Both the position numbers and the translations under genes were made by a program. The notes beneath the pieces were generated by a model, which searched no databases, had not been told where the DNA came from, and worked only from the letters and a program-made list of their open reading frames with translations. A stretch of DNA of 64,000 nt, from assembly GCF_023699475.1 (NCBI RefSeq), contig NZ_JALXFV010000003.1, positions 353,454 to 417,453 of the forward strand. The letters run 5' to 3'. The DNA comes from Halomarina rubra (GTDB taxonomy: Archaea > Halobacteriota > Halobacteria > Halobacteriales > Haloarculaceae). This document shows, piece after piece, positions 1-64,000 of this stretch. Position 1 is the stretch's first letter; each line of letters begins with the position of its first letter.

Positions 1-1508
1 ATTGTACGGAAGCACTGAAATATTAATCAGTTCCCCTTTTGTGATGCTCGAATTACGACATCACTTAGGACCGGCTAACCCTCAGCTGACAAACATTGCT
101 GAGGAACCCTTGTCCGTTAGGCCGTCGAGATTCTCACCCGACTATCGCTGCTACTATGGCCAGGATTTTCGTCACCAATCGGTCCACACGAGTTCTCACC
201 CATGCTTCCACCCAATCGGAGCGCCAACCTACGGGAACACGCGATGAAGCGTGCCGCTAGGTCTCGGTAGTGGATTTGAGCCCCGATCATTTTCGACGCC
301 CCGAACCTCGGCCGGTAAGCTGTTACGCTTTTCTTAGAGGGTAGCTGCTTCTAAGCTCACCTCCCGGCTGTCTAGGGCTCGGGACAATCTTCAATCGCAC
401 TTAATCCACATTTTGGGACCTTAACCCAGCTCTGGGTTGTCTCCCTCACGGTGCACAAGCTTACCCCGCACACCGGGCTCCCTGCGTCTACGGCGTTCGT
501 AAGTTCGGAGTTTGACAGGGGTGTCGACGCCTCTCGGCGTCGATCGCCCCAATCAGTCGCTCTACCTCACGAACTACCTTAGCAGAGGTCATGCTTCGAC
601 ATGTTTCGGTTGGAACCAGCTGTTACCGGGTTCGATGGGCCTTTCACCCCTACACATAAGTCACGAGAGGGTATTGTAGGACACCAACTCTAGCAGGCCT
701 CCACATGGCTTTCGCCATGCTTCGCCTTGCTCATGTGTAGATCACCCGGATTCGGGTCGTGTCCGCCTGACTCCCCGCGCTTAAACACGGTGGCCCTGGC
801 AATGCTGCGGCCATATTGGTTTCCCTACGCCTTCCCCGATACTCGGGTTAGACTCGTCAAACAGACACACTCCCTGGCTCGTTTTTCAAAACGTACGACG
901 AGACACCGGCTCCGTAGACATTCTACTGTGGGGTCGCCCCCATGTCGTTCTGTCCACGGCCTTTTATGCCCCGTCGCTCCATCGCCACATGATTTCAGGC
1001 CTTATTTCAACCCCTTTCTCAGGGTACTTTTCAGCGTTCGCTCACGCTACTTGTCCGCTATCGGTCTCGAGTTGTATTTAGTCTTGGCAGTCGATGCCTG
1101 CCGTCTTCTCGAGGGATTTCCAACCCCCGATACTCTGGAACAAACCTGCAATCTCCCACTCACGATACGGGGCTGTCACCCTGTATCGCCCTCCGTTCCA
1201 GGAGAGTTCTCGTGAGTCGTTGATTGCGTATGGTAAGTCCGAACACCACATTGCCCGAAGGCTTCGGTTTGGACTGTGTCGTCTTCACTCGCCGTTACTA
1301 ACGACATCCCGTTCGGTTTCTTTTCCTGTCCTTACTGAGATGTTTCAGTTTTGGACGTTCCCCATTGCGCGAAGCAATTGTGAAGGGATTCCCATTAGGA
1401 GATCTGCAGTTCTTAGCCTCCGTGCGGCTCCCTGCAGCTTTTCGCAGCTTGGCACGTCCTTCGTCGGCACTCGAGCCGAGCCATCCACCACGTGGCACAG
1501 TAGCCACG
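1..1508 (-). rRNA. rrl: 23S ribosomal RNA, 5' half (partial)
   Basis: Read on the minus strand, the segment just below 1510 starts with the archaeal 23S 5' region (GGCTACTGTGCC, then CTCGGCTCGAGTGCCGACGA) and continues through conserved large-subunit rRNA sequence to the window edge. The 3' half lies outside, so only about 1.5 kb of a roughly 2.9-kb gene is present. The exact 5' end is an estimate (a few bases either way around 1508). The gene follows 16S and tRNA-Ala in the usual euryarchaeal order, so it is transcribed from the promoter array near 3560-3918 and possibly also from a spacer promoter. Confidence 0.95.
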
Positions 1509-1675
1509 AATAATTGAATGCTCTGGACCGCGGTAAACGGGTCCAGTGAGCGCCTGGATTGCACGTACACACGGTGTCATACACACGTCCGGAGACTAAG
1601 CGGACCTGCGTCAACCCTTCCCATCCTCGCTTGCACGAGATGGTGCATCTGTCTTCATCGGAACGAGCGCCGGAT

Positions 1676-1690
1676 TGCACTTAAGCAACC
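1676..1690 (-). promoter_or_regulatory. Possible spacer promoter for 23S
   Basis: In the tRNA-Ala to 23S spacer the minus strand reads GGTTGCTTAAGTGCAATCC, which carries the haloarchaeal TATA form TTAAGT. An internal promoter in this spacer has been reported for Halobacterium, and its position fits. This is a motif match only; no transcript end is visible from sequence. Confidence 0.35.
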
Positions 1691-1709
1691 CGGTTCCGTC
1701 CCGTGAATA

Positions 1710-1781
1710 TGGACCCACTGGGATTCGAACCCAGGGCATCCTCCTTGCAAAGGAGGCACTCTCCCACTGAGCTATGGGCCC
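1710..1781 (-). tRNA. tRNA-Ala (UGC) in the rRNA spacer
   Basis: The minus strand gives a complete 72-base cloverleaf. The acceptor strand GGGCCCA pairs with TGGGTCC, with discriminator A. The D arm is AGCTCAGTGGGAGAGTG, the anticodon loop CTTTGCAAG carries TGC, and the T arm contains GGTTCGAATCC. There is no intron and no encoded CCA. tRNA-Ala between 16S and 23S is the standard arrangement in euryarchaeal rRNA operons. Confidence 0.97.
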
Positions 1782-1786
1782 TACCT

Positions 1787-1821
1787 GTTAGCCCCGGTAG
1801 TTCTGAAGTGCTCGGTCGGCC
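1787..1821 (-). other. 3' arm of the 16S processing stem (bulge-helix-bulge)
   Basis: This segment of the precursor RNA pairs with 3453-3489 on the far side of 16S. Outer helix: GAACTAC and GGGGCTAAC pair with GTTAGCCCTGG and TAGTTC. Then comes a 3-base bulge (1804-1806), a 4-bp helix (1807-1810 with 3468-3471), a 3-base bulge on the other strand (3465-3467), and the inner helix CCGACCGAG with CTCGGTCGG. The 3-4-3 geometry is that of the archaeal bulge-helix-bulge cut by the tRNA splicing endonuclease. Confidence 0.85.
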
Positions 1822-1883
1822 ACTTCGTCGTCGACGTCCGCGCCAAAGGTGAGCCAGGCACGACGGCCTGGTCTCGATCTGTG

Positions 1884-3353
<1,470 letters not shown>

Positions 3354-3452
3354 GTTCCCCTCTAACGAGGGGGGTTGGCGGGAACACACTCAGAGAGTGT
3401 GTCCATATCCCATTTGCAGATTGCATGTGTGTATCGGACGTCGGCGACAGTC

Positions 3453-3489
3453 GGACCGACCGAGTGTCACCGAACTACCAGGGCTAACA
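3453..3489 (-). other. 5' arm of the 16S processing stem (bulge-helix-bulge)
   Basis: This is the leader-side partner of 1787-1821. On the RNA it reads GTTAGCCCTGGTAGTTC, then GGTG (the 4-bp central helix, with one G-U pair), then the bulge ACA, then CTCGGTCGG. Complementarity on both sides of the two bulges is nearly perfect. The stem loops out the whole 16S gene for excision. Confidence 0.85.
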
Positions 3490-3559
3490 TCAGATCCCGT
3501 CTTGACGGCGGACCGCAGGGGCGGAATCCTCACTTCTTCGGATTTCAGTGTACCCGGTT

Positions 3560-3918
3560 GAGGGTTATAAACCCATCGAACCGAGTTCGAAATCCCGGAC
3601 GCGGCCAGCGTGCCACGCCCCGTCGCGTATTACATCCGAACGCCCCCATACATATAAGGGCATCGGACCGGAGATGACCTCCCGAAGGAGACCACCTCGT
3701 CTTTCCGCGTATTACGTCCGAGTGCCCCCATACGTATAAGGGCGTCGGACCTCGGATGACGCCCCGTGAAGAGCGCCACCCACCTTGTCGCGTACTTGGT
3801 CCGAGTGTGCCCTTACATATAAGGGCGTCGGACTGCGGCGGTTCGCCCCCGGAAGGGGGCGTCCCGCGCTTCTTCGCATTCTATCCGAGTGGAGGGTTAC
3901 GTATAAGGCCGTCGAACC
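3560..3918 (-). promoter_or_regulatory. Array of five tandem rRNA promoters
   Basis: Five similar blocks read on the minus strand as TCCGACGCCCTTATATGTA followed by a G-run and CTCGGA. The TATA cores (TATAAG or TATAAA on the plus strand) start at 3902, 3818, 3735, 3653 and 3566, so the spacings are 84, 83, 82 and 87 bases. The outermost and innermost copies are the most divergent. The repeated TTCGACG/TCCGACG block before TATA matches the known multiple-promoter design of haloarchaeal rRNA operons. All five point towards 16S. Confidence 0.85.
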
Positions 3919-4191
3919 ACCGGCGCTCCGTCATGCGTTTTCATGGGAACACACTCCCATGGGTGCAGAGTGTCACAGTGCTCGATAGAACTCCGGAGCC
4001 GTCGCTCGAGGTGTCGATGTCGCGCGGTTGGAGACCGGTTCGTCATCCCCCGCGTGAACGGACGGTCGGACCGGGTGAGGCCGCGCGTCTACGCGTACGC
4101 GGGGAGGGGTGCAATAACCTGTGGGACCGAGGTGGACCCACAGCGTCCACTCGACGGTCGGGAGAAAGTTGAGAAGTGAGGCGAGACCCGT
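3919..4191. other. Non-coding interval between MC1 end and rRNA promoters
   Basis: I see no gene here. The stretch has one clear hairpin, CATGGGA-ACACAC-TCCCATG, at 3943-3961, in the region where both the MC1 transcript would end and the rRNA promoters begin. Its core GGGAACACACTC also occurs at 3383-3394, just upstream of 16S. I cannot assign a function. Confidence 0.5.
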
Positions 4192-4506
4192 TCAGATCTC
4201 TTCGAGGTGCTCGATGCCCTGCTTCGAGACGTTGGCCTTCGTGATGCGCTGGGGCATCCAGTCGGGTTTGTCGTCCGGTGCGTCCTCGACCCAGGCCCAC
4301 CCCTCGTAGTGGTGGACCTTCTTCGTCCCCTTCTCGCGGAGACTGATAGCCTCCCGTTCGGCGGCGTCTTCGCCGTCGGCCGGTTCGAGCCGTCGGGCCG
4401 CCTTCAGTGCGGCCTGTCGAGGAGTGCGTCCCGAGAACACACTCGATTCGCTCCCGGACGTGTCCCGAAGCGCGAAGTTCCGCTTACCGTCGTCGCTGCG
4501 TGCCAT
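4192..4506 (-). CDS. Non-histone chromosomal protein MC1
   Basis: The 104-residue product is a monomeric, basic, DNA-bending chromatin protein of the MC1 family. Signature stretches are KRNFALRD near the N terminus, SGRTPRQAALKAARR in the middle, REKGTKKVHHYEGW, and DKPDWMPQRITKANVSKQGI at the C-terminal side. The usual MC1 length is about 93, so this is full length with a short extension. The start at 4506 is supported by GGAGGT 8 bases upstream and a TATA element (GATATAGTTATG, about 4541-4552). MC1 is the main architectural DNA-binding protein in many haloarchaea. It sits next to the rRNA operon and is divergent from the AbrB-like gene. Confidence 0.93.
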   Translation of the reverse strand: MARSDDGKRNFALRDTSGSESSVFSGRTPRQAALKAARRLEPADGEDAAEREAISLREKGTKKVHHYEGWAWVEDAPDDKPDWMPQRITKANVSKQGIEHLEEI

Positions 4507-4681
4507 GGTTTGGTACCTCCGTGTCAGTGTGAGACATGACCCTACATAACTATATCCCCGAAACCACCCGATGTAACGCTGTTCTTTAAATACGGGTCCG
4601 AGGAGAACGGGACGACGGCGTCGTCGTTCGCACAGCAAACTTAAGTACAGCGTGTGACGAAGTGCGAGGTAAGATACCGCG
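4507..4681. promoter_or_regulatory. Divergent promoter region, MC1 and AbrB-like/pyrD
   Basis: For MC1 (minus) there is a TATA element near 4541-4552 and the Shine-Dalgarno GGAGGT at 4514-4519. For the plus-strand gene there are two candidates: CTTTAAATA near 4583 and AACTTAAGTAC near 4638-4648. The second lies about 40 bases before the ATG at 4682 and is followed by a GAGGTAA ribosome-binding site. Confidence 0.5.
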
Positions 4682-4882
4682 ATGGTGCGAAAGAAGAAGC
4701 TCAGTCCGAGCGGCGCCAAAGACGAGAACGGCGAGTATCACAACGTCCACCTCAACCTCCACGAAGACGAGCTCACCGTCGCCGGCATGGAGATCGGCGA
4801 CGAAGTGTACGTGCGTGTGCGCGACAACAAGATAATCATCCAGAAAGCCTCAGACGAAGAGGAGATAGAGCACGAGTTCTGA
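4682..4882 (+). CDS. Small AbrB/SpoVT-like fold protein
   Basis: This 66-residue protein has a basic start (MVRKKK) and an acidic end. Its middle follows the swapped-hairpin pattern of AbrB/MazE/SpoVT DNA-binding domains: LNLHEDELTVAGMEIGDEV, then VYVRVRDNKIIIQKA. Such domains bind DNA as dimers and act as regulators or antitoxins, but no toxin gene is adjacent. The stop TGA shares one base with the pyrD start (TGATG), so the two are translationally coupled. A GAGGTAA site precedes the ATG. Conserved small proteins of this type are common in haloarchaea; the precise role is unknown. The fold assignment is by pattern only. Confidence 0.75.
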   Translation: MVRKKKLSPSGAKDENGEYHNVHLNLHEDELTVAGMEIGDEVYVRVRDNKIIIQKASDEEEIEHEF

Positions 4883-5931
4883 TGTTCTACCGTGCCGCGA
4901 AGCCCTTCCTGTTCCGGCTTCCGGCGGAGACCGCTCACACGGCGACGAAGCGACTGCTCCGTCTCGGACAGGGGACACCCGTCGAGGAGGCACTGACCGC
5001 CCGCTACCGCGTCGACGACCCACGACTCCACACCGAGCTGTTCGGCCTGGAGTTCCCGACGCCCGTCGGCGTCGCAGCCGGCTTCGACAAGAACGCCGAG
5101 ATACCGGGGATGCTCGGCGCACTCGGCTTCGGTCACGTCGAGGTCGGCGCGGTCACCGCCGAGGGACAGGTGGGGAACCCGCGCCCGCGACTGTTCCGTC
5201 TGCCCGAGGACCGCGCGCTCGTCAACCGGATGGGGTTCAACAACGCGGGCGCGGACGTCGTCGGCCCGCGTCTCGCCGACACCGACGCGTCGGTCCCGTT
5301 GGGCGTCAACATCGGGAAGTCGAAGGTCACCCCGCTCGACGACGCCCCCGCGGACTACCGCTACAGCTACGAGCAGACCGCCGCGGGCGGGGACTACTTC
5401 GTCGTCAACGTCTCCTCACCGAACACGCCGGGGTTGCGTGACCTCCAGAACCGCGAGCACCTCGAGGCCATCATCGGCGAACTCCTCGACGCCGACGCCC
5501 GGCCCCTCCTGGTGAAACTCTCGCCGGACCTCACCGACGGCGCGGTCGAGGACGCCCTCGCGGTCGTCGACGACCTCGACCTCGACGGCGTCATCGCGAC
5601 CAACACCACCGTCGAGCGACCCGACACGCTCCGCAACCACAATCGCGTGGAGACGGGCGGACTCTCGGGCGCACCCATCGAGGAGCGTGCGACCGAGATG
5701 GTCCGGTTCGTCGCCGAGCGGACGGACGTCCCCGTCGTCGGTGTCGGTGGCGTCTCGGACGCCGCGGGCGCGTACGCGAAGATTCGCGCCGGGGCCTCGC
5801 TCGTCCAACTGTACACCGCCCTCGTCTACGAGGGGCCAGCGCTCGCGCGCGACATCAACCGCGGCCTGCTCGACCTGCTGGAGCGCGACGGCTTCGACTC
5901 CGTCGAGGACGCCGTCGGCGCGGACCTGTAG
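4882..5931 (+). CDS. pyrD: Dihydroorotate dehydrogenase (quinone), class 2
   Basis: The 349-residue enzyme oxidises dihydroorotate to orotate with FMN in pyrimidine synthesis and passes electrons to quinone at the membrane. The N-terminal helix region (AETAHTATKRLLRL) is the class 2 membrane-associated part. FMN and substrate motifs include AAGFDKNAE, NRMGFNNAG, GVNIGKSK, and the catalytic-loop sequence VNVSSPNTPGLR with the class 2 serine. Near the C terminus GVGGVSDAAGAYAKIRAGA and QLYTALVYEGP bind the FMN phosphate. The start overlaps the previous gene by one base. pyrE lies elsewhere in the window (26300), so the pathway genes are not clustered. Confidence 0.96.
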   Translation: MFYRAAKPFLFRLPAETAHTATKRLLRLGQGTPVEEALTARYRVDDPRLHTELFGLEFPTPVGVAAGFDKNAEIPGMLGALGFGHVEVGAVTAEGQVGNPRPRLFRLPEDRALVNRMGFNNAGADVVGPRLADTDASVPLGVNIGKSKVTPLDDAPADYRYSYEQTAAGGDYFVVNVSSPNTPGLRDLQNREHLEAIIGELLDADARPLLVKLSPDLTDGAVEDALAVVDDLDLDGVIATNTTVERPDTLRNHNRVETGGLSGAPIEERATEMVRFVAERTDVPVVGVGGVSDAAGAYAKIRAGASLVQLYTALVYEGPALARDINRGLLDLLERDGFDSVEDAVGADL

Positions 5932-5958
5932 CCGACCCGCGCGACAGGAGGCACACCC

Positions 5959-6429
5959 CTACAGTTCGTGTTCCATCCACTGGAACTCGTACAGTCCACC
6001 GTTCGTCTCCTCCTCCGTCCTCCCGACGCGCTCGAACCCACAGCGTTCGTAGACGCGCATCGCCCGCTCGTTGAACGTCGCCACGCCCAGTCGCACGCGC
6101 GGTGGGTCGTAGCGCTCGCGGGCGACCGCCAGCGCTCGGCGGACGAACGCCTCGCCGTCACCCTCGCCCGTCCGGTCGGGGGCCATCCCCAGGCCGAGGT
6201 CGACCGTGTCGCCGCTGGGGTCGAAGCTGTAGAACCCGACCAGTCCGTCGGCGTCGGAGACTGCGAACCGGCGGTCGGGCCACGTCGACTCGTCGACGAA
6301 CGCCGCGCGGTCGGCGGGGTCGGCGTCGAGGTCGTAGAAGTCGTACGGCGGGTCGTAGCGCCACTCGTCGATACGTACGGCGACCGCGCGGGTCATCGGT
6401 TCGACGGTGTACTCGGGAGGGCAGTCCAT
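5959..6429 (-). CDS. GNAT-family N-acetyltransferase
   Basis: A 156-residue single-domain protein with the GNAT layout: a central beta-strand segment (LVGFYSFDPSGDTVDLGLGM), the acetyl-CoA pyrophosphate loop region (APDRTGEGDGEAFVRRAL), then LGVATFNERAMRVYERCGF, the typical motif B helix and turn. The substrate cannot be read from sequence. It is convergent with pyrD, with 27 bases between the stops. It lies 70 bases downstream of the pheT stop on the same strand, so read-through from pheST is possible but unproven. Start is the ATG at 6429. Confidence 0.87.
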   Translation of the reverse strand: MDCPPEYTVEPMTRAVAVRIDEWRYDPPYDFYDLDADPADRAAFVDESTWPDRRFAVSDADGLVGFYSFDPSGDTVDLGLGMAPDRTGEGDGEAFVRRALAVARERYDPPRVRLGVATFNERAMRVYERCGFERVGRTEEETNGGLYEFQWMEHEL

Positions 6430-6499
6430 ACGACGAACGGGCGCGAGAGCGCGAAAACGGTGTCGTCCCGACCGGACGACGAGACGGCGAGTGGGCGAA

Positions 6500-8242
6500 C
6501 TACTCCAGCGCCGCGAGGTCGAACTCGAACGCCGCGACCGGTAGTTCGAGGTCGTGTTCGACCAGCACGCGCGGGTGGACCTCACCGACGACACCCACGC
6601 GTTCGCCGTCCAGTTCGACGGCCGCGGTCCGTCCCTCGATGAACGACGGGTGGGTCGTCGCGGGCGTCTCCAGGGTCTTCCCGAACGCGCCGGCGAGCGT
6701 CTGCAGTCGGGCCTTCGCGTCCTCGTAGCCCGCGTCGGTGCGCGCGAGGACGGCCGCGACGGTCCGCCGCTCGGCCGCCTTCGTCTCCTCGCGCTCGTCG
6801 ACGTGCGCCGCGAGGCCGATCTCGGCGAGGTCCTGGGGGTACGCACGGTGCGTGTTGTTCTCCAGGACCGTCAGCAGCGACGGGAGCGCCCACGTCCGGA
6901 CGACGGTGTAGTCCTCGCTGTACGGTTCTGCGATGGTCACCGGTGGCTGTTGGCCCACGGGCGCGTCCGGGTCGCGCTCGTCGGGCACGTCCAGCCCCAT
7001 CCGGTCGAGGCAGTCGCGCTCGCTCGTCATGTGGAAGTCGAGCATGTCCTCGAAACCCAGGCCGACGAGCGCGTCGCGGGCGGCGCTCTCCAGCCGGGAG
7101 GTCTCGTGGCGGCCCCCGACCGTCGAGACGTCCGGGTAGCGCGGCGAGAGTTCGTTGAAGCCGTGGGCGCGTCCCACGTCGTCGACGACGTCGACGGGGT
7201 TGAGCACGTCGACGCGGTACGGTGGCACCTCGACGCGATAGGCGGGAGCACCGTCGCGCTCGACCACCTCGGCGTCCAGCCCCGCCCGTTCGAGGTAGTC
7301 GACGACCTGCTGCTCGTCCAGATCCACGCCGAGCAACTGCTCGATGCGAGCGTGCGCGACGGTCTTGTGGTCGACCGTCAGGTCCGGCCGGAGCAGGTCG
7401 CGCTGTTCTGCCGGGTGACCCTCGGGGTACTCGACGCGGACCTCCTCGACGCGGCCGCCACGCGCGTCCAGCGCGTAGCAGACGATGGTGCACATCTTGT
7501 CGATGGTCCACTGGTCGGTGCCCGTCATCTCGATGAACAGGTCCCGGGACTCGTCGTCGACCTCCGTCCGACGGCCGTTGATGACCGGCGGGAACGAGAA
7601 CAGGCCGATGTCGTCGTAGATGGCCGGGTACCGGTCGTAGCCCTCGACGATGTCGGCGTACTTCTCGCCCGTGGGGTGGTCGGTGAGCACGCCCGCGGGG
7701 GTGAGTTCCTCCGTCGAGTCCAGCGCGACGAACGTGTCCTCCTCGGGCGCGATGCCCCGGTAGCTGATGGCCTTCCCCGCGCCTTCGCGGGCGGCGTTGC
7801 CCTTCAGCATCGTCAGGTCGTGGACGCCGATGGCCCCCTTGGCGCGCTGGCGGCCCATCGTCGCGTGCAGTTTCTCCTGCAACTGGATGAGCGAGTCCAG
7901 TTTCGCCTCGCTCATGTCTAGACCGCGGACGATAGCGCCGGTGACGTACGGCCGTTCGTCGGGGACGGTCTCGTCGACCTCGATGACCCACTCGGCGTCG
8001 TTGGTCTTGGGGACGTAGACGCCTCTGTCGGTGCCGTCCTGGTAGCGCAGCGACCGGGCCACGCCCTCGACGGAGAGACGGTCGAGTCGGTCCGGGGCGA
8101 ACTCCAGTTGCATGTCTCCCTCCTCTGTCTCGCCCTCGAACTCCAGACCGAGGTCGAACAGGTCGCGTTTCAGCTCCTCGTCGGAGCGCTCGGTGCTCGC
8201 CAGTGTCCGCAGTTCGTCGGGGTCGACGTCGACGACGGGCAT
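6500..8242 (-). CDS. pheT: Phenylalanine--tRNA ligase beta subunit
   Basis: The 580-residue archaeal-type beta subunit forms the alpha2-beta2 enzyme with PheS and charges tRNA-Phe. It has the editing-side B3/B4 region in the N-terminal half (LEFAPDRLDRLSVEGVARSL; GRQRAKGAIGVHDL; AISYRGIAPEED), the B5 domain near the middle (TVDHKTVAHARIEQLLGVD; VEVPPYRVDVLNPVDVVDDV), and the catalytic-like core at the C terminus (DFHMTSERDCLDRMG; GEVHPRVLVEHDLE). The ATG at 8242 shares one base with the pheS stop (TGATG), so the two subunits are translationally coupled. The 570-580 residue size is right for archaea; bacterial PheT is longer. Confidence 0.97.
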   Translation of the reverse strand: MPVVDVDPDELRTLASTERSDEELKRDLFDLGLEFEGETEEGDMQLEFAPDRLDRLSVEGVARSLRYQDGTDRGVYVPKTNDAEWVIEVDETVPDERPYVTGAIVRGLDMSEAKLDSLIQLQEKLHATMGRQRAKGAIGVHDLTMLKGNAAREGAGKAISYRGIAPEEDTFVALDSTEELTPAGVLTDHPTGEKYADIVEGYDRYPAIYDDIGLFSFPPVINGRRTEVDDESRDLFIEMTGTDQWTIDKMCTIVCYALDARGGRVEEVRVEYPEGHPAEQRDLLRPDLTVDHKTVAHARIEQLLGVDLDEQQVVDYLERAGLDAEVVERDGAPAYRVEVPPYRVDVLNPVDVVDDVGRAHGFNELSPRYPDVSTVGGRHETSRLESAARDALVGLGFEDMLDFHMTSERDCLDRMGLDVPDERDPDAPVGQQPPVTIAEPYSEDYTVVRTWALPSLLTVLENNTHRAYPQDLAEIGLAAHVDEREETKAAERRTVAAVLARTDAGYEDAKARLQTLAGAFGKTLETPATTHPSFIEGRTAAVELDGERVGVVGEVHPRVLVEHDLELPVAAFEFDLAALE

Positions 8243-9759
8243 CAGTAGATCACCTCCGCGTTCCGCAGGAACTCCAGGTCGGCCAGCGTCCCGTGCAGGT
8301 CGCGGATGTCCTCCGCGCCGGTGACGAGCATGGCGAGGCGTTCGAGCGCCAGCCCCCACGCCATCACCTCGCAGTCGACGCCCAGCGGTTCGAGCACCTC
8401 GGGGCGGAAGATGCCCGAGTTCCCGATTTCGATGAGCTCGTCGGTGACGGGGTGGCGGCCGAACAGTTCGAAGCTCGGCTCGGTGTACGGGTTGTAGTGG
8501 GGTTTGAACTCGATGCCGGTGATGCCGAACTGCTCGTAGAACTCGGTGAACGTCCCCATCAAATCCCGCACCGAGAGGTCCTCGGCCATCACCCAACCCT
8601 CTATCTGGAAGAACTCCAGCAGGTGCGTCGCGTCGAGCGTGTCGTTGCGGTACACCTTCTCGACGGAGAACCACCGCTGTGGTGGCTCCAACTCGCCCTC
8701 GGCGTGCCCCGAGAGGTAGCGCATCGACAGCGACGTGGTGTGCCCGCGCAGGTCCAGTCCGCGCGCGACGTCCTCGGTCCACGGCGAGTGGTAGCCGTCG
8801 CCGTCCTCGCCGACGCCCTCGCGGTGGGCGCGCGCGACCCGGTCGACTAGCTCGCTCGGCATGTCATCGGCGTCCATCTCCGCGGGGTTCGACAGGACGA
8901 ACTGGTCCCAGTGGGTGCGGGCGGGGTGGTCCTGGGGCATGAACAGCGTGTCGTTGATCCAGAACTCCGAGTCGACGTGCGGGCCCTCCATCTCCTGGAA
9001 CCCCATCCCGACGAGCACGTCCTTGACGCGGTCTGCGGTCTGGCGGAGCACGTGTTTCCGCGCGGGCGTGACGGCCTCGGCGTCGGCCTCGACGTTGTAC
9101 TCGGTGAACTCCACGTCCTCCCACTCGCCGCTGGTGAGCAGTTCGGGGGTGACCTGCGCGACCGTCTCCGCCACGCTCACGCCCTCCATCATGGCGTCGA
9201 CACCCGCGTCGGTCAGCAGGACGGAGCGGACCGTGGACTCCTCGCGGACGACGAGGCTGCGTCGGTCGAGCGCGTCGAGCGTCTCGTCGTCGACGGTTCC
9301 GGCGTCGCTCGCGGCGATGCTCTCCAGCGCGTTCGCCTCCGTGTCCGCGTCGGGGTCGGCGTCGGGGTCGGCCGACACCGCGCCGCTGTCGATGACGCCG
9401 TAGCCCTTCCGCGCGAAGTTCGACAGGGCAATCTGGACCTCGGGGCCGCCCAGTCCGGCCGCGCCGATGAGTTCCCCCATCTCGACCGGCTCGTCGGCCG
9501 CGCCCGCGTCCATCGCGGCGCGGTAGAGGCGGACTTCGGGTAGGCCCGCTTCGCGGTACGTCTCGCCCTCCTCGGTCAGGCTGACGGTCTCCTCGGTCCG
9601 CTCGGTGACGTCGAGCAGGCCGTCGTCTCGTAGTTCGAACGCCGCGCGCGTGACGACGGTGGGGGTCTCTCCCACCTCGTCCGCGACGGCGTCGACGGTT
9701 CGGTCGTCGGTGGCAGACGCGGCCTCCAGGACCGCGACCTGCGCTGCGGGTAGTTGCAT
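8242..9759 (-). CDS. pheS: Phenylalanine--tRNA ligase alpha subunit
   Basis: The 505-residue catalytic subunit of class II PheRS. The first about 200 residues are winged-helix repeats that contact tRNA (for example AVADEVGETPTVVTRAAFEL). The catalytic core has motif 1 around LFMPQDHPARTHWDQF, motif 2 around RWFSVEKVYRNDTLDATHL, and motif 3 in GLALERLAMLVTGAEDIRDL. It is upstream of and coupled to pheT. An acidic repeat (ADPDADPDADTEAN) in the linker between winged helices is typical haloarchaeal low-complexity sequence. The start at 9759 gives a family-consistent N terminus. Confidence 0.97.
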   Translation of the reverse strand: MQLPAAQVAVLEAASATDDRTVDAVADEVGETPTVVTRAAFELRDDGLLDVTERTEETVSLTEEGETYREAGLPEVRLYRAAMDAGAADEPVEMGELIGAAGLGGPEVQIALSNFARKGYGVIDSGAVSADPDADPDADTEANALESIAASDAGTVDDETLDALDRRSLVVREESTVRSVLLTDAGVDAMMEGVSVAETVAQVTPELLTSGEWEDVEFTEYNVEADAEAVTPARKHVLRQTADRVKDVLVGMGFQEMEGPHVDSEFWINDTLFMPQDHPARTHWDQFVLSNPAEMDADDMPSELVDRVARAHREGVGEDGDGYHSPWTEDVARGLDLRGHTTSLSMRYLSGHAEGELEPPQRWFSVEKVYRNDTLDATHLLEFFQIEGWVMAEDLSVRDLMGTFTEFYEQFGITGIEFKPHYNPYTEPSFELFGRHPVTDELIEIGNSGIFRPEVLEPLGVDCEVMAWGLALERLAMLVTGAEDIRDLHGTLADLEFLRNAEVIY

Positions 9760-10238
9760 GGTTCGTACACTCGGGTACGTCGGTTAGGTGTTTTCGAGTC
9801 GACTCGTGGCTCCGACAGCGACGCCGAAGCGGTGAGACGGCCCGCGCGATGCGACCCCTGCGAGCGATTTCGTCCCTCCCCAGCGGAAGGAGTCCGCCGC
9901 TCGCTCAGGCCGCGAAGAAGAAGCCGAACCTCGCGACGCGTGACTGGTCGGTGACGACACCGGCACGGCGAGGGTCGCTTGCCATGTCCGAGAGAGACGG
10001 GGCCGCGGGCAAAAGCGTTCCGGGGGCGTGAGAGCGACTGGACCGGCGATGCGGGCGGGACTGAAAGGGGCGGGGCGCTGGGGGAAGGCGCGCGAGGTAA
10101 GCACTGGAGCGACCGGAGGGAGCGAAGGGCGCAACGAGCGCACCGACTCCAGCGCCTCGGGGCTTTCGGGGTGAGCGTCGCTCCGCTCTCGCCCGCACCC
10201 GCGCTGGAACTTTTCACGACACGAATCCACCATACAGT
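9760..10238. other. Divergent intergenic region, pheS and methyltransferase
   Basis: I find no credible gene in these 479 bases. The right end carries TTTTCAC at 10211-10217, about 27 bases before the ATG at 10239, as expected for a leaderless transcript. The middle (10090-10190) is rich in GAGCGA/GCGAGC-type short repeats common in haloarchaeal intergenic DNA. No strong pheS TATA box stands out. Confidence 0.5.
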
Positions 10239-10874
10239 ATGGAGTGGACGGAGTTCTACCGCGAACGCGACTACGACCGCATCGCGTACCTCGCGGGCGA
10301 CCGGATGCCGGACCTGCTGGAGCGGTTCTTCGAGCGGACACGGGTGCCCAAGACGATGCTCTCGGTGGGGTGTGGCCCCGCCGTCACCGAGTTCGCCGTC
10401 GCCGAGCGCCACCCCGAGACGACGGTCCACGGCGTCGACGTCTCCGAGGAGCTCGTCGCGGACAACCGCGACCTCGCGAGCGACGCCGACCTCGACGGTC
10501 TCACGTTCGCCGTGGACGCGCTGCCGGACCTCGACACCAAGGGGCACTACGACCTCGTCTACTGCATCGCGACGCTCTTTTTCGTCGCGGACGTCGACCG
10601 GGCGCTCGAATCGTTGTGGGAGCGAGTCGCGCCGGGCGGCCACCTCGTCGTCTCGTACCCCTCCGAGGGAACGCGCCGCGGGGCGTTGGAGATGGACGAA
10701 CAGAGCCAGGCGTTCTTCTCGCTGGTCGTCGGCGAGGAGAACCTCCGCACGCGTGCGGACGTCGAATCGACCCTCGGCGTCGAGACGCGAGACTACTGGG
10801 ACGCGGTCGGCACCGACGAGTCGTTCGTGGAGTTCGCGCCGACGGTGTACGCACGGAAGAAGAGCGACGAGTAG
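10239..10874 (+). CDS. Class I SAM-dependent methyltransferase
   Basis: A 211-residue protein with the class I methyltransferase fold. Motif I is MLSVGCGPAVTEFAVAE, the acidic residue at the end of strand 2 is in TTVHGVDVSEELV, and post-I/motif II are DLVYCIATLFFVADVDRAL and VAPGGHLVVSYPSEG. The substrate is unknown; the motif set resembles small-molecule rather than tRNA methyltransferases, but this is weak evidence. It is convergent with trpS (21 bases between stops). A TATA-like TTTTCAC 27 bases before the ATG suggests a leaderless message. Confidence 0.88.
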   Translation: MEWTEFYRERDYDRIAYLAGDRMPDLLERFFERTRVPKTMLSVGCGPAVTEFAVAERHPETTVHGVDVSEELVADNRDLASDADLDGLTFAVDALPDLDTKGHYDLVYCIATLFFVADVDRALESLWERVAPGGHLVVSYPSEGTRRGALEMDEQSQAFFSLVVGEENLRTRADVESTLGVETRDYWDAVGTDESFVEFAPTVYARKKSDE

Positions 10875-10895
10875 GACGAAACGAACAGTGCCGAC

Positions 10896-12557
10896 TCAGC
10901 GTCGCGAACTCTCTAACTCGACGTCGAGCGACTCCAGCAACTCCTCGGCCTCGGCGCGTTTCTCCTGGTGGTCTTCCAGGAAGTCGCGCATCAACTCCGC
11001 GGCCTGTTCCTTACAGCCACCGCAGAGGCGCTCGCCGCCGACGCACTCCTCGTACACCTCGCGAGTCAGGTCGTCGTCGTCCTGTGCGAGCAGGTAGGCG
11101 TACAGTTCGTAGACGGGGCACTCGTCGACCTTCCCGCCGAGTTCACGCTGTTTCTCGGCGGTCTCCCGCCCACCCGTGGTCGCCGACTTCACCTTGTCGT
11201 AGCCGTCGGCGGGGTCGTCGAGCAGCGAGATGTGCGAGGCGGGAATCGAGGAGGACATCTTCCCGCCCGTGAGGCCGGTCATGAACCGGTGGTAGATAGA
11301 CGAGGGTGGGACGAAGCCGTAGCCGCCGTTGTCGACCTCGACCTCGCGGGCCAGTTCCTCGGCCGCGTCGTGGGCGAGGTCGAACGCGTCGACGTGCTCG
11401 TCGAACACGCGTTTCTCGCCGTCGATGGCCTCGACGAGCGCCTCGAACGCCTCGGGCGTGGCGTTGCGGTCGAGGAAGCGGACGCGCGGGCGCAGCGGCT
11501 CCATCCCGGCGTTGGCTAGTTTGGCCGCGACACGCGCCTCGGGGTCGCTGGCCTCGCTGTCGCCCGCCTCGTACTGGTCCATCCGTGGTCGGTCCGCGAA
11601 GTCGACGGCCTCGACGCCCTCGTCGACGAGCACGGCAGCGTCGAGACAGCGCACGGTGACGTCGCCGTCCGCGTCGGCCGCACGCTCTGCGAGCGCGTCG
11701 AAGGCGTTCGCGACCACCGCTCGCTCCTCGTCGTCGACCTCGAAACTGGCGTACGCCTCGGTGACGCCGAAGAAGCGCATCCGCGAGGCGAGGTCACGCG
11801 ATAGGCGGACGTGGGGGTCCTGGTCGGGGCCGACGGGGATGACCGTCGGCTTCGGTTCGTCGAGTTGGGGGTAGCAGATGTCGGCCATCTGGGTGACGAC
11901 CGACTGCATGTGCGAGACGTCGGTCTCACCGTCGAAGCCGTAGATGGCCTCCAACTCCGAGTAGTTCGCCTTGACCCCGAGTTCGAACGCGAGGTCCTGC
12001 AACGGGCGGTTCTCGGACTGGCGGTACAGTTCGCCCTCCTCGGGGTCGAACCCGAGCGCGAGCAGCGAGAGGAGATAATCGCGCGAGTGTTCGTCGATTT
12101 CGGCCCAGGAGAGGCCGCGAGCGGCGTGCGCTTCGAGGTCGGCGATGAGGCCGTAGGCGTCCAGCCCCTGCCGTTGGTGCCAGATTATCTCGTCGAAGAC
12201 GAGTTTGTGGCCGATGTGGGGGTCGCCCGTCGGCATGAACCCCGAGAGGACGGCGGCGGGCTCGTCGTTGGCCATCGCTTCGAGCACGCGGCGGTACTCG
12301 CGGTGGCCGAAGATGACGCCGCGACGCATCAGGTAGTGGGGGTTGGGCACGTCGGGGAGCAGGTCGTCGAACTCCTCGATGCCGAACTGCTCGAACAGTT
12401 TGCGGTAGTCCTCGACGGTCGAGGAGCCCCACGGGTCGAGCGTGACGTCGTCCGCTCCGGCGGCGGTACCACCGTCCGGACGCAGGGAGCGGTCCGCGTC
12501 GGCGGTGTCGTCGGTGTCGCGAGCGCCCTGCTGTCGCTCGTCGGTGTGGTCGCTCAT
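10896..12557 (-). CDS. trpS: Tryptophan--tRNA ligase
   Basis: The 553-residue class I synthetase has the HIGH-type signature in GFMPTGDPHIGHKLVFD and the KMSKS-type signature in TGGKMSSSIPASHI. Long conserved segments (ITYP-like CYPQLDEPKPTVIPVGPDQDPH) fit archaeal/eukaryotic TrpRS. The first about 50 residues are acidic and low-complexity (RDTDDTADADRS), beyond the usual start; the ATG at 12557 is used because it opens MSDHTDERQQ. Haloarchaea often carry two trpS genes, so a second may exist elsewhere. It lies next to endA in the same orientation, with 106 bases between. Confidence 0.95.
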   Translation of the reverse strand: MSDHTDERQQGARDTDDTADADRSLRPDGGTAAGADDVTLDPWGSSTVEDYRKLFEQFGIEEFDDLLPDVPNPHYLMRRGVIFGHREYRRVLEAMANDEPAAVLSGFMPTGDPHIGHKLVFDEIIWHQRQGLDAYGLIADLEAHAARGLSWAEIDEHSRDYLLSLLALGFDPEEGELYRQSENRPLQDLAFELGVKANYSELEAIYGFDGETDVSHMQSVVTQMADICYPQLDEPKPTVIPVGPDQDPHVRLSRDLASRMRFFGVTEAYASFEVDDEERAVVANAFDALAERAADADGDVTVRCLDAAVLVDEGVEAVDFADRPRMDQYEAGDSEASDPEARVAAKLANAGMEPLRPRVRFLDRNATPEAFEALVEAIDGEKRVFDEHVDAFDLAHDAAEELAREVEVDNGGYGFVPPSSIYHRFMTGLTGGKMSSSIPASHISLLDDPADGYDKVKSATTGGRETAEKQRELGGKVDECPVYELYAYLLAQDDDDLTREVYEECVGGERLCGGCKEQAAELMRDFLEDHQEKRAEAEELLESLDVELESSRR

Positions 12558-12663
12558 GGCGTTCGTTGTCAGAGGGGGCGGTTGGCGTCGGCAAAACGGT
12601 TCGCATACCACGACGCGACGGTGCTCGCGGTCGCAAACCGGGAGGAGTCGGCGAGTGGTCGGA

Positions 12664-13665
12664 CTACGGCGTCAGGCGCGACAGCGACAGCCACTCCACC
12701 TCGCTGCCGTCGACGAGCGCGAACACCATCGTCTTGCGGACGCCGTGGGCGAGGCGGACGTCGAGCGCGAGGTCACGCGGGGCGAACTCGTGGCCCGCCT
12801 CGACGACGCGCACGAGGAACTCGGAGTGACCCAGGTCGTCGGCGCTGTCGACGTCGGCGTAGGTGCGGAAGTCCGACCCGAACTTGAACCCCGTCTTCGG
12901 GACGACGTCGCGCTCCCGGAGCGCGCGGTAGACGGCGAGGCGGCGGTCGAACCGGTCGCCCTCGACCTCCCGGCCCCGGTCGACGATGCCCGCGTGGTTG
13001 GCGTCGACCCGGACGACACCGCGTTCGGCGAGGTACGCGCCTTCGAGCAGCGAACACTGGATGGGGCCGTCGGCGTCACGGCCGTCGAGCGGGCGACCGT
13101 AGAACGCCTGGCGGTACAGTTCGGAGGGAGGGTTCCACAGCACGACCCGGTCGGCCAGCAGTGCGCCTCCGACCTCGGTGGGGAGGTCGGTGTCGCTGGA
13201 GCCGGTGACGTCGGGGGTGTCGACCCCGAGGTAGGTGATCTCGGACTCCTCGTCGACGACGGCGAGCGTCTCTTCGAGCGAGTCGGCGTCGATGCGCTCG
13301 CGTTCGCCGACGACGCGCATCTGGTACTCGACCTCACCGTCCCACGGCCCGTCGCCGCGAGGGTAGACGACGAAGTCCGCGCCGCCGGTGTCGTCGCGCC
13401 AGCGCGCCGGCGAGAGGTAGAACCCGCGGTCGCGCAGGTCCTTGTAGACGAGGAAGTCGAGCGTGCAGTCGGTCGTCGTCAGGAACGACCGGAAGTCCAT
13501 CCCGTCGACGCGGTCGATGTCCCCCCGGAAGAGGAGGTGAGCCGCCTCCACCGGCGCGAGGTCGAGCGCGTCGCCGTCGGGCGAGCCGTACCCGCGGTTG
13601 TCGAAGAACCGCTCGCGGGCCGGGCCCGCGACGTGTACGACGTCTCCGTCGAGCGTTGCGTCCAT
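12664..13665 (-). CDS. endA: tRNA-splicing endonuclease EndA
   Basis: A 333-residue enzyme of the haloarchaeal two-repeat type, in which each polypeptide is a fused pair of N and C units and two such chains form the active complex. It cuts tRNA introns and rRNA precursors at bulge-helix-bulge motifs. The catalytic triad is visible in the C-terminal unit: Tyr in KFGSDFRTY, His in DLGHSEFLV, and Lys in GVRKTMVFAL. The N-terminal unit keeps the fold (EAAHLLFRGDI; TLDFLVYKDLRDRGFYLS) without the triad. The start ATG at 13665 drops an unconserved 21-residue extension. Its rRNA substrate motif lies in this window, flanking 16S. Confidence 0.96.
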   Translation of the reverse strand: MDATLDGDVVHVAGPARERFFDNRGYGSPDGDALDLAPVEAAHLLFRGDIDRVDGMDFRSFLTTTDCTLDFLVYKDLRDRGFYLSPARWRDDTGGADFVVYPRGDGPWDGEVEYQMRVVGERERIDADSLEETLAVVDEESEITYLGVDTPDVTGSSDTDLPTEVGGALLADRVVLWNPPSELYRQAFYGRPLDGRDADGPIQCSLLEGAYLAERGVVRVDANHAGIVDRGREVEGDRFDRRLAVYRALRERDVVPKTGFKFGSDFRTYADVDSADDLGHSEFLVRVVEAGHEFAPRDLALDVRLAHGVRKTMVFALVDGSEVEWLSLSRLTP

Positions 13666-13795
13666 ACGTAGTCTGCCAGCCCCACGACCATCAACGGTCC
13701 GCCTTTCGTCTGGGGCTCGCCCCGACACGGCCGGCTACAGCCGCCCCACACGAGCGCGACTCCGCAGGCGACTCCGGAAGCCCGGTCCCTCTCGG

Positions 13796-14539
13796 TCACA
13801 CCGACGTTCGCACGGCCTCACACGCCGCGTCGAGACAGCGCACGCTCCCCGACCCGGTCCGGAACGCCGGCAGGCCGCAGTCACACGTCCCCGCGACGAC
13901 CCCGCGTGGGACCGAGAACGCCGTCTCGCAGTCGGGGTAGGCGTCACAGCCCGCGAGCAGGCCGCCCCGACGGATGATGCGCAGGTCGTCACCGCAGTCC
14001 GGACAGTCCCACGCGCGGTCGAACGCCTCGCGAACCGCCGCGTCGAGCGACTCGCAGTCGCGGTCGAGACACACCTCGAACGCGGCCCCGCGCTCGGCAC
14101 GGATTCGGGGGAGGCCGCAGTCACACGTCCCGTCGAGGACGCTCGCGTCCCCCGGCAGGCCGTAGCGCACGTCACAGTCGACGCAGACGACGCCGCCCTT
14201 GGTGCGGACGAGCGACCCGCCACACCCCGGACACGACCCGACTGGCGTCCCAGCGCCGCTCGCCGGGACCGAACTCAGCGCGTACTCCTCGTGGACGGTC
14301 ACGCGCAGTCGCTGGTCGCCGTCACGCGCGACGACGCGGACCGGGTCGGACTCGACGGTCAGCGACTCGGGGCGGGTGAGCCACGCGACCGGCTGGTAGC
14401 CGTCGGCGTCGTGGACGAGGACGGTGTCGTCGGGTTTGACGAGACAGACGACGTGCCCGCGCTGGAGGCGGGCGCGCGGTCCCGTCCCCTCGAACTCGGT
14501 CGTACACTCGCCGGCGAACAGTCGGAAGCTTCCGGACAT
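13796..14539 (-). CDS. NucS-like N-terminal domain with C4 zinc ribbons
   Basis: A protein of 247 residues. The first about 60 residues (FRLFAGECTTEFEG; HVVCLVKPDDTVLVHDADGY; QPVAWLTRPE) resemble the N-terminal half of the NucS/DUF91 nuclease family. The C-terminal nuclease half is replaced by zinc ribbons: GSCPGCGGSLV with VCVDC, CDCGLP, CPDCGDDL with GCDAYPDCET, and a second CDCGLP, like the topoisomerase I C-terminal C4 fingers. I infer single-strand or flap DNA binding, not cleavage. The ATG at 14539 is preferred; an in-frame GTG lies 6 bases upstream. Neighbours are endA and a Hel308-type helicase. Confidence 0.7.
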   Translation of the reverse strand: MSGSFRLFAGECTTEFEGTGPRARLQRGHVVCLVKPDDTVLVHDADGYQPVAWLTRPESLTVESDPVRVVARDGDQRLRVTVHEEYALSSVPASGAGTPVGSCPGCGGSLVRTKGGVVCVDCDVRYGLPGDASVLDGTCDCGLPRIRAERGAAFEVCLDRDCESLDAAVREAFDRAWDCPDCGDDLRIIRRGGLLAGCDAYPDCETAFSVPRGVVAGTCDCGLPAFRTGSGSVRCLDAACEAVRTSV

Positions 14540-14627
14540 GGCCACCGCTGGTCGCGTGTTGGCACAAGAACGCTCGGAGGCCGGGGCCTGGAGCGAGTCG
14601 GACGAGAAGAGCGGTCCGACCGGGGCG

Positions 14628-16967
14628 TCACTCCACGCGAACGGTACGCGAGTCGGTGACCGGCGGCAACGGCAGGTCGGGGAACGCCACCGCCACCTCG
14701 AACGTCATCTCGTCGGCGGTCCCGCCGAACACCGCCGCCGGGACCGTCGTCTGCCCGAGGTACGCCGTCGTGTCGGCCATCTCGACGCCGTTGACCGTCA
14801 CGGCGACGCTCGCGCGCGCGCCGCCGGCCGTCGAGCGGACGGTGAGTTCGCGCATGTCGTTCTGACCGCGGCCGACCCGCTCGGGGAACTGCCCCCACTC
14901 GACCGCGACCGCGGGTAGTTTCCGGGCGTTCTTGAGGAGCGTCGTCGCGACGCCCTCGGACATCCCGGCGGCGACCAGCCCCTCCTCGCCCGCGGCGAGC
15001 ACGTCCGCGGGCGTCGTGATACCCTCGCCCGCGAGACGCTGGGCGCGCCCCGAACCGACGCCGTCGATGGCCGTCAGTCCGACCGCCTCGGCGTCGACGC
15101 CGTGTTCGACCCGAGCCTCGACGCGGCGGGCGAGGTTGGCGAGGTCGGGCGCGGCGAACGTGTCGAGGAACTCCTGGAGTGCGGCGAGCAACCGGAGTGC
15201 GTTCTGTCGGATGACCCACGCGTCGCTCTGGAGTTCACTCGGGGTCGATCCGGTCATGCTCGCGCGCAGGATGGCGAGCACCTTGCGGTGACCGTCGTCG
15301 TCCAGCGTGTCGTCGCCGGAGAGGACCCGACTCACCGCGTCGCGCTCCGCCGAGCGACACGAGACGCTGTCGAACTCCGCCGCGCCAGCGACGCACTCCA
15401 GAACGGCCGACTCGTCGACGTGGTCGCGCCCACTGAGGTCAGCGAACCGTTCGGCCGTATCCAGTCGGAGGTAGTACCGCGAGGCGAGTCGCCCGAGCGC
15501 GGTGCCCTCCACCCCGAGGTCCGTGTCGGTCTCGACGAACCCCGACTCGACGAGTCGCGAGAGCGTCTCGCGGACCCGTTCGCGCAAGCGACCGCCGAAG
15601 TCGTAGCCGTCGGGCGCACTCTGCGCGCGGACGTAGTAGAAGGTGGTCTCCAGCCAGTCCATCACGTCGTCGAGGTCGCGGATGGTGCCCAACGATATCT
15701 CGGCGTTGAGGTGGGCGTCGAGGTCGTCTGCGAGACGCGACTCGATCTCTTTGCCCTCGCTCAACAGCTGTTCGTAGCGTGGCTTGTCCGAGTACTGGCA
15801 GACGACGTAGGCGTACCCCGCGTCGTCGAACCCCGGTCGGCCCGCCCGTCCGAGCATCTGGAGGACGTCGAGGGGACTCATGTCGACCTCGCCTTCGAGC
15901 GGGTCGTGGAGTTTGGTGTCCCGGATGACGACACAGCGAGCGGGGAGGTTCACCCCCCACGCGAGCGTCGACGTCGAGAACAGCAGTTGGATGTCGCCGC
16001 GCTTGAACCACGCCTCGACGCGGTCCTTGTCGCCCTTCGCGAGGCCGGCGTGGTGGAACCCCACCCCGTCGAGCACCGACTTCCGGAGCGTCTGGTTCTG
16101 GAGTTCCTTGGCTTCGTTGTGGAAGTCGTAGTCGCCGCGAGCGCCCATCGGGACGTCCCGCTTGGCGAGTTCGTCCCGCGCTTTCTCGGCGGCCCGGACG
16201 GTGTCCTGCCGGGAGGCGACGAACACGAGCGCCTGTCCCCCCTCGCTGACGTGGGGTTCGGCGAGGTCCAGCGCGCGGTAGAGCCGACGGTACTTGTCGG
16301 CGAACGGGTTGTCCCCACGGGAGTACGTCTTCACCGACGCGTCGAGCGGGACGGGACGGTACTCGTCGTCGAACTCGAAGGTGCAGTCGGCGGGGGCGTC
16401 GAGCCACCGCGCCACGTCGTCGACGTTCGGCATCGTCGCCGAGAGCGCGACGACGCGGGGGCTACACAGCCGTCGGAGTCGCGAGATGGTCACTTCGAGC
16501 ACCGACCCCCGGCGGTCGGAGTCGAGCAGGTGGACCTCGTCGATGACACAGCAGTCGACGTCGCGGATGAAGCCGTAGCGCGTCGACTCGTGTTTCCGGG
16601 TCGCCGAGTCGGCCTTCTCGGGCGTCATCACGAGGATGTCGGCGCGGTCGGCGAGGTGGGGCGTCAACTCGCGTTCGCCCGTGACGACGTAGACGGAGTA
16701 GCCCATCTCCTCGAAGCGCTCCCACTCGCTCTCCTTCTCGTTGGTCAGCGCGCGGAGGGGGGCGAGAAACAGCGCGGTACCCCCGGCTTCGAGCGTCTTG
16801 CAGATGGCGAGTTCGGCGAGCGCCGTCTTCCCGCTGGCGGTCGGTGCGCTCACGACGACGTTCTCGTCGCGCTCCATGATGGCCGGGTACGCCGTCGCCT
16901 GCATCCGATTGAACGAGTCGAACGGGAAGGCGTCGGCGAACTCGGGGAGGCGCTCGGCGACGTTCAC
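14628..16967 (-). CDS. hel308b: Hel308/Ski2-type ATP-dependent DNA helicase
   Basis: A 779-residue superfamily 2 helicase. Walker A is APTASGKT (residues 41-48), the DEAD-box variant is DEVH (143-146), motif III SAT follows at LSATMPN, and motif VI is QMLGRAGRPGFDDAG. A winged helix and ratchet follow, then a helix-hairpin-helix region (AIDGVGSGRAQRLAGEGI), and a C-terminal beta-rich domain of about 90 residues. Hel308 enzymes unwind stalled forks with 3'-5' polarity. The N terminus (FPEFADAFPFDSFNRMQ) matches what I recall as the second haloarchaeal paralogue, Hel308b, not Hel308a. The stop lies 89 bases from the zinc-ribbon gene downstream on the same strand. Confidence 0.88.
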   Translation of the reverse strand: MNVAERLPEFADAFPFDSFNRMQATAYPAIMERDENVVVSAPTASGKTALAELAICKTLEAGGTALFLAPLRALTNEKESEWERFEEMGYSVYVVTGERELTPHLADRADILVMTPEKADSATRKHESTRYGFIRDVDCCVIDEVHLLDSDRRGSVLEVTISRLRRLCSPRVVALSATMPNVDDVARWLDAPADCTFEFDDEYRPVPLDASVKTYSRGDNPFADKYRRLYRALDLAEPHVSEGGQALVFVASRQDTVRAAEKARDELAKRDVPMGARGDYDFHNEAKELQNQTLRKSVLDGVGFHHAGLAKGDKDRVEAWFKRGDIQLLFSTSTLAWGVNLPARCVVIRDTKLHDPLEGEVDMSPLDVLQMLGRAGRPGFDDAGYAYVVCQYSDKPRYEQLLSEGKEIESRLADDLDAHLNAEISLGTIRDLDDVMDWLETTFYYVRAQSAPDGYDFGGRLRERVRETLSRLVESGFVETDTDLGVEGTALGRLASRYYLRLDTAERFADLSGRDHVDESAVLECVAGAAEFDSVSCRSAERDAVSRVLSGDDTLDDDGHRKVLAILRASMTGSTPSELQSDAWVIRQNALRLLAALQEFLDTFAAPDLANLARRVEARVEHGVDAEAVGLTAIDGVGSGRAQRLAGEGITTPADVLAAGEEGLVAAGMSEGVATTLLKNARKLPAVAVEWGQFPERVGRGQNDMRELTVRSTAGGARASVAVTVNGVEMADTTAYLGQTTVPAAVFGGTADEMTFEVAVAFPDLPLPPVTDSRTVRVE

Positions 16968-17115
16968 AGGTAGTGACGGGAGCGACCGGCCAAAGACCTA
17001 GCGATTGCCCGGTTGGGGGAGTCGGTGGTGCCGAGTAACAGAGGAAGCCGGCGTGGGCGGAGTCGAGACTTGTCGTCGGACCGACCGTGTCGGAAGGCGG
17101 TTCACCGGGAGCGAA

Positions 17116-18546
17116 TCACGCCGCCGTGGCGTCCTCGGCGGCCCGGTCGAGCATCCCGCGTTCGGTCGAGTAGTAGTAGTACGCGCCCAGGCCGACCGCG
17201 GCGACGACGTTCGAGAGCGTCACCGCCCAGAACACCGCGCTGATTCCGAAGTCGAACGCGACGATGCCGAAGACGCTGGCTCCGACGACGGCGACCGGGA
17301 TGCGGACACCCCAGTACTGGCCCATGCTGGCGACGAAACTCGTCGTCGTCCGGCCCGCGCCGTTGAACCCCGCTCGGAACAGGTACATCGCCCCCATCGC
17401 CGGGTACCCGACCGCGAGGATGCGGAGGTACTCGACGCCGAGCGACTGCCCCTGCGCGGAGAGCGTCGGCGCGAACGTCTCGACGATGAGTCCGGGGACC
17501 ACCCACTGGACGACGCCGAGGGCACCGAGACCGAGGGCGGCGACGGCCGCCCCCTGCCACGTCGCGCGGTGAGCGCGTCCGACGAACCCCGCACCGAGGT
17601 TCTGGCCGATGACGCTCTGGGCGGCCTGCTGGAGGCCGCCCGCGGGGATGACCGCGAGCGCGGCGACCCGGACGCCGACGGCCCACGCCGCGAGCGCCGG
17701 CGCACCGCCGGCGACGAACGCGACGGTGACGAGGACGACGTCCGCGATCTGCTTGACGACGTTCTGCCCCGCGATGGGTGCGCCCACCGTCAGCACCTCG
17801 CGAATTTCGTCGAGGTCGACCGTGGCGGTCGCCCGCGAGAGCATCCCGCCGTGTGCGCCCCGTGCGAGGCGGACGTAGCCGTAGGCCCCACCGACGGTGT
17901 AGCCGACGACGGTGGCGAGCGCGGCCCCGGCCATCTCGAGGCGGGGGAACCCGCCGATGCCGAGGATGAGCAGCGGGTCGAGGACGACGTTGACGACGAC
18001 GGCGACGACGTTCATCCGCATCGCCGTCTTCGAGTCGCCCCATCCGAGAAAGCCCGCCTCGGTCGTGTCCGAGAGGATGAGCAACGGGAGGCCGAGCGCC
18101 GTCACGCCGACGTACGTCGCGGCGAGTTCGAGCGCGGCCGTGTCCGTGTCGGCACCGGGGCGGACGAGCGCGAACAGGTCGAGCAGGGGGCGCGCGCCGA
18201 GGAACGTCAGTACGCCGAAGCAGACGCCGAGGACGACCGAGAGGAACAGGCCGGTGAACAGCGCCCGTCGCGCCCCGGTCGTGTCGTCCGCGCCGACGCG
18301 CTGGGAGACGACGATCTGCGTGCCGACGAACGGTGCGAACAGCGCGAGCGCGAACAGGAGACTGGTGAGCGGGAAGGCGAGACCGATGGCCGAGACGGCG
18401 GCGTCGCTGAGTCGGCCGAGCCAGAACAGGTCGACGACCTGCTGGACGACCTGGACGAGGTTCTGAACCAGCAACGGCGCGGCCAACACCAGCATCGCCC
18501 GCAACACGGGCCCCTCGGTGATGTCGTCGGGCGAGAGGTCGAACAT
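17116..18546 (-). CDS. MATE-family efflux transporter
   Basis: A 476-residue, 12-helix membrane protein of the MATE family, which exports cationic compounds in exchange for Na+ or H+. The two halves show the family duplication: AAPLLVQNLVQVVQQVVDLFWLG at the start and GAPIAGQNVVKQIADVVL at the start of the second half. Conserved loops include GWGDSKTAMRMNVVAVVVNV and FRAGFNGAGRTTTSF. Substrate unknown. It is divergent from otsA. The promoter side (18567-18590) is AT-rich with TATTAAT about 30 bases before the ATG. A second MATE gene lies at 49771-51246 but is not an obvious recent duplicate. Confidence 0.93.
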   Translation of the reverse strand: MFDLSPDDITEGPVLRAMLVLAAPLLVQNLVQVVQQVVDLFWLGRLSDAAVSAIGLAFPLTSLLFALALFAPFVGTQIVVSQRVGADDTTGARRALFTGLFLSVVLGVCFGVLTFLGARPLLDLFALVRPGADTDTAALELAATYVGVTALGLPLLILSDTTEAGFLGWGDSKTAMRMNVVAVVVNVVLDPLLILGIGGFPRLEMAGAALATVVGYTVGGAYGYVRLARGAHGGMLSRATATVDLDEIREVLTVGAPIAGQNVVKQIADVVLVTVAFVAGGAPALAAWAVGVRVAALAVIPAGGLQQAAQSVIGQNLGAGFVGRAHRATWQGAAVAALGLGALGVVQWVVPGLIVETFAPTLSAQGQSLGVEYLRILAVGYPAMGAMYLFRAGFNGAGRTTTSFVASMGQYWGVRIPVAVVGASVFGIVAFDFGISAVFWAVTLSNVVAAVGLGAYYYYSTERGMLDRAAEDATAA

Positions 18547-18688
18547 CTATGCCCGGTTTTGCCACACACGTTATTAATTTTTGCAATTTTCGCTGTGAAC
18601 GTCGCCACCACTGACCGGTTCCGACCGTCCGCGAGAGCCTCCTAATCGGACAGATTCGGGCCGGAGACGGTCCCGACGACGAGAAGGC

Positions 18689-18696
18689 TATAAAAA
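18689..18696 (+). promoter_or_regulatory. TATA box of otsA transcript
   Basis: TATAAAAA at 18689-18696 is a strong archaeal TATA box. A start about 26 bases on would leave a leader of roughly 105 bases before the otsA ATG at 18823, long for a haloarchaeon. That leader contains the short ORF at 18756-18815. Confidence 0.6.
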
Positions 18697-18755
18697 CCGT
18701 TGGCCCACACAGGCAGAAGGGGGTTACTTGTTCTGGCTCGTTTGATAGGTAAGAC

Positions 18756-18815
18756 ATGACACAGATGACGGACACGGGTCGCCGGGGAGGACTCGGCACC
18801 GTGGCGGTGAGGTGA
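18756..18815 (+). CDS. Possible 19-residue leader peptide before otsA
   Basis: ATG at 18756 is preceded by AGGTAAG, a good ribosome-binding site, and opens a 19-codon frame (MTQMTDTGRRGGLGTVAVR) ending in TGA at 18813-18815, 7 bases before the otsA ATG. The otsA ribosome-binding site (GAGGTGA) overlaps this stop codon, so translation of the small frame would affect otsA initiation. Three Thr and two adjacent Arg codons are present, but there is no obvious attenuation structure. It could simply be chance. Confidence 0.35.
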   Translation: MTQMTDTGRRGGLGTVAVR

Positions 18816-18822
18816 CGGGCCG

Positions 18823-20328
18823 ATGAGGAACTACAGCGGGACGTCCCAGCGGGTCGCGGTCGACGAACGCGAGGACGAGACGAGCGTCCACGACGACCTC
18901 GTGGTCATCTCGAACCGTCAGCCGTACCGCCACCGCTACGACGACGACGGCGACGTGGTGACCGACCGTCCCGTCGGCGGACTGACCGCGGGCCTCGACC
19001 CCGTCGTCCAGCGCGTCGACGGGACGTGGGTCGCGTGGGGCGACGGCGACGCCGACGCCGAGACCGTCGACGAGAACGACTGCGTCCGGGTGCCGCCGGA
19101 CGACCCCGCCTACACGCTGCGGCGGGTGTGGCTCGACGAGGAGGCGGTCGAGGGCTACTACTACGGCTTCTCGAACCGCGTCCTCTGGCCGCTGAGTCAC
19201 GGTCTCGTCGGGACGATGGAGTACCGCGACGAGCACTGGCAGCAGTACCGCGAGGTCAACGAGACGTTCGCCGAGGCCGTCGCCGAACGCGCCGGCGAGC
19301 GCTCGCTGGTCTGGTTCCAGGACTACCACTTCGCGCTCGCGCCACGGCACGTCCGCGAGCGGGTCGACGGGCCGACCCTGATGCAGTTCTGGCACATCCC
19401 GTGGCCCGACTGGGACACGTTCCGGACCTGTCCCGCGCGCGAAGCCATCCTCCACGGGTTGCTCGCCAACGACCTGCTCAGCTTCCACATCCCGCGGTAC
19501 TGCGAGAACTTCCTCGACTGTGTCGCGGGCTGTTTCGAGGACGCCACCGTCGACGAGCAGACCGGCGAGATCCACCGCGACGGCGAGACGACGCGCGTCC
19601 GGGCGTTCCCGATGGGCGTCGACGTCGACCGCATCGAGCGGGAGGCCGCCGCCTGCACCGAGGCCGAGTGGGCCGAGTTCACCGCCGCCATCGGCGTCGA
19701 CCCCGAGGCGACGCTGTCGGTCGGCGTCGACCGACTCGACTACACGAAGGGCATCCCCGAGCGCCTCGCCGCGCTCGAACGGTTCTTCGAGGAACACCCC
19801 GAGTGGCGTGGCGAACTCACCCACGTCCAGAAGCTCTCGGAGAGTCGCTCGCGCATCCCGGCGTACGGCGACGTCGCCGACCGCGTCGCCGAGGCCATCG
19901 AGCGCGTCAACGGCCGGTTCGGCACCGACGACTGGCAGCCGGTGGTCCGCCTCGACAGCCACCTCTCGGCTCACCAGCTCTACGGCCTGTACCGGAACGC
20001 CGACATCGCACTGGTGTCGCCCGTGCGCGACGGGATGAACCTCGTCGCCAAGGAGTACGTCGCCGCCCAGACCGCCGACCCCGGCGTGTTGCTGCTGGGC
20101 GAACTCGCGGGCGCGCAGAAGGAACTCGGGGAGTTCGCGCTCCCCGTCGAGCCGTACGACACCGCGGGGTTCGCCGACCGCATCGGCGAGGCGCTGACGA
20201 TGAGCGAGCGCGAGCGCCGCGAGCGGATGGCGAACCTCCGGGCGGCGGTGGCGGCCAACGACATCGAACACTGGATGGACGACATCTTCGGCGAGGCCCG
20301 CGAGGTCCGTCGAACGCGCGGCCGATGA
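18823..20328 (+). CDS. otsA: Trehalose-6-phosphate synthase
   Basis: A 501-residue GT20 glycosyltransferase that makes trehalose-6-phosphate from a nucleotide glucose and glucose-6-phosphate. Key motifs: VVISNRQPY near residue 28, the glycine loop RPVGGLTAGLDPV, WFQDYHFALAP, FWHIPWPDWDTF, GVDRLDYTKGIPERL, and NLVAKEYVAAQ, all in the usual order. Length is slightly above the family norm because of a 25-residue N-terminal stretch. The stop overlaps the otsB start (ATGA). Trehalose serves as an osmolyte and protectant; some haloarchaea make it alongside a salt-in strategy. The long leader suggests post-transcriptional control. Confidence 0.96.
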   Translation: MRNYSGTSQRVAVDEREDETSVHDDLVVISNRQPYRHRYDDDGDVVTDRPVGGLTAGLDPVVQRVDGTWVAWGDGDADAETVDENDCVRVPPDDPAYTLRRVWLDEEAVEGYYYGFSNRVLWPLSHGLVGTMEYRDEHWQQYREVNETFAEAVAERAGERSLVWFQDYHFALAPRHVRERVDGPTLMQFWHIPWPDWDTFRTCPAREAILHGLLANDLLSFHIPRYCENFLDCVAGCFEDATVDEQTGEIHRDGETTRVRAFPMGVDVDRIEREAAACTEAEWAEFTAAIGVDPEATLSVGVDRLDYTKGIPERLAALERFFEEHPEWRGELTHVQKLSESRSRIPAYGDVADRVAEAIERVNGRFGTDDWQPVVRLDSHLSAHQLYGLYRNADIALVSPVRDGMNLVAKEYVAAQTADPGVLLLGELAGAQKELGEFALPVEPYDTAGFADRIGEALTMSERERRERMANLRAAVAANDIEHWMDDIFGEAREVRRTRGR

Positions 20329-21269
20329 GCGAGCGACCGCCCGTCGCCGACGGGAGCGACGACCCCGCGAACGCGGACGTGGACACGGACCCGACCACCG
20401 ACACGCGCGATACGTCGGGGGCGGCCGCCACGACGGACGATGCGGTCACCGAACCATCCGGGAGCGACCACCCGTTGCGCGAGCGCATCGCGGCCGAACT
20501 CCGCACCCACGACCACCTCGTGTTGTGCGTCGACTTCGACGGGACGCTCGCGCCCATCGTCTCGGACCCGGCGAGCGCCGCGCTCCGGACAGGCAACCGC
20601 GACCGCCTCGAACGCCTGCGCGACCACCCGGCGGTGACGCTCGCCGTCGTCAGCGGGCGTGGCCTCGCCGACGTCCGCGAGCGCGTCGGCGTCGAGGACA
20701 TCCACTACGCGGGCAACGCGGGCCTCGAACGCGCGGTCGCGGGGAGCGACGCCGACGACCCCATCGAGGTCCACGAGGACGCTCGGCGGGCCGAACCCCA
20801 CCTCGAACGCGCGCGCGAGACGCTCCGTGACAGGCTCGGGTGGGCGGCGGGCGTCAGCGTCGAGGACAAGCGCTGGTCGCTCGCGGTCCACACCCGCAAC
20901 GCCCCCGACACCCACGAGCGCGTCGCCGAGACGGTCGGGCGTGTCGTCGAGCGCGTCGGCGGCCTCCACGTCTCGGAGGGCCACCAGGTGTTCGAGGTCG
21001 GTCCCGCGACAGACGTGAACAAGGGAGCGGCGGTGAGCGCGCTCGCCGACGAGCACGCCGAGCGCCACGACGCCGACCCGCTGGTGATGTACGTCGGGGA
21101 CGACCGGAGCGACCGCTCGGCGTTCGGCGTGGCCGCCGACCGGGGCGTGGCGGTCTACGTCGGGGCCGACGGCCCGGACGAGGCACACCACGTCGCGGAC
21201 CCGACGGTCGTCAGCGACCTGCTCGACTGGCTCGTGACGACCGGCCTCGTGCCGAGCGCGTCAGAGTGA
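20325..21269 (+). CDS. otsB: Trehalose-6-phosphate phosphatase
   Basis: A 314-residue HAD-superfamily phosphatase that releases trehalose from the OtsA product. The nucleophile motif is CVDFDGTLAP, motif II is LAVVSGRGLADV, and the metal-binding motif IV is MYVGDDRSDRSAFGV. The cap segment carries GNAGLERAV and VEDKRWSLAVHTRN. The first about 45 residues are a Thr/Asp-rich low-complexity extension (VDTDPTTDTRDTSG) without a known domain. The ATG overlaps the otsA stop by four bases (ATGA), so the pathway is a coupled two-gene unit. 55 bases separate it from lipA. Confidence 0.95.
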   Translation: MSERPPVADGSDDPANADVDTDPTTDTRDTSGAAATTDDAVTEPSGSDHPLRERIAAELRTHDHLVLCVDFDGTLAPIVSDPASAALRTGNRDRLERLRDHPAVTLAVVSGRGLADVRERVGVEDIHYAGNAGLERAVAGSDADDPIEVHEDARRAEPHLERARETLRDRLGWAAGVSVEDKRWSLAVHTRNAPDTHERVAETVGRVVERVGGLHVSEGHQVFEVGPATDVNKGAAVSALADEHAERHDADPLVMYVGDDRSDRSAFGVAADRGVAVYVGADGPDEAHHVADPTVVSDLLDWLVTTGLVPSASE

Positions 21270-21324
21270 ACCGCCGACCCCCGACAATCCGCACCCTTTT
21301 GGCCCGCCCGACGAACACTCACTC

Positions 21325-22260
21325 ATGAGCTACCGGCGCAAGCCCGACTGGTTGAAGATGCGACCACCGTCGGGCCAGCGCTACACCGAGATCAAGCAGA
21401 CCCTCCGGGACCACGACCTCCACACGGTCTGCGAGGAGGCCAACTGCCCGAACCTGGGGGAGTGCTGGTCCGGGCGCGACGGCCCGGGGACGGCGACGTT
21501 CATGCTGATGGGCGACCGCTGTTCGCGCGGCTGTAACTTCTGTGACGTGAAGACCGGCGGGATGGAGCCGCTGGACCCCGAGGAGCCCGCGAACGTCGCC
21601 GAGGCCGTCGCCGAAATCGGCCTGGAGTACGTCGTCCTCACCAGCGTCGACCGCGACGACCTCGAAGACGGCGGGTCGGCGCACTTCGCCGAGACCATCC
21701 GCCAGATAAAGCGTCGGGACCCCTCCATCCTCGTCGAGGTCCTCATCCCGGACTTCGCGGGTGACCCCGAGGCCGTCGACCGCATCGTCGAGGCCGGCCC
21801 GGACGTCGTCGCGCACAACGTCGAGACCGTCGAGCGACTCCAGTGGCCGGTCCGGGACCGCCGGGCGACCTACGAGCAGTCGCTCGCGGTGCTCGAACGG
21901 GTGAGCGAGACCGCCGACGTCTACACGAAGACCTCGCTGATGCTCGGCGTCGGCGAGTACGACCACGAGGTGTACCAGGCGCTCTCGGACCTCCGGGAGG
22001 CCGACGTCGACGTCGTCACGTTCGGTCAGTACCTCCAGCCCTCGCGGTCGCACCTCGAAGTGTTCGACTACGTGCACCCCGACACGTTCGACGTCTGGGA
22101 GCGGGTCGCCGAGGAGGAGTTCGGGTTCATGTACTGCGCGTCGGGACCGATGGTCCGGTCGTCGTACAAGGCCGGCGAACTGTTCGTCGAGGCGCTGCTC
22201 CGAGAGGGCGCGAGCGTCGAGGAGGCGCGTGCGACCGCCCGCGCCGGGTCGAGCGACTGA
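21325..22260 (+). CDS. lipA: Lipoyl synthase
   Basis: A 311-residue radical-SAM enzyme that inserts two sulfurs into the octanoyl group on lipoyl domains. The auxiliary cluster cysteines are in CEEANCPNLGEC, the radical-SAM CxxxCxxC is in RCSRGCNFCDVK, and the C-terminal serine that binds the auxiliary cluster is in MVRSSYKAGELF. It lies 260 bases upstream of the oxoacid dehydrogenase operon, whose E2 subunit carries a lipoyl domain, so the context fits the function. A CTTTT stretch about 30 bases before the ATG may be the TATA box. A lipoate ligase or octanoyltransferase is not visible nearby. Confidence 0.96.
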   Translation: MSYRRKPDWLKMRPPSGQRYTEIKQTLRDHDLHTVCEEANCPNLGECWSGRDGPGTATFMLMGDRCSRGCNFCDVKTGGMEPLDPEEPANVAEAVAEIGLEYVVLTSVDRDDLEDGGSAHFAETIRQIKRRDPSILVEVLIPDFAGDPEAVDRIVEAGPDVVAHNVETVERLQWPVRDRRATYEQSLAVLERVSETADVYTKTSLMLGVGEYDHEVYQALSDLREADVDVVTFGQYLQPSRSHLEVFDYVHPDTFDVWERVAEEEFGFMYCASGPMVRSSYKAGELFVEALLREGASVEEARATARAGSSD

Positions 22261-22520
22261 GTCGGCGGGGGCGAACGAGAGGTCGGGAACGCGATTCGTT
22301 GTGAACGTTCGTTCGGAATTCGACGGGAGAGACAACTGTTCTCCCCGTGGTGTCCAGTTCATCGGTTCAGAATCGGATACCTTCGAACTCTTCGTGCGGG
22401 AGGCGTCACGAGTTCGCGGACTGACGCCGAGGAGTGGCAAGAACCAGCACGAACGAAACGGTTTTACGAAAACACTAAGCGGCCGGGTAGTGGAAGTCGG
22501 CGTATGTCATGGAGGGCGGT

Positions 22521-23624
22521 ATGAGTACGCTCCAGCGCGACCCGCGCGAGCGCGTCCAGATTCTCGACGAGGACGGCCGTGTCCGCGACGGCGCCGAGGT
22601 TCCGGACCTCGACGACGACACGCTCGTCTCGATGTACCGTGCGATGCGCACCGCGCGTCACTTCGACCAGCGGGCGGTCAGCCTCCAGCGCCAGGGGCGG
22701 ATGGGGACGTACCCACCGCTCTCGGGCCAGGAGGGTGCCCAGGTCGGCAGCGCGGCGGCGCTGGACCCCGACGACTGGGTCATCCCGTCGTACCGCGAGC
22801 ACGCCTCGGTGTACGTCCGCGGCGTCGGCCTCGACCAGTCGCTGCGCTACTGGATGGGCGACGAGCGCGCCAACCGGATGGACGAACAGAACGTGTTCAC
22901 CATCGCGGTGCCCATCGCCACGCAGATCCTCCACGGTGCGGGGATGGCGTGGGCGTCGAAACTGAAGGGCGAGGAGAAGGCGTTCCTGACGTACTTCGGC
23001 GACGGCGCGACCTCGGAGGGTGACTTCCACGAGGGCCTCAACTTCGCCGGCGTCTACGACGCCCCCTCCATCTTCTTCTGTAACAACAACCAGTGGGCCA
23101 TCTCGGTTCCACGAGAGCGCCAGACCGCCAGCGAGACCATCGCTCAGAAGGCCGTCGCCTACGGCTTCGAGGGCGTGCAGGTCGACGGGATGGACCCGCT
23201 CGCGGTGTACAAGGTGACCCGTGACGCCGTCGAGAAGGCGAAGAACCCCGGTGAGGGCCAACTCCGACCGACGCTCATCGAGGCGGTCCAGTACCGCTTC
23301 GGAGCCCACACCACCGCCGACGACCCGAGCGTCTACCGCGAGGACGACGAGGTCGAGGAGTGGAAGGCGAAAGACCCGATTCCGCGTCTCGAGTCGTACC
23401 TCGTGAACAACGGTCTGCTCGACGACGAGACCATCAGCGCCATCGACGGCGAGGTCGAAGACGAGGTCGCCGAAGCGATTTCGGACGCCGAGGCCGCAGA
23501 ACGGCCCGACCCCGCCGAGATGTTCGCCGACGTCTACGGCGAGATGCCCAAACGTCTGCAGGAACAACTCGACTACCTCGAACAGCTTCGCGAACGCCAC
23601 GGCGACGAGGAACTCCTCGAATGA
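22521..23624 (+). CDS. pdhA: 2-oxoacid (pyruvate-type) dehydrogenase E1 alpha
   Basis: A 367-residue thiamine diphosphate-dependent E1 alpha subunit. The TPP/Mg motif runs from [19 protein letters not shown] to [29 protein letters not shown] and [16 protein letters not shown] are typical of E1 alpha. The ATG at 22521 is chosen over one 12 bases upstream because GGAGGGCGGT precedes it as a ribosome-binding site. The stop overlaps the E1 beta start (ATGA). Haloarchaea oxidise pyruvate mainly with ferredoxin oxidoreductases, so the true substrate may be a branched-chain or other oxoacid; the pdh name reflects family resemblance. Confidence 0.9.
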
Positions 23625-24625
23625 GCACTCAGGAACAACAGCAGTCGACACAGAATCTGACGCTCGTGCAGGCGGTCCGTGACGGCCTGCACGGCGAGAT
23701 GGAACGGGACGACGACGTCATCGTCATGGGCGAGGACGTCGGGAAGAACGGCGGGGTCTTCCGCGCGACGGAAGGTCTCTGGGACGATTTCGGTGACGAC
23801 CGAGTCATCGACACGCCGCTCGCCGAGTCCGGCATCGCCGGGACGGCGGTCGGGATGGCCGCCTACGGCCTGAAACCGGTCGCCGAGATGCAGTTCTCCG
23901 GGTTCATGTACCCGGCGTTCGACCAGATCGTCAGCCACGCCGCCCGTCTGCGCAACCGCTCGCGCGGTCGCTACACGGCCTCGATGGTCGTCCGCGCACC
24001 CTACGGTGGCGGCATCCGTGCCCCCGAACATCACTCCGAGTCGAAGGAGGCGTTCTACGTCCACGAGCCGGGTCTGAAGGTCGTCATCCCCTCGACACCG
24101 TACGACACGAAGGGGCTGCTCGCCGCGTCCATCCGCGACCCCGACCCGGTCATCTTCCTCGAGCCGAAGCTCATCTACCGCGCGTTCCGCGAGGAGGTGC
24201 CCGACGACACCTACACCGTCGAACTCGGGAAGGCCGCCGTCCGCCGCGAGGGCACCGACATCTCGGTGTTCACCTGGGGCGCGATGACCCGCCCGACCCT
24301 CGAAGCCGCGGAGGACCTCGAAGAGGAGGGTATAGACGTGGAGGTCGTCGACCTGCGCACGCTCTCGCCGATGGACACCGAGACCATCGTCGAGTCGTTC
24401 AAGAAGACCGGTCGCGCCGCCGTCGTCCACGAGGCTCCCAAGACGGGCGGCCTCGCCGGCGAGATCATCGCGACGATTCAGGAGGAAGCCCTCATGTATC
24501 AGGAAGCGCCCGTCGAGCGCATCACCGGCTTCGACGTCCCCTTCCCGCTGTACGCACTGGAAGACTACTACCTGCCCGAGAAGGCCCGTGTCGCGGACGG
24601 CATCCGCGAGGCGGTGGAGTTCTAG
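23621..24625 (+). CDS. pdhB: 2-oxoacid (pyruvate-type) dehydrogenase E1 beta
   Basis: The 334-residue E1 beta subunit completes the E1 heterotetramer. Visible signatures: [20 protein letters not shown] (TPP-binding acidic residue), [35 protein letters not shown], and [15 protein letters not shown] near the C terminus. The start overlaps the E1 alpha stop by four bases, and the stop TAG is followed with no gap by the E2 ATG, so the three genes form one tightly packed operon. An N-terminal Gln/Thr-rich stretch ([11 protein letters not shown]) precedes the conserved fold. Confidence 0.93.
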
Positions 24626-26173
24626 ATGGGTATCCGCGAGTTCAAACTCCCCGACGTCGGGGAGGGCCTGACGGAGGCCGAGATCGTCAACTGGCTCGTC
24701 GAGGAGGGCGACCCGGTCAGCGAGGACCAGCCGGTCGCCGAGGCCGAGACCGACAAGGCCGTCGTCGAGGTCCCCTCGCCCGTCAACGGCACGGTCAAGG
24801 AGATTCGCGCCGAGGCCGGTGAGATGGTTCCCGTCGGGAACGTCATCATCGTCTTCGAGACCGAGGGCGGTGCGGACGAGTCCGCCTCCGAGTCCACGAG
24901 TGCCGAGGACGAAGGCGTCTCCGCGGGCGACACCGAGGAGTCGACGGCGACCGACGCCGCCTCGGGCACCAACGGCGCGAGCGACGAGGAGGTCTCGACC
25001 CCCGAAGGTCGCGTCTTCGCCGCTCCGAGCGCGCGTCGACTGGCCCGCGAACTGGGCGTCGACATCGCGCAGGTCGACGGCTCCGGTCCCGGTGGCCGAG
25101 TCAGTGACGCCGACGTGCGCGCCCACGCCGACTCCGGCGGGGACGCGGACGACGGGTCCGAGGCCCCCGAGGTCTCGAACGACGGCGTCAAGTCCGCGAC
25201 GAAACGCGTCGGCGACGAGGGCGACGGTGGCTCCGCGAGCGCGTCGAGCGCGTCCGCCAGCGTCGAGAGCGCGGACCGCGACCGCACGCTCGCCGCACCC
25301 GCCACCCGGAAACTCGCCGACGAGGAGGGCGTCGACCTGAACGCCGTCCCGACCGACGAGGAGCGCGACGGACAGGCGTTCGTCACGCCCGCGCAGGTCA
25401 CCCAGTACGCCGAGGCGCAGCAGGCCGCCCAGGAGGCCGACACGCAGGCCGTCCAGGCCGGTACCACCGAGAGCAAGGAGGACGAGCGCGTCCCGTACCG
25501 CGGCATCCGCCGCACCATCGGTAAGCAGATGGAGCGCTCGAAGTTCACCGCGCCACACGTCACCCACCACGACGAGGTCGACGTCACCGAACTCGTCGCC
25601 ACGCGCGGCGACCTCAAGGGCGTCGCCGAAGAGCGCGGCATCAAGCTGACGTACATGCCGTTCGTCATCAAGGCGGTCGTCGCGGGGCTGAAGGAGTTCC
25701 CGTACCTCAACTCCACGCTCGACGAGGAGGCAGAGGAGATCGTTCTGCGCAAGGACTACAACGTCGGCGTCGCCGTCGGCACCGACGCGGGCCTGATGGT
25801 CCCCGTCGTCAAGCACACCGACCAGAAGGGGATGCTCCAGCTCTCCTCGGAGATGAACGAACTCGTCGAGAAGGCGCGCGAGCGCTCCATCTCCCGGACG
25901 GAGATGCAAGACGGGACGTTCACCATCACGAACTTCGGAGCCATCGGCGGCGAGTACGCCACCCCCATCATCAACTTCCCCGAGAGCGCCATCCTCGGTC
26001 TCGGTGCCATCAAGGAGAAACCGCGCGTCGTCGACGGCGAGGTCGTCCCGCGCAAGGTGATGACGCTCTCGCTCTCCATCGACCACCGCGTCATCGACGG
26101 CGCTCAGGCCGCCGCGTTCACCAACCGCGTCATGGAGTACCTGGAGAACCCGTCGCTCCTGCTGTTGGAGTAG
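24626..26173 (+). CDS. pdhC: Dihydrolipoamide acyltransferase E2
   Basis: A 515-residue E2 core subunit. Domain order: lipoyl domain with the target lysine in AETDKAVVEVPSPVNG (about residues 1-80); acidic linker; a first peripheral-subunit-binding domain (about 130-168, APSARRLARELGVD, GSGPGGRVSDADV); linker; a second such domain (about 220-258, APATRKLADEEGVD, AFVTPAQV); and the catalytic acyltransferase domain ending with IDHRVIDGAQAAAF, which holds the HxxxDG active site. Two E3/E1-binding domains in tandem is more than most bacterial E2s have. The usual fourth gene, for E3 (dihydrolipoamide dehydrogenase), is absent; the next gene is pyrE on the other strand. Confidence 0.94.
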   Translation: MGIREFKLPDVGEGLTEAEIVNWLVEEGDPVSEDQPVAEAETDKAVVEVPSPVNGTVKEIRAEAGEMVPVGNVIIVFETEGGADESASESTSAEDEGVSAGDTEESTATDAASGTNGASDEEVSTPEGRVFAAPSARRLARELGVDIAQVDGSGPGGRVSDADVRAHADSGGDADDGSEAPEVSNDGVKSATKRVGDEGDGGSASASSASASVESADRDRTLAAPATRKLADEEGVDLNAVPTDEERDGQAFVTPAQVTQYAEAQQAAQEADTQAVQAGTTESKEDERVPYRGIRRTIGKQMERSKFTAPHVTHHDEVDVTELVATRGDLKGVAEERGIKLTYMPFVIKAVVAGLKEFPYLNSTLDEEAEEIVLRKDYNVGVAVGTDAGLMVPVVKHTDQKGMLQLSSEMNELVEKARERSISRTEMQDGTFTITNFGAIGGEYATPIINFPESAILGLGAIKEKPRVVDGEVVPRKVMTLSLSIDHRVIDGAQAAAFTNRVMEYLENPSLLLLE

Positions 26174-26248
26174 TCCGGGTCGATTCGCGGTTCTCTCTCG
26201 TCTCTCCGTCTCCCCGTTCTCACCGCCGACCAGCGAGCAGTCTCGTGG

Positions 26249-26271
26249 TTCTCCAGTGGAAACGAAGGGCT
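26249..26271 (+). other. ORB-like motif between pdhC and pyrE
   Basis: The sequence TTCTCCAGTGGAAACGAAGGG resembles the haloarchaeal origin-recognition box (TCCAC-xx-GAAAC-GA-GGGG). It lacks the longer G-run of the copies in the origin and lies about 6 kb from it. It may be a lone Orc-binding site or a chance match. Confidence 0.35.
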
Positions 26272-26299
26272 TGTCGACCGAGTGAAACGAGTCGCCGTT

Positions 26300-26833
26300 C
26301 TATCGCTCTTCGTCGGCGAGCAGGTCGCTCGCGGTGACGAGGGCCTCCAGTCGGAGGTCGTGTTCGTGGAGCAACGCTTCGGCACCCTCCTCGCGGTCGA
26401 CGACGACGAGCACGCGGTTCACCTCCGCGCCAGCCTCACGGAGCGCTTCGGCGGCGTCGAGTGCGCTCTGGCCCGTCGTGGCGATGTCTTCGAGGACGAC
26501 GACCTCCTCGCCGTCAGAGAGTCGTCCTTCGATGCGGTTCCCGGTGCCGTACTCCTTGGCCTTCTTGCGCGCGATGACGTACGGTTTCCCGGTCGCGACG
26601 CTCGTCGCCGCGACGAGGGGGACGCCGCCCAGCGCGACGCCAGCGAGTTTCGAGACGTCGTCGGTCCGCTCGGCGAACGCCTCGGCGATGAGGTCGAGAC
26701 ACGTCGGGTCCGTCTCGAACAGGTACTTGTCGACGTAGTAGTCCGACGTGCCGCCGTGGGAGAGTTCGAACTCGCCGAACTGGACCGCCTCGGCCGCCCG
26801 GAGCGCGTCGATGAGCCGCTGGGTGTCGCTCAT
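26300..26833 (-). CDS. pyrE: Orotate phosphoribosyltransferase
   Basis: A 177-residue phosphoribosyltransferase that joins orotate to PRPP, the step after PyrD. The PRPP-binding loop is [15 protein letters not shown], and the catalytic-lysine region is [38 protein letters not shown] near the N terminus is typical of PyrE. The size fits archaeal PyrE. The start ATG at 26833 gives the conserved MSDTQRLI opening; the longer frame upstream is unconserved. It is convergent with pdhC. pyrE is a common selection marker in haloarchaeal genetics, which is background only. Confidence 0.95.
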
Positions 26834-27136
26834 GTGCGAGGCTCTGGGAGGCGCGACCGTAAGCGTCCCGGAGCGACGCAACGAATCGGTCAGGGTTGCG
26901 ATTACAGTCGAATCGAACCACGTCGATCGGTCGTACCGCGAGCCGTGCGGGACCTCCGGTCCCGCTGGAAACCGGCGACGGAGTCGCCGGTGACGAACGA
27001 GCGTAGCGAGTGAGCGAGCGGGGTGACTGAACCGTCGACCGAGCGCCACAGGCGCGAGGGAGACGGTGAGGGAATCCTTTTGCTGAAGCTTTTACCCCGT
27101 CGGGGGCCGCAGGCCCCCGACTCGTGGATAAAAGGT
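26834..27136. other. Non-coding interval between pyrE and polD1
   Basis: No gene seen in these 303 bases. It contains a string of short palindromes: GGGACCTCCGGTCCC near 26950-26965, CCGGCGACGGAGTCGCCGG near 26973-26992, a GAGCGTAGCGAGTGAGCGAGCG tract near 26999-27021, and the long hairpin listed separately at 27089-27134. pyrE must be transcribed from within this region, but no clear TATA box is visible. Confidence 0.5.
27089..27134. terminator. Long palindromic hairpin beside the polD1 stop
   Basis: A perfect inverted repeat, GTCGGGGGCC-gca-GGCCCCCGAC (about 27099-27121), is flanked by outer arms CTTTTACC and GGATAAAAG, giving a stem of up to about 20 bp with a 3-base loop. It begins 2-3 bases past the polD1 stop codon, so it could end or stabilise the polD1 transcript. 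The AAAAGG/CCTTTT borders also fit small palindromic elements seen in haloarchaeal intergenic DNA. Function inferred. Confidence 0.5.
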
Positions 27137-28768
27137 TCAGTTGAAGTCCCGGACCGTCAGGTTCAGCGTGTCGAGGTCGAGGATGGGCGCGTAGGCGTGG
27201 TCGGGCGAGATGTTGACGGACTTCTGGAAGTCGGTCTGTTCCTGCCAGCAGCCGGAGTTGATGGCGAGGACGTTGTGGTACTTCCCCCAGCCGAGTTTGT
27301 GGACGTGGCCCGTGTGGAACACGTCCGGGACGTCCTCGATGACGAGGTAGTCGCGCTCCTCGGGCGCGAGACGGGTGTGCCCACCGTACTGCGGGGCGAC
27401 GTGGCGTTTCTTGAGCAGTTGGTACATCGCCTTGTGGGGTTCGTCGTAGCTCGCTTTGTCCTCGGGGAGTTCCGCGATGACCTCGTCGAGGCTGACGCCG
27501 TGGTACATGAGGACGTCGACGCCCTCGACGGTCACCGTCGAGGGATTCCCGGAGATGCGGGCGTCGTGGGCGCTCATGATGTCTCGAAGCTCCTCGGTGA
27601 ACCCGGGTTGGGGTTCGGCGAGGCGGACGGCGTCGTGGTTGCCCGGGATCATCACGATCTCCATGTCGCCGGGCACCTCCTTCAGGTGCTCCGAGAACGC
27701 CTCGTACTGCTCGTAGATGTCGACGATGGAGAGCTCCTCGTCCTGGTTCGGGTAGACGCCGACGCCCTCGACCATGTCGCCGGCGATGAGGAGGTACTCG
27801 ACGGACTCGGCACCGGGGCTGTGGAGCCAGTCGGCGAACCGGGACCACGCCTCGCCCATGAACTCCTGGCTACCGACGTGGACGTCCGAGATGAGCGCCG
27901 CCTGGACGTGGCGGTCGGCGGTGTTCGGGCGGTGGGTCCGGGGGACGTCGGGGAAGTGCAGCGAGTCGACGAACAGGATACCGCCGTCACCCGAGAGCGT
28001 CCCGTCGACGGCGATGACCTCGTCCATCAGCAGTTGGTCGACGAGTTCGGCGATGGGCTTGTCCTTCATGACGAGACACGGGAAGACGCCCTGGGTGTCC
28101 TCCAGTTCGACGAGCCAGTGACCGCTGGCGGTCGAGCGGACGTCGTTGACCATACCGATGATGGCGGCGTCCTCGCCACCGGGGCTCGATTCGAGCGAAG
28201 AGGTGGGTCGGTGGTTGACCCGGCCGCGCAGGACCGACGAGAGTCGCTCGTAGCGGTCGCGGAACACCTTCACGAACTCGTCGTACTCGCCGGTCCCGGT
28301 CGACTCGCCGGTGATGTCGCCGAGGATGTCGGCGGGCGGTGGCGAGCGGGTTCCGACCGCCGACCCCCCCGTTTCCACTGCAGTCCCGTTTCCAGCCGTT
28401 GTCGACGACTGCGCGGGGGTTGCATCGGAAACGGGGGGGTCGCCGTCGCCCGAGGCCGCCGGCTTCGGCGGGGCGTCGGTCGGGGAGTCGGTCCGCACGT
28501 CGGGGGAGGTGGCGTCGGTCGGGGAGTCGGTCCGCACGTCGGGGGAGGTGGCGTCGGTTTCGGGGTCGGGGACGACGCCGCGGTCGAGGGTGGTCCGGAC
28601 GTGTGCGGCCGAGAGTTTCAGCGCGTCGTCGGGGAGCGAGTCGAGGGCGGCCGCCAGCGCGCGGCCGGGGTCGGAGGCACCCGCGAGGAGGGTGACCGCC
28701 TCGCGGTCGGCGTTGTAGCCGCGACTCGCGAGTTCGGCCACGATGCGCTGGGGTGTCTCCAGTGGCAC
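27137..28768 (-). CDS. polD1: DNA polymerase D small subunit (DP1)
   Basis: A 543-residue 3'-5' exonuclease subunit of replicative PolD. The C-terminal half is a calcineurin-like phosphoesterase with metal-binding motifs ALISDVHVGS, LLIAGDMVEG, MIPGNHDAVR, LMYHGVSLDEV and HTGHVHKLGW. Before it is an OB fold (GMVNDVRSTASGHWLVELED). An N-terminal domain (ETPQRIVAELASRGYNADREA) is followed by a Pro/Thr/Asp-rich linker with a 13-residue tandem repeat. The GTG at 28768 (VPLETPQRI) is the likely start because it opens the family N terminus; upstream codons are unconserved. Proximity to orc1 and a signal peptidase gene matches what I recall for Haloferax volcanii. Confidence 0.94.
   Translation of the reverse strand: MPLETPQRIVAELASRGYNADREAVTLLAGASDPGRALAAALDSLPDDALKLSAAHVRTTLDRGVVPDPETDATSPDVRTDSPTDATSPDVRTDSPTDAPPKPAASGDGDPPVSDATPAQSSTTAGNGTAVETGGSAVGTRSPPPADILGDITGESTGTGEYDEFVKVFRDRYERLSSVLRGRVNHRPTSSLESSPGGEDAAIIGMVNDVRSTASGHWLVELEDTQGVFPCLVMKDKPIAELVDQLLMDEVIAVDGTLSGDGGILFVDSLHFPDVPRTHRPNTADRHVQAALISDVHVGSQEFMGEAWSRFADWLHSPGAESVEYLLIAGDMVEGVGVYPNQDEELSIVDIYEQYEAFSEHLKEVPGDMEIVMIPGNHDAVRLAEPQPGFTEELRDIMSAHDARISGNPSTVTVEGVDVLMYHGVSLDEVIAELPEDKASYDEPHKAMYQLLKKRHVAPQYGGHTRLAPEERDYLVIEDVPDVFHTGHVHKLGWGKYHNVLAINSGCWQEQTDFQKSVNISPDHAYAPILDLDTLNLTVRDFN
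28370..28442. repeat. ORB-like inverted pair inside polD1
   Basis: Arms CGACCCCCCCGTTTCC (28371-28386) and GGAAACGGGGGGGTCG (28427-28442) are inverted copies with about 40 bases between. Each arm looks like the GGAAAC-plus-G-run half of an origin-recognition box. They encode part of the low-complexity linker of PolD1, so the protein places little constraint on them. Confidence 0.55.
28473..28557. repeat. 39-bp tandem repeat in polD1 linker
   Basis: Two identical 39-base units (28473-28511 and 28512-28550) plus the start of a third encode TDATSPDVRTDSP twice in the PolD1 linker. The period is a multiple of three, so copy number can change without breaking the frame. It likely arose by slippage and may vary between strains. 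Confidence 0.8.
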
Positions 28769-28991
28769 ACTCAACGGTCCGTCGGTGACGGCAAAAACGT
28801 AGCGTCTCGGAGTGCGGACAGTCCTCGCGAGACGGACGGTCACGGCGTTCGCGGTCGGTGCTCGTCGGTCGGCGCTCGTCGGGGCGTCGAACCGCCACAC
28901 CACGGGGCGAGGCGCGTTCGCTCGACGGACGGCCGAACGTTGCGTTCGGGCAACAGAAGGTTGAAACGGCCCGGAGAGATAGGAGGGGACG

Positions 28992-29789
28992 ATGAAAGAC
29001 CCCGGTGAAGAGGGCGAACGACCGGTCGGACTCGGTTGGGTTCGTTGGCTCTTCACCACCGACCACGAGGCCGTGGTCTACGTCCGCGAGGTCGCGGGGA
29101 GCGTCGCCGCGGTCGCACTGGTCGGACTCCTGTTGTTCGCGGTCAGTGGTGTCTGGCCGCCGCTCGTCGCTATCGAGAGCGAGAGCATGGAACCGCACAT
29201 CCAGAAGGGCGACCTCGTGTTCGTGATGGAAGAAGAACGGTTCGCCGACGGTGCGGCGACCGTCGCCGCGGGCGACTCCACCGGAGTCGTCACGTACCGT
29301 ACCGGCCAGGAGACGGGCTACAGCAAGTTCTCCGCCGCCGGCGACGTCGTCGTCTATCGCCCCGACGGGAGCACCACCGCCACGCCCATCATCCACCGGG
29401 CGATGCTCTGGGTCGAGGAGGGCGAAGACTGGTACGACCGCGCGGACCCGGAGGCGGTCGGTCGCTACGACGCCTGTGAAATCGACGACGACCCCGCGAC
29501 CGACACTGCCCTGCCCGCCTGCCCCGCCCCGAACGCCGGGTTCATCACGAAGGGTGACAACGACGCGACGAACGGCCAGTACGACCAGGTCGCCGGCATC
29601 GCCGACCGTCCGGTCGCTCCCGACTGGATCATCGGCACCGCCGAGTTCCGCATCCCGCTGCTCGGCAACGTCCGCCTGCTGTTCGGCCTGCTCGGTGGCT
29701 CCGTCGAGACGCTCGTGACGCTGGTCGCGGCCGCGGGCGGCGGACTCGGTGGCGCGCTCGTCCTCGGGTTCGACGCGCGCCGTGGGTAG
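28992..29789 (+). CDS. sec11: Signal peptidase I (Sec11-type)
   Basis: A 265-residue membrane serine protease that removes Sec signal peptides. A membrane segment (VAGSVAAVALVGLLLFAVSG) is followed by the nucleophile motif AIESESMEPHIQKGDLVFVM with the catalytic Ser. The catalytic His is in TPIIHRAMLWVEE, and the Asp motif is FITKGDNDATNGQYDQ. These are the Ser-His-Asp elements of archaeal/ER-type enzymes. A second membrane span lies at the C terminus. GGAGGGG precedes the ATG by 3 bases. It is divergent from polD1 and lies in the origin neighbourhood. Confidence 0.93.
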   Translation: MKDPGEEGERPVGLGWVRWLFTTDHEAVVYVREVAGSVAAVALVGLLLFAVSGVWPPLVAIESESMEPHIQKGDLVFVMEEERFADGAATVAAGDSTGVVTYRTGQETGYSKFSAAGDVVVYRPDGSTTATPIIHRAMLWVEEGEDWYDRADPEAVGRYDACEIDDDPATDTALPACPAPNAGFITKGDNDATNGQYDQVAGIADRPVAPDWIIGTAEFRIPLLGNVRLLFGLLGGSVETLVTLVAAAGGGLGGALVLGFDARRG

Positions 29790-29894
29790 TTACGAGGAAC
29801 GACCGACGCTCCTCGACAGGACCCGGCGGGACTGCCCCTCCGGTCGACGTGGCACCACCCCGACAGTTAACTGCGCTTCCTCCCGTGGTCGACC

Positions 29895-30071
29895 ATGGGA
29901 GACGAGCGACCCGAGTTCGGTATCAACTTCGGAAAGGACGGCTACGACGGCGACGGCTTCGAGTACGACGACGACGAGGTCCTCGAACAGATCCGCGAAC
30001 ACGACCCACACCTGCTCGAAGAGGTGACCGACGAGGAGGCGACCGAGACGGGTGACGAAGCGCCCCGGTAA
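29895..30071 (+). CDS. 58-residue acidic protein, unknown
   Basis: ATG at 29895 opens a 58-codon frame (MGDERPEFGINFGKDG start, LLEEVTDEEATETG near the end). About a third of residues are Asp or Glu, as in real haloarchaeal proteins. TTAAC at 29867-29871 lies 26 bases before the ATG, as expected for a leaderless transcript. There are no cysteines or membrane segment. It sits between the signal peptidase gene and orc1 (convergent with orc1). I do not recognise a family; composition and promoter spacing support it as a gene. Confidence 0.7.
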   Translation: MGDERPEFGINFGKDGYDGDGFEYDDDEVLEQIREHDPHLLEEVTDEEATETGDEAPR

Positions 30072-30085
30072 CGACTACTCGACCG

Positions 30086-30105
30086 TTGTTTCGGGTGGAG
30101 TTCCT
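30086..30105 (-). other. Weak ORB-like motif downstream of orc1
   Basis: On the minus strand ACTCCACCCGAAACAACGG shares TCCACCCGAAAC with the origin boxes at 31915-31941 and 32495-32523, but the G-run is missing. It may be a degenerate Orc1-binding site. Confidence 0.35.
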
Positions 30106-30226
30106 TGTGAACGTTTTCCACACAAGCAGCCGTTTTCGGCTTTCTCGACGGTCGCCAGTCGACCGGTCACCGTTCTCGATACGAAACGAACGGGTTAGTC
30201 AACCGAGACGTGTCGCAGCCGACAGG

Positions 30227-31909
30227 TCAGGAGTCGTCGAAGCGCGCCTGCACGAACGGTTGGGCGTCCTCGACCTCGCCTAGACGCGAGTCGGCCAGGA
30301 GGACGCTCTTGGTCTCGTCGAGGGGGACCGAGAGGCTCATCTCCTTGGTGCGGCCGTACCGCCCCTTCGAGACGACGACGGCGTTGACGATGCCGAGCAT
30401 GTCGAGTTCGGAGATGAGGTCGGTCACCCGCCGCTGGGTGAGCACGTCCATGTCGATCTCGTTGCAGAGGCGTTTGTAGATGTTGAACACCTCGCCCGTG
30501 TTGATGTTGTGGACGCCGTTCTCCTCCAGGAGGATGACCGCGTAGAGGACGAGTTTCGACTGCGTCGGGAGCGTCCGGACGACCTCGACGACGCGGTCCA
30601 ACTCGATCTTCTCCTGGGCGCGTCGAACGTGGGCCTCGTGGATGGTCTCGGTCCGGTCGCGTTCGGCGAGTTCACCCGCCGTCCGGAGTAGGTCGAGCGC
30701 ACGACGCGCGTCACCGTGTTCCTGGGCGGCGAACGCCGCACACAACGGGATGACGTCCTCCGAGAGCGTGTCCTCTTTGAACGCGATGTCCGAGCGATGC
30801 TGGAGGATGTCCCGGAGTTGGGTCGCGTCGTAGGGAGGAAAGACGATCTCCTCTTCGCCGAGACTCGACTTCACGCGCGGGTCGAGGAAGTCGGTGAACT
30901 TCAGGTCGTTCGAGATACCCATGATGGAGACCCGGGAGTTGTCGAGTTCGGAGTTCATCCGCGAGAGGTTGTACAGCGTGTCGTCACCGGACTTCTCGAC
31001 GAGTTTGTCGATCTCGTCGAGCATGATGACGACGACGCGTTCGCGGTAGTCGACGGCCTCGAAGAACGTCGAGTAGACGCGGTCGGTCGGCCACCCCGTC
31101 ATGGGGACGGGTTCGAACTCCTCGCGGTCGGCGTCGAGGTCCTCGATACGCTCGTCGAGCGCCTCTTCGCTGTCGAAGCCAGTTTCCTCGACGGTCGTCG
31201 TCTCCTCGTCGAGTGCCGCTCGTGTGTCTTCGAGTCGCTCCAGTTCCGACTCGATGTACGTGACGTTCTCGTCGATGAACTTGTTCGCGAGCTGTGCGAG
31301 CACGCGGTACTGCGTGTCGGTCACCTCGCAGTTGATGTACTGGACCTCGCAAGGGACCTCGTACTTCTGGGAGGTGGTCTCCAGTTCGTCGCTGACGAAC
31401 TTCGCGCTCGCGGTCTTGCCGGTCCCCGTCTTCCCGTAGATGAGGATGTTCGACGGCGTGTCGCCGCGCAACGCAGTGACGAGGATGGTCGCCATGTTGT
31501 TGATCTGCTCCTCGCGGTGCGGGAGTCGTCGTGGCGTGTACGACGGGCGGAGCACCTCCTTGTTCTCGAAGATGGGTTCGCCGCTGAGCAGGTCGTCGAA
31601 CAGTCCCGGCGACGCCTCGTCGGGCTCCGCCTCGGACGTGTCGTCGGCCACTCCGTCGGCTTCGACGCCGGCTTCGACGTCAGTTACGTCGGCGGCGACC
31701 GTCGTCGCCGACCCGTCGTCGACCGTCGGGTCGGACCCGTCGTCCGCCGTAAGTCCCTGTTCGTCGATCCCCTCGACGTCCTCGGTCACTTCGGACTCGT
31801 CGACCTCTTCGACGTCGTCCGCCTCACGTCGGCCGACGGTGTCGTCGTCTCTCGGCCGGTCGTCGCGTGCGGACGGGTCGGCGTCGGTGTTCGAATCTGT
31901 GTTCGTCAT
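30227..31909 (-). CDS. orc1: Origin recognition protein Orc1/Cdc6
   Basis: A 560-residue AAA+ initiator that binds origin boxes and loads MCM. Walker A is YGKTGTGKTASAK (GKTGTGKT at residues 159-166), Walker B is VVVIMLDEIDKL, and sensor 1 is in GISNDLKFTDF. Arginine-finger region: DPRVKSSLGEEEI. The C-terminal winged helix (LTQRRVTDLISELDMLGIV) contacts origin DNA. The first about 100 residues are an acidic, Asp/Thr/Glu-rich extension not usual in shorter archaeal Cdc6 proteins. It lies directly beside a full origin with ORB repeats and an AT-rich core, so this is very probably the initiator of the main chromosomal origin. ORB-type sequence also lies within its 5' leader, hinting at autoregulation. 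Confidence 0.96.
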   Translation of the reverse strand: MTNTDSNTDADPSARDDRPRDDDTVGRREADDVEEVDESEVTEDVEGIDEQGLTADDGSDPTVDDGSATTVAADVTDVEAGVEADGVADDTSEAEPDEASPGLFDDLLSGEPIFENKEVLRPSYTPRRLPHREEQINNMATILVTALRGDTPSNILIYGKTGTGKTASAKFVSDELETTSQKYEVPCEVQYINCEVTDTQYRVLAQLANKFIDENVTYIESELERLEDTRAALDEETTTVEETGFDSEEALDERIEDLDADREEFEPVPMTGWPTDRVYSTFFEAVDYRERVVVIMLDEIDKLVEKSGDDTLYNLSRMNSELDNSRVSIMGISNDLKFTDFLDPRVKSSLGEEEIVFPPYDATQLRDILQHRSDIAFKEDTLSEDVIPLCAAFAAQEHGDARRALDLLRTAGELAERDRTETIHEAHVRRAQEKIELDRVVEVVRTLPTQSKLVLYAVILLEENGVHNINTGEVFNIYKRLCNEIDMDVLTQRRVTDLISELDMLGIVNAVVVSKGRYGRTKEMSLSVPLDETKSVLLADSRLGEVEDAQPFVQARFDDS

Positions 31910-31914
31910 GTGTC

Positions 31915-31941
31915 CTCGACCCCTCCGTTTCGGGTGGAGTC
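31915..31941 (-). other. ORB element, orc1 leader
   Basis: On the minus strand ACTCCACCCGAAACGGAGGG followed by GTCGA: the TCCAC, GAAAC and G-run parts of an origin-recognition box. It lies only about 6 bases upstream of the orc1 start codon, so Orc1 binding here could limit its own synthesis. Confidence 0.7.
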
Positions 31942-32490
31942 AGCCCCACGCACCCGGCGAGACGGTCGTTGTTCCCCCGTAGAAGACCGCTTCTCGGAAT
32001 CGTCCCGCAGGAGTGCGTCCAGTTGATGCAGAAGAACACGAAGTCGAGACATCAATTAAACATTGTGGTCTCGGCGAACGGTCAGTGTGTCGGGACGCTC
32101 TCACCCACACGCTCGGCCGTGCGGTCTCGGAACCGCACCGTGGGAGCGACACCGGTCGTCACCGAGAGACGACGGTGCTCGAGCGGTAGACCCACGCGGC
32201 ACCCACTCGGCACGGGCCGTGTTTCCGAGTGCAGCGAGAGTGCACGGAAGCACCCCTCCTCGTCGTGGGGTGTCGTCCGCCGGTCAGGACGAGTCGGTGG
32301 ACCCCGTCCCTTCTCCTCCAACCGTCGAAGGAGACGTCGAGCGTGGGGTGAGTTCCGGTGCGGACGGGAAGGGGAGGTGGGGGTCGGATATCACCGTTCA
32401 GCGGGGAGTCGTCGACGGGGTCGTGAGAACCGCTAGCTAGCCACCTACGGACGCTCTCTCGGCAGTGCGTGTCGTTCACTCGCACCACCT

Positions 32491-32546
32491 GACCCCCCCA
32501 CCCCCTCGTTTCGGGTGGAAACGCCAAAAGGCGGGGTGGGGGGTGT
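32491..32546 (-). other. ORB element with flanking G/C-rich inverted repeat
   Basis: The box (32495-32523, minus strand) reads TTTCCACCCGAAACGAGGGG then GTGGGGGGG. It is enclosed by an inverted repeat: ACCCCCCCACCCC (32491-32504) and GGGGTGGGGGGT (32534-32545). The core itself contains the palindrome CGTTTC-gggtg-GAAACG. It faces away from the AT-rich core on its right. Confidence 0.8.
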
Positions 32547-32568
32547 GACGAGTCGCGAGCCTGGCTAG

Positions 32569-32697
32569 TCACAGAAACATTCATATACACGTCCAGCATA
32601 CCAAACCCGTACTAGAGACAACTGGTCTAATTTAGTTTATTTCTAGTGCTGTGTGTTGCTAGAATCAATTCTGCACGGTTTCTTTCTAGTTCTAGAA
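32569..32697. other. AT-rich core, likely DNA unwinding element
   Basis: The most AT-rich stretch of the origin, lying between two inverted ORB elements. Segments such as CTAATTTAGTTTATTTCTAG and AATCAATTC stand out in a genome of roughly two-thirds G+C. This is where strand opening would be expected. Six of the thirteen CTAG sites lie in or at the edge of it. Confidence 0.75.
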
Positions 32698-32755
32698 ACG
32701 AGTTCGGTCGTTCGGCCCGAGTTCGACCCGTCCCCACCCCGGTGGGTGGTGCCCG

Positions 32756-32782
32756 CTCCACACGAAACGAAGGGGTGGGGGT
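32756..32782 (+). other. ORB element, right side
   Basis: CTCCACACGAAACGAAGGGG followed by TGGGGG on the plus strand. It is the inverted partner of the box at 32495-32523 and has the same TCCAC/GAAAC/G-run layout. The phased CTAG array begins 13 bases after it. Confidence 0.8.
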
Positions 32783-32794
32783 TTCGGAGGGTGC

Positions 32795-32841
32795 CTAGAA
32801 CAGCTCTAGGGGTGTACTAGTAGCCCTCTAGCACCCTCTAG
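32795..32841. repeat. Phased array of five CTAG sites
   Basis: CTAG occurs at 32795, 32806, 32817, 32828 and 32838, so spacings are 11, 11, 11 and 10 bases, about one helical turn each. All five sites thus lie on one face of the DNA. The sequence between them is not repeated (the last two share CCCTCTAG), so the array is not a simple tandem duplication. CTAG is strongly avoided in haloarchaeal genomes and is a methylation target of the conserved Zim methyltransferase. Confidence 0.85.
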
Positions 32842-33301
32842 TATCGCGGATGCCCTCACACCACGACGGCACCACTTCGTGTCGAACCGACTCGGCTGAG
32901 GTGTGAGGCTGCGTCGCCGTCACGCTCACTACCGACTGTCGACTCGCGCCCCACCAGCCACGGTGGCGACGAGTCTCGAGGCGAGGACTGTCGGACCCGG
33001 CCCCCGTCGCTTCCGGTGGACCGACCGAGGTCGGTCACATCGAACACGGTCGCCTCGACTCGACGGGTCGAACGCGTCCGGTCCGGACTCGGCGAACCGA
33101 ACTCCGTCGGTTCGGGCGTCTCGCGCGCGTGTACGGAATCGCACTCTCGATACGCGTGTCGGGAGGCCGACCTCGACACGCTCGGTCGGACGTCTCCGCA
33201 ATATTGTCAGAAAATGTATGTATGTCTGACGCAGTGTTAAGTGAGTCGGGTCGGCTATGGCAGATAGACCCGCCCCTCGGGGCCGGGGAGGATACGCCAG
33301 G

Positions 33302-33946
33302 ATGGGACTGTTAACTGAACTCAGATCGAGTATTTCGCGCGTGACGTCGAAGCTGTTCGCGCCCGATCAGGGACCGAAGCGAATCGGTATCTACGGGCCG
33401 CCGAACGCCGGCAAGACGACGCTCGCGAACCGCATCGCCCGCGACTGGACCGGTGACGCCATCGGCCCGGAGAGCCACGTGCCTCACGAGACACGTCGTG
33501 CTCGTCGCAAGGAGAACGTCGAGATCGAACGCAACGGGAAGAGCGTCACCATCGACATCGTCGACACGCCCGGCGTGACGACGAAGGTCGACTACAAGGA
33601 GTTCCTCGAACACGACATCGAGAAGGAAGACGCCGTGCGTCGGTCCCGAGAGGCGACCGAGGGCGTCGCCGAGGCGATGCACTGGCTTCGCGAGGACGTC
33701 GACGGCGTCATCTACGTCCTCGACAGCGCGGCCGACCCGTTCACGCAGGTGAACACGATGCTCATCGGCATCATCGAGTCGAAGGACCTCCCCGTGCTCA
33801 TCTTCGCGAACAAGACCGACCTCGAGGAGTCGAGCGTCCAGCAGATCGCCAACGCGTTCCCACAGCACGAGACCGTCCCGCTGTCGGCGCTCGAAGGCGA
33901 CAACATGGACGAAGTGTACGACAAGATCGCGGAGTACTTCGGATAA
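33302..33946 (+). CDS. arvA: Small GTPase ArvA (formerly OapA)
   Basis: A 214-residue Era/Ras-like GTPase. The P-loop is GPPNAGKT (residues 32-39), G3 is VDTPG, and G4 is NKTD, with the characteristic insert VPHETRRARRKENVEIERNG. This family was named for its position beside the origin (origin-associated protein) and has been renamed ArvA after it was shown to drive extracellular vesicle formation in haloarchaea. The start at 33302 opens the conserved MGLLTELRSSISRVTSKLF; an earlier ATG at 33257 adds 15 unconserved residues. The stop overlaps arvB by one base. Promoter candidates lie at 33200-33241. Confidence 0.92.
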   Translation: MGLLTELRSSISRVTSKLFAPDQGPKRIGIYGPPNAGKTTLANRIARDWTGDAIGPESHVPHETRRARRKENVEIERNGKSVTIDIVDTPGVTTKVDYKEFLEHDIEKEDAVRRSREATEGVAEAMHWLREDVDGVIYVLDSAADPFTQVNTMLIGIIESKDLPVLIFANKTDLEESSVQQIANAFPQHETVPLSALEGDNMDEVYDKIAEYFG

Positions 33947-34350
33947 TGCCTGGCATGCAACCACCCAACGGCGCGCCCGAGACCCCCGACGGCGTCCAGA
34001 TCGACCTCATCAGTGCCGGTCGAATGTCGAACCTCCGGACGATGGAGAAGATCCGGACCATCCTCGACAGCGTCCACGACGGCAACATCGTCATCCTCGA
34101 AGACGGCCTCTCGCCCGACGAGGAGTCGAAACTCATCGAGGTGACGATGAGCGAGATCAGCCCCGACGGGTTCACCGGCATCGAGATCGAGACCTACCCC
34201 AAACCCTCGAACGACGGCGGCCTGTTCAACCGCCTGATGGGCAAGGGGTCGGACAACGACAACAAGCTGACCGTCATCGGCCCCGCCAACCGCATCGAGA
34301 CCCTCCACAAGGACGAGAACCTCATCAGCGCGCTGGTCACCCGGAGGTAA
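33946..34350 (+). CDS. arvB: ArvB (DUF2073 protein, formerly OapB)
   Basis: A 134-residue DUF2073 protein encoded between the ArvA GTPase and ArvC. Conserved features are IDLISAGRMSNLRTMEKIR, the segment NIVILEDGLSPDEESKLIE, and IGIEIETYP-like GFTGIEIETYPKP. No catalytic motif is evident. The start codon shares a base with the arvA stop (TAATG), and a ribosome-binding site for the next gene overlaps its end. It is inferred to be a partner or regulator of ArvA in vesicle formation; the biochemical role is not known from sequence. Confidence 0.9.
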   Translation: MPGMQPPNGAPETPDGVQIDLISAGRMSNLRTMEKIRTILDSVHDGNIVILEDGLSPDEESKLIEVTMSEISPDGFTGIEIETYPKPSNDGGLFNRLMGKGSDNDNKLTVIGPANRIETLHKDENLISALVTRR

Positions 34351-34355
34351 CCCCG

Positions 34356-35507
34356 GTGCCACACCAGTGTACCGCCTGCGGGCACACGTTCGAGGACGGC
34401 TCGAAGGAGATGCTGTCGGGCTGTCCGGGCTGTGGCGGCACGACGTTCCAGTTCCGCCCGAGCGGTGCGGCCGACGGGACGTCGACCGACGCGCCGGACG
34501 ACTCCGACGCGACCCCGCCAGAACGTGAGTCCGGCGGCGTCGCCGAACGCATGGGCCGCACCGCCACCGCGATGCGCGACTGGATGCACCGCGACGACGC
34601 TCCCGACAGGTCCGACACTGCCGGCGCTCCCGACACTGCCGAGACCCCCGACTCCACCGACGTCCCCGATACCACCGACGTCGAGGACGCGACCGGTTCC
34701 ACTCGAACCGACGCCGGTGACGCGGACACCGGGGTCGAAACCGGGACCGCGAGCGTCGACGAGCGGACCACTGGTGAACCGACGACCGACGAGACGCGAC
34801 CAGCAGACGCGACACGACCAGCGGACGAGAACCGTTCTCCGGACGACACACGGTCACCCGCCACCTCCGAATCGGACGACGCGGCCGCCCCAGACGCGGT
34901 CGCATCCGGCGAAGACACGGACGACGGTCTGGCCGCGTGGCCCGACCCGCCGGACGTGAGCCACGTTCGGGAGAAAGACCAGCGCGTCCACCGTCGCCGG
35001 CGACGCGCTGGGCGGTGGGGTACGGAGACCGAACAGGCGACCGAGACGGACCAGACGACTCAGACCGACCGACCGACCGAGACCGAACGGGTGGCCGAGA
35101 CGGTCGACCGGCCGACCGACGAGCCTCGCGACGACACCCCTCGGCCGAACGAGGACGGTCTCATCGTCGCCGACGAGGAATCCCTCGACGGCTCGACGGA
35201 AGACACCGCCCAGGCGAGCGCGCGGAGCGAGATGGCGCGCCCCGACGAACTCCCGCCGCGGGAGTCCGAAGCCCCCAGTTCGGGTCGCGTCGTCAGCGAA
35301 CCGAGCGGGGAGAAACCCGACATGGCCGAACTCCGCGAGGAGCTCAACGAGCAGTTCGAGTCGATCAAGATCGTCGAACCCGGTCAGTACGAACTCAACC
35401 TGATGGAGCTGTACGACCGCCAGGAGTACATCATCTCGCTCCGGGAGAACGGTCGGTACGTCATCCAGATGCCCGAAGACTGGCTCGGCGACCGCGACGT
35501 ACCGTAG
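34356..35507 (+). CDS. arvC: ArvC (OapC-type zinc-ribbon protein)
   Basis: A 383-residue protein with an N-terminal C4 zinc ribbon (HQCTACGHTF, SGCPGCGGTTFQF), a very long disordered linker of about 270 residues rich in Asp, Thr, Glu and Pro, and a compact C-terminal domain (ELREELNEQFESIKIVEPGQ; YELNLMELYDRQEYIISLRE) that defines the OapC/ArvC family. The start is GTG at 34356, placed by GGAGGT 6 bases upstream. It is the third gene of the arvABC unit. The linker has runs such as TRPADATRPADENR and ETDQTTQTDRPTETE, which suggest expansion by slippage. Confidence 0.9.
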   Translation: MPHQCTACGHTFEDGSKEMLSGCPGCGGTTFQFRPSGAADGTSTDAPDDSDATPPERESGGVAERMGRTATAMRDWMHRDDAPDRSDTAGAPDTAETPDSTDVPDTTDVEDATGSTRTDAGDADTGVETGTASVDERTTGEPTTDETRPADATRPADENRSPDDTRSPATSESDDAAAPDAVASGEDTDDGLAAWPDPPDVSHVREKDQRVHRRRRRAGRWGTETEQATETDQTTQTDRPTETERVAETVDRPTDEPRDDTPRPNEDGLIVADEESLDGSTEDTAQASARSEMARPDELPPRESEAPSSGRVVSEPSGEKPDMAELREELNEQFESIKIVEPGQYELNLMELYDRQEYIISLRENGRYVIQMPEDWLGDRDVP

Positions 35508-35863
35508 CCGCGGTCCCTTCGGGTGTCGTAGTCGCGACTCGTTCGGGTCCGTTTCCGGACGCCCGCCGTGTTCACGCTCCCGGTCGCCGTCGTACGGTTC
35601 TCCACCGGAAACGAGGGGGTCGCCACGTCGTCGACCGTACTGCTGTCGACTGTCGGTGCTTACGAGTTGCTATCGCCGACGACGGAGTCAGCCGAACCGT
35701 CGTGCGTCCGTGACCGTCGCCCAGGAGCGCCGCGAGGGGGCTCGGTCGTCACGTCGCGGACGGCGTCGGTCGCGTCGTCCCGCGAGGGTCGCCCCGCTAC
35801 GATGGACACGGTCGTCGGGACGAACCCGGCAGGACTTAAACGGTCGCCCGCGAAGCGAGTTCC
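35508..35863. other. Intergenic region with outlying ORB and leaderless promoter
   Basis: No gene seen in the first 350 bases. An ORB-type box, TCTCCACCGGAAACGAGGGG plus GT, lies at 35600-35622 on the plus strand, the same orientation as the right-side origin box 2.8 kb away. At the right end, CTTAAA (35835-35840) lies 26 bases before the ATG at 35864 and is the promoter of the small membrane protein gene. Confidence 0.65.
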
Positions 35864-35950
35864 ATGAGCGAGGCTACGAAAGTCGTCATGGGAACCATCG
35901 GTGTCGCCGCCGTGCTCGCGGTCGCACTCGTCGTCGTCCTGGCACTCTGA
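35864..35950 (+). CDS. 28-residue single-span membrane protein
   Basis: ATG at 35864 opens MSEATKVVMGTIGVAAVLAV and continues through a hydrophobic run to a stop at 35948-35950. The whole product is a 6-residue polar head and one membrane helix. TATA-like CTTAAA lies 26 bases upstream, the leaderless spacing. The next gene starts 4 bases after the stop, so the two are probably cotranscribed. Too short for family assignment; small proteins of this kind are often missed in annotation. Confidence 0.65.
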   Translation: MSEATKVVMGTIGVAAVLAVALVVVLAL

Positions 35951-35954
35951 GTCG

Positions 35955-36761
35955 ATGTTCGACAGACGGGACCTCTCCCCGGAACTCCAAGCGGTGCGTG
36001 AAGCCCACGCACCGGGTACGGTCGTCCTCGACTGCGAGGGCGACTTCGAGACACTGCCACCGGACGCCGCCGAGACGCTGGGGCTGTTCGTCGACAGCCT
36101 CGCGCCCGTCTCCTTCCCCGCCGAGTGGCTCCCCGACGACGCCCCCGAACTCCTCCGGCGGTACGCCAGCGAGACGTTCACCGTCGGGATGCCCGGCGAC
36201 GGCGGGGTGACGTGGACGACCCAGACGACGCCGCCGGTCGTCCTCGTGAAGGCGCGGACGACGGGGTCGCCCGAGGCGTTCCTCGACTTCCTCGTCGCCG
36301 AGGCGCTCGTCGAGGCCGGCATCGCCGTCCGAGACGGCGGTCCCCCACTCCCCGAACAGTTCCTCGGCTTCTTCGGCGAGCGGTACACCGACCTCGCCGC
36401 CGCGACGGGGCTCTCGCCCGCCGACACCTACCAGTTGGCGAACGCGCTGTACGACGCCTACCTCGGACTCCACACCCGCCCGGTGTTCCGCGAGTGGGCC
36501 GACGACCACCCCCGACTCCACGAGGCGTGGCGCGACGCGGGCGAGCGACTCCAGCCACGGCTGGACGGTCTCGCGCGGGAGGTCGCGACGGGCCGGACGT
36601 CGTTCCCAGCCGCGGCCGAACTCGCGTGCAGCGGCGTCAAACACGGCTGTGACCTCCCGACGCCGTTCGGCGCGCTCGACACCGCCGCGTACCGCGACGC
36701 GGGCGCGGAGTACGCCGTCGTCTGGGCGCGCAAGACGTTCGAGAAACTCGTCGAGGAGTGA
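35955..36761 (+). CDS. Conserved haloarchaeal protein, unknown function
   Basis: A 268-residue protein without signal peptide or membrane segment. Stretches that look conserved are FDRRDLSPELQAVREAHAPG, VLDCEGDFETLPP, PAEWLPDDAPELLRRYASET, FLGFFGERYTDL, and CSGVKHGCDLPTPFGALDT. I believe similar proteins occur across haloarchaea, but I cannot name a domain or activity. It begins 4 bases after the stop of the 28-residue membrane protein, so the two likely share a transcript. Confidence 0.8.
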   Translation: MFDRRDLSPELQAVREAHAPGTVVLDCEGDFETLPPDAAETLGLFVDSLAPVSFPAEWLPDDAPELLRRYASETFTVGMPGDGGVTWTTQTTPPVVLVKARTTGSPEAFLDFLVAEALVEAGIAVRDGGPPLPEQFLGFFGERYTDLAAATGLSPADTYQLANALYDAYLGLHTRPVFREWADDHPRLHEAWRDAGERLQPRLDGLAREVATGRTSFPAAAELACSGVKHGCDLPTPFGALDTAAYRDAGAEYAVVWARKTFEKLVEE

Positions 36762-36872
36762 GGGACCGTCGCCGAGGAGCCGCTCGCGACCCGAGTTCGG
36801 GGTTCGCCGGTGGTGTGTGGCCTCGACACGACGGCGTCGGCTTCTTACGGCATCCGTCCGTACACGTCGGTG

Positions 36873-37133
36873 ATGTCGAACCTCGAACTCTACGAACTGG
36901 AGGGCTGTCCCTACTGTGCGAAGGTGACGTCGAAACTCGACGAACTCGGACTGGAGTACGAGTCCCACATGGTTCCGCGCTCGCACGGCGAGCGCACCGA
37001 GGTGAAAGAGATCAGCGGCCAGACCGGCGTGCCGGTGCTCGTCGACCCCGACCACGGCGTCGACGGGATGCCCGAGTCCGACGACATCGTCGAGTACCTC
37101 GAACGAACCTACGGTCGGGAAGCGAGCGCCTGA
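36873..37133 (+). CDS. Glutaredoxin-like protein
   Basis: An 86-residue thioredoxin-fold protein. The active-site motif CPYC lies in LEGCPYCAKVTSKLDELG near the N terminus, and the cis-proline motif is TGVPVLVDP, followed by ESDDIVEYLERTYG, as in glutaredoxins and GST N-terminal domains. Haloarchaea use gamma-glutamylcysteine in place of glutathione, so the physiological thiol partner may be that. The ATG at 36873 gives the conserved fold start. It is a single gene after the unknown protein, with 111 bases between. Confidence 0.92.
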   Translation: MSNLELYELEGCPYCAKVTSKLDELGLEYESHMVPRSHGERTEVKEISGQTGVPVLVDPDHGVDGMPESDDIVEYLERTYGREASA

Positions 37134-37229
37134 ACGGCCGAGACGACGCGCTCACAGCCCCTTCACGGCCCGAATTCTCGTGATCACTCGTGACCCCAAC
37201 CGTCAGCGTCGCCACCGCCCGGCGTCGGC

Positions 37230-37703
37230 TCAGGCGGCGCAGACGCCCTCGTAGCTGAGACGGATGAACCGCCGCAGCAGGACGAGGTCGTTGCCGCCGA
37301 TGGGGACGAGCGGCCAGGAGCGGTCCCGTCCGCCGTCCGAACGCAGCGCGTGGTCGCGGGGGCCGTCGACGCGGTCACCCGGGCCGTCACGCCGGTCGTC
37401 GTCGGTCGCCGTCGGCCCGCCGAGGGCGACGTCGCCGTCCCAGTCGAGGGTCAACCCCGACCAGCGAACCCGCAGTCGGTCCCGAGCGTCGTCGTCGAGT
37501 CCACACAGCGCCACGCCGCCGTCGGTGACGACGGCGAACGGTCGGTCGTCGACGAGGAACGCCGGGTACCCGCCGACCGTTCCCGGTTCGACACGCTCCC
37601 ACGCGCGGACGGTGTTGAAGACAGCGTCGCGAAGCGCCCCGGACCGTCGGTCGGTGAACGACGGGCGGCCCGTCGCTTCGAGGCCCATCGATTCGATAGC
37701 CAT
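37230..37703 (-). CDS. Conserved haloarchaeal protein, unknown function
   Basis: A 157-residue acidic protein with VFNTVRAWERVEPGTVGGY, FLVDDRPFAVVTDGGVALCG, an Asp/Arg-rich middle (TATDDDRRDGPGDRVDG) and a conserved-looking end (GNDLVLLRRFIRLSYEGVCA). No known motif recognised. The start at 37703 was chosen because CTTTATC (37728-37734 on the minus strand) is about 27 bases upstream, the leaderless distance; the alternative ATG at 37721 would be only 8 bases from that box. Confidence 0.72.
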   Translation of the reverse strand: MAIESMGLEATGRPSFTDRRSGALRDAVFNTVRAWERVEPGTVGGYPAFLVDDRPFAVVTDGGVALCGLDDDARDRLRVRWSGLTLDWDGDVALGGPTATDDDRRDGPGDRVDGPRDHALRSDGGRDRSWPLVPIGGNDLVLLRRFIRLSYEGVCAA

Positions 37704-37797
37704 GGGGATGTGGTACCGCATGGCACGATAAAGGTATGACGCGTGGAACGTGTCGAAATGCTCCGCTAACCGGACTGAAAGCAGCGGTTAGCGAGGG

Positions 37798-38793
37798 CTA
37801 CGCTTCGGACTCGGAGCGGTCGGTCCGCTCGCGGATGAGGTCTCGGAGGTCCTCGGCGTCCTCGATGTCGGCGATCTCGTCTTGCTCGATGAGGACGGTT
37901 CGGTCGACGCTGTCCCGGCGCGCACGGTCGACGACGTAGATGGCCGACGTGCGGGTCACCTCGCCGACCGAACTCATGATGCGGGCGCGCTTCTCTGCGG
38001 TGCGGTCGAACGTGGAGTGACCGGTGAGCATCGTCCCGCCGTCGTCGCCGGTGACGGCGGTCGACCCACCGGCCCCGCTGTCCTCGCTGACGGCCTTGAA
38101 CGGCGAGCGCAGCGTGGGGTGGACGTCGAAGCCGACACGGGTCAACACCGTCACGAGCGGTTCGTCGTCGGGGTCGGCCTCGGGGTCTTCGGGCATCGGG
38201 TCGGCGTCTCGGAGCTCCTCGGACTCGAACACGTCGACGGGGTTCGACAGCGAGCCGTCGAACAGCTCCTCGAGGCGGGCGGCCACCTCGACGCTGGCGT
38301 TCATCCCGCTCTCGTACTTCGAGACGGTGCGCCGGGAGACGCCGAGTTCGGTGGCCAGACGGCCGAGCGACCACTCGCGTTCGCGGCGCTTGTCGGCGAG
38401 CACGTCGCCGTCGATGCTGACGTACAGCCCACCGGGGGCGGCGTAGATGAGCGGCGGGACGCCCTCGATGAACAGGTCCATCGCGGTGTCCGGCGAGAGG
38501 ACGGGGACGCCGTGGCGGAAGTACACTACGCCCGGTTTGAGGTCCTCGTCGCGGGTCCGCAGCCCGATGACCAGCGGCGTCGCGTTCAGGTACCGTCCGA
38601 GACGACGCATCTCCGCGCCGGTCGCCGCGTCGAAGGAGTCGACGTTGCCGAGCACCTTCAGGAGGAGGACGTCGTCCCGTCGGCGGGCGGCGACGTCGAA
38701 GCTCTTCGGACGGACGGCACACCGGTCGCTCACGAGGAAGCCCGCGTCGGCGAGCATCGCGGTCACGTTTCCGACCAGTGCAGACCGTGACAT
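37798..38793 (-). CDS. HTH-type transcriptional regulator (COG1395-like)
   Basis: A 331-residue archaeal regulator. The N-terminal part is nuclease-fold-like ([20 protein letters not shown], then [19 protein letters not shown]). A Cro/C1-type helix-turn-helix lies in the middle ([20 protein letters not shown]). The C-terminal half is acidic with another ordered region ([40 protein letters not shown]). This layout matches the putative HTH regulators conserved across euryarchaea. Targets are unknown. The start at 38793 has a strong AT-rich TATA run (TATATATA) about 30 bases upstream. Confidence 0.87.
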
Positions 38794-39039
38794 AACTGGT
38801 GGTATGCGCTTGTCCGCATATATATATTGTGTCAACACCGGAACCGTCGTCCGGCGGTTTCGGGGCCGCTCTCGGCTCGTTTTAAGTGGTACGGCCGGTC
38901 CACCGACCTGCCGACCACCAGCTGTCTCGTCGGCGACAGGTCGATGCTTCGGGGTCGTCGCCCCGGACGGTCGACGGCCGACCCACCCCGGAAGCGACCG
39001 TGACGAAAGCGCTTACCGCCTCGCCCGCCGAGTCCGCGC

Positions 39040-40389
39040 GTGACCGTCATCGGCCTCGACGACACCGACTCGCGCGAGCACGGGATGTGTACGACCCACG
39101 TCGCCCACCGGATCGCCGAGCGACTGCGCGAACGCGGCACCGTCGAGCGCCTCCTCCTGATACGGCTCAACCCCGCCGTCGAGCACAAGACCCGCGGCAA
39201 CGCCGCCCTCGCGATTCACACCGACGTCCCCGCCGCCGAAGCGTTCGCCGTCGCCCGCGAGGTCGTCGATGGGGCGGCCGTCGAGACGGACCCGAACACG
39301 AACCCCGGTCTCGTCGTCGCCGCCGGCGACCCCGACGCTACGCTCGGTCCACAGGACGCCGTCGTCCGGTTCGCCCGCGCCGCCGTCCGCGACCACCTCG
39401 CCATCGCAGACGCCGAGGCGCTGCTCGCGCACGCCGGGTTCCACGCGAAAGGGTGGGGTGACGGCCGCGGCCGTATCGGGGCGCTCGCTGCCGTCGGCGC
39501 GTGGGCCGCTGGCATCGAGGACGCCGCCGGGTCCGAGACCGACCCCGTCTTCGGCGACTGGACGTACGAACGCATCGCCTACCGCGAGCGCGAGAAGTGG
39601 GGGACCCCTCGCGACGTCGACGCCGACTCGGTGGTCGCCGCCGCCGACGAGGCGTACCCGAGCGTCTGGGACACCGTCGACCGTGGCGAGGGTGAGACCG
39701 TCTGTGTCCCGCACACGCCCGGTCCCGTTCTCTACGGCATCCGCGGGGACGACGCGGACACGGCCGAGCGGGTCGCGGCCGCCATCGAGAGCGAACCCGT
39801 CGCCAGCGCCGAGACGTTCCACACGAACCAGGGGACCGACGCGCACCTCCGGGCGGGGGCGCTCGCCGACGCACTCGACGGCCGGGCGTACCGCCTCGAC
39901 GGCACTGTCCTCGACGCCCCCGAGACCCGTCGGGGTGGCCACGTCTTCTTCACACTCGGGGCCAGCGACGAGGCTCTCGACGACACCACACTCCCTGCCG
40001 ACCCGCCGACGCTCCGGTGTGCCGCCTTCGAACCGACCAAGCGCTTTCGCGACCGGGTACGGGCGCTCCGTCCGGGCGACCGCCTCACCGTCTGTGGCGA
40101 GGTGAGCGACGGGACCGTCAAACTGGAGAAGTTCGCCGTCCGCGCGCTCGACGCCACGGAACTGGTGGTGCCGGACTGTCCCGACTGCGGGCGGCGGATG
40201 GAGAGCGCCGGCCGCGACCAGGGCTATCGCTGTCGGGACTGCTCGACCCACCGTGACGGGAAGACTGAGCGGTCGGTCGAGCGTGACCTCGACGTCGGCT
40301 GGTACGAGGTGCCGCCGTGTGCGCGCCGGCACGTCGCGAAACCGCTCGTCCGCGGCGGGTTCGACGCGCCGACCCACCCCGAACGGTAG
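39040..40389 (+). CDS. tiaS: tRNA(Ile2) 2-agmatinylcytidine synthetase TiaS
   Basis: A 449-residue enzyme that attaches agmatine to C34 of tRNA-Ile2 so that it reads AUA. The N terminus (VIGLDDTDSREHGMCTTHVA) is the ATP-binding DDTDS motif, GFHAKGWGDGRGRIGALAAV follows, then an OB-fold region (GDRLTVCGEVSDGTVKLEKF) and a C-terminal zinc ribbon (DCPDCGRRMESAG, YRCRDC). Start is GTG at 39040; GCTTACC about 26 bases upstream may be the TATA box of a leaderless message. TiaS is an archaeal signature enzyme. Confidence 0.95.
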   Translation: MTVIGLDDTDSREHGMCTTHVAHRIAERLRERGTVERLLLIRLNPAVEHKTRGNAALAIHTDVPAAEAFAVAREVVDGAAVETDPNTNPGLVVAAGDPDATLGPQDAVVRFARAAVRDHLAIADAEALLAHAGFHAKGWGDGRGRIGALAAVGAWAAGIEDAAGSETDPVFGDWTYERIAYREREKWGTPRDVDADSVVAAADEAYPSVWDTVDRGEGETVCVPHTPGPVLYGIRGDDADTAERVAAAIESEPVASAETFHTNQGTDAHLRAGALADALDGRAYRLDGTVLDAPETRRGGHVFFTLGASDEALDDTTLPADPPTLRCAAFEPTKRFRDRVRALRPGDRLTVCGEVSDGTVKLEKFAVRALDATELVVPDCPDCGRRMESAGRDQGYRCRDCSTHRDGKTERSVERDLDVGWYEVPPCARRHVAKPLVRGGFDAPTHPER

Positions 40390-40483
40390 CGGGTCGACGG
40401 CCCGAGTCGCCCCCGGCGGTGGGTTCGTCCGTTCGACGTGCCGCGGTCAGAACACCGAAGGTCCCGGCGTCCGCTGTGGTGGT

Positions 40484-41134
40484 ATGGTCCGTTCGACACG
40501 AACCGGTGCCCTCCTCCTCGCGGTCGCGCTCGTCGTCGCGCTGTCGGGGTGTGCGGGTATCGCCGACGACCCAGCGACCACCGAGACGCAGGCCCCCGCG
40601 ACGGGAACCGACGCGCCGCCGACCGCGACGTCGCCGACCGAGGACGCCTCGGAAACGGCGACACCGTCGCCCGCGTCGACGGCCGACCCGACGACGTCGC
40701 CCACCACGACACCGACCGGTCCGAGCGCGACGTTCGTCGAGGACGGCGAGACGCTCGCGACGGTCACGCTCGAAGTCGCCGACAACAGGAGCGAGCGCCG
40801 CCGCGGGCTGATGCATCGCGAGTCGCTCGCCGAGGACGCGGGGATGGTGTTCGTCTACGACGACGCCAACCCCCGGACGTTCTGGATGAAGAACACCCTC
40901 ATCCCGCTCGACATGGTGTTCGTCTCCTCGAACGGCACCGTCCTGAACGTCGAGCACGCCGACGTGCCGCCCGAGGGGAGCACAGACTACGGGAACTACG
41001 AGAGCGACGGTCCCGCCCAGTACGTCGTCGAGGTCAACCGCGGGTTCGCCAACGAGACGGGCATCGGCCCCGGCACGCAGGTCGAGTTCTCGGCGCTGAA
41101 CGCGACGAGCGAGACCGAGACCGACTCGCGCTGA
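40484..41134 (+). CDS. DUF192 lipoprotein
   Basis: A 216-residue secreted protein. The signal ends in a lipobox (ALVVALSGCAG) with Cys at about residue 23. Next is a Thr/Pro/Ser-rich spacer of about 60 residues (TATPSPASTADPTTSPTT), typical of haloarchaeal lipoproteins, then a DUF192 domain: ERRRGLMHRESLAEDAGMVF, ANPRTFWMKNTLIPLDMVFV, and QYVVEVNRGFANETGIGPGT. The function of DUF192 is not established. It lies 94 bases after tiaS on the same strand. Confidence 0.9.
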   Translation: MVRSTRTGALLLAVALVVALSGCAGIADDPATTETQAPATGTDAPPTATSPTEDASETATPSPASTADPTTSPTTTPTGPSATFVEDGETLATVTLEVADNRSERRRGLMHRESLAEDAGMVFVYDDANPRTFWMKNTLIPLDMVFVSSNGTVLNVEHADVPPEGSTDYGNYESDGPAQYVVEVNRGFANETGIGPGTQVEFSALNATSETETDSR

Positions 41135-41195
41135 CCGGCCGCCGGTCCTCGGCCACCGCCTCCGGTCCGCTCCTCTTCGACCGCCGCTCGCGGCC

Positions 41196-42659
41196 TCAAC
41201 AGCTGTTCACGACCTCGAAGTACCCCGGTGACGTCTCCTTCAGCGTCGAACTGTAGGCGGGAAAGCCCATGTAGTCGTCCGACCCCTCGGCGTAGTACGC
41301 GCCGGTCGACATCGACTGGTAGGCCCGCCCCGCCTCGCCGTGGTCGAAGTTGCTCGCCGTGCCGCAGTAGCCGCTCGACGACTCGACGGTGACGGTCACG
41401 CTCGCGCTGTCGGTCGCGCCCGCGTCGTCGGTGACTGTCACCGTCGCGGTGTAGCTCCCGGCGCTCCCGTAGGCGTGGGTCGGCGTCGCGCCCGTGGCGG
41501 ACGCGCCGTCGCCGAACGTCCAGTCGTAGCTCGCGACCGAGCCGTCGCTGTCCGAGGAGCCGCTGGCGTCGAAGCTCACGGACTCGCCGACCGCGGCGGT
41601 CGTCGGCGACGCGCTCGCGGCGGCGGTCGGTGCGGCGTTGGTCCCGTCCCCGCCGTCGTCGCCCCCACCGTCGCCGCCACCGCTCGCGCCCTCGAAGAAC
41701 TCCCACATGATGGTGCTCGCGTCGGGTGCGTCGGGGTCGGTGTACGCCCCGCCGCTCGTGCCGCCGGCCCACGCGTGGCCCATCCCGTCGACGATGTACT
41801 TCGCGACGACGACCGACCCGGACTCGTCTGCGTACTCGCTGACTGTGTAGCTGTGCCCCGCCGACTGCTCGGTCCGGGTCGTCTCGGCGGTGTAGTCCGT
41901 GCCGTCGTCGTCGGCGTCGTCGGCCGCGAGGTCGATGGTCTGGGTGGCCTGCTCGGCCGCCTGGTGGCCGTTCTGCGTGACGACGGTGTAGTCGCTCGTG
42001 CCGTGGAAGACGACCGTCGGGAGGACTGTCGCTCGCGACCCCATGTCCTCGTAGGCGAGCGTCCCCTTCTGCTGGGGGTCGGGGCCGCCGGAGTTCATCG
42101 CCGTCGTCGCCTCGGTGAGACTGTTGGCCGCGTCGTACTCCAGGCCGGAGTGGACGCCGATGGCCGAGTAGAGGTCCGGATACGTGACACCCATGATGGG
42201 AGCCATCCCGCCACCCGCCGAGAACCCCGCGAGGTACACCCGCTCGGGGTCGATGGCGAACCCGTCCACCACCTCCTGGGTCATCCCGGCGATGAGCGCG
42301 GGTTCGCCGCTGCCGCGTCGCTGGTGAGCCGGTTCGAACCAGTTCCAGCACTCGTTGGCGTTCGCCCCGCTGGTCTGGTCGGGGTAGACGACGAGAAAGC
42401 CCTCCTGTTCGGCCAGGTCGTTCATCCCCGTCTCCGAGGCGAACCCCCCGGGAGTCTGGGTACAGCCGTGGAGCATCACGACCAGTCCGACCTGCTCCGA
42501 CCCGTCGTAGCCACTCGGGACGTACCGCTTGTACCGTCGACCGCCGTAGGTCTGGTCGGTGATCGACCCGCTGGCCGCGCTCGCAGTCGTCGCTACGGAA
42601 CTCGCCGCTGCCGCCGCTCCGAGCGTCCGCAGGAGCCGGCGACGTGTTACGTCACTCAT
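41196..42659 (-). CDS. Secreted PHB depolymerase-type esterase with PKD domain
   Basis: A 487-residue exported hydrolase. A twin-arginine signal (TRRRLLRTLG, residues 5-14) leads to an alpha/beta hydrolase like poly(3-hydroxybutyrate) depolymerases and feruloyl esterases: oxyanion region MLHGCTQTPGGF, nucleophile AGFSAGG (Ser147), the His in DGMGHAWAGG. A Gly/Asp linker precedes a PKD domain (SFDASGSSDSDGSVASYDWT; TYTATVTVTDDAG-like), and the last about 55 residues (CGTASNFDHGEAGRAYQS to a terminal Cys) form a module I recall from bacterial extracellular esterases. Substrate could be polyester or plant ester. Export folded by Tat is usual in haloarchaea. Confidence 0.9.
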   Translation of the reverse strand: MSDVTRRRLLRTLGAAAAASSVATTASAASGSITDQTYGGRRYKRYVPSGYDGSEQVGLVVMLHGCTQTPGGFASETGMNDLAEQEGFLVVYPDQTSGANANECWNWFEPAHQRRGSGEPALIAGMTQEVVDGFAIDPERVYLAGFSAGGGMAPIMGVTYPDLYSAIGVHSGLEYDAANSLTEATTAMNSGGPDPQQKGTLAYEDMGSRATVLPTVVFHGTSDYTVVTQNGHQAAEQATQTIDLAADDADDDGTDYTAETTRTEQSAGHSYTVSEYADESGSVVVAKYIVDGMGHAWAGGTSGGAYTDPDAPDASTIMWEFFEGASGGGDGGGDDGGDGTNAAPTAAASASPTTAAVGESVSFDASGSSDSDGSVASYDWTFGDGASATGATPTHAYGSAGSYTATVTVTDDAGATDSASVTVTVESSSGYCGTASNFDHGEAGRAYQSMSTGAYYAEGSDDYMGFPAYSSTLKETSPGYFEVVNSC

Positions 42660-42800
42660 GCACTCGAATTAACGGCGCGCGCGAACTAACTTCTCTAGGT
42701 TAACATATTAACGAAAACACGTCGAATTCGGAAGGTATCGTTCGGTGACTCCGTGGGCTGTGGAGCCGTCGAGTGTGATGGGTCGCGGGACCCGTCGCTC

Positions 42801-43910
42801 TCAGCCCTTCAGTCCGCTGCCGGTCAGCGGGACGACGACGTCACTCCCCTCGTCTAGCACGCCCCGCTCGCGGTACTCGCGCAGTCCGGCGGGGGCGACC
42901 GCACACGTCGGTTCGGTGTAGAAGCCGCGGGCGTGGAGCGCGTCGAGTTCGCGTTCGGTCGCGGCGGCGTCGACGCCGATGCAGTCGCCGTCGGTCGCCT
43001 CGATGGCAGCACGTATCTGGTCGCCGCGAGCGGGGTCGCGAATCTGGATGCCGTCCGCGAGGTCGTTCGTCTCGACGGCCGCGTCGGGGTCCGGGGTCTC
43101 ACCGCTCGCCACGCCATCCCGTCCCGAACCCCTTCGCTTCGACTCGAACTCGCGGGCGATGGGGTCGTAGCCCGCCGCCTGCACGCCGAGCAGTCGGGGC
43201 ATCGAATCGGTCCAGCCGGCCTCCTGTAGCGCGCGGAAGCCGCGATACGCGCCGAGAAAGAGGGTGCCGTGTCCGAGCGGGAGGACGATGGCGTCGGGCA
43301 CCGACCAGTCGCGCTGGTGGGCGAGTTCGTAGGCGACCGTCGCCGTCCCGGCGAAGAACGCGGGGTTCCAGGCGTGGCTGGCGTACCACCCCGCGCCCTC
43401 CTCGACGGCCTCGACGCAGGCGTCGGTGACTGCCTGTCGCGACCCCTCGACGCGGACGACGTCCGCACCGGCGCGTTCGATGGCCCGGAGCTTCGAGGCC
43501 TTCACCGACGCGGGGACGTATATCTCGCAGTCGACGCCGGCCCGTGCGGCGTAGGTGGCGATGGCCGCCCCCGCGTTCCCCGAGGAGTCCTCGACGACTC
43601 GTTCCGCGCCCACGTCGAGCGCCCGCGAGAGCGTCGTCGTCGCCCCGCGGTCCTTGAAACTGCCCGACGGGAAGACGTACTCCAGTTTGAACTGCGCGTC
43701 CCAGTCGGGGGCGTCGACGAGCGGGGTGTAGCCCTCGCCGAGGCTGACGCGGTGGTCGACCGGGAGGAACGCCTCGAACGCCCACAGTCCCTCGCGGGCG
43801 TCGGGGGCGTCGGGGTCGGGGCGTGGCGGGTCGGCGAACTCCAGCGCGTGCCCACACGAACAGCGCCAGCGGTCCTCGTACTCGGACTCGCAGGCCGGAC
43901 AGCGAAGCAT
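42801..43910 (-). CDS. thrC: Threonine synthase-type PLP enzyme
   Basis: A 369-residue fold-type II PLP enzyme. An N-terminal zinc ribbon (LRCPACESEYEDRWRCSCGH) is followed by SLGEGYTPLVDAP and the PLP lysine motif FPSGSFKDRGATT. The phosphate-binding segment is EDSSGNAGAAIATYAARAG, and VVVPLTGSGLKG ends the protein. These are all typical of ThrC, which makes threonine from phosphohomoserine. Haloarchaea carry several ThrC paralogues, some of unknown role, so the activity is probable but not certain. Confidence 0.85.
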   Translation of the reverse strand: MLRCPACESEYEDRWRCSCGHALEFADPPRPDPDAPDAREGLWAFEAFLPVDHRVSLGEGYTPLVDAPDWDAQFKLEYVFPSGSFKDRGATTTLSRALDVGAERVVEDSSGNAGAAIATYAARAGVDCEIYVPASVKASKLRAIERAGADVVRVEGSRQAVTDACVEAVEEGAGWYASHAWNPAFFAGTATVAYELAHQRDWSVPDAIVLPLGHGTLFLGAYRGFRALQEAGWTDSMPRLLGVQAAGYDPIAREFESKRRGSGRDGVASGETPDPDAAVETNDLADGIQIRDPARGDQIRAAIEATDGDCIGVDAAATERELDALHARGFYTEPTCAVAPAGLREYRERGVLDEGSDVVVPLTGSGLKG

Positions 43911-43999
43911 GCGCGAGGCTCGGTGCGGTGCTGTGGTGTCCGTTTCGGTTGCAGAACCGTCGGCGGTCGGGTCGTTCGCGTGTTCTCGGTGCCCGTCGG

Positions 44000-44956
44000 T
44001 CAGACCGTGTCGATGTCGGTGCCGACCGAGCAGACGTACTCGCCGGTCGCGACCTGCGGGAGACGGCGGGTGCGCCAGAAGACGCCGTCGGAGTCGGCGG
44101 TCACCGTCGACTTGACCGCGCCGAACGGGTCGGTGACGTCGAACAGCGGTTCACCGCGGCTCACCTCCTCGGCGAGGTCCTTGCGGAACGAGACGAGGCC
44201 GCCGGCGGGCGCGCCGTACTGCTCGAAGCCGCTGGCGCGCGTCTGCTCGCCGAAACTCGCCTCGCCGTCGAGGAACCCGTAGTGGACGAGCACGTTCTTC
44301 ACGCCCTGGACGCCGATGGCGATGGACTCCTCGTCCCACCCGACACAGCCGCCGAGTTCGGGGTCGATGGTCGGGATGCCCTCGTCGGGGGCGGCGCGGG
44401 CGAGTTGGCCGTCCGGTCCCTTCTGGTCGAGGACGTAGCCCGCGTCGAACACGCGGGCGAGTTCGAGACACTCGTCGTGCATCCGGTGGCGCGGGCCACA
44501 GCGGACGCGTGTCTCGTTGATCATCCGGGAGGTCGACCCCTGGTGGAGGTCGAGGACGATGTCCGAGCGCTGGGCGGCCTCGAACGTCGCCGCCGCGATG
44601 CGCTCGCTGGAGGTGCCGTTGGGGTCGCCGGGGTACGCCCGGTTCATCTTCGTGTCGTCGATGGGGTTGCGGTGTTCGGCGACGTAGAACGCGTGGAGGT
44701 TGACGATGCCGACGATGAGTATCTGACCGGCCAGTTCGGCGGGGTCGAGCTGGGGGACGAGGCGCTGGAGGACCCCGACGCCGTTGAGTTCGTCGCCGTC
44801 GCTCACCGCCTGCAGATAGAGCGTCTGCCCGTCGCGTGCGCCGTTGAGCACCGCGACCGGGAGGGCGACTTCGCTGCCGTCGCGGGCCTCCCCGACCGGC
44901 AACCGCCCGGTCGCGAACTCCCCCGGCGCAGCAGTCGCGGTACCGAGCGTAGTCAT
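44000..44956 (-). CDS. Succinylglutamate desuccinylase/aspartoacylase family protein
   Basis: A 318-residue M14-like zinc hydrolase. The region that usually reads HGDE is SDGDELNG here, with Asp at the position of the first metal-binding His. The second metal region is VLDLHQGSTSRMINETRVRC with His present, and NLHAFYVAEHRNPIDDTKMN contains substrate-binding residues. The C-terminal beta domain (SRGEPLFDVTDPFG) is family-typical. Likely a deacylase of an N-acyl amino acid or similar; substrate unknown. GAGGT directly precedes the ATG at 44956. Confidence 0.86.
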   Translation of the reverse strand: MTTLGTATAAPGEFATGRLPVGEARDGSEVALPVAVLNGARDGQTLYLQAVSDGDELNGVGVLQRLVPQLDPAELAGQILIVGIVNLHAFYVAEHRNPIDDTKMNRAYPGDPNGTSSERIAAATFEAAQRSDIVLDLHQGSTSRMINETRVRCGPRHRMHDECLELARVFDAGYVLDQKGPDGQLARAAPDEGIPTIDPELGGCVGWDEESIAIGVQGVKNVLVHYGFLDGEASFGEQTRASGFEQYGAPAGGLVSFRKDLAEEVSRGEPLFDVTDPFGAVKSTVTADSDGVFWRTRRLPQVATGEYVCSVGTDIDTV

Positions 44957-45153
44957 ACCTCTAGGCGGCACGCACATCCATTTATGTAGTTCGGTCTCGG
45001 TACCGCTTTCCGGCGGACGAACGTCCGGTTTCCCCCGCGAGCACCGAACGTTCGCTCGCAGACGAGCGGTTCTCTCGCACGCCCCGTCCGGGTGGTCGTC
45101 TCCGACGCGCCGGGAGACGCAGACGCTTTGGCCGGGGCTCCCCAACGTCGCCC

Positions 45154-45459
45154 GTGGCACAGTCAGACGACTCCGCGCCGGGGACGCCCGGCGAGACGGT
45201 CCCCGAACGCCCCGGCACCGCGAACCTCGTCCGCGTGCTGAACGTCCCGCGAAACGCCCGTATCGGCGTCTCCGTCGGCGTCGTGGTCGCCGCCCTCGTC
45301 TACGCCGTCCGTGTGTTCGAACTGCTCGGCCCCGCGCCCGAGGCGGGCGGCCCGTGGTACTTCCTGATGCTGGCGTTCGTCCTGGCGACGGGGCTGGCCT
45401 TGCTCGTGACGGTCGCACTGACCGTCGTCACGGCGGTACGTCGCGCTCGCGAACTGTAG
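45154..45459 (+). CDS. Two-span membrane protein, unknown function
   Basis: A 101-residue protein starting at GTG 45154. A polar head (AQSDDSAPGTPGETVPERPG) is followed by RIGVSVGVVVAALVYAVRVF and YFLMLAFVLATGLALLVTVA, two membrane helices. Proteins of this shape are common in haloarchaea, and I know of no function. It is convergent with the PhoU/TrkA_C gene. Confidence 0.78.
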   Translation: MAQSDDSAPGTPGETVPERPGTANLVRVLNVPRNARIGVSVGVVVAALVYAVRVFELLGPAPEAGGPWYFLMLAFVLATGLALLVTVALTVVTAVRRAREL

Positions 45460-45541
45460 TCGTCGCGGGTGTTCGGGACGGTGACGGCGTGGCCTCCGCA
45501 GGACAGTGACGGCGCAGCCTCCACGGCCGCAGAACTGCCCC

Positions 45542-46774
45542 TCAGCCCTCGCGCCCGCCGGCGAGGTCGGCGAGTCGCTCGGCTCCCTCGGCGGTCCCCT
45601 TCGCGATGATGGTGTCGCCGTCGTGGAGCTCCGTCGACGCCCGCGGGGAGACGACCCACTCGCCGCGCTCCCGGCCGAACCGACCGCGCATCGTCCGCCC
45701 CTCCTCCTCGCCCCGGCGGACGGCGATGACGCGCATCCCGGTCTCGGTGCCGACCATCTCGTCGCGCAGCGTCGTCCCGTCGAGCGCACTGCCCGGCGCG
45801 ACGCGCAAGCGGACGACGACCTCCTCGCTCGCACGGACGGCCTCCTCGACGACCGGATGGGTCCCGAGTCCGCGCAGGACGCCCTCGCTGATCTCGAGGG
45901 CGGCGTCGGAGATGACCTCGGTCGCACTGGCGAGGTGGACGAGGCCCCGCAAGGAGACGGGGTCCTCGACGCGGGCGGCCGCCTGGAGCGTCCACGCCTC
46001 GAAGCGCGACTGGAGCGCGTCGACCTCGGCTTCGAGTTCCAGCACCTCCTCGGCGACGTCGGTGCTGTCGAACAGCACCGAACCGTACGCCAGGTCGACG
46101 GCGAGTTCGCTCATGTTCTTCATCAGCACGATGGAGTCGACGGCCCGTTCGAGGTCGTCGATGGCTGGTTCGGGGGCCGCCGCCGGGACGAACTCCCGTC
46201 CCGACGTCTCGGTGTACACCTCGCCGACGGCCTCCTCGGGGCCACGCAGGAGCAACACGTCCCCGGCTTCCAGTCGGGTCTCCGAGTCGGGGTCGACCAG
46301 CCACCCACCCTCGCGGCGGACGGCGATGACGCGCACGCCCGTCGTCGTCTCCAGCGAGATGTCGCCGAGGCGCTGGCCCGCCAGCGACGACGACTCGTCG
46401 AGGCGAGCACGCACGAGCGTCTCGACGGCCTCGGGGAGCGCCGCCCGCATCGCGTCGGGGAGGCCGATGTCCTCCAAGACGACCTTCGCGATGTCGCCCG
46501 CGGCGTCGCTTATCTTCTCGGCGGCCCCGACGACCCCCAGGACGGGCGCGAGCGCCTCGGCGTCTTCGGGGCTGCGCGCGGCCATCAGCAGGCTCATCCA
46601 GGCTTTCAGCTGGAGGATGTCCATGCGGCCCTCCAGGTCCAGTACCTCCTCGGCGATGTCGTCGCTCCGCAGGAGGACGGCGGAGTACGACAGGTCGATG
46701 AGGAGTTCGGCGGTGTCTTTCATCTCCGCCAGCACCTCCTTGACCGACACCGGTTCGTACGCCACCTCGCTCAT
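45542..46774 (-). CDS. PhoU/TrkA_C double-repeat regulatory protein
   Basis: A 410-residue soluble protein made of two like halves. Each half has a helical PhoU-like part (ELLIDLSYSAVLLRSDDIAE; ELAVDLAYGSVLFDSTDVAE) followed by a TrkA_C domain (TTGVRVIAVRREGGWLVDP; ETGMRVIAVRRGEEEGR, with LEAGDVLLLRGP and LHDGDTIIAKGT). TrkA_C binds small ligands such as cyclic dinucleotides or nucleotides and gates K+ transport, and PhoU-like regions bind transporters. A K+ channel or transporter regulator is the best guess, but no transporter gene lies beside it. Confidence 0.87.
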   Translation of the reverse strand: MSEVAYEPVSVKEVLAEMKDTAELLIDLSYSAVLLRSDDIAEEVLDLEGRMDILQLKAWMSLLMAARSPEDAEALAPVLGVVGAAEKISDAAGDIAKVVLEDIGLPDAMRAALPEAVETLVRARLDESSSLAGQRLGDISLETTTGVRVIAVRREGGWLVDPDSETRLEAGDVLLLRGPEEAVGEVYTETSGREFVPAAAPEPAIDDLERAVDSIVLMKNMSELAVDLAYGSVLFDSTDVAEEVLELEAEVDALQSRFEAWTLQAAARVEDPVSLRGLVHLASATEVISDAALEISEGVLRGLGTHPVVEEAVRASEEVVVRLRVAPGSALDGTTLRDEMVGTETGMRVIAVRRGEEEGRTMRGRFGRERGEWVVSPRASTELHDGDTIIAKGTAEGAERLADLAGGREG

Positions 46775-46909
46775 ACTCCCGAGTCGACCGCCAACGGATA
46801 AAGGATTGCCTCCGACCGGTTCGCGTCGCCGGCGAGCGACGACCTGTTCGCCGATTCACGATTTCCCCGTATAACAATCCTTTTAGACTCGCCTCGGGAA
46901 GCGTTGTCT

Positions 46910-48046
46910 ATGGCTGACGAACTCAAGAAGGGGCTGGAAGGCGTTCTCGTCGCCGAGTCGGAACTCTCGTTCATCGACGGCGACGCCGGCAAACTCGTCT
47001 ACCGCGGCTACTCCATCGAGGACCTCGCCCGCGAGGCGAGCTTCGAGGAGGTCGTCTACCTGCTGTGGCACGGTGCGCTCCCCACGGCCGAGGAACTGGA
47101 GCCGTTCGCGGCGTCGATGGCCGACGAGCGCCACGTCGACGACGCCATCGTCTCACTCGCGCAGGAACTCGCCGACGCCGACGAGGAGCCGATGGCCGCG
47201 ATGCGGACCGTCGCCTCCCACCTCTCGGCGTACGACGCGGACGCCGACGCCGACCCGACGGACTACGAGGCCAACCTCCGGAAAGGGCGGCGGCTCACCG
47301 CGAAACTGCCGACGGCGCTCGCGGCGTTCTCCCGCGCTCGCAACGGCGAGGACCCGGTCGCACCCCGCGACGACCTGAGCCACGCCGCGAACTTCCTCTA
47401 CATGCTCAACGGCGAGGAGCCCGACGACGTGCTCGCCGAGACGTTCGACATGGCGCTCGTGCTCCACGCCGACCACGGCCTGAACGCCTCGACGTTCTCC
47501 GCGATGGTCACCGCGAGCACGCTCGCGGACATGCACTCGGCGGTCACCTCCGCCGTTGGGACGCTCTCGGGCAGCCTCCACGGCGGCGCGAACGCCAACG
47601 TCATGCGGATGCTGAAAGAGGTCGACGGCAGCGACCAGGACGCCCTCGACTGGATTCAAGACGCCCTCGACAACGGTCGCCGCGTCGCCGGGTTCGGCCA
47701 CCGCGTCTACAACGTCAAGGACCCGCGGGCGAAGATCCTCGGCGAGCGCTCGGAGGAACTCGGCGAGGCCGCCGGCACGCCGAAGTGGTTCGAGATGAGT
47801 TCGACCATCGAGCAGTACATGGCCGAGGAGAAGGGACTCGCGCCGAACGTCGACTTCTACTCCGCCTCGACGTACTACCAGATGGGCATCCCCATCGACA
47901 TCTACACCCCCATCTTCGCCATCAGCCGCGTCGCCGGGTGGGTCGCCCACGTCCTCGAACAGTACGACGACAACCGCCTCATCCGTCCGCGGGCGCGCTA
48001 CGTCGGCGAGAAGGACGCCGACTTCACGGCGCTCGACGAGCGGTAG
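46910..48046 (+). CDS. citZ: Citrate synthase
   Basis: A 378-residue type II-like small citrate synthase (gltA/citZ family), which condenses acetyl-CoA with oxaloacetate. Catalytic and binding motifs: LVLHADHGLNASTF with the first His, LSGSLHGGANANVMRML with the second, and VAGFGHRVYNVKDPRA. The catalytic Asp lies in NVDFYSASTYYQMGIP. The ATG at 46910 is preferred to a TTG 6 bases upstream: TTTTAG (46881-46886) is 27 bases away, the leaderless distance. It fits the same central metabolism as the oxoacid dehydrogenase operon. Confidence 0.96.
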   Translation: MADELKKGLEGVLVAESELSFIDGDAGKLVYRGYSIEDLAREASFEEVVYLLWHGALPTAEELEPFAASMADERHVDDAIVSLAQELADADEEPMAAMRTVASHLSAYDADADADPTDYEANLRKGRRLTAKLPTALAAFSRARNGEDPVAPRDDLSHAANFLYMLNGEEPDDVLAETFDMALVLHADHGLNASTFSAMVTASTLADMHSAVTSAVGTLSGSLHGGANANVMRMLKEVDGSDQDALDWIQDALDNGRRVAGFGHRVYNVKDPRAKILGERSEELGEAAGTPKWFEMSSTIEQYMAEEKGLAPNVDFYSASTYYQMGIPIDIYTPIFAISRVAGWVAHVLEQYDDNRLIRPRARYVGEKDADFTALDER

Positions 48047-48080
48047 ACGCGGTCTCTTCTCCTCTCTCGCAGTTCGTCGC

Positions 48081-48572
48081 TCATCCCACGACGAGCGTGC
48101 GCGCCCCCAGTTCGAGCAGTCCAAGCGCGACGGTCACGCCGAGCAGAATCGGCCCGAAGAACACGGCGTACAGTCCGAGTGCGTCGCTGTCACCCTCGTT
48201 CGACGGGAACGTGAGCACCGCGAGGGCCGTCACGACGAACAACACTGCCAGCGGTGCGACCAGTCCCCAGCGGACGAACCCGTAGACGGGGAGGGCCGCC
48301 TGCGCGGTCAACACGACCGCACCGACGGGGACGAGAGCGACCGCCCGACCGGTGAACGGGGCGGTGGGACGACCGTATCTGGCTCGTCCGACCGCCCAGA
48401 CGGCGAGCAGTCCCAGCGCGTAGACGACGCTCGCGAACGCGAGGAACGCGGGGGCGTCGACGAACCAGCCGGTGAACACGACGGGGACCGCGACGACGAC
48501 ACCCGCGACGAGCGCGGCGAACAGCGGGCCGAGCTGATCTCCCCCCGACTCCACGTTCCGGCGGTTTGCCAT
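48081..48572 (-). CDS. Four- to five-span membrane protein (paralogue A)
   Basis: A 163-residue membrane protein: FAALVAGVVVAVPVVFTGWF, AFASVVYALGLLAVWAVG, AVALVPVGAVVLTAQAALPV, GLVAPLAVLFVVTALAVLTF, and a last span ending GPILLGVTVALGLLELGA. Unknown function. The start at 48572 is supported by CTTATC about 26 bases upstream (48596-48601), giving a leaderless message. The C-terminal half is almost the same as the neighbouring gene 48648-48986, at DNA as well as protein level, so they are a tandem duplicate pair. Confidence 0.82.
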   Translation of the reverse strand: MANRRNVESGGDQLGPLFAALVAGVVVAVPVVFTGWFVDAPAFLAFASVVYALGLLAVWAVGRARYGRPTAPFTGRAVALVPVGAVVLTAQAALPVYGFVRWGLVAPLAVLFVVTALAVLTFPSNEGDSDALGLYAVFFGPILLGVTVALGLLELGARTLVVG

Positions 48573-48647
48573 GTCGGCCCGTCACCGAGCGGGCTGATAA
48601 GTGTCCGGAGACGAGCGCCACCGGACGGTCGGTCCGTGCCCGTCCTC

Positions 48648-48986
48648 TCAGCCCGCGGCGAGTTGCGCCCCCAGTTCGAGCAGTCCCAGCGCGACGGTCA
48701 CGCCGAGCAGAATCGGGCCAACGAAGAACGCGTAGAACCCGAGCGCGTCCGTCTCGGGGTACTTCTCGGCGAACGTCAACAGCACGACGGCCGTCGCGAC
48801 GACCAGGCCGGCGAACGGAGCGACCAGCCCCCACCGGACGAACCCGTAGAGAGGAAGGGCCGTCTGGACGCTCAGTTCGACGACCCCGGCGACCACGATA
48901 CCGGCAGTCAGGAACGGTCGTGCGAGCATACTGCTCGGGAGTCCCTCGGCGCGCGCTCGGGCCCCCGGTCTGGTACTGGTCGGCAC
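48648..48986 (-). CDS. Shorter membrane protein (paralogue B)
   Basis: A 112-residue protein, the paralogue of 48081-48572 lacking the first two membrane spans. Shared core: YGFVRWGLVAP and GPILLGVTVALGLLELGA. It starts at GTG 48986, chosen because TTATG (49011-49015) is about 26 bases upstream, the leaderless distance; the other candidate is ATG at 48929. The N-terminal polar part (TSTRPGARARAEGLPSS) is unlike that of the longer copy. An intact promoter argues against a dead fragment. Confidence 0.75.
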   Translation of the reverse strand: MPTSTRPGARARAEGLPSSMLARPFLTAGIVVAGVVELSVQTALPLYGFVRWGLVAPFAGLVVATAVVLLTFAEKYPETDALGFYAFFVGPILLGVTVALGLLELGAQLAAG

Positions 48987-49162
48987 GTCGAACCTGTCAC
49001 CGAGTCACTGCATAACTCCTCGGTCCGTCGTGGGGCTGCTCGCCCGGCGGCCACCGATTCCGGCGGCTACCTACCTCGGTTCCGTCCTGCATTCGAGGTC
49101 GTTTCGTCGCTCAATCATAGTAGCCACTTAACTTAGGCAACGTAGACTCTCCCGTCTAACTA

Positions 49163-49678
49163 ATGATACCCGTCCCCGAGGTGATTCAGGCGCTCATCCA
49201 CGAGGTGACGGGTCCGCTCGGCCTGCTGGTCGCGGCGGTGTACTCGCTGCTGGTCGCCGTCGTCCTCCCGTTCCCCGGCGAACTGGTGCTCGCCATCCCG
49301 CTCGACCTGGGGTTCGACCCGATGACCGAACTGGCGCTGCTCGTCGTCGCCAGTTCCATCGGCAAGGCGGGAGGCAGTCTGCTCGCGCTCCGGGTCGGCA
49401 ACGGCGCGCGGACGGGCGTGTTCGACCGACTGGTCGGAAACGTCCCCTCGGTCGTCTCCCTGCGAGAGAGCAGCGTCGTGACGACGATGAGCCGCTACGG
49501 CTACCTCGGGTTGGGCGTCGGGTTGGCTATCCCGTTCTTCCCGGACACGGCCGTCATCTACACGTTCAGCGTCCTCGAGATGAACTACGCGAAGTTCGCG
49601 CTCGCGGCGTTCTTCGGAACGGTCGCGCGTCTGCTCGCCGTCGCGGGCCTCATCGGCGGCGCGATGGTCCTCATCTGA
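49163..49678 (+). CDS. VTT-domain (DedA-like) membrane protein
   Basis: A 171-residue membrane protein of the VTT/SNARE-associated family. Conserved elements: LVAVVLPFPGELVLAIPLDL (Pro-rich half-span with acidic residue), SSIGKAGGSLLALRVG, and RYGYLGLGVGLAIPFFPDTA. Related proteins (DedA) are needed for membrane potential and lipid recycling or scrambling. The archaeal substrate is not known. CTTAACTT near 49124-49131 is a plausible TATA box, about 35 bases before the ATG. Confidence 0.85.
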   Translation: MIPVPEVIQALIHEVTGPLGLLVAAVYSLLVAVVLPFPGELVLAIPLDLGFDPMTELALLVVASSIGKAGGSLLALRVGNGARTGVFDRLVGNVPSVVSLRESSVVTTMSRYGYLGLGVGLAIPFFPDTAVIYTFSVLEMNYAKFALAAFFGTVARLLAVAGLIGGAMVLI

Positions 49679-49770
49679 GCGGCCGTCGGCCCCAGTGCGT
49701 GCCGGCTCCGGTGTTCTGCGGTTCCGGGCTCCTCGGTCGCCTACGACTCCTCCTCGTGACTCTCGGACGC

Positions 49771-51246
49771 TCAGTCGTCGCTCCGGGACGACCCGCGGTC
49801 GGCGAGCATCCGGGCGGCCCGGACCGCCCAGTCGCCGCGGTGGAAACTCGCCGCGACGACGGCCGCCATCCAGACGTAGCTCAGCGCCAACCCCACGTAC
49901 GCACCGAGGACGCCGTAGCCCCAGACGACGCCCAGGAGGTAGGTCCCGCCGACCATGAACCCGAACATCCCGGTGGTCCGAGCGACGAGGGGGACGCGGG
50001 TCTCGCTCGCACCTCGCAACGCGCCCTGGAGGACGACGAAGCTCACGAGGAACGGCGCGGTCAGACCGTACACCCGGGCGAAGTCGACGGCGTAGCGAGC
50101 GGTCTCGGGGTCGTCGGTGAACGCCCGGACGAAGGTAGGGGCGAAGACGGCCAGCACGCCGCCGATGGTCCCGACGGTGACGACGCCGAGCGCCGCGGTC
50201 GCCCAGCCGAGGTAGCGTGCCTCGCCGGGGTCGTTCCGCCCGAGCGCCTGGCCGACGACGACGCTCACGGCGACGTTGTACCCCCGACCGAGCGGGCTGG
50301 TCACCTGCTGGTAGACGCGTCGGCCGACCTGGAACGCGGCGTTGACGGCGGTGCCGAAGCCGAGCAGCATGGCGTTGAACGGGAACTCCGCGAGCGTCGA
50401 GAGCAGGCCCTCGGCGACGCTCGGGGCGCTCACCGCGACGAGCTGTCGGAAGACGACGGGGTCCGAGGGGACGACGAGGTTCGCGTCGGACCACGACCCG
50501 AGCAGGGCGAGACAGAGTGCGCTCGCGGTGAGGACGTTCGCCGCGGCGGTCGCCACGCCGACGCCGACGACGCCCAGAGCCTCGACGCCGAACAGACCCA
50601 GGCCGAGGACGACGCTCAGCGAGATGTTCAGCCCGTTCGCGACGACGTTGACGTACATCGGAGTTCGGGTGTCGCCGGTGCCCTGTAACGAGCGGGCGGC
50701 GACGAGCGCGACGTGGCGGGCCGGCGCGGTGAGGAAGATGACGGCGAGGTACTGCCCACCGAGGCGGGCGACGTCGGCGGGCGCACCGAGCAGCGCGATG
50801 GCCTGCTCGCCGTAGAACCAGCCGAAGGCGGCGAACGGGAGTCCCAGGACCGCCCCGAGGACGACGGCCGTCGAGATCGCTTGGTCGCGGTTGGCCGACG
50901 CCCGTGCCGTCGCGTCGGTGGTGGTCTCCTCGACGGTGTTCGCCGCACGGTCGGTGTCGCCCGAATTGCGGTCGGTAGACCCATCGTCCGCGTCGGCCGC
51001 GCCGGTGTCCTGACTGGAGAGCGCGATGGCTCCGCCGCCCATCCCGAGGCCGACCCACAGCGGGAACCGGGCGTAGAGGTCCGCCAGGCCGATGGCGGCG
51101 ACGGCGACCGGCGAGATGGCGGCGGTGACGACGATGTCGGTCGTCCGCATCAGCGTGCGGAACGTCTGTTCGGCCATCACCGGCCACGCCAGCGAGAACA
51201 CCCGCCGCCACACCGACCGAAGGCTCCGTGTCGACACGTCACTCAC
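49771..51246 (-). CDS. MATE-family efflux transporter
   Basis: A 491-residue, 12-span MATE exporter. The N terminus has AWPVMAEQTFRTLMRTTDIV, the family's first helix; conserved spots include GTGDTRTPMYVNVVANGLNI and GALRGASETRVPLVARTTG. A polar, acidic loop of about 45 residues (DTGAADADDGSTDRNSGDTD) is inserted between membrane spans 2 and 3, which is unusual. Start is GTG at 51246, opening SDVSTRSLRSVWRRVF. Substrate unknown; not closely similar to the MATE at 17116-18546. Confidence 0.92.
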   Translation of the reverse strand: MSDVSTRSLRSVWRRVFSLAWPVMAEQTFRTLMRTTDIVVTAAISPVAVAAIGLADLYARFPLWVGLGMGGGAIALSSQDTGAADADDGSTDRNSGDTDRAANTVEETTTDATARASANRDQAISTAVVLGAVLGLPFAAFGWFYGEQAIALLGAPADVARLGGQYLAVIFLTAPARHVALVAARSLQGTGDTRTPMYVNVVANGLNISLSVVLGLGLFGVEALGVVGVGVATAAANVLTASALCLALLGSWSDANLVVPSDPVVFRQLVAVSAPSVAEGLLSTLAEFPFNAMLLGFGTAVNAAFQVGRRVYQQVTSPLGRGYNVAVSVVVGQALGRNDPGEARYLGWATAALGVVTVGTIGGVLAVFAPTFVRAFTDDPETARYAVDFARVYGLTAPFLVSFVVLQGALRGASETRVPLVARTTGMFGFMVGGTYLLGVVWGYGVLGAYVGLALSYVWMAAVVAASFHRGDWAVRAARMLADRGSSRSDD

Positions 51247-51303
51247 TTCACACCGTAGCCTTTCAGCGTGCCGTTTTTTCCCGCGTCGCGTCCTGGTCGG
51301 ACC

Positions 51304-51693
51304 ATGGACGTCTTCGTCTACGGGACGCTCACCGACCCGGACCGCACCGCTTCGGTGCTCGACGCGTTCGAGTTCGGCCCCGACGCGACGCTCGTGGGCT
51401 GTCACCGCGTCGAGGGCGCGTACCCGACGCTCGCCCCCGGCGGCGAGACCGAGGGTCGCATCCTCCGAACGGCGAACCTCGGGGCGCTCGACGCCTACGA
51501 GGGGGTCGACCGGGGACTGTACGTCCGCGAGACGCTGGCCGGACCGGCCGGCCCCTGCGCGGTGTACGTCGGCGACCCCGAGCGCCTCGACGCCGACACC
51601 GACGCGACGTGGCCGGGGTCGGGAGCGTTTCCGGAGCGCGTTCGCCGTTGGTTCGCCGCTCACGACGCACGGGTCCGACCGGACGGGGGGTGA
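51304..51693 (+). CDS. Gamma-glutamylcyclotransferase-family protein
   Basis: A 129-residue protein of the GGCT/AIG2 fold. MDVFVYGTLTDPDRTASVL gives the YGTL motif at the N terminus, followed by GCHRVEGAYPTLAPGG, LDAYEGVDRGLYVRETL (glutamate of the active-site region in AYEG), and CAVYVG. Enzymes in this family cleave gamma-glutamyl compounds to 5-oxoproline; in haloarchaea gamma-glutamylcysteine could be the substrate. TTTTTT (51274-51279) is 27 bases before the ATG. It is divergent from the MATE gene. Confidence 0.88.
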   Translation: MDVFVYGTLTDPDRTASVLDAFEFGPDATLVGCHRVEGAYPTLAPGGETEGRILRTANLGALDAYEGVDRGLYVRETLAGPAGPCAVYVGDPERLDADTDATWPGSGAFPERVRRWFAAHDARVRPDGG

Positions 51694-51905
51694 CCCGACC
51701 GCCGGTGTATCGCCGAATCGACAGGTCGGCAACGTCGCCGTCGCTCGATTTCACTTTCACTGTACATGGCCGGGCTTTATGGGTGAGTCAGCCGTTGCGA
51801 CAGACGTCACACGCTCCGGTAGTCCCCTTCTGGAGCGTTTCTCCTCGTCCGCCGAGCGGCAAGTGTTGCAAAAGGCATAGGGTGCCGCCCGCAGGAGGTT
51901 CGCCC

Positions 51906-53117
51906 ATGCTCTCGCTCGCGGACGTGCAGGCGGCGCGCGACCGTATCGGTGACGCCGCCGCACACACGCCCATCCAGTACTCGAACACCTTCTCGCGGTT
52001 CACGAAGGCCGAGATCTACCTCAAGTGCGAGCAGTTCCAGCGCACGGGCGCGTTCAAGATCCGCGGTGCGACCAACCGCATCGCGACGCTCTCCGACGAG
52101 CAGCGCGAGGCGGGCGTCGTCACCGCCAGCGCCGGCAACCACGCCCAGGGCGTCGCGCTCGCGGCGACCCGCGCGGGTGTGGACGCGAAGATCGTCATGC
52201 CCGAGAACGCCCCCATCTCGAAGGTGAAGGCGACGGAGGGGTACGGCGCGTCCATCGTCCTCCACGGGTCGGACTACGACGAGGCGCAGGCCCGCGCCCA
52301 CGCCATCGAAGAGGAGGAGGACCGCTTCTACCTCCACGCGTTCGACGACGAGGACGTGATGGCCGGTCAGGGGACCATCGGTCTCGAAATCGTCGAGGAC
52401 CTGCCCGAGGTCGACACCGTCGTCGTCCCCATCGGTGGCGGCGGCCTCATCTCCGGTATCGCGACTGCCGTGAAGGGCCTCGACCCGGACGTGCGCGTCG
52501 TCGGCGTGCAGGCGGAGGGGGCCTCGACGGTCGCCGACGCGTTGAATAAGGGCCACCCGGTCGCCGTCGACGCCGTCGACACCATCGCCGACGGTATCGC
52601 CGTCCGCGAGGTGGGCAGTCACACCTTCGAGGTCATCGAAGAACGCGTCGACGAGGTCGTCACCGTCTCGGACCGGGAGATAGCCATGGCCATCACGAAC
52701 CTGCTCGAACGCTCGAAACTGCTCGCGGAGGGTGCGGGCGCGGCCGCACTCGCCGCGACGCTCGAAGGCAAGTTCGAGACGACGGAGGGTGAGGTCGTCG
52801 TCCCGCTGGTCTGTGGTGGGAACATCGACCCGAACGTCCTGACGACGGTGTTGATGAGCGGACTCATCGAGAGCGGCCGGTACCTCCGCCTCCGGACGGT
52901 CCTCAAGGACCAACCGGGGACGCTCACCGAACTCACCCGTATCGTCGCCGACCAGCGTGCGAACATCTACGGTATCCAGCACGACCGCACCGCCCGCGAC
53001 ATCGGGATGGGCAGTGCGGAGGTCGAGATCGACCTGGAGACCCGCGGCCACGAACACGTCGCCCGCCTCGTCGACGCGCTCGAAGACCGCGGCTACCCCG
53101 TCGAGATACTCGTCTGA
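51906..53117 (+). CDS. ilvA: Threonine ammonia-lyase (threonine dehydratase)
   Basis: A 403-residue PLP enzyme converting threonine to 2-oxobutyrate and ammonia. The PLP lysine is in RTGAFKIRGATNRI, the glycine loop is VVPIGGGGLISGIATAVKG, and SAGNHAQGVALAATRAG binds substrate. The C-terminal ACT-like domain (LRTVLKDQPGTLTELTRIVA) suggests feedback control, as in catabolic/biosynthetic IlvA forms of about 400 residues. GGAGG precedes the ATG. RidA (54348), which removes the reactive enamine made by IlvA, is encoded 1.2 kb away. Confidence 0.95.
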   Translation: MLSLADVQAARDRIGDAAAHTPIQYSNTFSRFTKAEIYLKCEQFQRTGAFKIRGATNRIATLSDEQREAGVVTASAGNHAQGVALAATRAGVDAKIVMPENAPISKVKATEGYGASIVLHGSDYDEAQARAHAIEEEEDRFYLHAFDDEDVMAGQGTIGLEIVEDLPEVDTVVVPIGGGGLISGIATAVKGLDPDVRVVGVQAEGASTVADALNKGHPVAVDAVDTIADGIAVREVGSHTFEVIEERVDEVVTVSDREIAMAITNLLERSKLLAEGAGAAALAATLEGKFETTEGEVVVPLVCGGNIDPNVLTTVLMSGLIESGRYLRLRTVLKDQPGTLTELTRIVADQRANIYGIQHDRTARDIGMGSAEVEIDLETRGHEHVARLVDALEDRGYPVEILV

Positions 53118-53152
53118 ACGGCGCGCAGGCCGGCGAGCGCTGTGCTCCCGTG

Positions 53153-54148
53153 CTACGTCTCCGCGTCCAGCGCCTCGTGGTCGGCGAGGAACTCGCCGGC
53201 GCGCTCCTCCCCGAGTTCGAGCAGTTGGCGGACGAACCGCGGCGAACGGTCGAGTTTCGAACTCAGCCCGAACTGCCGGCCGATGCCGATGCGGTGAACC
53301 GTCGTGTGACTGAACTGGTCGTCCGGTAGGTGGCCCTTCTCCACCCACGAGTTGACCTGCTCGATGAACCGGAGCTCCTGGTTCATCGAGAGGTTGCCCG
53401 ACAGCTCGTTGCGTCGGTCGGCGATGTCGGTGAGCGCGGTGGGGACGCTCTCGCGCTCCTGGGGGTTGATCTGGAGCACCCACAGTTCGTCGGGTTTGCG
53501 CCCGGAGGGGACCTCCATCAGTTCGTGGATGGGCGGGTTCTGTGAGAACAGCCCGTCCCAGTGGGCGTGGCCGTGGTCATCGCCGTCGAGTTCGACCGCG
53601 TGGAACATCTCGGGCAGCGCCATCGACGCCAGCATCACCTTGGGGGTGACGGTGTCCGCGCCGAACGTCTCGAACTCCCCGCCGTTGACGTCGACGGTAC
53701 CGATGTGGAGTTCGGGGACGCCGTCGTCCTCGGCGAGCGCGTGGAGGCGGTCGAAGTCGACGAGCGACTCCAGCACGCGCTCGATACGCTGTTGGCCCCA
53801 CAGCGCCGCGGGCGTGTAGTAGGGGCTCACCTCGGGGACCGCCGCGCCCCCGTTGGTGAGGCGAGCGGTGGCGACGAGTGCCTCGTTGGCGAACCAGTCG
53901 ACCGGGTTGCCGGCGCTGAGGTCGAGCCACGCCTGTCTGAGCAGCCGTCGTGCGTGAGCCGCACCCTCCCTCTCCAGGCCGTACCACGCCGCGAGCGCCG
54001 ACAGCGCACCGCCGGAGGTGCCCGAGAGACCGACGAGTCGGTGCTCGGAACTGGCTTCGAGCGAGGGGAGCAGTTCGCGCAACGCCCCCGCGGTGAACGC
54101 GGTGTGGCTGCCACCGCCCTGGCACGCGATGGCGACGTTCGTGACCAT
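53153..54148 (-). CDS. Patatin-like phospholipase
   Basis: A 331-residue lipid acyl hydrolase of the patatin family, with a Ser-Asp dyad. The oxyanion motif is ACQGGGSHTAF, the nucleophile is in GLSGTSGGALSA, and the catalytic Asp is in AHWDGLFSQNPPI (DG motif). Residues after it (DELWVLQINPQERESVP) fit the family. No signal peptide is evident, so it may act on the inner face of the membrane. It is convergent with ilvA (35 bases between). Confidence 0.9.
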   Translation of the reverse strand: MVTNVAIACQGGGSHTAFTAGALRELLPSLEASSEHRLVGLSGTSGGALSALAAWYGLEREGAAHARRLLRQAWLDLSAGNPVDWFANEALVATARLTNGGAAVPEVSPYYTPAALWGQQRIERVLESLVDFDRLHALAEDDGVPELHIGTVDVNGGEFETFGADTVTPKVMLASMALPEMFHAVELDGDDHGHAHWDGLFSQNPPIHELMEVPSGRKPDELWVLQINPQERESVPTALTDIADRRNELSGNLSMNQELRFIEQVNSWVEKGHLPDDQFSHTTVHRIGIGRQFGLSSKLDRSPRFVRQLLELGEERAGEFLADHEALDAET

Positions 54149-54347
54149 GCCCGACGCTCCACGTGCGCCCGGGTAACAGTTCGCATTCGTGACAGTCGGC
54201 TCACGGGATGGACGACGGTCCGCCTCCCGCGATTGCTCTCTACGCCACCTCGCCGTCCCGGTCCGTACCGTTCCGGTCTCGCTCCGCTCCGGTCACCGGG
54301 GGTACGGTCGCCGGGTTTTATGCTCGCGCCCGGCACATCGCCGAGCG

Positions 54348-54728
54348 ATGAAAGACATCGTCAGCACCGACGAGGCACCGGCGGCAGTGGGCGCGTACAG
54401 TCAGGCGACGACCAACGGGTCGCTCGTGTTCACCGCGGGGCAGATTCCGTTCACCCCCGACGGCGAGTCGAAGGCCGACGCCTCCATCGCCGAGCAGACC
54501 GAACTCGCACTGGAGAACGTGAAGGCCGTGCTCGCCGAAGCGGGCGCGGACCTCTCGGACGTGCTCAAGACGACGGTGTACCTCGCGGACATCGACGACT
54601 TCGAGGAGATGAACGAGACGTACGGAACGTACTTCGAGGAGTCGATGCCGGCGCGCAGCGCGGTCCAGGCCGGTGCGCTTCCGAAGGGCGTCGGCGTCGA
54701 AATCGAAGCCATCGCGACGCTGGAGTGA
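54348..54728 (+). CDS. ridA: RidA family enamine/imine deaminase
   Basis: A 126-residue RidA (YjgF/YER057c) protein that hydrolyses reactive 2-aminoacrylate-type enamines released by PLP enzymes such as IlvA. Core motifs: AVGAYSQATTNGSLVFTAGQ, LALENVKAVLAEAGADLSDV, TTVYLADIDDFEEMNETYG, PARSAVQAGALPKGVGVEIE with the conserved active-site Arg. TTTTATG at 54316-54322 is about 29 bases from the ATG. The stop overlaps the next small gene (GTGA). Confidence 0.94.
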   Translation: MKDIVSTDEAPAAVGAYSQATTNGSLVFTAGQIPFTPDGESKADASIAEQTELALENVKAVLAEAGADLSDVLKTTVYLADIDDFEEMNETYGTYFEESMPARSAVQAGALPKGVGVEIEAIATLE

Positions 54729-54946
54729 GCGAGCAGTCCGACCGCGCGCGCCCGACGGGCGCGGGGCGACGAGCGACGCTGAAGGCCGCGGTGCTCTGGG
54801 GTGTCATCGCGACGCTCGCCTTCCTCGTCCTCGTCCAGGGCTACCAGTTGCTGGAGTTCGGGACGCTCCCGCTGGGCGTCGTGGCCGTGGCCGCCGTCGT
54901 CGTCTTCGCCGGGACGACGCTCCTGACGTACCTCGTCGGGCCGTAA
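54725..54946 (+). CDS. 73-residue two-span membrane protein
   Basis: GTG at 54725 overlaps the ridA stop by four bases (GTGA), a sign of coupled translation. The product has a polar start (SEQSDRARPTGAGRRATLK) and two hydrophobic spans (AAVLWGVIATLAFLVLVQGY; LPLGVVAVAAVVVFAGTTLL). No family recognised. Co-translation with RidA hints at a related or at least co-expressed role. Confidence 0.75.
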   Translation: MSEQSDRARPTGAGRRATLKAAVLWGVIATLAFLVLVQGYQLLEFGTLPLGVVAVAAVVVFAGTTLLTYLVGP

Positions 54947-55028
54947 CGGGTCGGGCGGTCGAATCGCCCGCCGACTCGCCGATGCGGAAAGAAGGACTTA
55001 TCCGTCCCATTCCGGTAGTCACGACTGA

Positions 55029-55109
55029 GCCAGGATGGCCGAGTGGTAAGGCGCACGCCTGGAAAGCGTGTTCCCTCTGGGATCCAGGGTTCAAATCCCT
55101 GTCCTGGCG
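55029..55109 (+). tRNA. tRNA-Ser (GGA)
   Basis: The acceptor strands are GCCAGGA and TCCTGGC with G73, typical of serine tRNAs. The D arm is GCCGAGTGGTAAGGC, the anticodon stem CACGC/GCGTG encloses CTGGAAA (anticodon GGA), a long variable arm follows (TTCCCTCTGGGATC), and the T arm has GGTTCAAATCC. No intron, and no encoded CCA. Confidence 0.96.
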
Positions 55110-55337
55110 TTTCTCACTGCGAGCAACTTGCGAGCAGTGGAACCGCTACGAAGGGGTTTGAACGAGACGGGTCGTAGCCCGCGAAGCCGAGCGAAGCGAG
55201 GCGAGCAGGACCGTCTCGGCGTTGTTCACAGTTTCCGTTCCGGCGCGGTTACCACGAGCGACCCGTCGTGTACCGCGTCGCGTGTGGTCGTCCCGCCATC
55301 CCGCGCCTTCTTTGTAACTGGACCGAAACGACGAGAC

Positions 55338-55733
55338 ATGGACCAACGGTACCGGAGCAACTACGCCCTCCTGGAGTTCGGCGAACTGCTGGCCGACCGC
55401 GAGGGCGCGCTCGACGTCCCGTGGGCGGAGTTCGTCGGCGACGAGTCGACCGAACACAGCTTCGAGGTGCCCGTCGACGGCGCGATCGACGGCTACGTCA
55501 CCATCCAGGCGCTCGACGTCGACTCCTACGACCACGAGGTGCTCGTCAACGGCGAGTCGCTGTCGGGGTTCGACATCCCGCCCGCGTCGGGGTGGCAGTG
55601 CTGGATGGACGTCATCACCGGTGCGACGCTCCGCGAGGGGACGAACACCATCCAGGTTCGCCGGGACACCGACACGCGCGACGCCTTCGTCCTCGGGACC
55701 GTCCGCGTCACCTGGCGCGAACCGGTCGAGTGA
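55338..55733 (+). CDS. Conserved haloarchaeal beta-sandwich-like protein, unknown
   Basis: A 131-residue acidic protein: NYALLEFGELLADREGALDV, HSFEVPVDGAIDGYVTIQAL, YDHEVLVNGESLSGFDIPPA, WMDVITGATLREGTNTIQVR. The alternating pattern and the phrases 'GYVTIQ', 'VLVNG', 'REGTNTI' look like a galactose-binding-type jelly roll, with Trp-rich loops (SGWQCWMD). No signal sequence. I cannot name a ligand; it is probably a haloarchaeal family of unknown function. Confidence 0.78.
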   Translation: MDQRYRSNYALLEFGELLADREGALDVPWAEFVGDESTEHSFEVPVDGAIDGYVTIQALDVDSYDHEVLVNGESLSGFDIPPASGWQCWMDVITGATLREGTNTIQVRRDTDTRDAFVLGTVRVTWREPVE

Positions 55734-55880
55734 GCGGCCCGCTTCGGACGAACGTATAAAGGTGGCGCTCGGTCACCGCTCGGCGGCGTCCCGGTCCGAA
55801 CGAACTGCGACCTGTGAGACGGTCCGAGCCCGTCGGTTTCGGTGTATCGTCGCTGTGGTGTGTGGTAGCTTCTCTCTCTC

Positions 55881-55902
55881 CGAAACTGCAACTTTTATAT
55901 AG
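55881..55902 (+). promoter_or_regulatory. Strong BRE/TATA promoter of the thermosome gene
   Basis: CGAAACTGCAAC (BRE-like, 55881-55892) is followed directly by TTTTATATAG (55893-55902), about 30 bases before the ATG at 55929. This is the best-formed promoter in the window, as expected for a highly expressed heat-inducible chaperonin. A second TATA-like CGTATAAAGG lies at about 55753-55762. Confidence 0.75.
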
Positions 55903-55928
55903 AACCGCCGGCAACGTTCGTCCCGACT

Positions 55929-57602
55929 ATGAGCCAGCGACAGCGCATGGGTCAGCCCATGATCATCCTCGGTGAGGACAGCCAGCGCGTCAAGGACCGC
56001 GACGCGCAGTCGTACAACATCCAGGCGGCCCGCGCCGTAGCGGAGTCCGTCCGCTCGACGCTCGGGCCGAAAGGGATGGACAAGATGCTCGTCTCCTCGA
56101 TGGGCGACGTCACCGTCACGAACGACGGCGTCACCATCCTCCAGGAGATGGACATCGACAACCCGACTGCCGAGATGATCATCGAAGTCGCCGAGACACA
56201 GGAGGACGAGGCCGGCGACGGCACCACGACGGCGGTCGCCGTCGCTGGTGAACTGCTGAAGAACGCCGAGGACCTGCTCGAACAGGACATCCACCCCTCG
56301 GCCATCATCAAGGGCTTCCACATGGCGAGCGAGCAGGCTCGCGAGGAAGTCGACGACATCGCGGAGCGCGTCGACACCGACGACGAGGCGCTCCTCCGGA
56401 AGGTCGCCGAGACCTCCATGACCGGCAAGGGTGCCGAACTCAACAAGGAGGTCCTCGGAAAGCTCATCGTCGACGCCGTGCGCGCGGTGACGGTCGAGGG
56501 TCCCGACGGCGAGAACGTCGTCGACCTCGACTTCATCAACATCGAGACGCAGACCGGGCGCGCCGCGGGCGAGTCCGAACTGCTCGAAGGCGCGGCCATC
56601 GACAAGGACCCCGCTCACCCCGACATGCCCTCGGACGTCGAGGACGCGAAGGTCCTGCTCGTCAACGAGCCTGTCGAGATCGAGGAGACCGACGCCGACG
56701 CCTCCCTGAGCCTCGACAGCCCCGACCAGCTCCAGTCGTTCCTCGACCAGGAAGAGGAGCAGCTGAAGAAGAAGGTCCAGCAGATCGTCGACACGGGCGC
56801 GAACGTCGTCTTCTGTCAGAAGGGCATCGACGACCTCGCCCAGCACTACCTCGCGAAGGAGGGCATCCTCGCCGTCCGCCGCGCGAAGAAGTCCGACCTC
56901 AAGTTCCTCAAGGAGGTCCTCGGGGCGCGCGTCGTCTCGGACCTCGACAGCGCGAAGGAGTCCGACCTCGGGCACGGCTCGGTCACCCGTGACGAGGCCG
57001 ACGAACTGTTCTACGTCGAGGGTGCCGGCGACGACACCCACGGTGTCACGCTGCTCCTGCGCGGCTCGACCGACCACGTCGTCGACGAACTCGAACGCGG
57101 CATCACCGACGCGCTCGACGTCGTCGCCGCGACGGTCTCGGACGGTCGCGTCGTCGCCGGCGGCGGTGCCATCGAGGTCGAGGTCGCGCGGCGTCTGCGC
57201 TCGTACGCCGACAGCGTCGAGGGTCGCGAACAGCTCGCCGTCGAGGCGTTCGCCGACTCGCTGGAGCTCATCCCCCGCATCCTCGCGGAGAACGCGGGGC
57301 TGGACTCCATCGACACGCTCGTCGACCTGCGCGCCGCTCACGAGGACGGCCAGAAGCGCGCCGGTCTGAACGTCTTCAGCGGCGAGGTCGAGGACACCTT
57401 CGAGGCCGGCGTCGTCGAACCGGCCCACGCCAAGGAGCAGGCGCTCTCCAGTGCCACCGAGGCCGCGAACCTCGTCCTCAAAATCGACGACATCATCGCC
57501 GCGGGCGACCTGTCGACCGCAGGCGGTGACGACGAGGGCGGTGCCCCCGGTGGCGCACCCGGCGGCATGGGCGGGATGGGCGGCATGGGCGGCATGATGT
57601 AA
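55929..57602 (+). CDS. ths: Thermosome (group II chaperonin) subunit
   Basis: A 557-residue subunit of the double-ring ATP-dependent chaperonin. Nucleotide-binding motifs: STLGPKGMDKMLV, VTNDGVTILQEMDIDNP, and EDEAGDGTTTAVAVAGELL with the ATPase Asp. The equatorial C-terminal part has AGGGAIEVEVARRL-like VVAGGGAIEVEVARRLRSYA, ending in a Gly/Met-rich tail (GGMGGMGGM), typical of one haloarchaeal paralogue. Most haloarchaea have two or three subunit genes; I cannot tell which this is. Driven by the strong promoter at 55881-55902. Confidence 0.96.
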   Translation: MSQRQRMGQPMIILGEDSQRVKDRDAQSYNIQAARAVAESVRSTLGPKGMDKMLVSSMGDVTVTNDGVTILQEMDIDNPTAEMIIEVAETQEDEAGDGTTTAVAVAGELLKNAEDLLEQDIHPSAIIKGFHMASEQAREEVDDIAERVDTDDEALLRKVAETSMTGKGAELNKEVLGKLIVDAVRAVTVEGPDGENVVDLDFINIETQTGRAAGESELLEGAAIDKDPAHPDMPSDVEDAKVLLVNEPVEIEETDADASLSLDSPDQLQSFLDQEEEQLKKKVQQIVDTGANVVFCQKGIDDLAQHYLAKEGILAVRRAKKSDLKFLKEVLGARVVSDLDSAKESDLGHGSVTRDEADELFYVEGAGDDTHGVTLLLRGSTDHVVDELERGITDALDVVAATVSDGRVVAGGGAIEVEVARRLRSYADSVEGREQLAVEAFADSLELIPRILAENAGLDSIDTLVDLRAAHEDGQKRAGLNVFSGEVEDTFEAGVVEPAHAKEQALSSATEAANLVLKIDDIIAAGDLSTAGGDDEGGAPGGAPGGMGGMGGMGGMM

Positions 57603-57717
57603 GTTCGGTTCACGCCACCCCACACCCACCCGACCGACCCCGGCGCACCGCTCGACGACCGATTCTTCCGTTCTTTACACCGAGAAGTGGCGACGCTCGC
57701 CCGCTCGTAACGAGTGC

Positions 57718-58551
57718 TCAGTCGCTCGCGGTTGGTGTTCTCTCGCTCGTGGCGGCCGGCCGCTCGCCCGTCGCGTCGCGCGCGTCGGGGAGCCACTCCG
57801 GTCGGTCGAGCGGGCCGTCGTCGAGCGAGTAGCGCGTCACCGTCTCGATGGTCACGTCCTCGAAGACGCGCTCACCGGCGTACAGTCCGGTCCGCTGTGT
57901 GCGACGAATCTCACCGACGAACCCGTCCTCGTCGACGACGAACGTGGTCGGGTCGGGTCCGTCGTCGGGCGACGACACCGTCACCCGGAACCGGTCGCGC
58001 CCGTCTCGGTCCCCGAGCGACCGCGTCTCGACCGGGACCCACACGCCGTCGAGAGCCCGGAGTTCGTCGCACGCGTGCACGTCGGGGGCGGGTAAGCGCC
58101 CGACGGGGCGTCGTTCGTACCGCGGGGGGTCGCCCTCGTAGCGCGAGAGGCGAACACCTCGGTCCTGCCAGTACGTGACGTTCGGGTCCGCGTCGAGACC
58201 GACCGTCCGTCTCGTGACGCCGCCGACCGAACGGTTCGCTGCGTAGCGACGTTCGACGTGTCGCTCGTACAGCAGCGTCCCGTTCGCCGCGGTCGCCCGT
58301 CTGACCTGCGTGACAGTGACGGGTCGGTCGGCGAGCGTCGCCCGGTGAGCCGCCAGGAGCGCCGACCTGTTCGTCACCGCCTCGCCCGTCACCCCAGGAG
58401 CGACCGGGTCGCTCGCGAGACGGGGGACGTCGGCGGGAGTGACTCCGACGCTGGGGGCGGTGTGGTCGCTCGTGCCGGCGGGCGAGAATGCGTTACAGCC
58501 CGCGAGGAGACAGCAGAGCGCGAGGACGACGGCGAGGCGTGGAGGGCGCAC
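57718..58551 (-). CDS. Haloarchaeal lipoprotein, one-unit paralogue
   Basis: A 277-residue lipoprotein. The signal (LAVVLALCCLLAGCNAFSPA) ends in the lipobox LAGC. The mature part is one copy of a unit of about 230 residues: it opens with PGVTGEAVTNRSALLAAHRAT, continues through FRVTVSSPDD and FVVDEDGFVGEIRRTQ, and closes with RPEWLPDARDATGE. Start is GTG at 58551. It is the shortest and downstream-most of three tandem paralogues on the same strand, and is probably anchored to the outer face of the membrane. Function unknown. Confidence 0.85.
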   Translation of the reverse strand: MRPPRLAVVLALCCLLAGCNAFSPAGTSDHTAPSVGVTPADVPRLASDPVAPGVTGEAVTNRSALLAAHRATLADRPVTVTQVRRATAANGTLLYERHVERRYAANRSVGGVTRRTVGLDADPNVTYWQDRGVRLSRYEGDPPRYERRPVGRLPAPDVHACDELRALDGVWVPVETRSLGDRDGRDRFRVTVSSPDDGPDPTTFVVDEDGFVGEIRRTQRTGLYAGERVFEDVTIETVTRYSLDDGPLDRPEWLPDARDATGERPAATSERTPTASD

Positions 58552-58614
58552 GCGTCGACTCTCGTCCCGGAAATCAAGTACGTTCCGCTCCGTCGCCGCT
58601 CGGGTCGTCTATCG

Positions 58615-60132
58615 CTATCCGGTCTGGTCGTCGTGGACCGCCAGCGGGTCGCCCGTCACGGGGTCGACGACGACGGCCGTCCCCGGCTGGTGGGTGTCGA
58701 TGGTCACCGACGCGTCGAGGGCGGTCGGCCGCTCGCTCGTCGCGTTGCGCGCGTCGGGAAGCCAGTCGGGGCGCTCGACCGTGGTGTTCCCGACGTTCGT
58801 GTAGCGGGTCGTCTCGACGACATCGTACTCCGTCCCGCGCTCGTCGACGACGGTGTAGCCCTCCCTGACAGACGAGACGAACCCACGGTCGTCGACGACG
58901 GCGACGAGCAACTCGCCTCTCCGCCCCGTGTCGTCGCCGTAGTAGTCGGTGACGGAGATTCGGTAGCGGCCGTCGCCGAGGTCGATGATGGTCGTCTGTC
59001 CGACCTCGGCGGCGTCGGGGAGCCGGACGGAGGGGAGCGACCGGACCCCCTCGCGAGCGGGCCGTCGGTCGTAGTCGCTGTCGTTGCCCCGGCCCGAGCG
59101 GTGGTAGGTGACGGTCGCGTTCGACCAGCGGTCGTCGTAGTAGGTGTGCTCGGCCGTCCCGTACTCGCCGGTCCGGAGGTACCGGTCGGGGTCGGTCGAA
59201 CGCTCGACGACGACCCGCTCGCGGTCGAAGACGGTGCCGTCCGACTCCTCCCGACGCTGCTCGTGGACGTACGTCCCCGAGGTGTTCGCGAGGACGGCGG
59301 TGTGTGCCTCGCGGAGCGCCTGCGTGTTCACGATGCGCTCGCTGGTGACACCGGGAACGACGTACTCGCGGTTCGCGATGGTCTCGCGGGCGTCGGTCAC
59401 CCAGTCGGGCCGTTCGAGGTCGCCCGACGTGAACGACACCTCGACCGACGTCTGCTGACTCGTCCCGTCGTGGCCGATACGACCGGTGTGGACCTCGCTG
59501 ATGAACCCGCGCTCGTCGACGACGAACCGGTTGGGCTCGTCGGCGAGTTCGCCGCCCGGCACCGTCACCCGGAACCGGTCGTAGCCGTCTCGCTCGCCGA
59601 GGTAGGTCGTCTCGACGGGGCGGCTACGGAGCTCCGAGAGTCGGAGTTCGTAGGGGACCGTCACGCTCTCGGGGCCGATGGCGACCGCGCGCTCGTCCAG
59701 TTCGTAGCGGGGGTCGTCGACGCCGTGGCGGTACAGCATCGCGCTCTCGTTGACCCAGACGTCGACGGTGCTGTACCGCTGGTCGAGGCCGCGTCCGGAG
59801 TACAGGAGCCGCGAGCGGTCGGCCGCGAACCGGTAGACGACCGCCCGCGTGCCCAGTTCGGTGCCGTTGACGGCCAGTTCCCGGAAGTGGCGTTCGACGA
59901 CCACCGACCGGTTGGCGAGCACGTCGCCGTGGGCGGCCAGCAGCGTCGACCCGTCGACGAGTCGGCCCTGGGCGAGTCCGGGCGGGTAGGTCTCGGTCTC
60001 GTCTTCCGGCAGTTCGGCGGGCGTGACGGTCGGCATCGGCGCGTCGCCGGTGGTTCCGCCAGGAACGAGGCCGTTACAGCCCGCGAGGACACAGCAGAGC
60101 GCGAGGACGACCGCGAAGCGGGGAGGGCGCAT
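58615..60132 (-). CDS. Haloarchaeal lipoprotein, two-unit paralogue
   Basis: A 505-residue lipoprotein with the signal FAVVLALCCVLAGCNGLVPG and lipobox LAGC. It contains two copies of the unit described for the 277-residue neighbour. The first ends ERPDWVTDARETIANREYVV and the second ends ERPDWLPDARNATSERP, each with FRVTV/YRISV and FVVDERGFIS/AVVDDRGFVS strands. A short C-terminal tail (HQPGTAVVVDPVTGDP) is extra. The ATG at 60132 opens MRPPRFAVVL; upstream codons are unconserved. Substrate-binding or cell-surface role inferred only from location. Confidence 0.85.
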   Translation of the reverse strand: MRPPRFAVVLALCCVLAGCNGLVPGGTTGDAPMPTVTPAELPEDETETYPPGLAQGRLVDGSTLLAAHGDVLANRSVVVERHFRELAVNGTELGTRAVVYRFAADRSRLLYSGRGLDQRYSTVDVWVNESAMLYRHGVDDPRYELDERAVAIGPESVTVPYELRLSELRSRPVETTYLGERDGYDRFRVTVPGGELADEPNRFVVDERGFISEVHTGRIGHDGTSQQTSVEVSFTSGDLERPDWVTDARETIANREYVVPGVTSERIVNTQALREAHTAVLANTSGTYVHEQRREESDGTVFDRERVVVERSTDPDRYLRTGEYGTAEHTYYDDRWSNATVTYHRSGRGNDSDYDRRPAREGVRSLPSVRLPDAAEVGQTTIIDLGDGRYRISVTDYYGDDTGRRGELLVAVVDDRGFVSSVREGYTVVDERGTEYDVVETTRYTNVGNTTVERPDWLPDARNATSERPTALDASVTIDTHQPGTAVVVDPVTGDPLAVHDDQTG

Positions 60133-60229
60133 CGTCCCCGACTGATTGTCCGCGCGATATGAGTCTTCTCGTCGTCCCGACCGCGTGGTTCGTCGGTCAC
60201 GCGAGCGCTGGCTCACGCACGGCCACCGG

Positions 60230-61741
60230 TCACGTCGAGTCGTCCGTGGCCGTCGCGTTGCGCGCGTCGTCGATCCAGTCGGGTCGCTCGACGGTCGCCG
60301 TTCCGAGGTCCGAGTAGCGGACGACGACGTACCGCCGGACTACGCGCTCGCCCTCCTCGTCGTGGTCGACGGCGAGCCGTTCGCGTTCGTACTGGCTGAC
60401 GAACCCGCTCTCGTTGACGACGAACCGGACGAACCCGGCCCGGTCCGGAACGTCGGCACTCGTTCCCACCCCGTAGTACACCGTCGGGAGGCCCCGCGCG
60501 GTGACCCGATACCGCCCGTCGTCGAGGGGCGTCACGGTCGTCTCCGCGGCGTAGACGAGTCGGTAGTCCAGGTCGAGCCAGTGGTCGTTGCCCGCGTCCA
60601 TCCGGTCCTGGCGGAAGTAACGCGTCTCCTCGCCGCGCTCGCGGATGTAACCGACCGACCCGTTCGACCAGCGACTCCGGTCGACGCCGTTCCCGTCGTC
60701 GCGCCAGGACTCGACGAGGAACGCCCCGCTCGTCCCGCGGACGGTCCGTTCGGTGTACTCGGTGGCGCGCTCGCCGTCCACGACCGTTCCACGCTCCTCG
60801 ACGGAGCGCAGCGGCGTGTTCCGGACGAACCGACGGTGGGTCTCGCTCAGTTCGTCGGGAGCGACGACGCGCTCGGTGGTGACGCCGGGAGCGACGTACT
60901 CGCGGTTCGCGATGGTCTCGCGGGCGTCGGCTACCCAGTCGGGCCGGTCGAGGGTGTCCCCACCGCGTTCGTACAGCGTCTCCTCGACGACCGTCCCGTT
61001 GACCGGCTCTTCGAGGTGGATACATCGCGGGGTCGTCCGCTCGTACCCCCGGACGAACCCGTTCTCGTCGACGACGAGGTCGACCTGTCCGGCGACTTGC
61101 CGACCGCCGTGGCGGTCACAGCGCTGGCCCGTCTCCGGTAGTCGCCCGTCGACGCGGTAGACGTCGACGCCTTCCACGCTCCCCGCGTAGGTGACGTCGT
61201 CGACGACGAGTCTGTCGAGCAGTCGTGTCAGTTGGCTCGCGCGCATCTCGTAGCTGTTGGGGCCGCGCTGGGGGTCCTCGGGGTCGAACGTCTGGCGCTG
61301 GTAGGTGGTCGTGTTCCCGACGACCGTCCGCTGGTAGCTCGTCGTCGCGTTCGTCCAACTGCTCGACCGGTCGTACGGAGCGGCCTGCCCTGCGCCGATG
61401 CGAGCGTCCATCACACTCGTCGTTCGGTTCGGGCCGAAGCGGTGCGTGAGGCGTGCGGACTGGGTCGTCTCGTCGCCGCGGCGCTGCTCGTAGCGGAGTC
61501 GGAGGGTCAACGAACGGTTCGCGACCGCTCGGGCGTGGGCGGCCACCAGCGCACGGCCGTCGACGATACCCTCCTCGGTCAGCCCCGGCGCGACGGTCCC
61601 GCCGGCCATGTCGCGGGGAACTTCGGCGGGCGTGACGGTCGGTACGGCACCTCGGTCGCCGGTCTGACCGGGCGCGAACGTGTTACAGCCCGCGAGGACA
61701 CAGCAGAGCGCGAGGACCACGGCGAGCGCTGGAGGGCGCAT
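60230..61741 (-). CDS. Haloarchaeal lipoprotein, two-unit paralogue
   Basis: A 503-residue lipoprotein, first in the row of three. Signal: LAVVLALCCVLAGCNTFAPG, lipobox LAGC. Two units: the first ends LDRPDWVADARETIANREYV, the second ends VERPDWIDDARNATATDDS. The junction region ETIANREYV is shared exactly with the second gene, so the duplication of units predates the gene duplication. The N-terminal part has a typical PGLTEEGIVDGRALVAAHAR start. Function unknown; the family looks like the haloarchaeal DUF7537-type lipoproteins, but I cannot verify the number. Confidence 0.85.
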   Translation of the reverse strand: MRPPALAVVLALCCVLAGCNTFAPGQTGDRGAVPTVTPAEVPRDMAGGTVAPGLTEEGIVDGRALVAAHARAVANRSLTLRLRYEQRRGDETTQSARLTHRFGPNRTTSVMDARIGAGQAAPYDRSSSWTNATTSYQRTVVGNTTTYQRQTFDPEDPQRGPNSYEMRASQLTRLLDRLVVDDVTYAGSVEGVDVYRVDGRLPETGQRCDRHGGRQVAGQVDLVVDENGFVRGYERTTPRCIHLEEPVNGTVVEETLYERGGDTLDRPDWVADARETIANREYVAPGVTTERVVAPDELSETHRRFVRNTPLRSVEERGTVVDGERATEYTERTVRGTSGAFLVESWRDDGNGVDRSRWSNGSVGYIRERGEETRYFRQDRMDAGNDHWLDLDYRLVYAAETTVTPLDDGRYRVTARGLPTVYYGVGTSADVPDRAGFVRFVVNESGFVSQYERERLAVDHDEEGERVVRRYVVVRYSDLGTATVERPDWIDDARNATATDDST

Positions 61742-61856
61742 TGTTCACGCTCCGTGACTGTCCGTGAAATGTCTTCTGTCTACACTGTTCGCTCGACGTG
61801 GCCGACCTGCCGGGCGCTTCGGATGGAATAAGTACCGGTGGGCAAGAACTGCCACC

Positions 61857-62849
61857 ATGCAGACGCTGCTCCTGAACCGCGACGACGTCGTCGAGAACGC
61901 GCGGATGACCGACGTCATCCGGGCCGTCGAGGACGCGTTCGCGGCGTACGAACGCGGGGACGCACAGATGCCCGCGAAGTCGTACATCGACCTGCCGAAG
62001 TACAACGGTGACTTCCGCTCGATGCCCGCCTACCTCGACGCGGGCGACTGGGACGCCGCGGGCGTCAAGTGGGTGAACGTCCATACCGACAACGTCGAGG
62101 ACCACGACCTGCCCACCGTCATGGGCACCATCATCTACTCGGACCCCGAGACGGCGTTCCCGCTCGCCGTGATGGACGGCACCACCGTCACGCGCCTGCG
62201 GACGGGCGCGGCCGCCGCCGTCGCCACCGACCACCTCGCCGTCGAGGACGCCTCCTCGCTCGGTATCGTCGGTGCGGGCGTCCAGTCGTACTCCCAACTC
62301 GAAGCCATCGCCTCGATTCGCCCCATCGAGACCGTCGTCGTCTCGGACCTCGACGACGAGCGTGTCCAGGCGTTCGTCGACCGCTTCGGCGACGAGTTCG
62401 ACGTCCAGTCGGGGTCCATCGAGGACGCCGCTGCCTGCGACGTGCTCTCGACGGTGACGCCCGTCGAGTCGCCCATCGTGAAACGTGAGTGGCTCGGTGA
62501 GCACACCCACATCAACGCGATGGGCGCGGACGCAGAGGGCAAACACGAACACGACGACCAGACGCTCCTCGACGCCACGCTCGTCATCGACGACTACGCT
62601 CAGACGACCCACTCCGGGGAGATCAACGTCCCGTGGAGCGAGGGCGTCCTCGACGACGACGACATCCACGGCGCGCTCGGCGAAATCGTCGTCGGCGAGA
62701 AGGCGGGCCGCACCGACGAGACCGGCATCACCGTCTTCGACTCGACCGGCCTCGCCATCCAGGACATCGCCACCGCCCACGTCGTCTACGCCGCGGCCGA
62801 CGAGAACGACAACGGCGACCCGTTCGACCTCGTCGACACGCGGGTCTGA
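61857..62849 (+). CDS. Ornithine cyclodeaminase/alanine dehydrogenase family protein
   Basis: A 330-residue NAD-dependent enzyme of the OCD/mu-crystallin family. The NAD fold is SSLGIVGAGVQSYSQLEAIA. Catalytic-side residues: MPAKSYIDLPKYNGDFRSMP and GVKWVNVHTDN. IDDYAQTTHSGEINVPWSEG is the family's C-terminal active-site region. Archaeal members include alanine dehydrogenase (as in Archaeoglobus), lysine cyclodeaminase and others, so the exact substrate is open. AATAAGTA (61826-61833) is about 27 bases before the ATG, indicating a leaderless transcript. It is convergent with the phosphotransferase. Confidence 0.88.
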   Translation: MQTLLLNRDDVVENARMTDVIRAVEDAFAAYERGDAQMPAKSYIDLPKYNGDFRSMPAYLDAGDWDAAGVKWVNVHTDNVEDHDLPTVMGTIIYSDPETAFPLAVMDGTTVTRLRTGAAAAVATDHLAVEDASSLGIVGAGVQSYSQLEAIASIRPIETVVVSDLDDERVQAFVDRFGDEFDVQSGSIEDAAACDVLSTVTPVESPIVKREWLGEHTHINAMGADAEGKHEHDDQTLLDATLVIDDYAQTTHSGEINVPWSEGVLDDDDIHGALGEIVVGEKAGRTDETGITVFDSTGLAIQDIATAHVVYAAADENDNGDPFDLVDTRV

Positions 62850-62870
62850 ACCGATACGACGCGTCTCTTC

Positions 62871-63812
62871 TCAGTGTAGTCGCTCCGCCCGGTCGACAGC
62901 GCCCGCCAACTGCTCGGCGTAGAACGCCAGTTCCTCGTCGGTGAGCGCTTCGAACATCAGCAACCCGCCGACGTGGGCCGCGAGCGTCGCCACGCGATAG
63001 ACGGGTTCGGCCCGCGCGAACGAGTCGTCCGTCCCGGCGACCGCCCGGTAGCCCGCGTAGAACTCCCTACGCACGTCGCGGTCGCTCGCGGGGTCGTGCA
63101 TCCAGAAGCCGTTCGCGGCCTTCGCGAGGTCCCAGCGCGCGTCGCCGGCGTACGCCCGGTCGAAGTCGAGCACGCCCGCGATGTCGTCGCCCGCGAACAG
63201 CACGTTGTCCGGCGAGTAGTCGCCGTGACAGAGTACGGCCGGGACCTCTCCGGGTAGGTTCGGCGACCCATCGACCACGCGCTGGACGTCCGCGGCGACG
63301 GTCGGGTGGCCGGCGTCGCGAATCTCCCCGACCACGTCCCCGACGATCTCTTGGAGGCGACCGCGCGGGTCGGGTTCGGCGAACGCCTCGGCGTGCAGTC
63401 GCCCCTCGGCGAGCGCCACCGGCCCCGCCCGTTCGAACCCGCGGTGGTCGTGGAGACGCGCCAGCACTCGCCCGGCGTTCACGGCGCGTTCGCGGGGGAC
63501 CGAACGCCCGCCGGTCTCGCCGGGGAGGCGCTCGACGAGGCTGTACGTCCGGTCGCCGTGTGTTCCCAGTCGCTCCGTCACGACGTCGGGGACCGGCACG
63601 TCGCTGCCGCCCAGCGCGACGTAGCAGTCCAGGCCGCGCTGGAGGGAGTCGTCCCAGTCGTGCTCGGGGTCCGCCTCGAACTGGAGGACGTACTCGCGCC
63701 CGGCACAGCGCAGCGTGTACGTCTCGTTGAGCAACCCGCCGTCGACGCGTTCGACGCGCTCTGCGGGCGCATCCAGCTCCCGTCGCGCTATCGCGTGGAC
63801 GGCGCTCGTCAC
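62871..63812 (-). CDS. Aminoglycoside phosphotransferase-family kinase
   Basis: A 313-residue APH/choline-kinase-fold protein. The nucleotide-binding region includes NETYTLRCAGREYVLQFEAD, the catalytic loop is VPAVLCHGDYSPDNVLFAGD with HGDxxxxN, and the metal-binding Asp is in GVLDFDRAYAGDARWDLAKA. Start is GTG at 63812. The natural substrate is probably a small metabolite (homoserine, a sugar or similar), not an antibiotic. Only 21 bases separate its end from the convergent dehydrogenase gene. Confidence 0.88.
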   Translation of the reverse strand: MTSAVHAIARRELDAPAERVERVDGGLLNETYTLRCAGREYVLQFEADPEHDWDDSLQRGLDCYVALGGSDVPVPDVVTERLGTHGDRTYSLVERLPGETGGRSVPRERAVNAGRVLARLHDHRGFERAGPVALAEGRLHAEAFAEPDPRGRLQEIVGDVVGEIRDAGHPTVAADVQRVVDGSPNLPGEVPAVLCHGDYSPDNVLFAGDDIAGVLDFDRAYAGDARWDLAKAANGFWMHDPASDRDVRREFYAGYRAVAGTDDSFARAEPVYRVATLAAHVGGLLMFEALTDEELAFYAEQLAGAVDRAERLH

Positions 63813-63890
63813 GCTCTCACCGAACGTGGTCCCGGTCGCATACCGTCCGGTCGGACCGACGGGAGCAAAGGCCCGTCGGAGTGCGGCCGG

Positions 63891-64000
63891 CTACTCGTCG
63901 CTCAGCCGTCGCTCCCCGCGTTCGGCGAGTTTCGACACCAGCCAGACGATGACGATGAACGGTAACAGCGGGACGAGCAGGATGACGAGACCGAGGAACA
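63891..64000 (-). CDS. C-terminal end of a small membrane protein (partial)
   Basis: The minus strand shows 36 codons and a stop (63891-63893); the start lies beyond the window. The end reads FLGLVILLVPLLPFIVIVWL, one hydrophobic span, then VSKLAERGERRLSDE, a charged tail. It is probably a short membrane protein of unknown function. Confidence 0.6.
   Translation of the reverse strand, partial: FLGLVILLVPLLPFIVIVWLVSKLAERGERRLSDE

What the first reader, a model, noticed from the sequence alone, without database searches (positions are those of the whole stretch)
32433..32841. Thirteen CTAG sites in 409 bases of the origin against near absence elsewhere
Counted by eye: 32433, 32437, 32565, 32612, 32643, 32659, 32686, 32692 and the five phased ones. 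Outside rRNA I noticed only about nine others in roughly 60 kb. That is an enrichment of around two orders of magnitude. Part of the region is AT-rich, which helps a little, but the densest part (32795-32841) is not. Selection for these sites in the origin is the natural reading.
Basis: partly seen in the sequence, partly recalled or inferred. Interest (0 to 1): 0.75.

Follow-up and report, generated by a model that had tools for sequence, protein, structure and literature searches.

The report
Methylation-site cluster at a haloarchaeal origin
The chromosome start-of-copying site of this salt-loving archaeon (genus Halomarina) is packed with the four-letter DNA word CTAG, which its own DNA-marking enzyme is expected to tag and which is scarce elsewhere; clusters like this were already known in such archaea, but their position between the two initiator boxes and their spacing by turns of the DNA helix hint at a docking surface that controls when copying starts.

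Summary
Observation confirmed: 13 CTAG in 32433-32841 against 9 in the other 59,253 bases outside rRNA and origin (209-fold; next of 24 same-composition tetramers 10-fold). All six CTAG triplets (gaps up to 30) of the 4.07-Mb genome lie here. It is oriC1: orc1/cdc6, two inverted ORBs (237 nt apart) round an AT-rich core, then oapABC.

Not new in kind. Blow 2016 (PMC4752239) reported CTAG clusters at haloarchaeal orc1/cdc6 correlating with an orphan CTAG methylase. This genome has that methylase (50% identical to a plasmid methylase beside an MjaI-type nuclease).

What I add: CTAGs concentrate between the ORBs (479 of 660 sites, 117 origins). Of methylase-positive origins 109 of 117 have at least one there (CTAG observed/expected 3.24); of negative ones 6 of 24 (0.43). 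In one family the sites stand 2-2-1-3 helical turns apart in diverged spacer; Haloarculaceae show weaker 10.5-bp phasing. My searches found no report of this.

Likely function: methylation-dependent control of initiation, with a reader or Orc1 complex sensing helical face. No reader identified, nothing tested at the bench; few independent methylase losses; methylase-positive Halorubrum origins lack the sites.

The parts
30227..31909 (-). orc1/cdc6 initiator gene, divergent from the origin
   Evidence: Pfam Cdc6_C 4.4e-32, Cdc6_lid, AAA
31910..33256 (.). oriC1 intergenic region, 13 CTAG
   Evidence: between divergent orc1/cdc6 and oapA
31920..31940 (-). third ORB-like site next to the orc1 start
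   Evidence: 3 mismatches to the pattern taken from this origin's ORBs
32433..32440 (.). CTAGCTAG, two adjoining sites outside the left ORB
32501..32521 (-). left ORB; G-string on its outer side
   Evidence: 0 mismatches; arm of 38-nt inverted repeat, 82%
32522..32754 (.). inter-ORB segment with 6 CTAG (32565, 32612, 32643, 32659, 32686, 32692); 32555-32700 is AT-rich (GC 0.42), the presumed unwinding element
32683..32695 (+). TTTCTAGTTCTAG, two CTAG 6 bp apart; both CTAGs and their spacing kept in 5 of 5 Halomarina origins
   Evidence: alignments
32755..32775 (+). right ORB, G-string on its outer side
   Evidence: 2 mismatches; inverted repeat partner
32795..32841 (.). helically phased array of 5 CTAG (spacings 11, 11, 11, 10), GC 0.53, spacers not repeated
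   Evidence: rearranged counterpart (21, 10, 10, 9) only in G158 (Halomarina oriensis)
33257..33946 (+). oapA-like GTPase gene
   Evidence: MMR_HSR1 1.4e-13; name oapA from position beside oapB/oapC
33946..34350 (+). oapB, origin-associated protein
   Evidence: Pfam OapB 6.9e-42
34356..35507 (+). oapC, origin-associated protein
   Evidence: Pfam OapC 3.2e-25

Best explanation
The CTAGs are selected target sites, inside and beside oriC1, of the conserved orphan m4C methylase for CTAG (Zim/HVO_0794 type). Shown here: the cluster, its place between inverted ORBs, its tie to the methylase gene across haloarchaea, conservation of CTAG in register inside diverged sequence, and helical spacing (strong in one family, moderate in Haloarculaceae). 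Inferred: Zim methylates these sites; after fork passage they are hemimethylated for a time; that state, read by a protein or Orc1 complex that sees CTAGs on one or both faces of the helix, or through a change in how the DNA bends or melts, delays or licenses re-initiation. The 11-bp array outside the right ORB would be an extra docking surface particular to this Halomarina lineage. This works like Dam/SeqA at E. coli oriC but shares no part tested here.
For:: cluster and near uniqueness in this genome; methylase gene, 50% identical over 323 aa to the pFZ1 methylase that lies beside an MjaI-family nuclease; no MjaI-family nuclease in this genome; neighbours are TFIIB-like and DHquinase genes, so an orphan. 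CTAG 3.70/kb in 87 methylase-positive origins against 0.27/kb in flanks, 0.58/kb in 24 negative origins; between ORBs 109 of 117 positive and 6 of 24 negative have a site (p 5.8e-12); within family f4 21 of 27 against 5 of 22 (p 1.7e-4); other AT-rich palindromes do not separate the groups this way; 14.5/kb between ORBs against 1.0-3.0/kb around them. CTAG columns conserved in diverged spacers. Phasing. Prior: PMC4752239.
Against: No reader protein known or found. Methylation of these very sites was not observed. Deleting the CTAG methylase in Haloferax volcanii gave no growth defect, and only oriC2 is CTAG-rich there (PMC5867850). The two methylase-positive Halorubrum origins have no CTAG between the ORBs. 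Several other methylase-positive Haloferacaceae and Halorussus origins have 0-3. With phylogeny taken into account only 5 well-supported independent contrasts remain: for two or more sites about 3 agree, 0 oppose, 2 tie (means over 200 pairings), not significant. In Haloarculaceae phasing is not significant when only inter-ORB sites and distances of 7-60 bp are taken (181 of 1000 jitters reach it), and one-per-genus mean z values between ORBs range from -0.3 to 1.7.
Confidence: 0.68

Rival explanations
1. CTAG is the core of a binding site for a protein that does not care about methylation (Orc1 paralogue, histone or other chromatin protein, OapB partner); its link to the methylase is shared ancestry.
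For: Sites are helically phased and kept in register, as binding sites would be; few independent methylase losses.
Against: No conserved letters beyond CTAG apart from a mild A/T preference next to it; the palindrome is exactly the methylase target; CTAG falls below expectation where the methylase is absent (O/E 0.43).
Confidence: 0.17
2. Structural role: CTAG has a flexible central TA step, and phased copies make the unwinding element bend or melt.
For: Sites lie in the AT-rich inter-ORB core and show 5.25/10.5-bp spacing.
Against: Other TA-containing palindromic tetramers are not enriched this way over expectation, none of the 82 control 4-mers reaches CTAG's phasing score, and methylase-negative origins of like AT content do without CTAG.
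Confidence: 0.08
3. Only relaxed avoidance: CTAG is purged from coding DNA, and the long non-coding AT-rich origin simply escapes.
For: CTAG is under-represented in flanks (O/E 0.22); AT content helps.
Against: O/E well above 1 (3.24 between ORBs); 13 against at most 8 in 2000 shuffles; negative origins of like length and composition lack the sites; columns conserved.
Confidence: 0.04
4. Restriction or selfish-element explanation: the sites mark the replicon as self against a CTAG-cutting nuclease.
For: A relative of the methylase on pFZ1 sits beside an MjaI-family nuclease.
Against: No MjaI-family nuclease in this genome; more cutting sites in the origin would be a liability, not a mark.
Confidence: 0.03

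Closest known systems
CTAG clusters at haloarchaeal orc1/cdc6 origins with the conserved orphan m4C methylase (Blow et al. 2016, PMC4752239; passages read)
   Same: Same motif, same place (upstream of orc1/cdc6), same methylase family, correlation with methylase presence; regulation of replication proposed there.
   Different: They report density over 50 kb. In the passages I read there is no ORB-relative position, helical phasing or register conservation. In this genome the cluster is strong at one origin only, not at the other orc1 paralogues looked at by eye.
Haloferax volcanii HVO_0794 / C(m4)TAG (Ouellette et al. 2018, PMC5867850; passages read)
   Same: Orphan CTAG methylase and CTAG density at an origin.
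   Different: There only oriC2 is rich, GATC is enriched as well, and deletion has no growth defect; here GATC is absent from the origin.
E. coli Dam/GATC/SeqA at oriC (PMC5145175; passages read)
   Same: Clustered palindromic methylation sites of an orphan methylase in the origin; in vitro SeqA wants sites 2-3 helical turns apart on one face.
   Different: Other base, other methyl group, no SeqA relative shown; that paper states E. coli oriC GATCs are not spaced by integral turns, whereas the CTAGs here are in some lineages.
Haloarcula hispanica oriC1 (PMC3936714; passages read)
   Different: In the passages I read CTAG or methylation of the core was not treated.

Membership tests
Haloarchaeal oriC1 | orc1/cdc6 gene adjacent | tested here: met
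Haloarchaeal oriC1 | two inverted ORBs with G-strings flanking an AT-rich stretch | tested here: met
Haloarchaeal oriC1 | autonomous replication / marker-frequency peak | not testable with these tools
   needs experiment
CTAG-clustered origin with orphan CTAG methylase (Blow 2016 type) | CTAG density peak upstream of orc1/cdc6 | tested here: met
CTAG-clustered origin with orphan CTAG methylase (Blow 2016 type) | orphan CTAG methylase gene in the genome | tested here: met
   specificity inferred from 50% identity to the pFZ1 methylase (M.MthZI by recall and by the 1992 reference listed in PMC6471742)
CTAG-clustered origin with orphan CTAG methylase (Blow 2016 type) | origin CTAGs methylated in vivo | not testable with these tools
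   no methylome held
SeqA-type sequestration system | reader that binds hemimethylated sites | not tested
   no candidate searched for
SeqA-type sequestration system | sites spaced by whole helical turns | tested here: inconclusive
   met strongly in family f3 and in this window's array (11, 11, 11, 10); moderate in Haloarculaceae (z 4.8; mean z -0.3 to 3.1, by range and region; not significant); not detectable elsewhere

The most novel reading that the evidence does not exclude
Haloarchaeal oriC1 carries an archaeal counterpart of Dam/SeqA control that arose on its own: Zim-methylated CTAGs laid out at whole and half helical turns between the ORBs form the docking face of an unknown hemimethylation reader (or of an Orc1 assembly) that blocks re-initiation; selection acts on CTAG and on phase, not on the letters between.
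Probability: 0.3. Interest if true: 0.88.

Novelty: new variant of a known kind. Interest (0 to 1): 0.58.

Why it matters
The role of the conserved haloarchaeal CTAG methylase is stated as an open question in PMC6471742 (2019; passages read). Showing that its sites sit between the initiator boxes, disappear where the enzyme is absent, and keep helical phase while the spacers diverge turns a density correlation into a concrete, testable model of methylation-controlled replication initiation in archaea, and points to Haloarcula rather than Haloferax as the organism in which to test it.

Tried and rejected
GATC as a replacement in methylase-negative origins: not enriched (O/E 0.99; no stand-out between ORBs). 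CTAG as part of a longer repeat: spacers are not repeats, no longer motif. ORB-to-CTAG phase: seen in f3 only (Rayleigh p about 1e-10 on shared-ancestry data), not in f1 (p 0.15 and 0.64) nor the rest. CTAG clusters at the other orc1 paralogues of this genome: weak at best, judged by eye on loci L010-L029, not tested. First phasing test: jitter null 0 of 2000, but CTAG ranked only 7th of 145 4-mers under that noisier scoring; better-powered tests followed. In one search the small f4 set was not significant (151 of 500). Whole-class triplet counts were not a clean origin marker. The phylogenetic pairs test points the right way but is too small.

Rows dropped: one search kept 122 of 161 loci (160 fetched plus the window); 39 had no divergent orc1/cdc6 within 6 kb, many cut at contig ends, many Halorubrum. 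One search kept 35 of 40. One search dropped 5 of 157 without an ORB pair, all methylase-positive. Of the 80 named loci, 63 gave an origin; 12 of these duplicated fetched genomes, the rest were read for spacing but not counted in any statistic. Genomes for fetching were chosen by me (best OapB scores, the methylase-negative ones I could place, spread over genera), not at random: 160 of 391 and then 40 more of family f1. 11 genomes with intermediate methylase scores were kept apart. Methylase presence is a sequence call, activity untested.

Full report
OBSERVATION. Outside rRNA (1-3400) and the orc1-oapA intergenic region the window has 9 CTAG in 59,253 bases. The 409-bp stretch has 31.8/kb against 0.15/kb, 209-fold; of the 24 tetramers built from one A, C, G and T the next is GCTA (10-fold), and CATG, GATC and TCGA give 0, 0 and 0.2-fold. 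Dinucleotide shuffles of the stretch itself average 2.4 with a maximum of 8 in 2000. In the whole 4,068,489-base assembly there are 35 CTAG pairs with gaps up to 30, 9 of them here, and 6 triplets, all here. The only triplets spaced 9-12 bp are those of the array 32795-32841.

WHAT IT IS. The region lies between a divergent orc1/cdc6 gene (30227-31909, minus) and oapA-oapB-oapC. Two inverted ORBs with halophile G-strings stand at 32501-32521 and 32755-32775, arms of a 38-nt inverted repeat 237 nt apart, round a core of which 32555-32700 has GC 0.42. This matches the described anatomy of haloarchaeal oriC1 (PMC3936714 and PMC3528665, passages read). Of the 13 sites two lie outside the left ORB, six between the ORBs and five, at 11, 11, 11 and 10 bp, just outside the right ORB. 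The window's genus is that of Halomarina oriensis: genome G158, called same genus, has the same origin as the named locus L190.

THE ENZYME. The genome encodes an N4/N6-type DNA methylase (L007:1438-2517, G000 contig 11) that is 50% identical over 323 aa to the methylase of plasmid pFZ1, which sits beside an MjaI-family nuclease. That the pFZ1 enzyme is M.MthZI, specific for CTAG, I take from recall and from the 1992 reference listed in PMC6471742. Here its neighbours are a TFIIB-like gene and a 3-dehydroquinase gene, and no MjaI-family nuclease is found in the genome. It is an orphan.

PRIOR KNOWLEDGE. Blow et al. 2016 (PMC4752239, passages read) report CTAG motif clusters upstream of orc1/cdc6 in haloarchaea, correlating with an orphan methylase, and propose a role in replication (the text writes CATG, the figure legend CTAG). 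Ouellette et al. 2018 (PMC5867850, passages read) find higher density only near oriC2 in Haloferax volcanii, no growth defect on deletion, and doubt the role. Fullmer et al. 2019 (PMC6471742, passages read) leave the function open. The core of this finding is therefore known.

COMPARATIVE TEST. OapB is found in 391 of 391 class genomes. The methylase is found at E below 1e-3 in 352 of 391, with a clear gap between strong and weak matches apart from 11 intermediate genomes. I fetched 160 and then 40 oapB regions. In 87 methylase-positive origins CTAG runs at 3.70/kb against a mean of 0.27/kb in flanks; in 24 negative origins 0.58 against 0.21; in 11 with intermediate scores 2.41 against 0.13. 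CTAG is the most origin-enriched of 16 palindromic tetramers in positives (13.5-fold over flanks, O/E 1.73) and is below expectation in negatives (O/E 0.36), while AT-rich palindromes are enriched in both. Between the ORBs: 478 CTAG in 117 positive segments (O/E 3.24; 109 of 117 have at least one) against 6 in 24 negative segments (O/E 0.43; 6 of 24) (Fisher p 5.8e-12). Within family f4 alone: 21 of 27 against 5 of 22, p 1.7e-4. Against this: both methylase-positive Halorubrum origins with an ORB pair have none, other f4 and f6 positives have few, and on a tree only 5 well-supported independent contrasts remain; for two or more sites about 3 agree, 0 oppose, 2 tie, which cannot reach significance.

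POSITION. In 117 positive origins with an ORB pair 479 of 660 CTAG lie from ORB to ORB (14.5/kb), 2.9-3.0/kb in the 100 bp on either side and 1.0-1.3/kb beyond. CTAG therefore belongs to the presumed unwinding core, and the array of this window is an addition to that rule.

PHASING. CTAG pair distances in 122 positive origins of 48 genera peak at 10, 19-22, 31-32 and 40-42 bp; the period scan peaks at 10.5 and no jitter of 2000 reaches the observed value. Over all families CTAG scores z 8.7 against at most 3.7 for 82 other 4-mers. Much of this comes from family f3, where sites stand 20-22, 20-22, 10 and 31 bp apart (2, 2, 1 and 3 turns) in most of 10 origins while the spacers diverge: CTAG columns are 0.87 conserved, others 0.60. 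These genera share ancestry, so this is one arrangement held by selection rather than many events. In f1 (Haloarculaceae by the names of matching contigs) de-duplicated neighbour gaps of 7-50 bp give z 4.8 at 10.5 (95% of null maxima below 2.9), and CTAG ranks first of 54 4-mers. With gaps of 4-6 bp included the best period is 5.25, i.e. both faces. Less favourable results: one origin per genus in f1 gives mean z 1.2-3.1 over the whole region and -0.3 to 1.7 between ORBs; between ORBs with distances 7-60 bp the f1 result is not significant (181 of 1000); f4 is not significant (151 of 500); the first test ranked CTAG 7th of 145. I hold phasing as strong in f3, moderate in f1, undetected elsewhere.

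TURNOVER. Among five Halomarina origins the ORBs and the two CTAGs of TTTCTAGTTCTAG are kept. The array right of the right ORB is present only in this genome (11, 11, 11, 10) and in G158 (21, 10, 10, 9), with different spacers. That the array changed in sequence yet stayed near helical spacing fits selection on phase, but it is a single comparison.

MECHANISM. Most likely a methylation-dependent control of oriC1, with a reader or Orc1 assembly sensitive to helical face. Shown: sites, place, link to the enzyme, register. SeqA in vitro prefers sites two to three turns apart, although E. coli oriC itself is not so spaced (PMC5145175, passages read); the likeness is functional, and no shared part was tested.

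LITERATURE LIMITS. Searches for CTAG with origin, methyltransferase, helical and replication terms listed no paper whose title or abstract concerns helical phasing or ORB-relative placement of origin CTAGs. Only an open-licence PMC library was searched, only passages were read, and supplements were not readable.

Noticed in passing
L007:1411-1414: A CTAG lies 27 nt upstream of the start codon of the CTAG methylase gene itself, where a promoter element could be; possible self-regulation.
   Followed up: no
window 35599-35619: An ORB-like sequence (2 mismatches) 92 nt beyond oapC, and one at 31920-31940 beside the orc1 start: possible extra Orc1 binding or titration sites.
   Followed up: no
L045-L047, L050, L051, L056-L058, L061, L116-L120, L125, L126 (Halorubrum, g19): In many Halorubrum genomes no divergent orc1/cdc6 lies within the fetched stretch upstream of oapA (about 9 kb away in L053 and L065), so the oriC1-oapABC neighbourhood is broken or differs in this genus.
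   Followed up: partly
genomes G063 G095 G122 G157 G258 G275 G325 G328 G342 G351 G384: Eleven Haloferacaceae genomes carry a clearly diverged relative of the CTAG methylase (E 1e-70 to 1e-95); their inter-ORB segments hold 1-3 CTAG each. Possibly a second lineage of the enzyme.
   Followed up: partly
control column: GATC triplets vary from 5 to about 8000 per genome across the class and are very low in Halomarina (22 in this genome): strong lineage-specific GATC avoidance.
   Followed up: no
L273: A genus g8 origin (G257) has four CTAG at 8-bp spacing and no recognisable ORB pair; an off-helix exception.
   Followed up: no
G175 contig 1 589249-589450: A 33-bp tandem repeat with CTAG in every unit, away from the origin that I placed in that genome.
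   Followed up: no

Follow-up and report, generated by a model that had tools for sequence, protein, structure and literature searches.

A helically phased array of CTAG sites beside a replication origin of the haloarchaeon Halomarina

We analyzed a stretch of 64,000 nucleotides (hereafter the window; RefSeq assembly GCF_023699475.1, contig NZ_JALXFV010000003.1, positions 353,454 to 417,453) from the 4.07-Mb genome of Halomarina rubra. At 30227-35507 the window carries the conserved oriC1 neighbourhood, with orc1/cdc6 on the minus strand followed by oapA, oapB and oapC on the plus strand. The 1.4-kb gap between orc1 and oapA holds two inverted ORBs with G-strings, an inner G-rich repeat and an AT-rich region between them, which is the architecture described for oriC1 of H. 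hispanica (PMC3936714). The features of the locus are as follows.

30227-31909, minus strand: orc1/cdc6 initiator gene (Cdc6_C, Cdc6_lid, AAA)
31920-31938, plus strand: third ORB-like element next to the orc1 start
32433-32440: CTAGCTAG left of the left ORB
32495-32519, plus strand: left-hand ORB with G-string
32520-32756: inter-ORB region (AT-rich DUE) with six CTAG (32565, 32612, 32643, 32659, 32686, 32692)
32530-32543: inner G-rich repeat, left arm (counterpart of the H. hispanica oriC1 enhancer repeat)
32732-32742: inner G-rich repeat, right arm
32757-32781, minus strand: right-hand ORB with G-string; a longer inverted-repeat arm runs to 32794, right up to the array
32795-32841: helically phased array of five CTAG sites (32795, 32806, 32817, 32828, 32838)
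32873-32886: ORB-like CACTTCGTGTCGAAC just right of the array
33302-33946, plus strand: oapA (GTPase, origin-associated protein A; named from the adjacent oapB and oapC)
33946-34350, plus strand: oapB (PF09846)
34356-35507, plus strand: oapC (PF09845)

The initial annotation of this DNA had described five CTAG sites spaced 11, 11, 11 and 10 bases apart, starting 13 bases from the right ORB, and this observation was confirmed in full for positions, gaps and distance. Its further statement that the DNA between the sites is not repeated is nearly but not strictly true, since the last two units share CCCTCTAG, and TRF detects a weak 10-bp unit (score 38, 2.6 copies). In addition, the array is part of a larger CTAG cluster, which includes the six sites between the ORBs and the CTAGCTAG at 32433. 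No ORF of 100 aa or more overlaps the array on either strand, and a search for RNA families (Rfam) gave none at the site. The ORB-like CACTTCGTGTCGAAC is conserved in the sister species H. oriensis, so the array may sit between an ORB and a partial ORB.

CTAG is otherwise avoided in this DNA, as the annotation had also stated of haloarchaea. The window has 31 CTAG, against about 82 expected from shuffles; thirteen of them lie within 409 bp at 32433-32841 and nine in the rRNA operon at 1-3353 (16S, tRNA and part of 23S, minus strand), leaving nine in the other ~60 kb. The rRNA sites are in line with the published weaker avoidance of CTAG near rRNA genes. A comparison of the phasing with shuffled sequence had been proposed in advance: in dinucleotide shuffles of the orc1-oapA intergenic DNA, 0/2000 gave five CTAG in 47 bp and 0/2000 gave any triplet with 9-12-bp gaps. 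Given five sites in that span, the phase coherence has p about 0.0001-0.0004. The genome has no other triplet with 8-13-bp gaps, and the other orc genes of the same genome have 0-5 CTAG upstream and no array; the feature is therefore not general to all orc genes of this genome.

We next examined whether the number and spacing of CTAG are kept at related origins, a comparison that the annotation had also named as a test. We collected 228 orc1-oapA intergenic regions (153 after removing near-duplicates), located by OapA alone, since a periodicity histogram on loci chosen through the CTAG pattern is biased. In those with an ORB pair, CTAG density is 15.6/kb between the ORBs, 2.4 and 1.45/kb in the left and right 300-bp flanks, respectively, and 0.55/kb farther away. 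A single test on all CTAG of the intergenic region lost significance without three genera (p 0.07), but splitting the sites by position showed that only the flanks are phased. Sites between the ORBs have no helical phase (p 0.38), whereas CTAG pairs in the flanks have a period of 10.1 bp, with a mean cosine of 0.60 against 0.09 +/- 0.06 for jittered positions (0/2000 controls). The result was 0/2000 without Halomarina, 0/2000 without g10 (a genus of the family) and Halorarius, and 9/2000 when the window and H. oriensis were also left out; with one locus per genus the mean cosine was 0.605 against 0.128. Flank triplets with 9-12-bp gaps number 13, against none with gaps of 5-8 or 13-16 bp. The origins thus have two separate components, a dense unphased cluster between the ORBs and an optional phased array outside them. 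In all eight Halomarina origins we also noted a conserved TTTCTAGTYCTAG pair (gap 6) near the right end of the AT-rich region (32673-32695 in the window), whose sites are half a turn apart and not a full turn.

The flank arrays differ in side and layout between lineages. On the right side they were found in two Halomarina species, in the window (14, 25, 36, 47 and 57 bp from the ORB) and in H. oriensis (14, 35, 45, 55 and 64 bp; gaps 21, 10, 10, 9). In these two the first CTAGAACAG aligns and the later spacers differ, and one site is missing so that a gap is two turns. On the left side arrays were found in Halorarius and g10 (gaps 20-21, 11, 9, 20), in a g10 variant (21, 10, 9, 29, 32), in two loci of genus g31 from another family, f5 (9, 10, 29-30, 12), and in three Halomarina species (17 or 19, 10, then 12 or 34), although taken singly the arrays of these last three species are not significant for phase. 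The two g31 loci have a single CTAG between the ORBs, and represent an array without the inter-ORB cluster. In pairwise alignments of Halorarius and g10 arrays, for pairs with the standard layout, all 20 CTAG columns are identical while other columns are 31-44% identical, which is the pattern of selection on CTAG and on its spacing, not on the spacer sequence.

These data bear on the possibility that the array is a by-product, in which CTAG is generally tolerated at origins (noncoding DNA, relaxed avoidance or mutational input) and a short tandem duplication of a 10-11-bp unit made the regular spacing. The shared CCCTCTAG, the weak TRF signal and the restriction of flanking arrays to some lineages would fit this view. 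However, there is no tandem repeat in the arrays of H. oriensis, g10, Halorarius or g31, CTAG is kept while spacers diverge to about 40% identity, the phase recurs in at least three lineages without the window's array, and other intergenic DNA at the same loci has CTAG at only 0.55/kb. We consider this explanation the least likely, and already disfavoured.

Phased CTAG triplets were mostly found near initiator genes. In a scan of the family, 23 of 29 examined loci with a 9-12-bp triplet have an orc1/cdc6 gene within 1.5 kb, of which 16 are the oriC1 origin and 7 are paralogous orc genes; a further locus with only a short weak match was not counted. In a scan of the order with strict 10-11-bp gaps, 26 of 293 genomes have a triplet, and in 21 of these 26 the sampled locus is next to orc1/cdc6 or oapA, within 1.5 kb of an orc1/cdc6 gene. 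Part of this association follows from CTAG density at origins, and the phase tests are the part that density cannot explain. Dense CTAG runs, some of them phased, were seen at fourteen loci beside paralogous orc1/cdc6 genes (28-36% identical to the window's Orc1), so secondary origins share the feature. In eleven genomes the OapA match was split into two pieces within one long open frame, with residues about 38-44 at the break, which suggests a probable intein in the P-loop region of OapA.

The genome encodes a 359-aa PF01555 protein with an SPPY motif (contig C11 of this genome, 24691-25767), belonging to a conserved orphan methyltransferase (MTase) family whose members were found in 268 of 293 genomes of the order, with good-quality absences concentrated in the family that includes Halorubrum (f4), Halorubrum above all. 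This matches the published profile of the orphan CTAG m4C enzyme (PMC6471742, PMC10609329); the fit is by phylogenetic profile and specificity was not assayed, so whether this protein is the CTAG enzyme is left undecided. Within the family, 95 of 96 good genomes have it. The exception, the g10 genome G332, keeps ORBs but has no CTAG in 1032 bp of intergenic DNA, whereas five congeners have 6-12 including the phased array. This is one genome at 90% completeness, so it is suggestive only. Conversely, some f4 genera, such as g46, have the enzyme but no CTAG cluster, so the enzyme is not sufficient; the two observations together do not settle whether clusters follow the enzyme. Across the order, a strict triplet was found in 0 of 21 good MTase-negative genomes, but the base rate is only about 10%, so this is not significant. 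G332 has four GATC in the left flank (-126, -50, -24 and -13 from the left ORB), two of them 11 bp apart, a possible motif switch with another methyltransferase; however, a Dam-type protein is present in G332 but also in congeners that keep CTAG, and no conclusion could be drawn.

The annotation had inferred a methylation- or protein-read control array in the spirit of GATC/SeqA at bacterial oriC, an interpretation that our results support only in part. The place is a replication origin, CTAG is otherwise avoided, a member of the MTase family is present, and the phasing is more than chance and recurs at related origins, with H. oriensis showing the same kind of array at the same distance from the ORB with different spacer DNA. 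Relatives with the same gene neighbourhood but without CTAG enrichment or with random spacing had been named beforehand as evidence against it, and this condition is only partly fulfilled: most such relatives lack the flanking array, including one whose OapA is 97% identical and many that have the MTase, although nearly all of the family keep the CTAG cluster between the ORBs.

In our preferred reading, held with about even confidence, the array is a flanking control module of the oriC1-type origin. Five CTAG sites, presumably N4-methylated at cytosine by the orphan MTase, would be set on one face of the helix directly beside the right ORB, where an oligomeric protein that distinguishes their methylation state (for example hemimethylated sites just after replication) would bind cooperatively, hinder or help Orc1 loading at the adjacent ORB, and so time initiation. 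Our analysis demonstrates the array itself, its uniqueness in the genome, phasing beyond chance in several lineages, the conservation of CTAG over spacers and the association with orc1/cdc6 genes; that the sites are methylated, that a reader protein exists and that it acts on initiation are inferences, as no methylation was measured and there is no methylome for this genome, no reader protein is known or was searched for, and no effect on initiation was shown. The array lies outside the minimal oriC1 known from H. hispanica, so regulation fits better than a core role. A more specific version, which we regard as doubtful although not excluded, is an archaeal counterpart of origin sequestration, in which a still unknown protein binds hemimethylated m4C-CTAG cooperatively along one helix face outside the ORBs and limits re-initiation by Orc1, a methylation-read replication clock that arose independently of Dam/SeqA.

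Two other explanations were considered and appear unlikely. The array could be the cooperative operator of a methylation-independent DNA-binding protein (an origin repressor or activator, or a nucleoid protein) whose recognition core happens to be CTAG, consistent with a weak extended pattern around flank CTAG (Y-W-CTAG-W-R) and with phased spacing being typical of cooperative binding. However, the core is exactly the orphan-MTase target, CTAG is also dense and unphased between the ORBs, array and cluster are lost in the MTase-lacking relative, and the array sits about 370 bp upstream of the likely oapA promoter region and far from orc1, so it is not an ordinary promoter operator. Alternatively, and somewhat less likely still, CTAG could serve as a flexible, kinkable tetramer, one per turn, making DNA that wraps easily around a protein core such as the haloarchaeal histone-like protein or an Orc1 assembly, with methylation irrelevant. 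This possibility is real, since YTAR tetramers at ~10-bp spacing, CTAG above all, are strong nucleosome-positioning elements (PMC2880596), H. salinarum HpyA binds regions with 10.4-bp periodicity (PMC10128011), and the fitted period is 10.0-10.8 bp. Against it, the phase is carried by CTAG alone, as other TA steps in the arrays sit mostly at +/-3 bp and not in phase; CTAG columns are fully conserved, not drifting to TTAA or CTAA; G332 lost CTAG and kept no visible phased TA steps; and CTAG between the ORBs is not phased at all.

The role of the haloarchaeal CTAG orphan methyltransferase has been an open question since it was found, and published work offers only density of CTAG near origins. 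A compact, phased module that can be shifted by half a turn, methylated or unmethylated, and placed in or out of a plasmid origin makes the question directly testable, and gives a concrete bait for finding the reader protein. If the idea holds, Archaea evolved a methylation-read control of initiation independently of bacteria.

The closest known systems are the CTAG clusters upstream of orc1/cdc6 in haloarchaea, whose correlation with the orphan m4C MTase and possible role in replication control, like that of Dam/SeqA, are already published (Blow et al. 2016, PMC4752239, Fig 6D; HG1 in PMC10609329; cHG U in PMC6471742). The locus described here shares the motif, the genomic place and, judged by phylogenetic profile, the methyltransferase family, and its CTAG is dense in noncoding DNA upstream of orc1/cdc6, as in those clusters. 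A study of Haloferax volcanii was more sceptical, with high CTAG density at only one origin and no growth defect in the MTase deletion strain (PMC5867850), though origins are dispensable there. A term search of the 2016 paper found no treatment of spacing, and the phased module outside the ORBs, a separate part from the inter-ORB cluster, appears to be new, although only open-licence papers were searched and an earlier description elsewhere cannot be ruled out. The cis elements of H. hispanica oriC1 (ORB, G-string, inner G-rich enhancer repeat; PMC3936714) are present here in the same architecture, but that minimal origin ends at the ORBs, and the CTAG array lies outside it and is not described there. 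Phased YTAR/CTAG nucleosome-positioning sequences (PMC2880596) also place CTAG at about one helix turn, but there is no evidence of histone binding here. Finally, Dam/GATC/SeqA at enterobacterial oriC likewise involves a palindromic 4-bp target of an orphan MTase clustered at the origin, and SeqA in vitro needs two sites on one face phased by integral helix turns (PMC5145175), a spacing that the sites described here have. The two differ in that the modification here is m4C-CTAG (inferred) and not m6A-GATC, no SeqA homologue was identified, the archaeal initiator system is Orc1/ORB, and the GATC sites of E. coli oriC are themselves not helically phased (PMC5145175), whereas these are.
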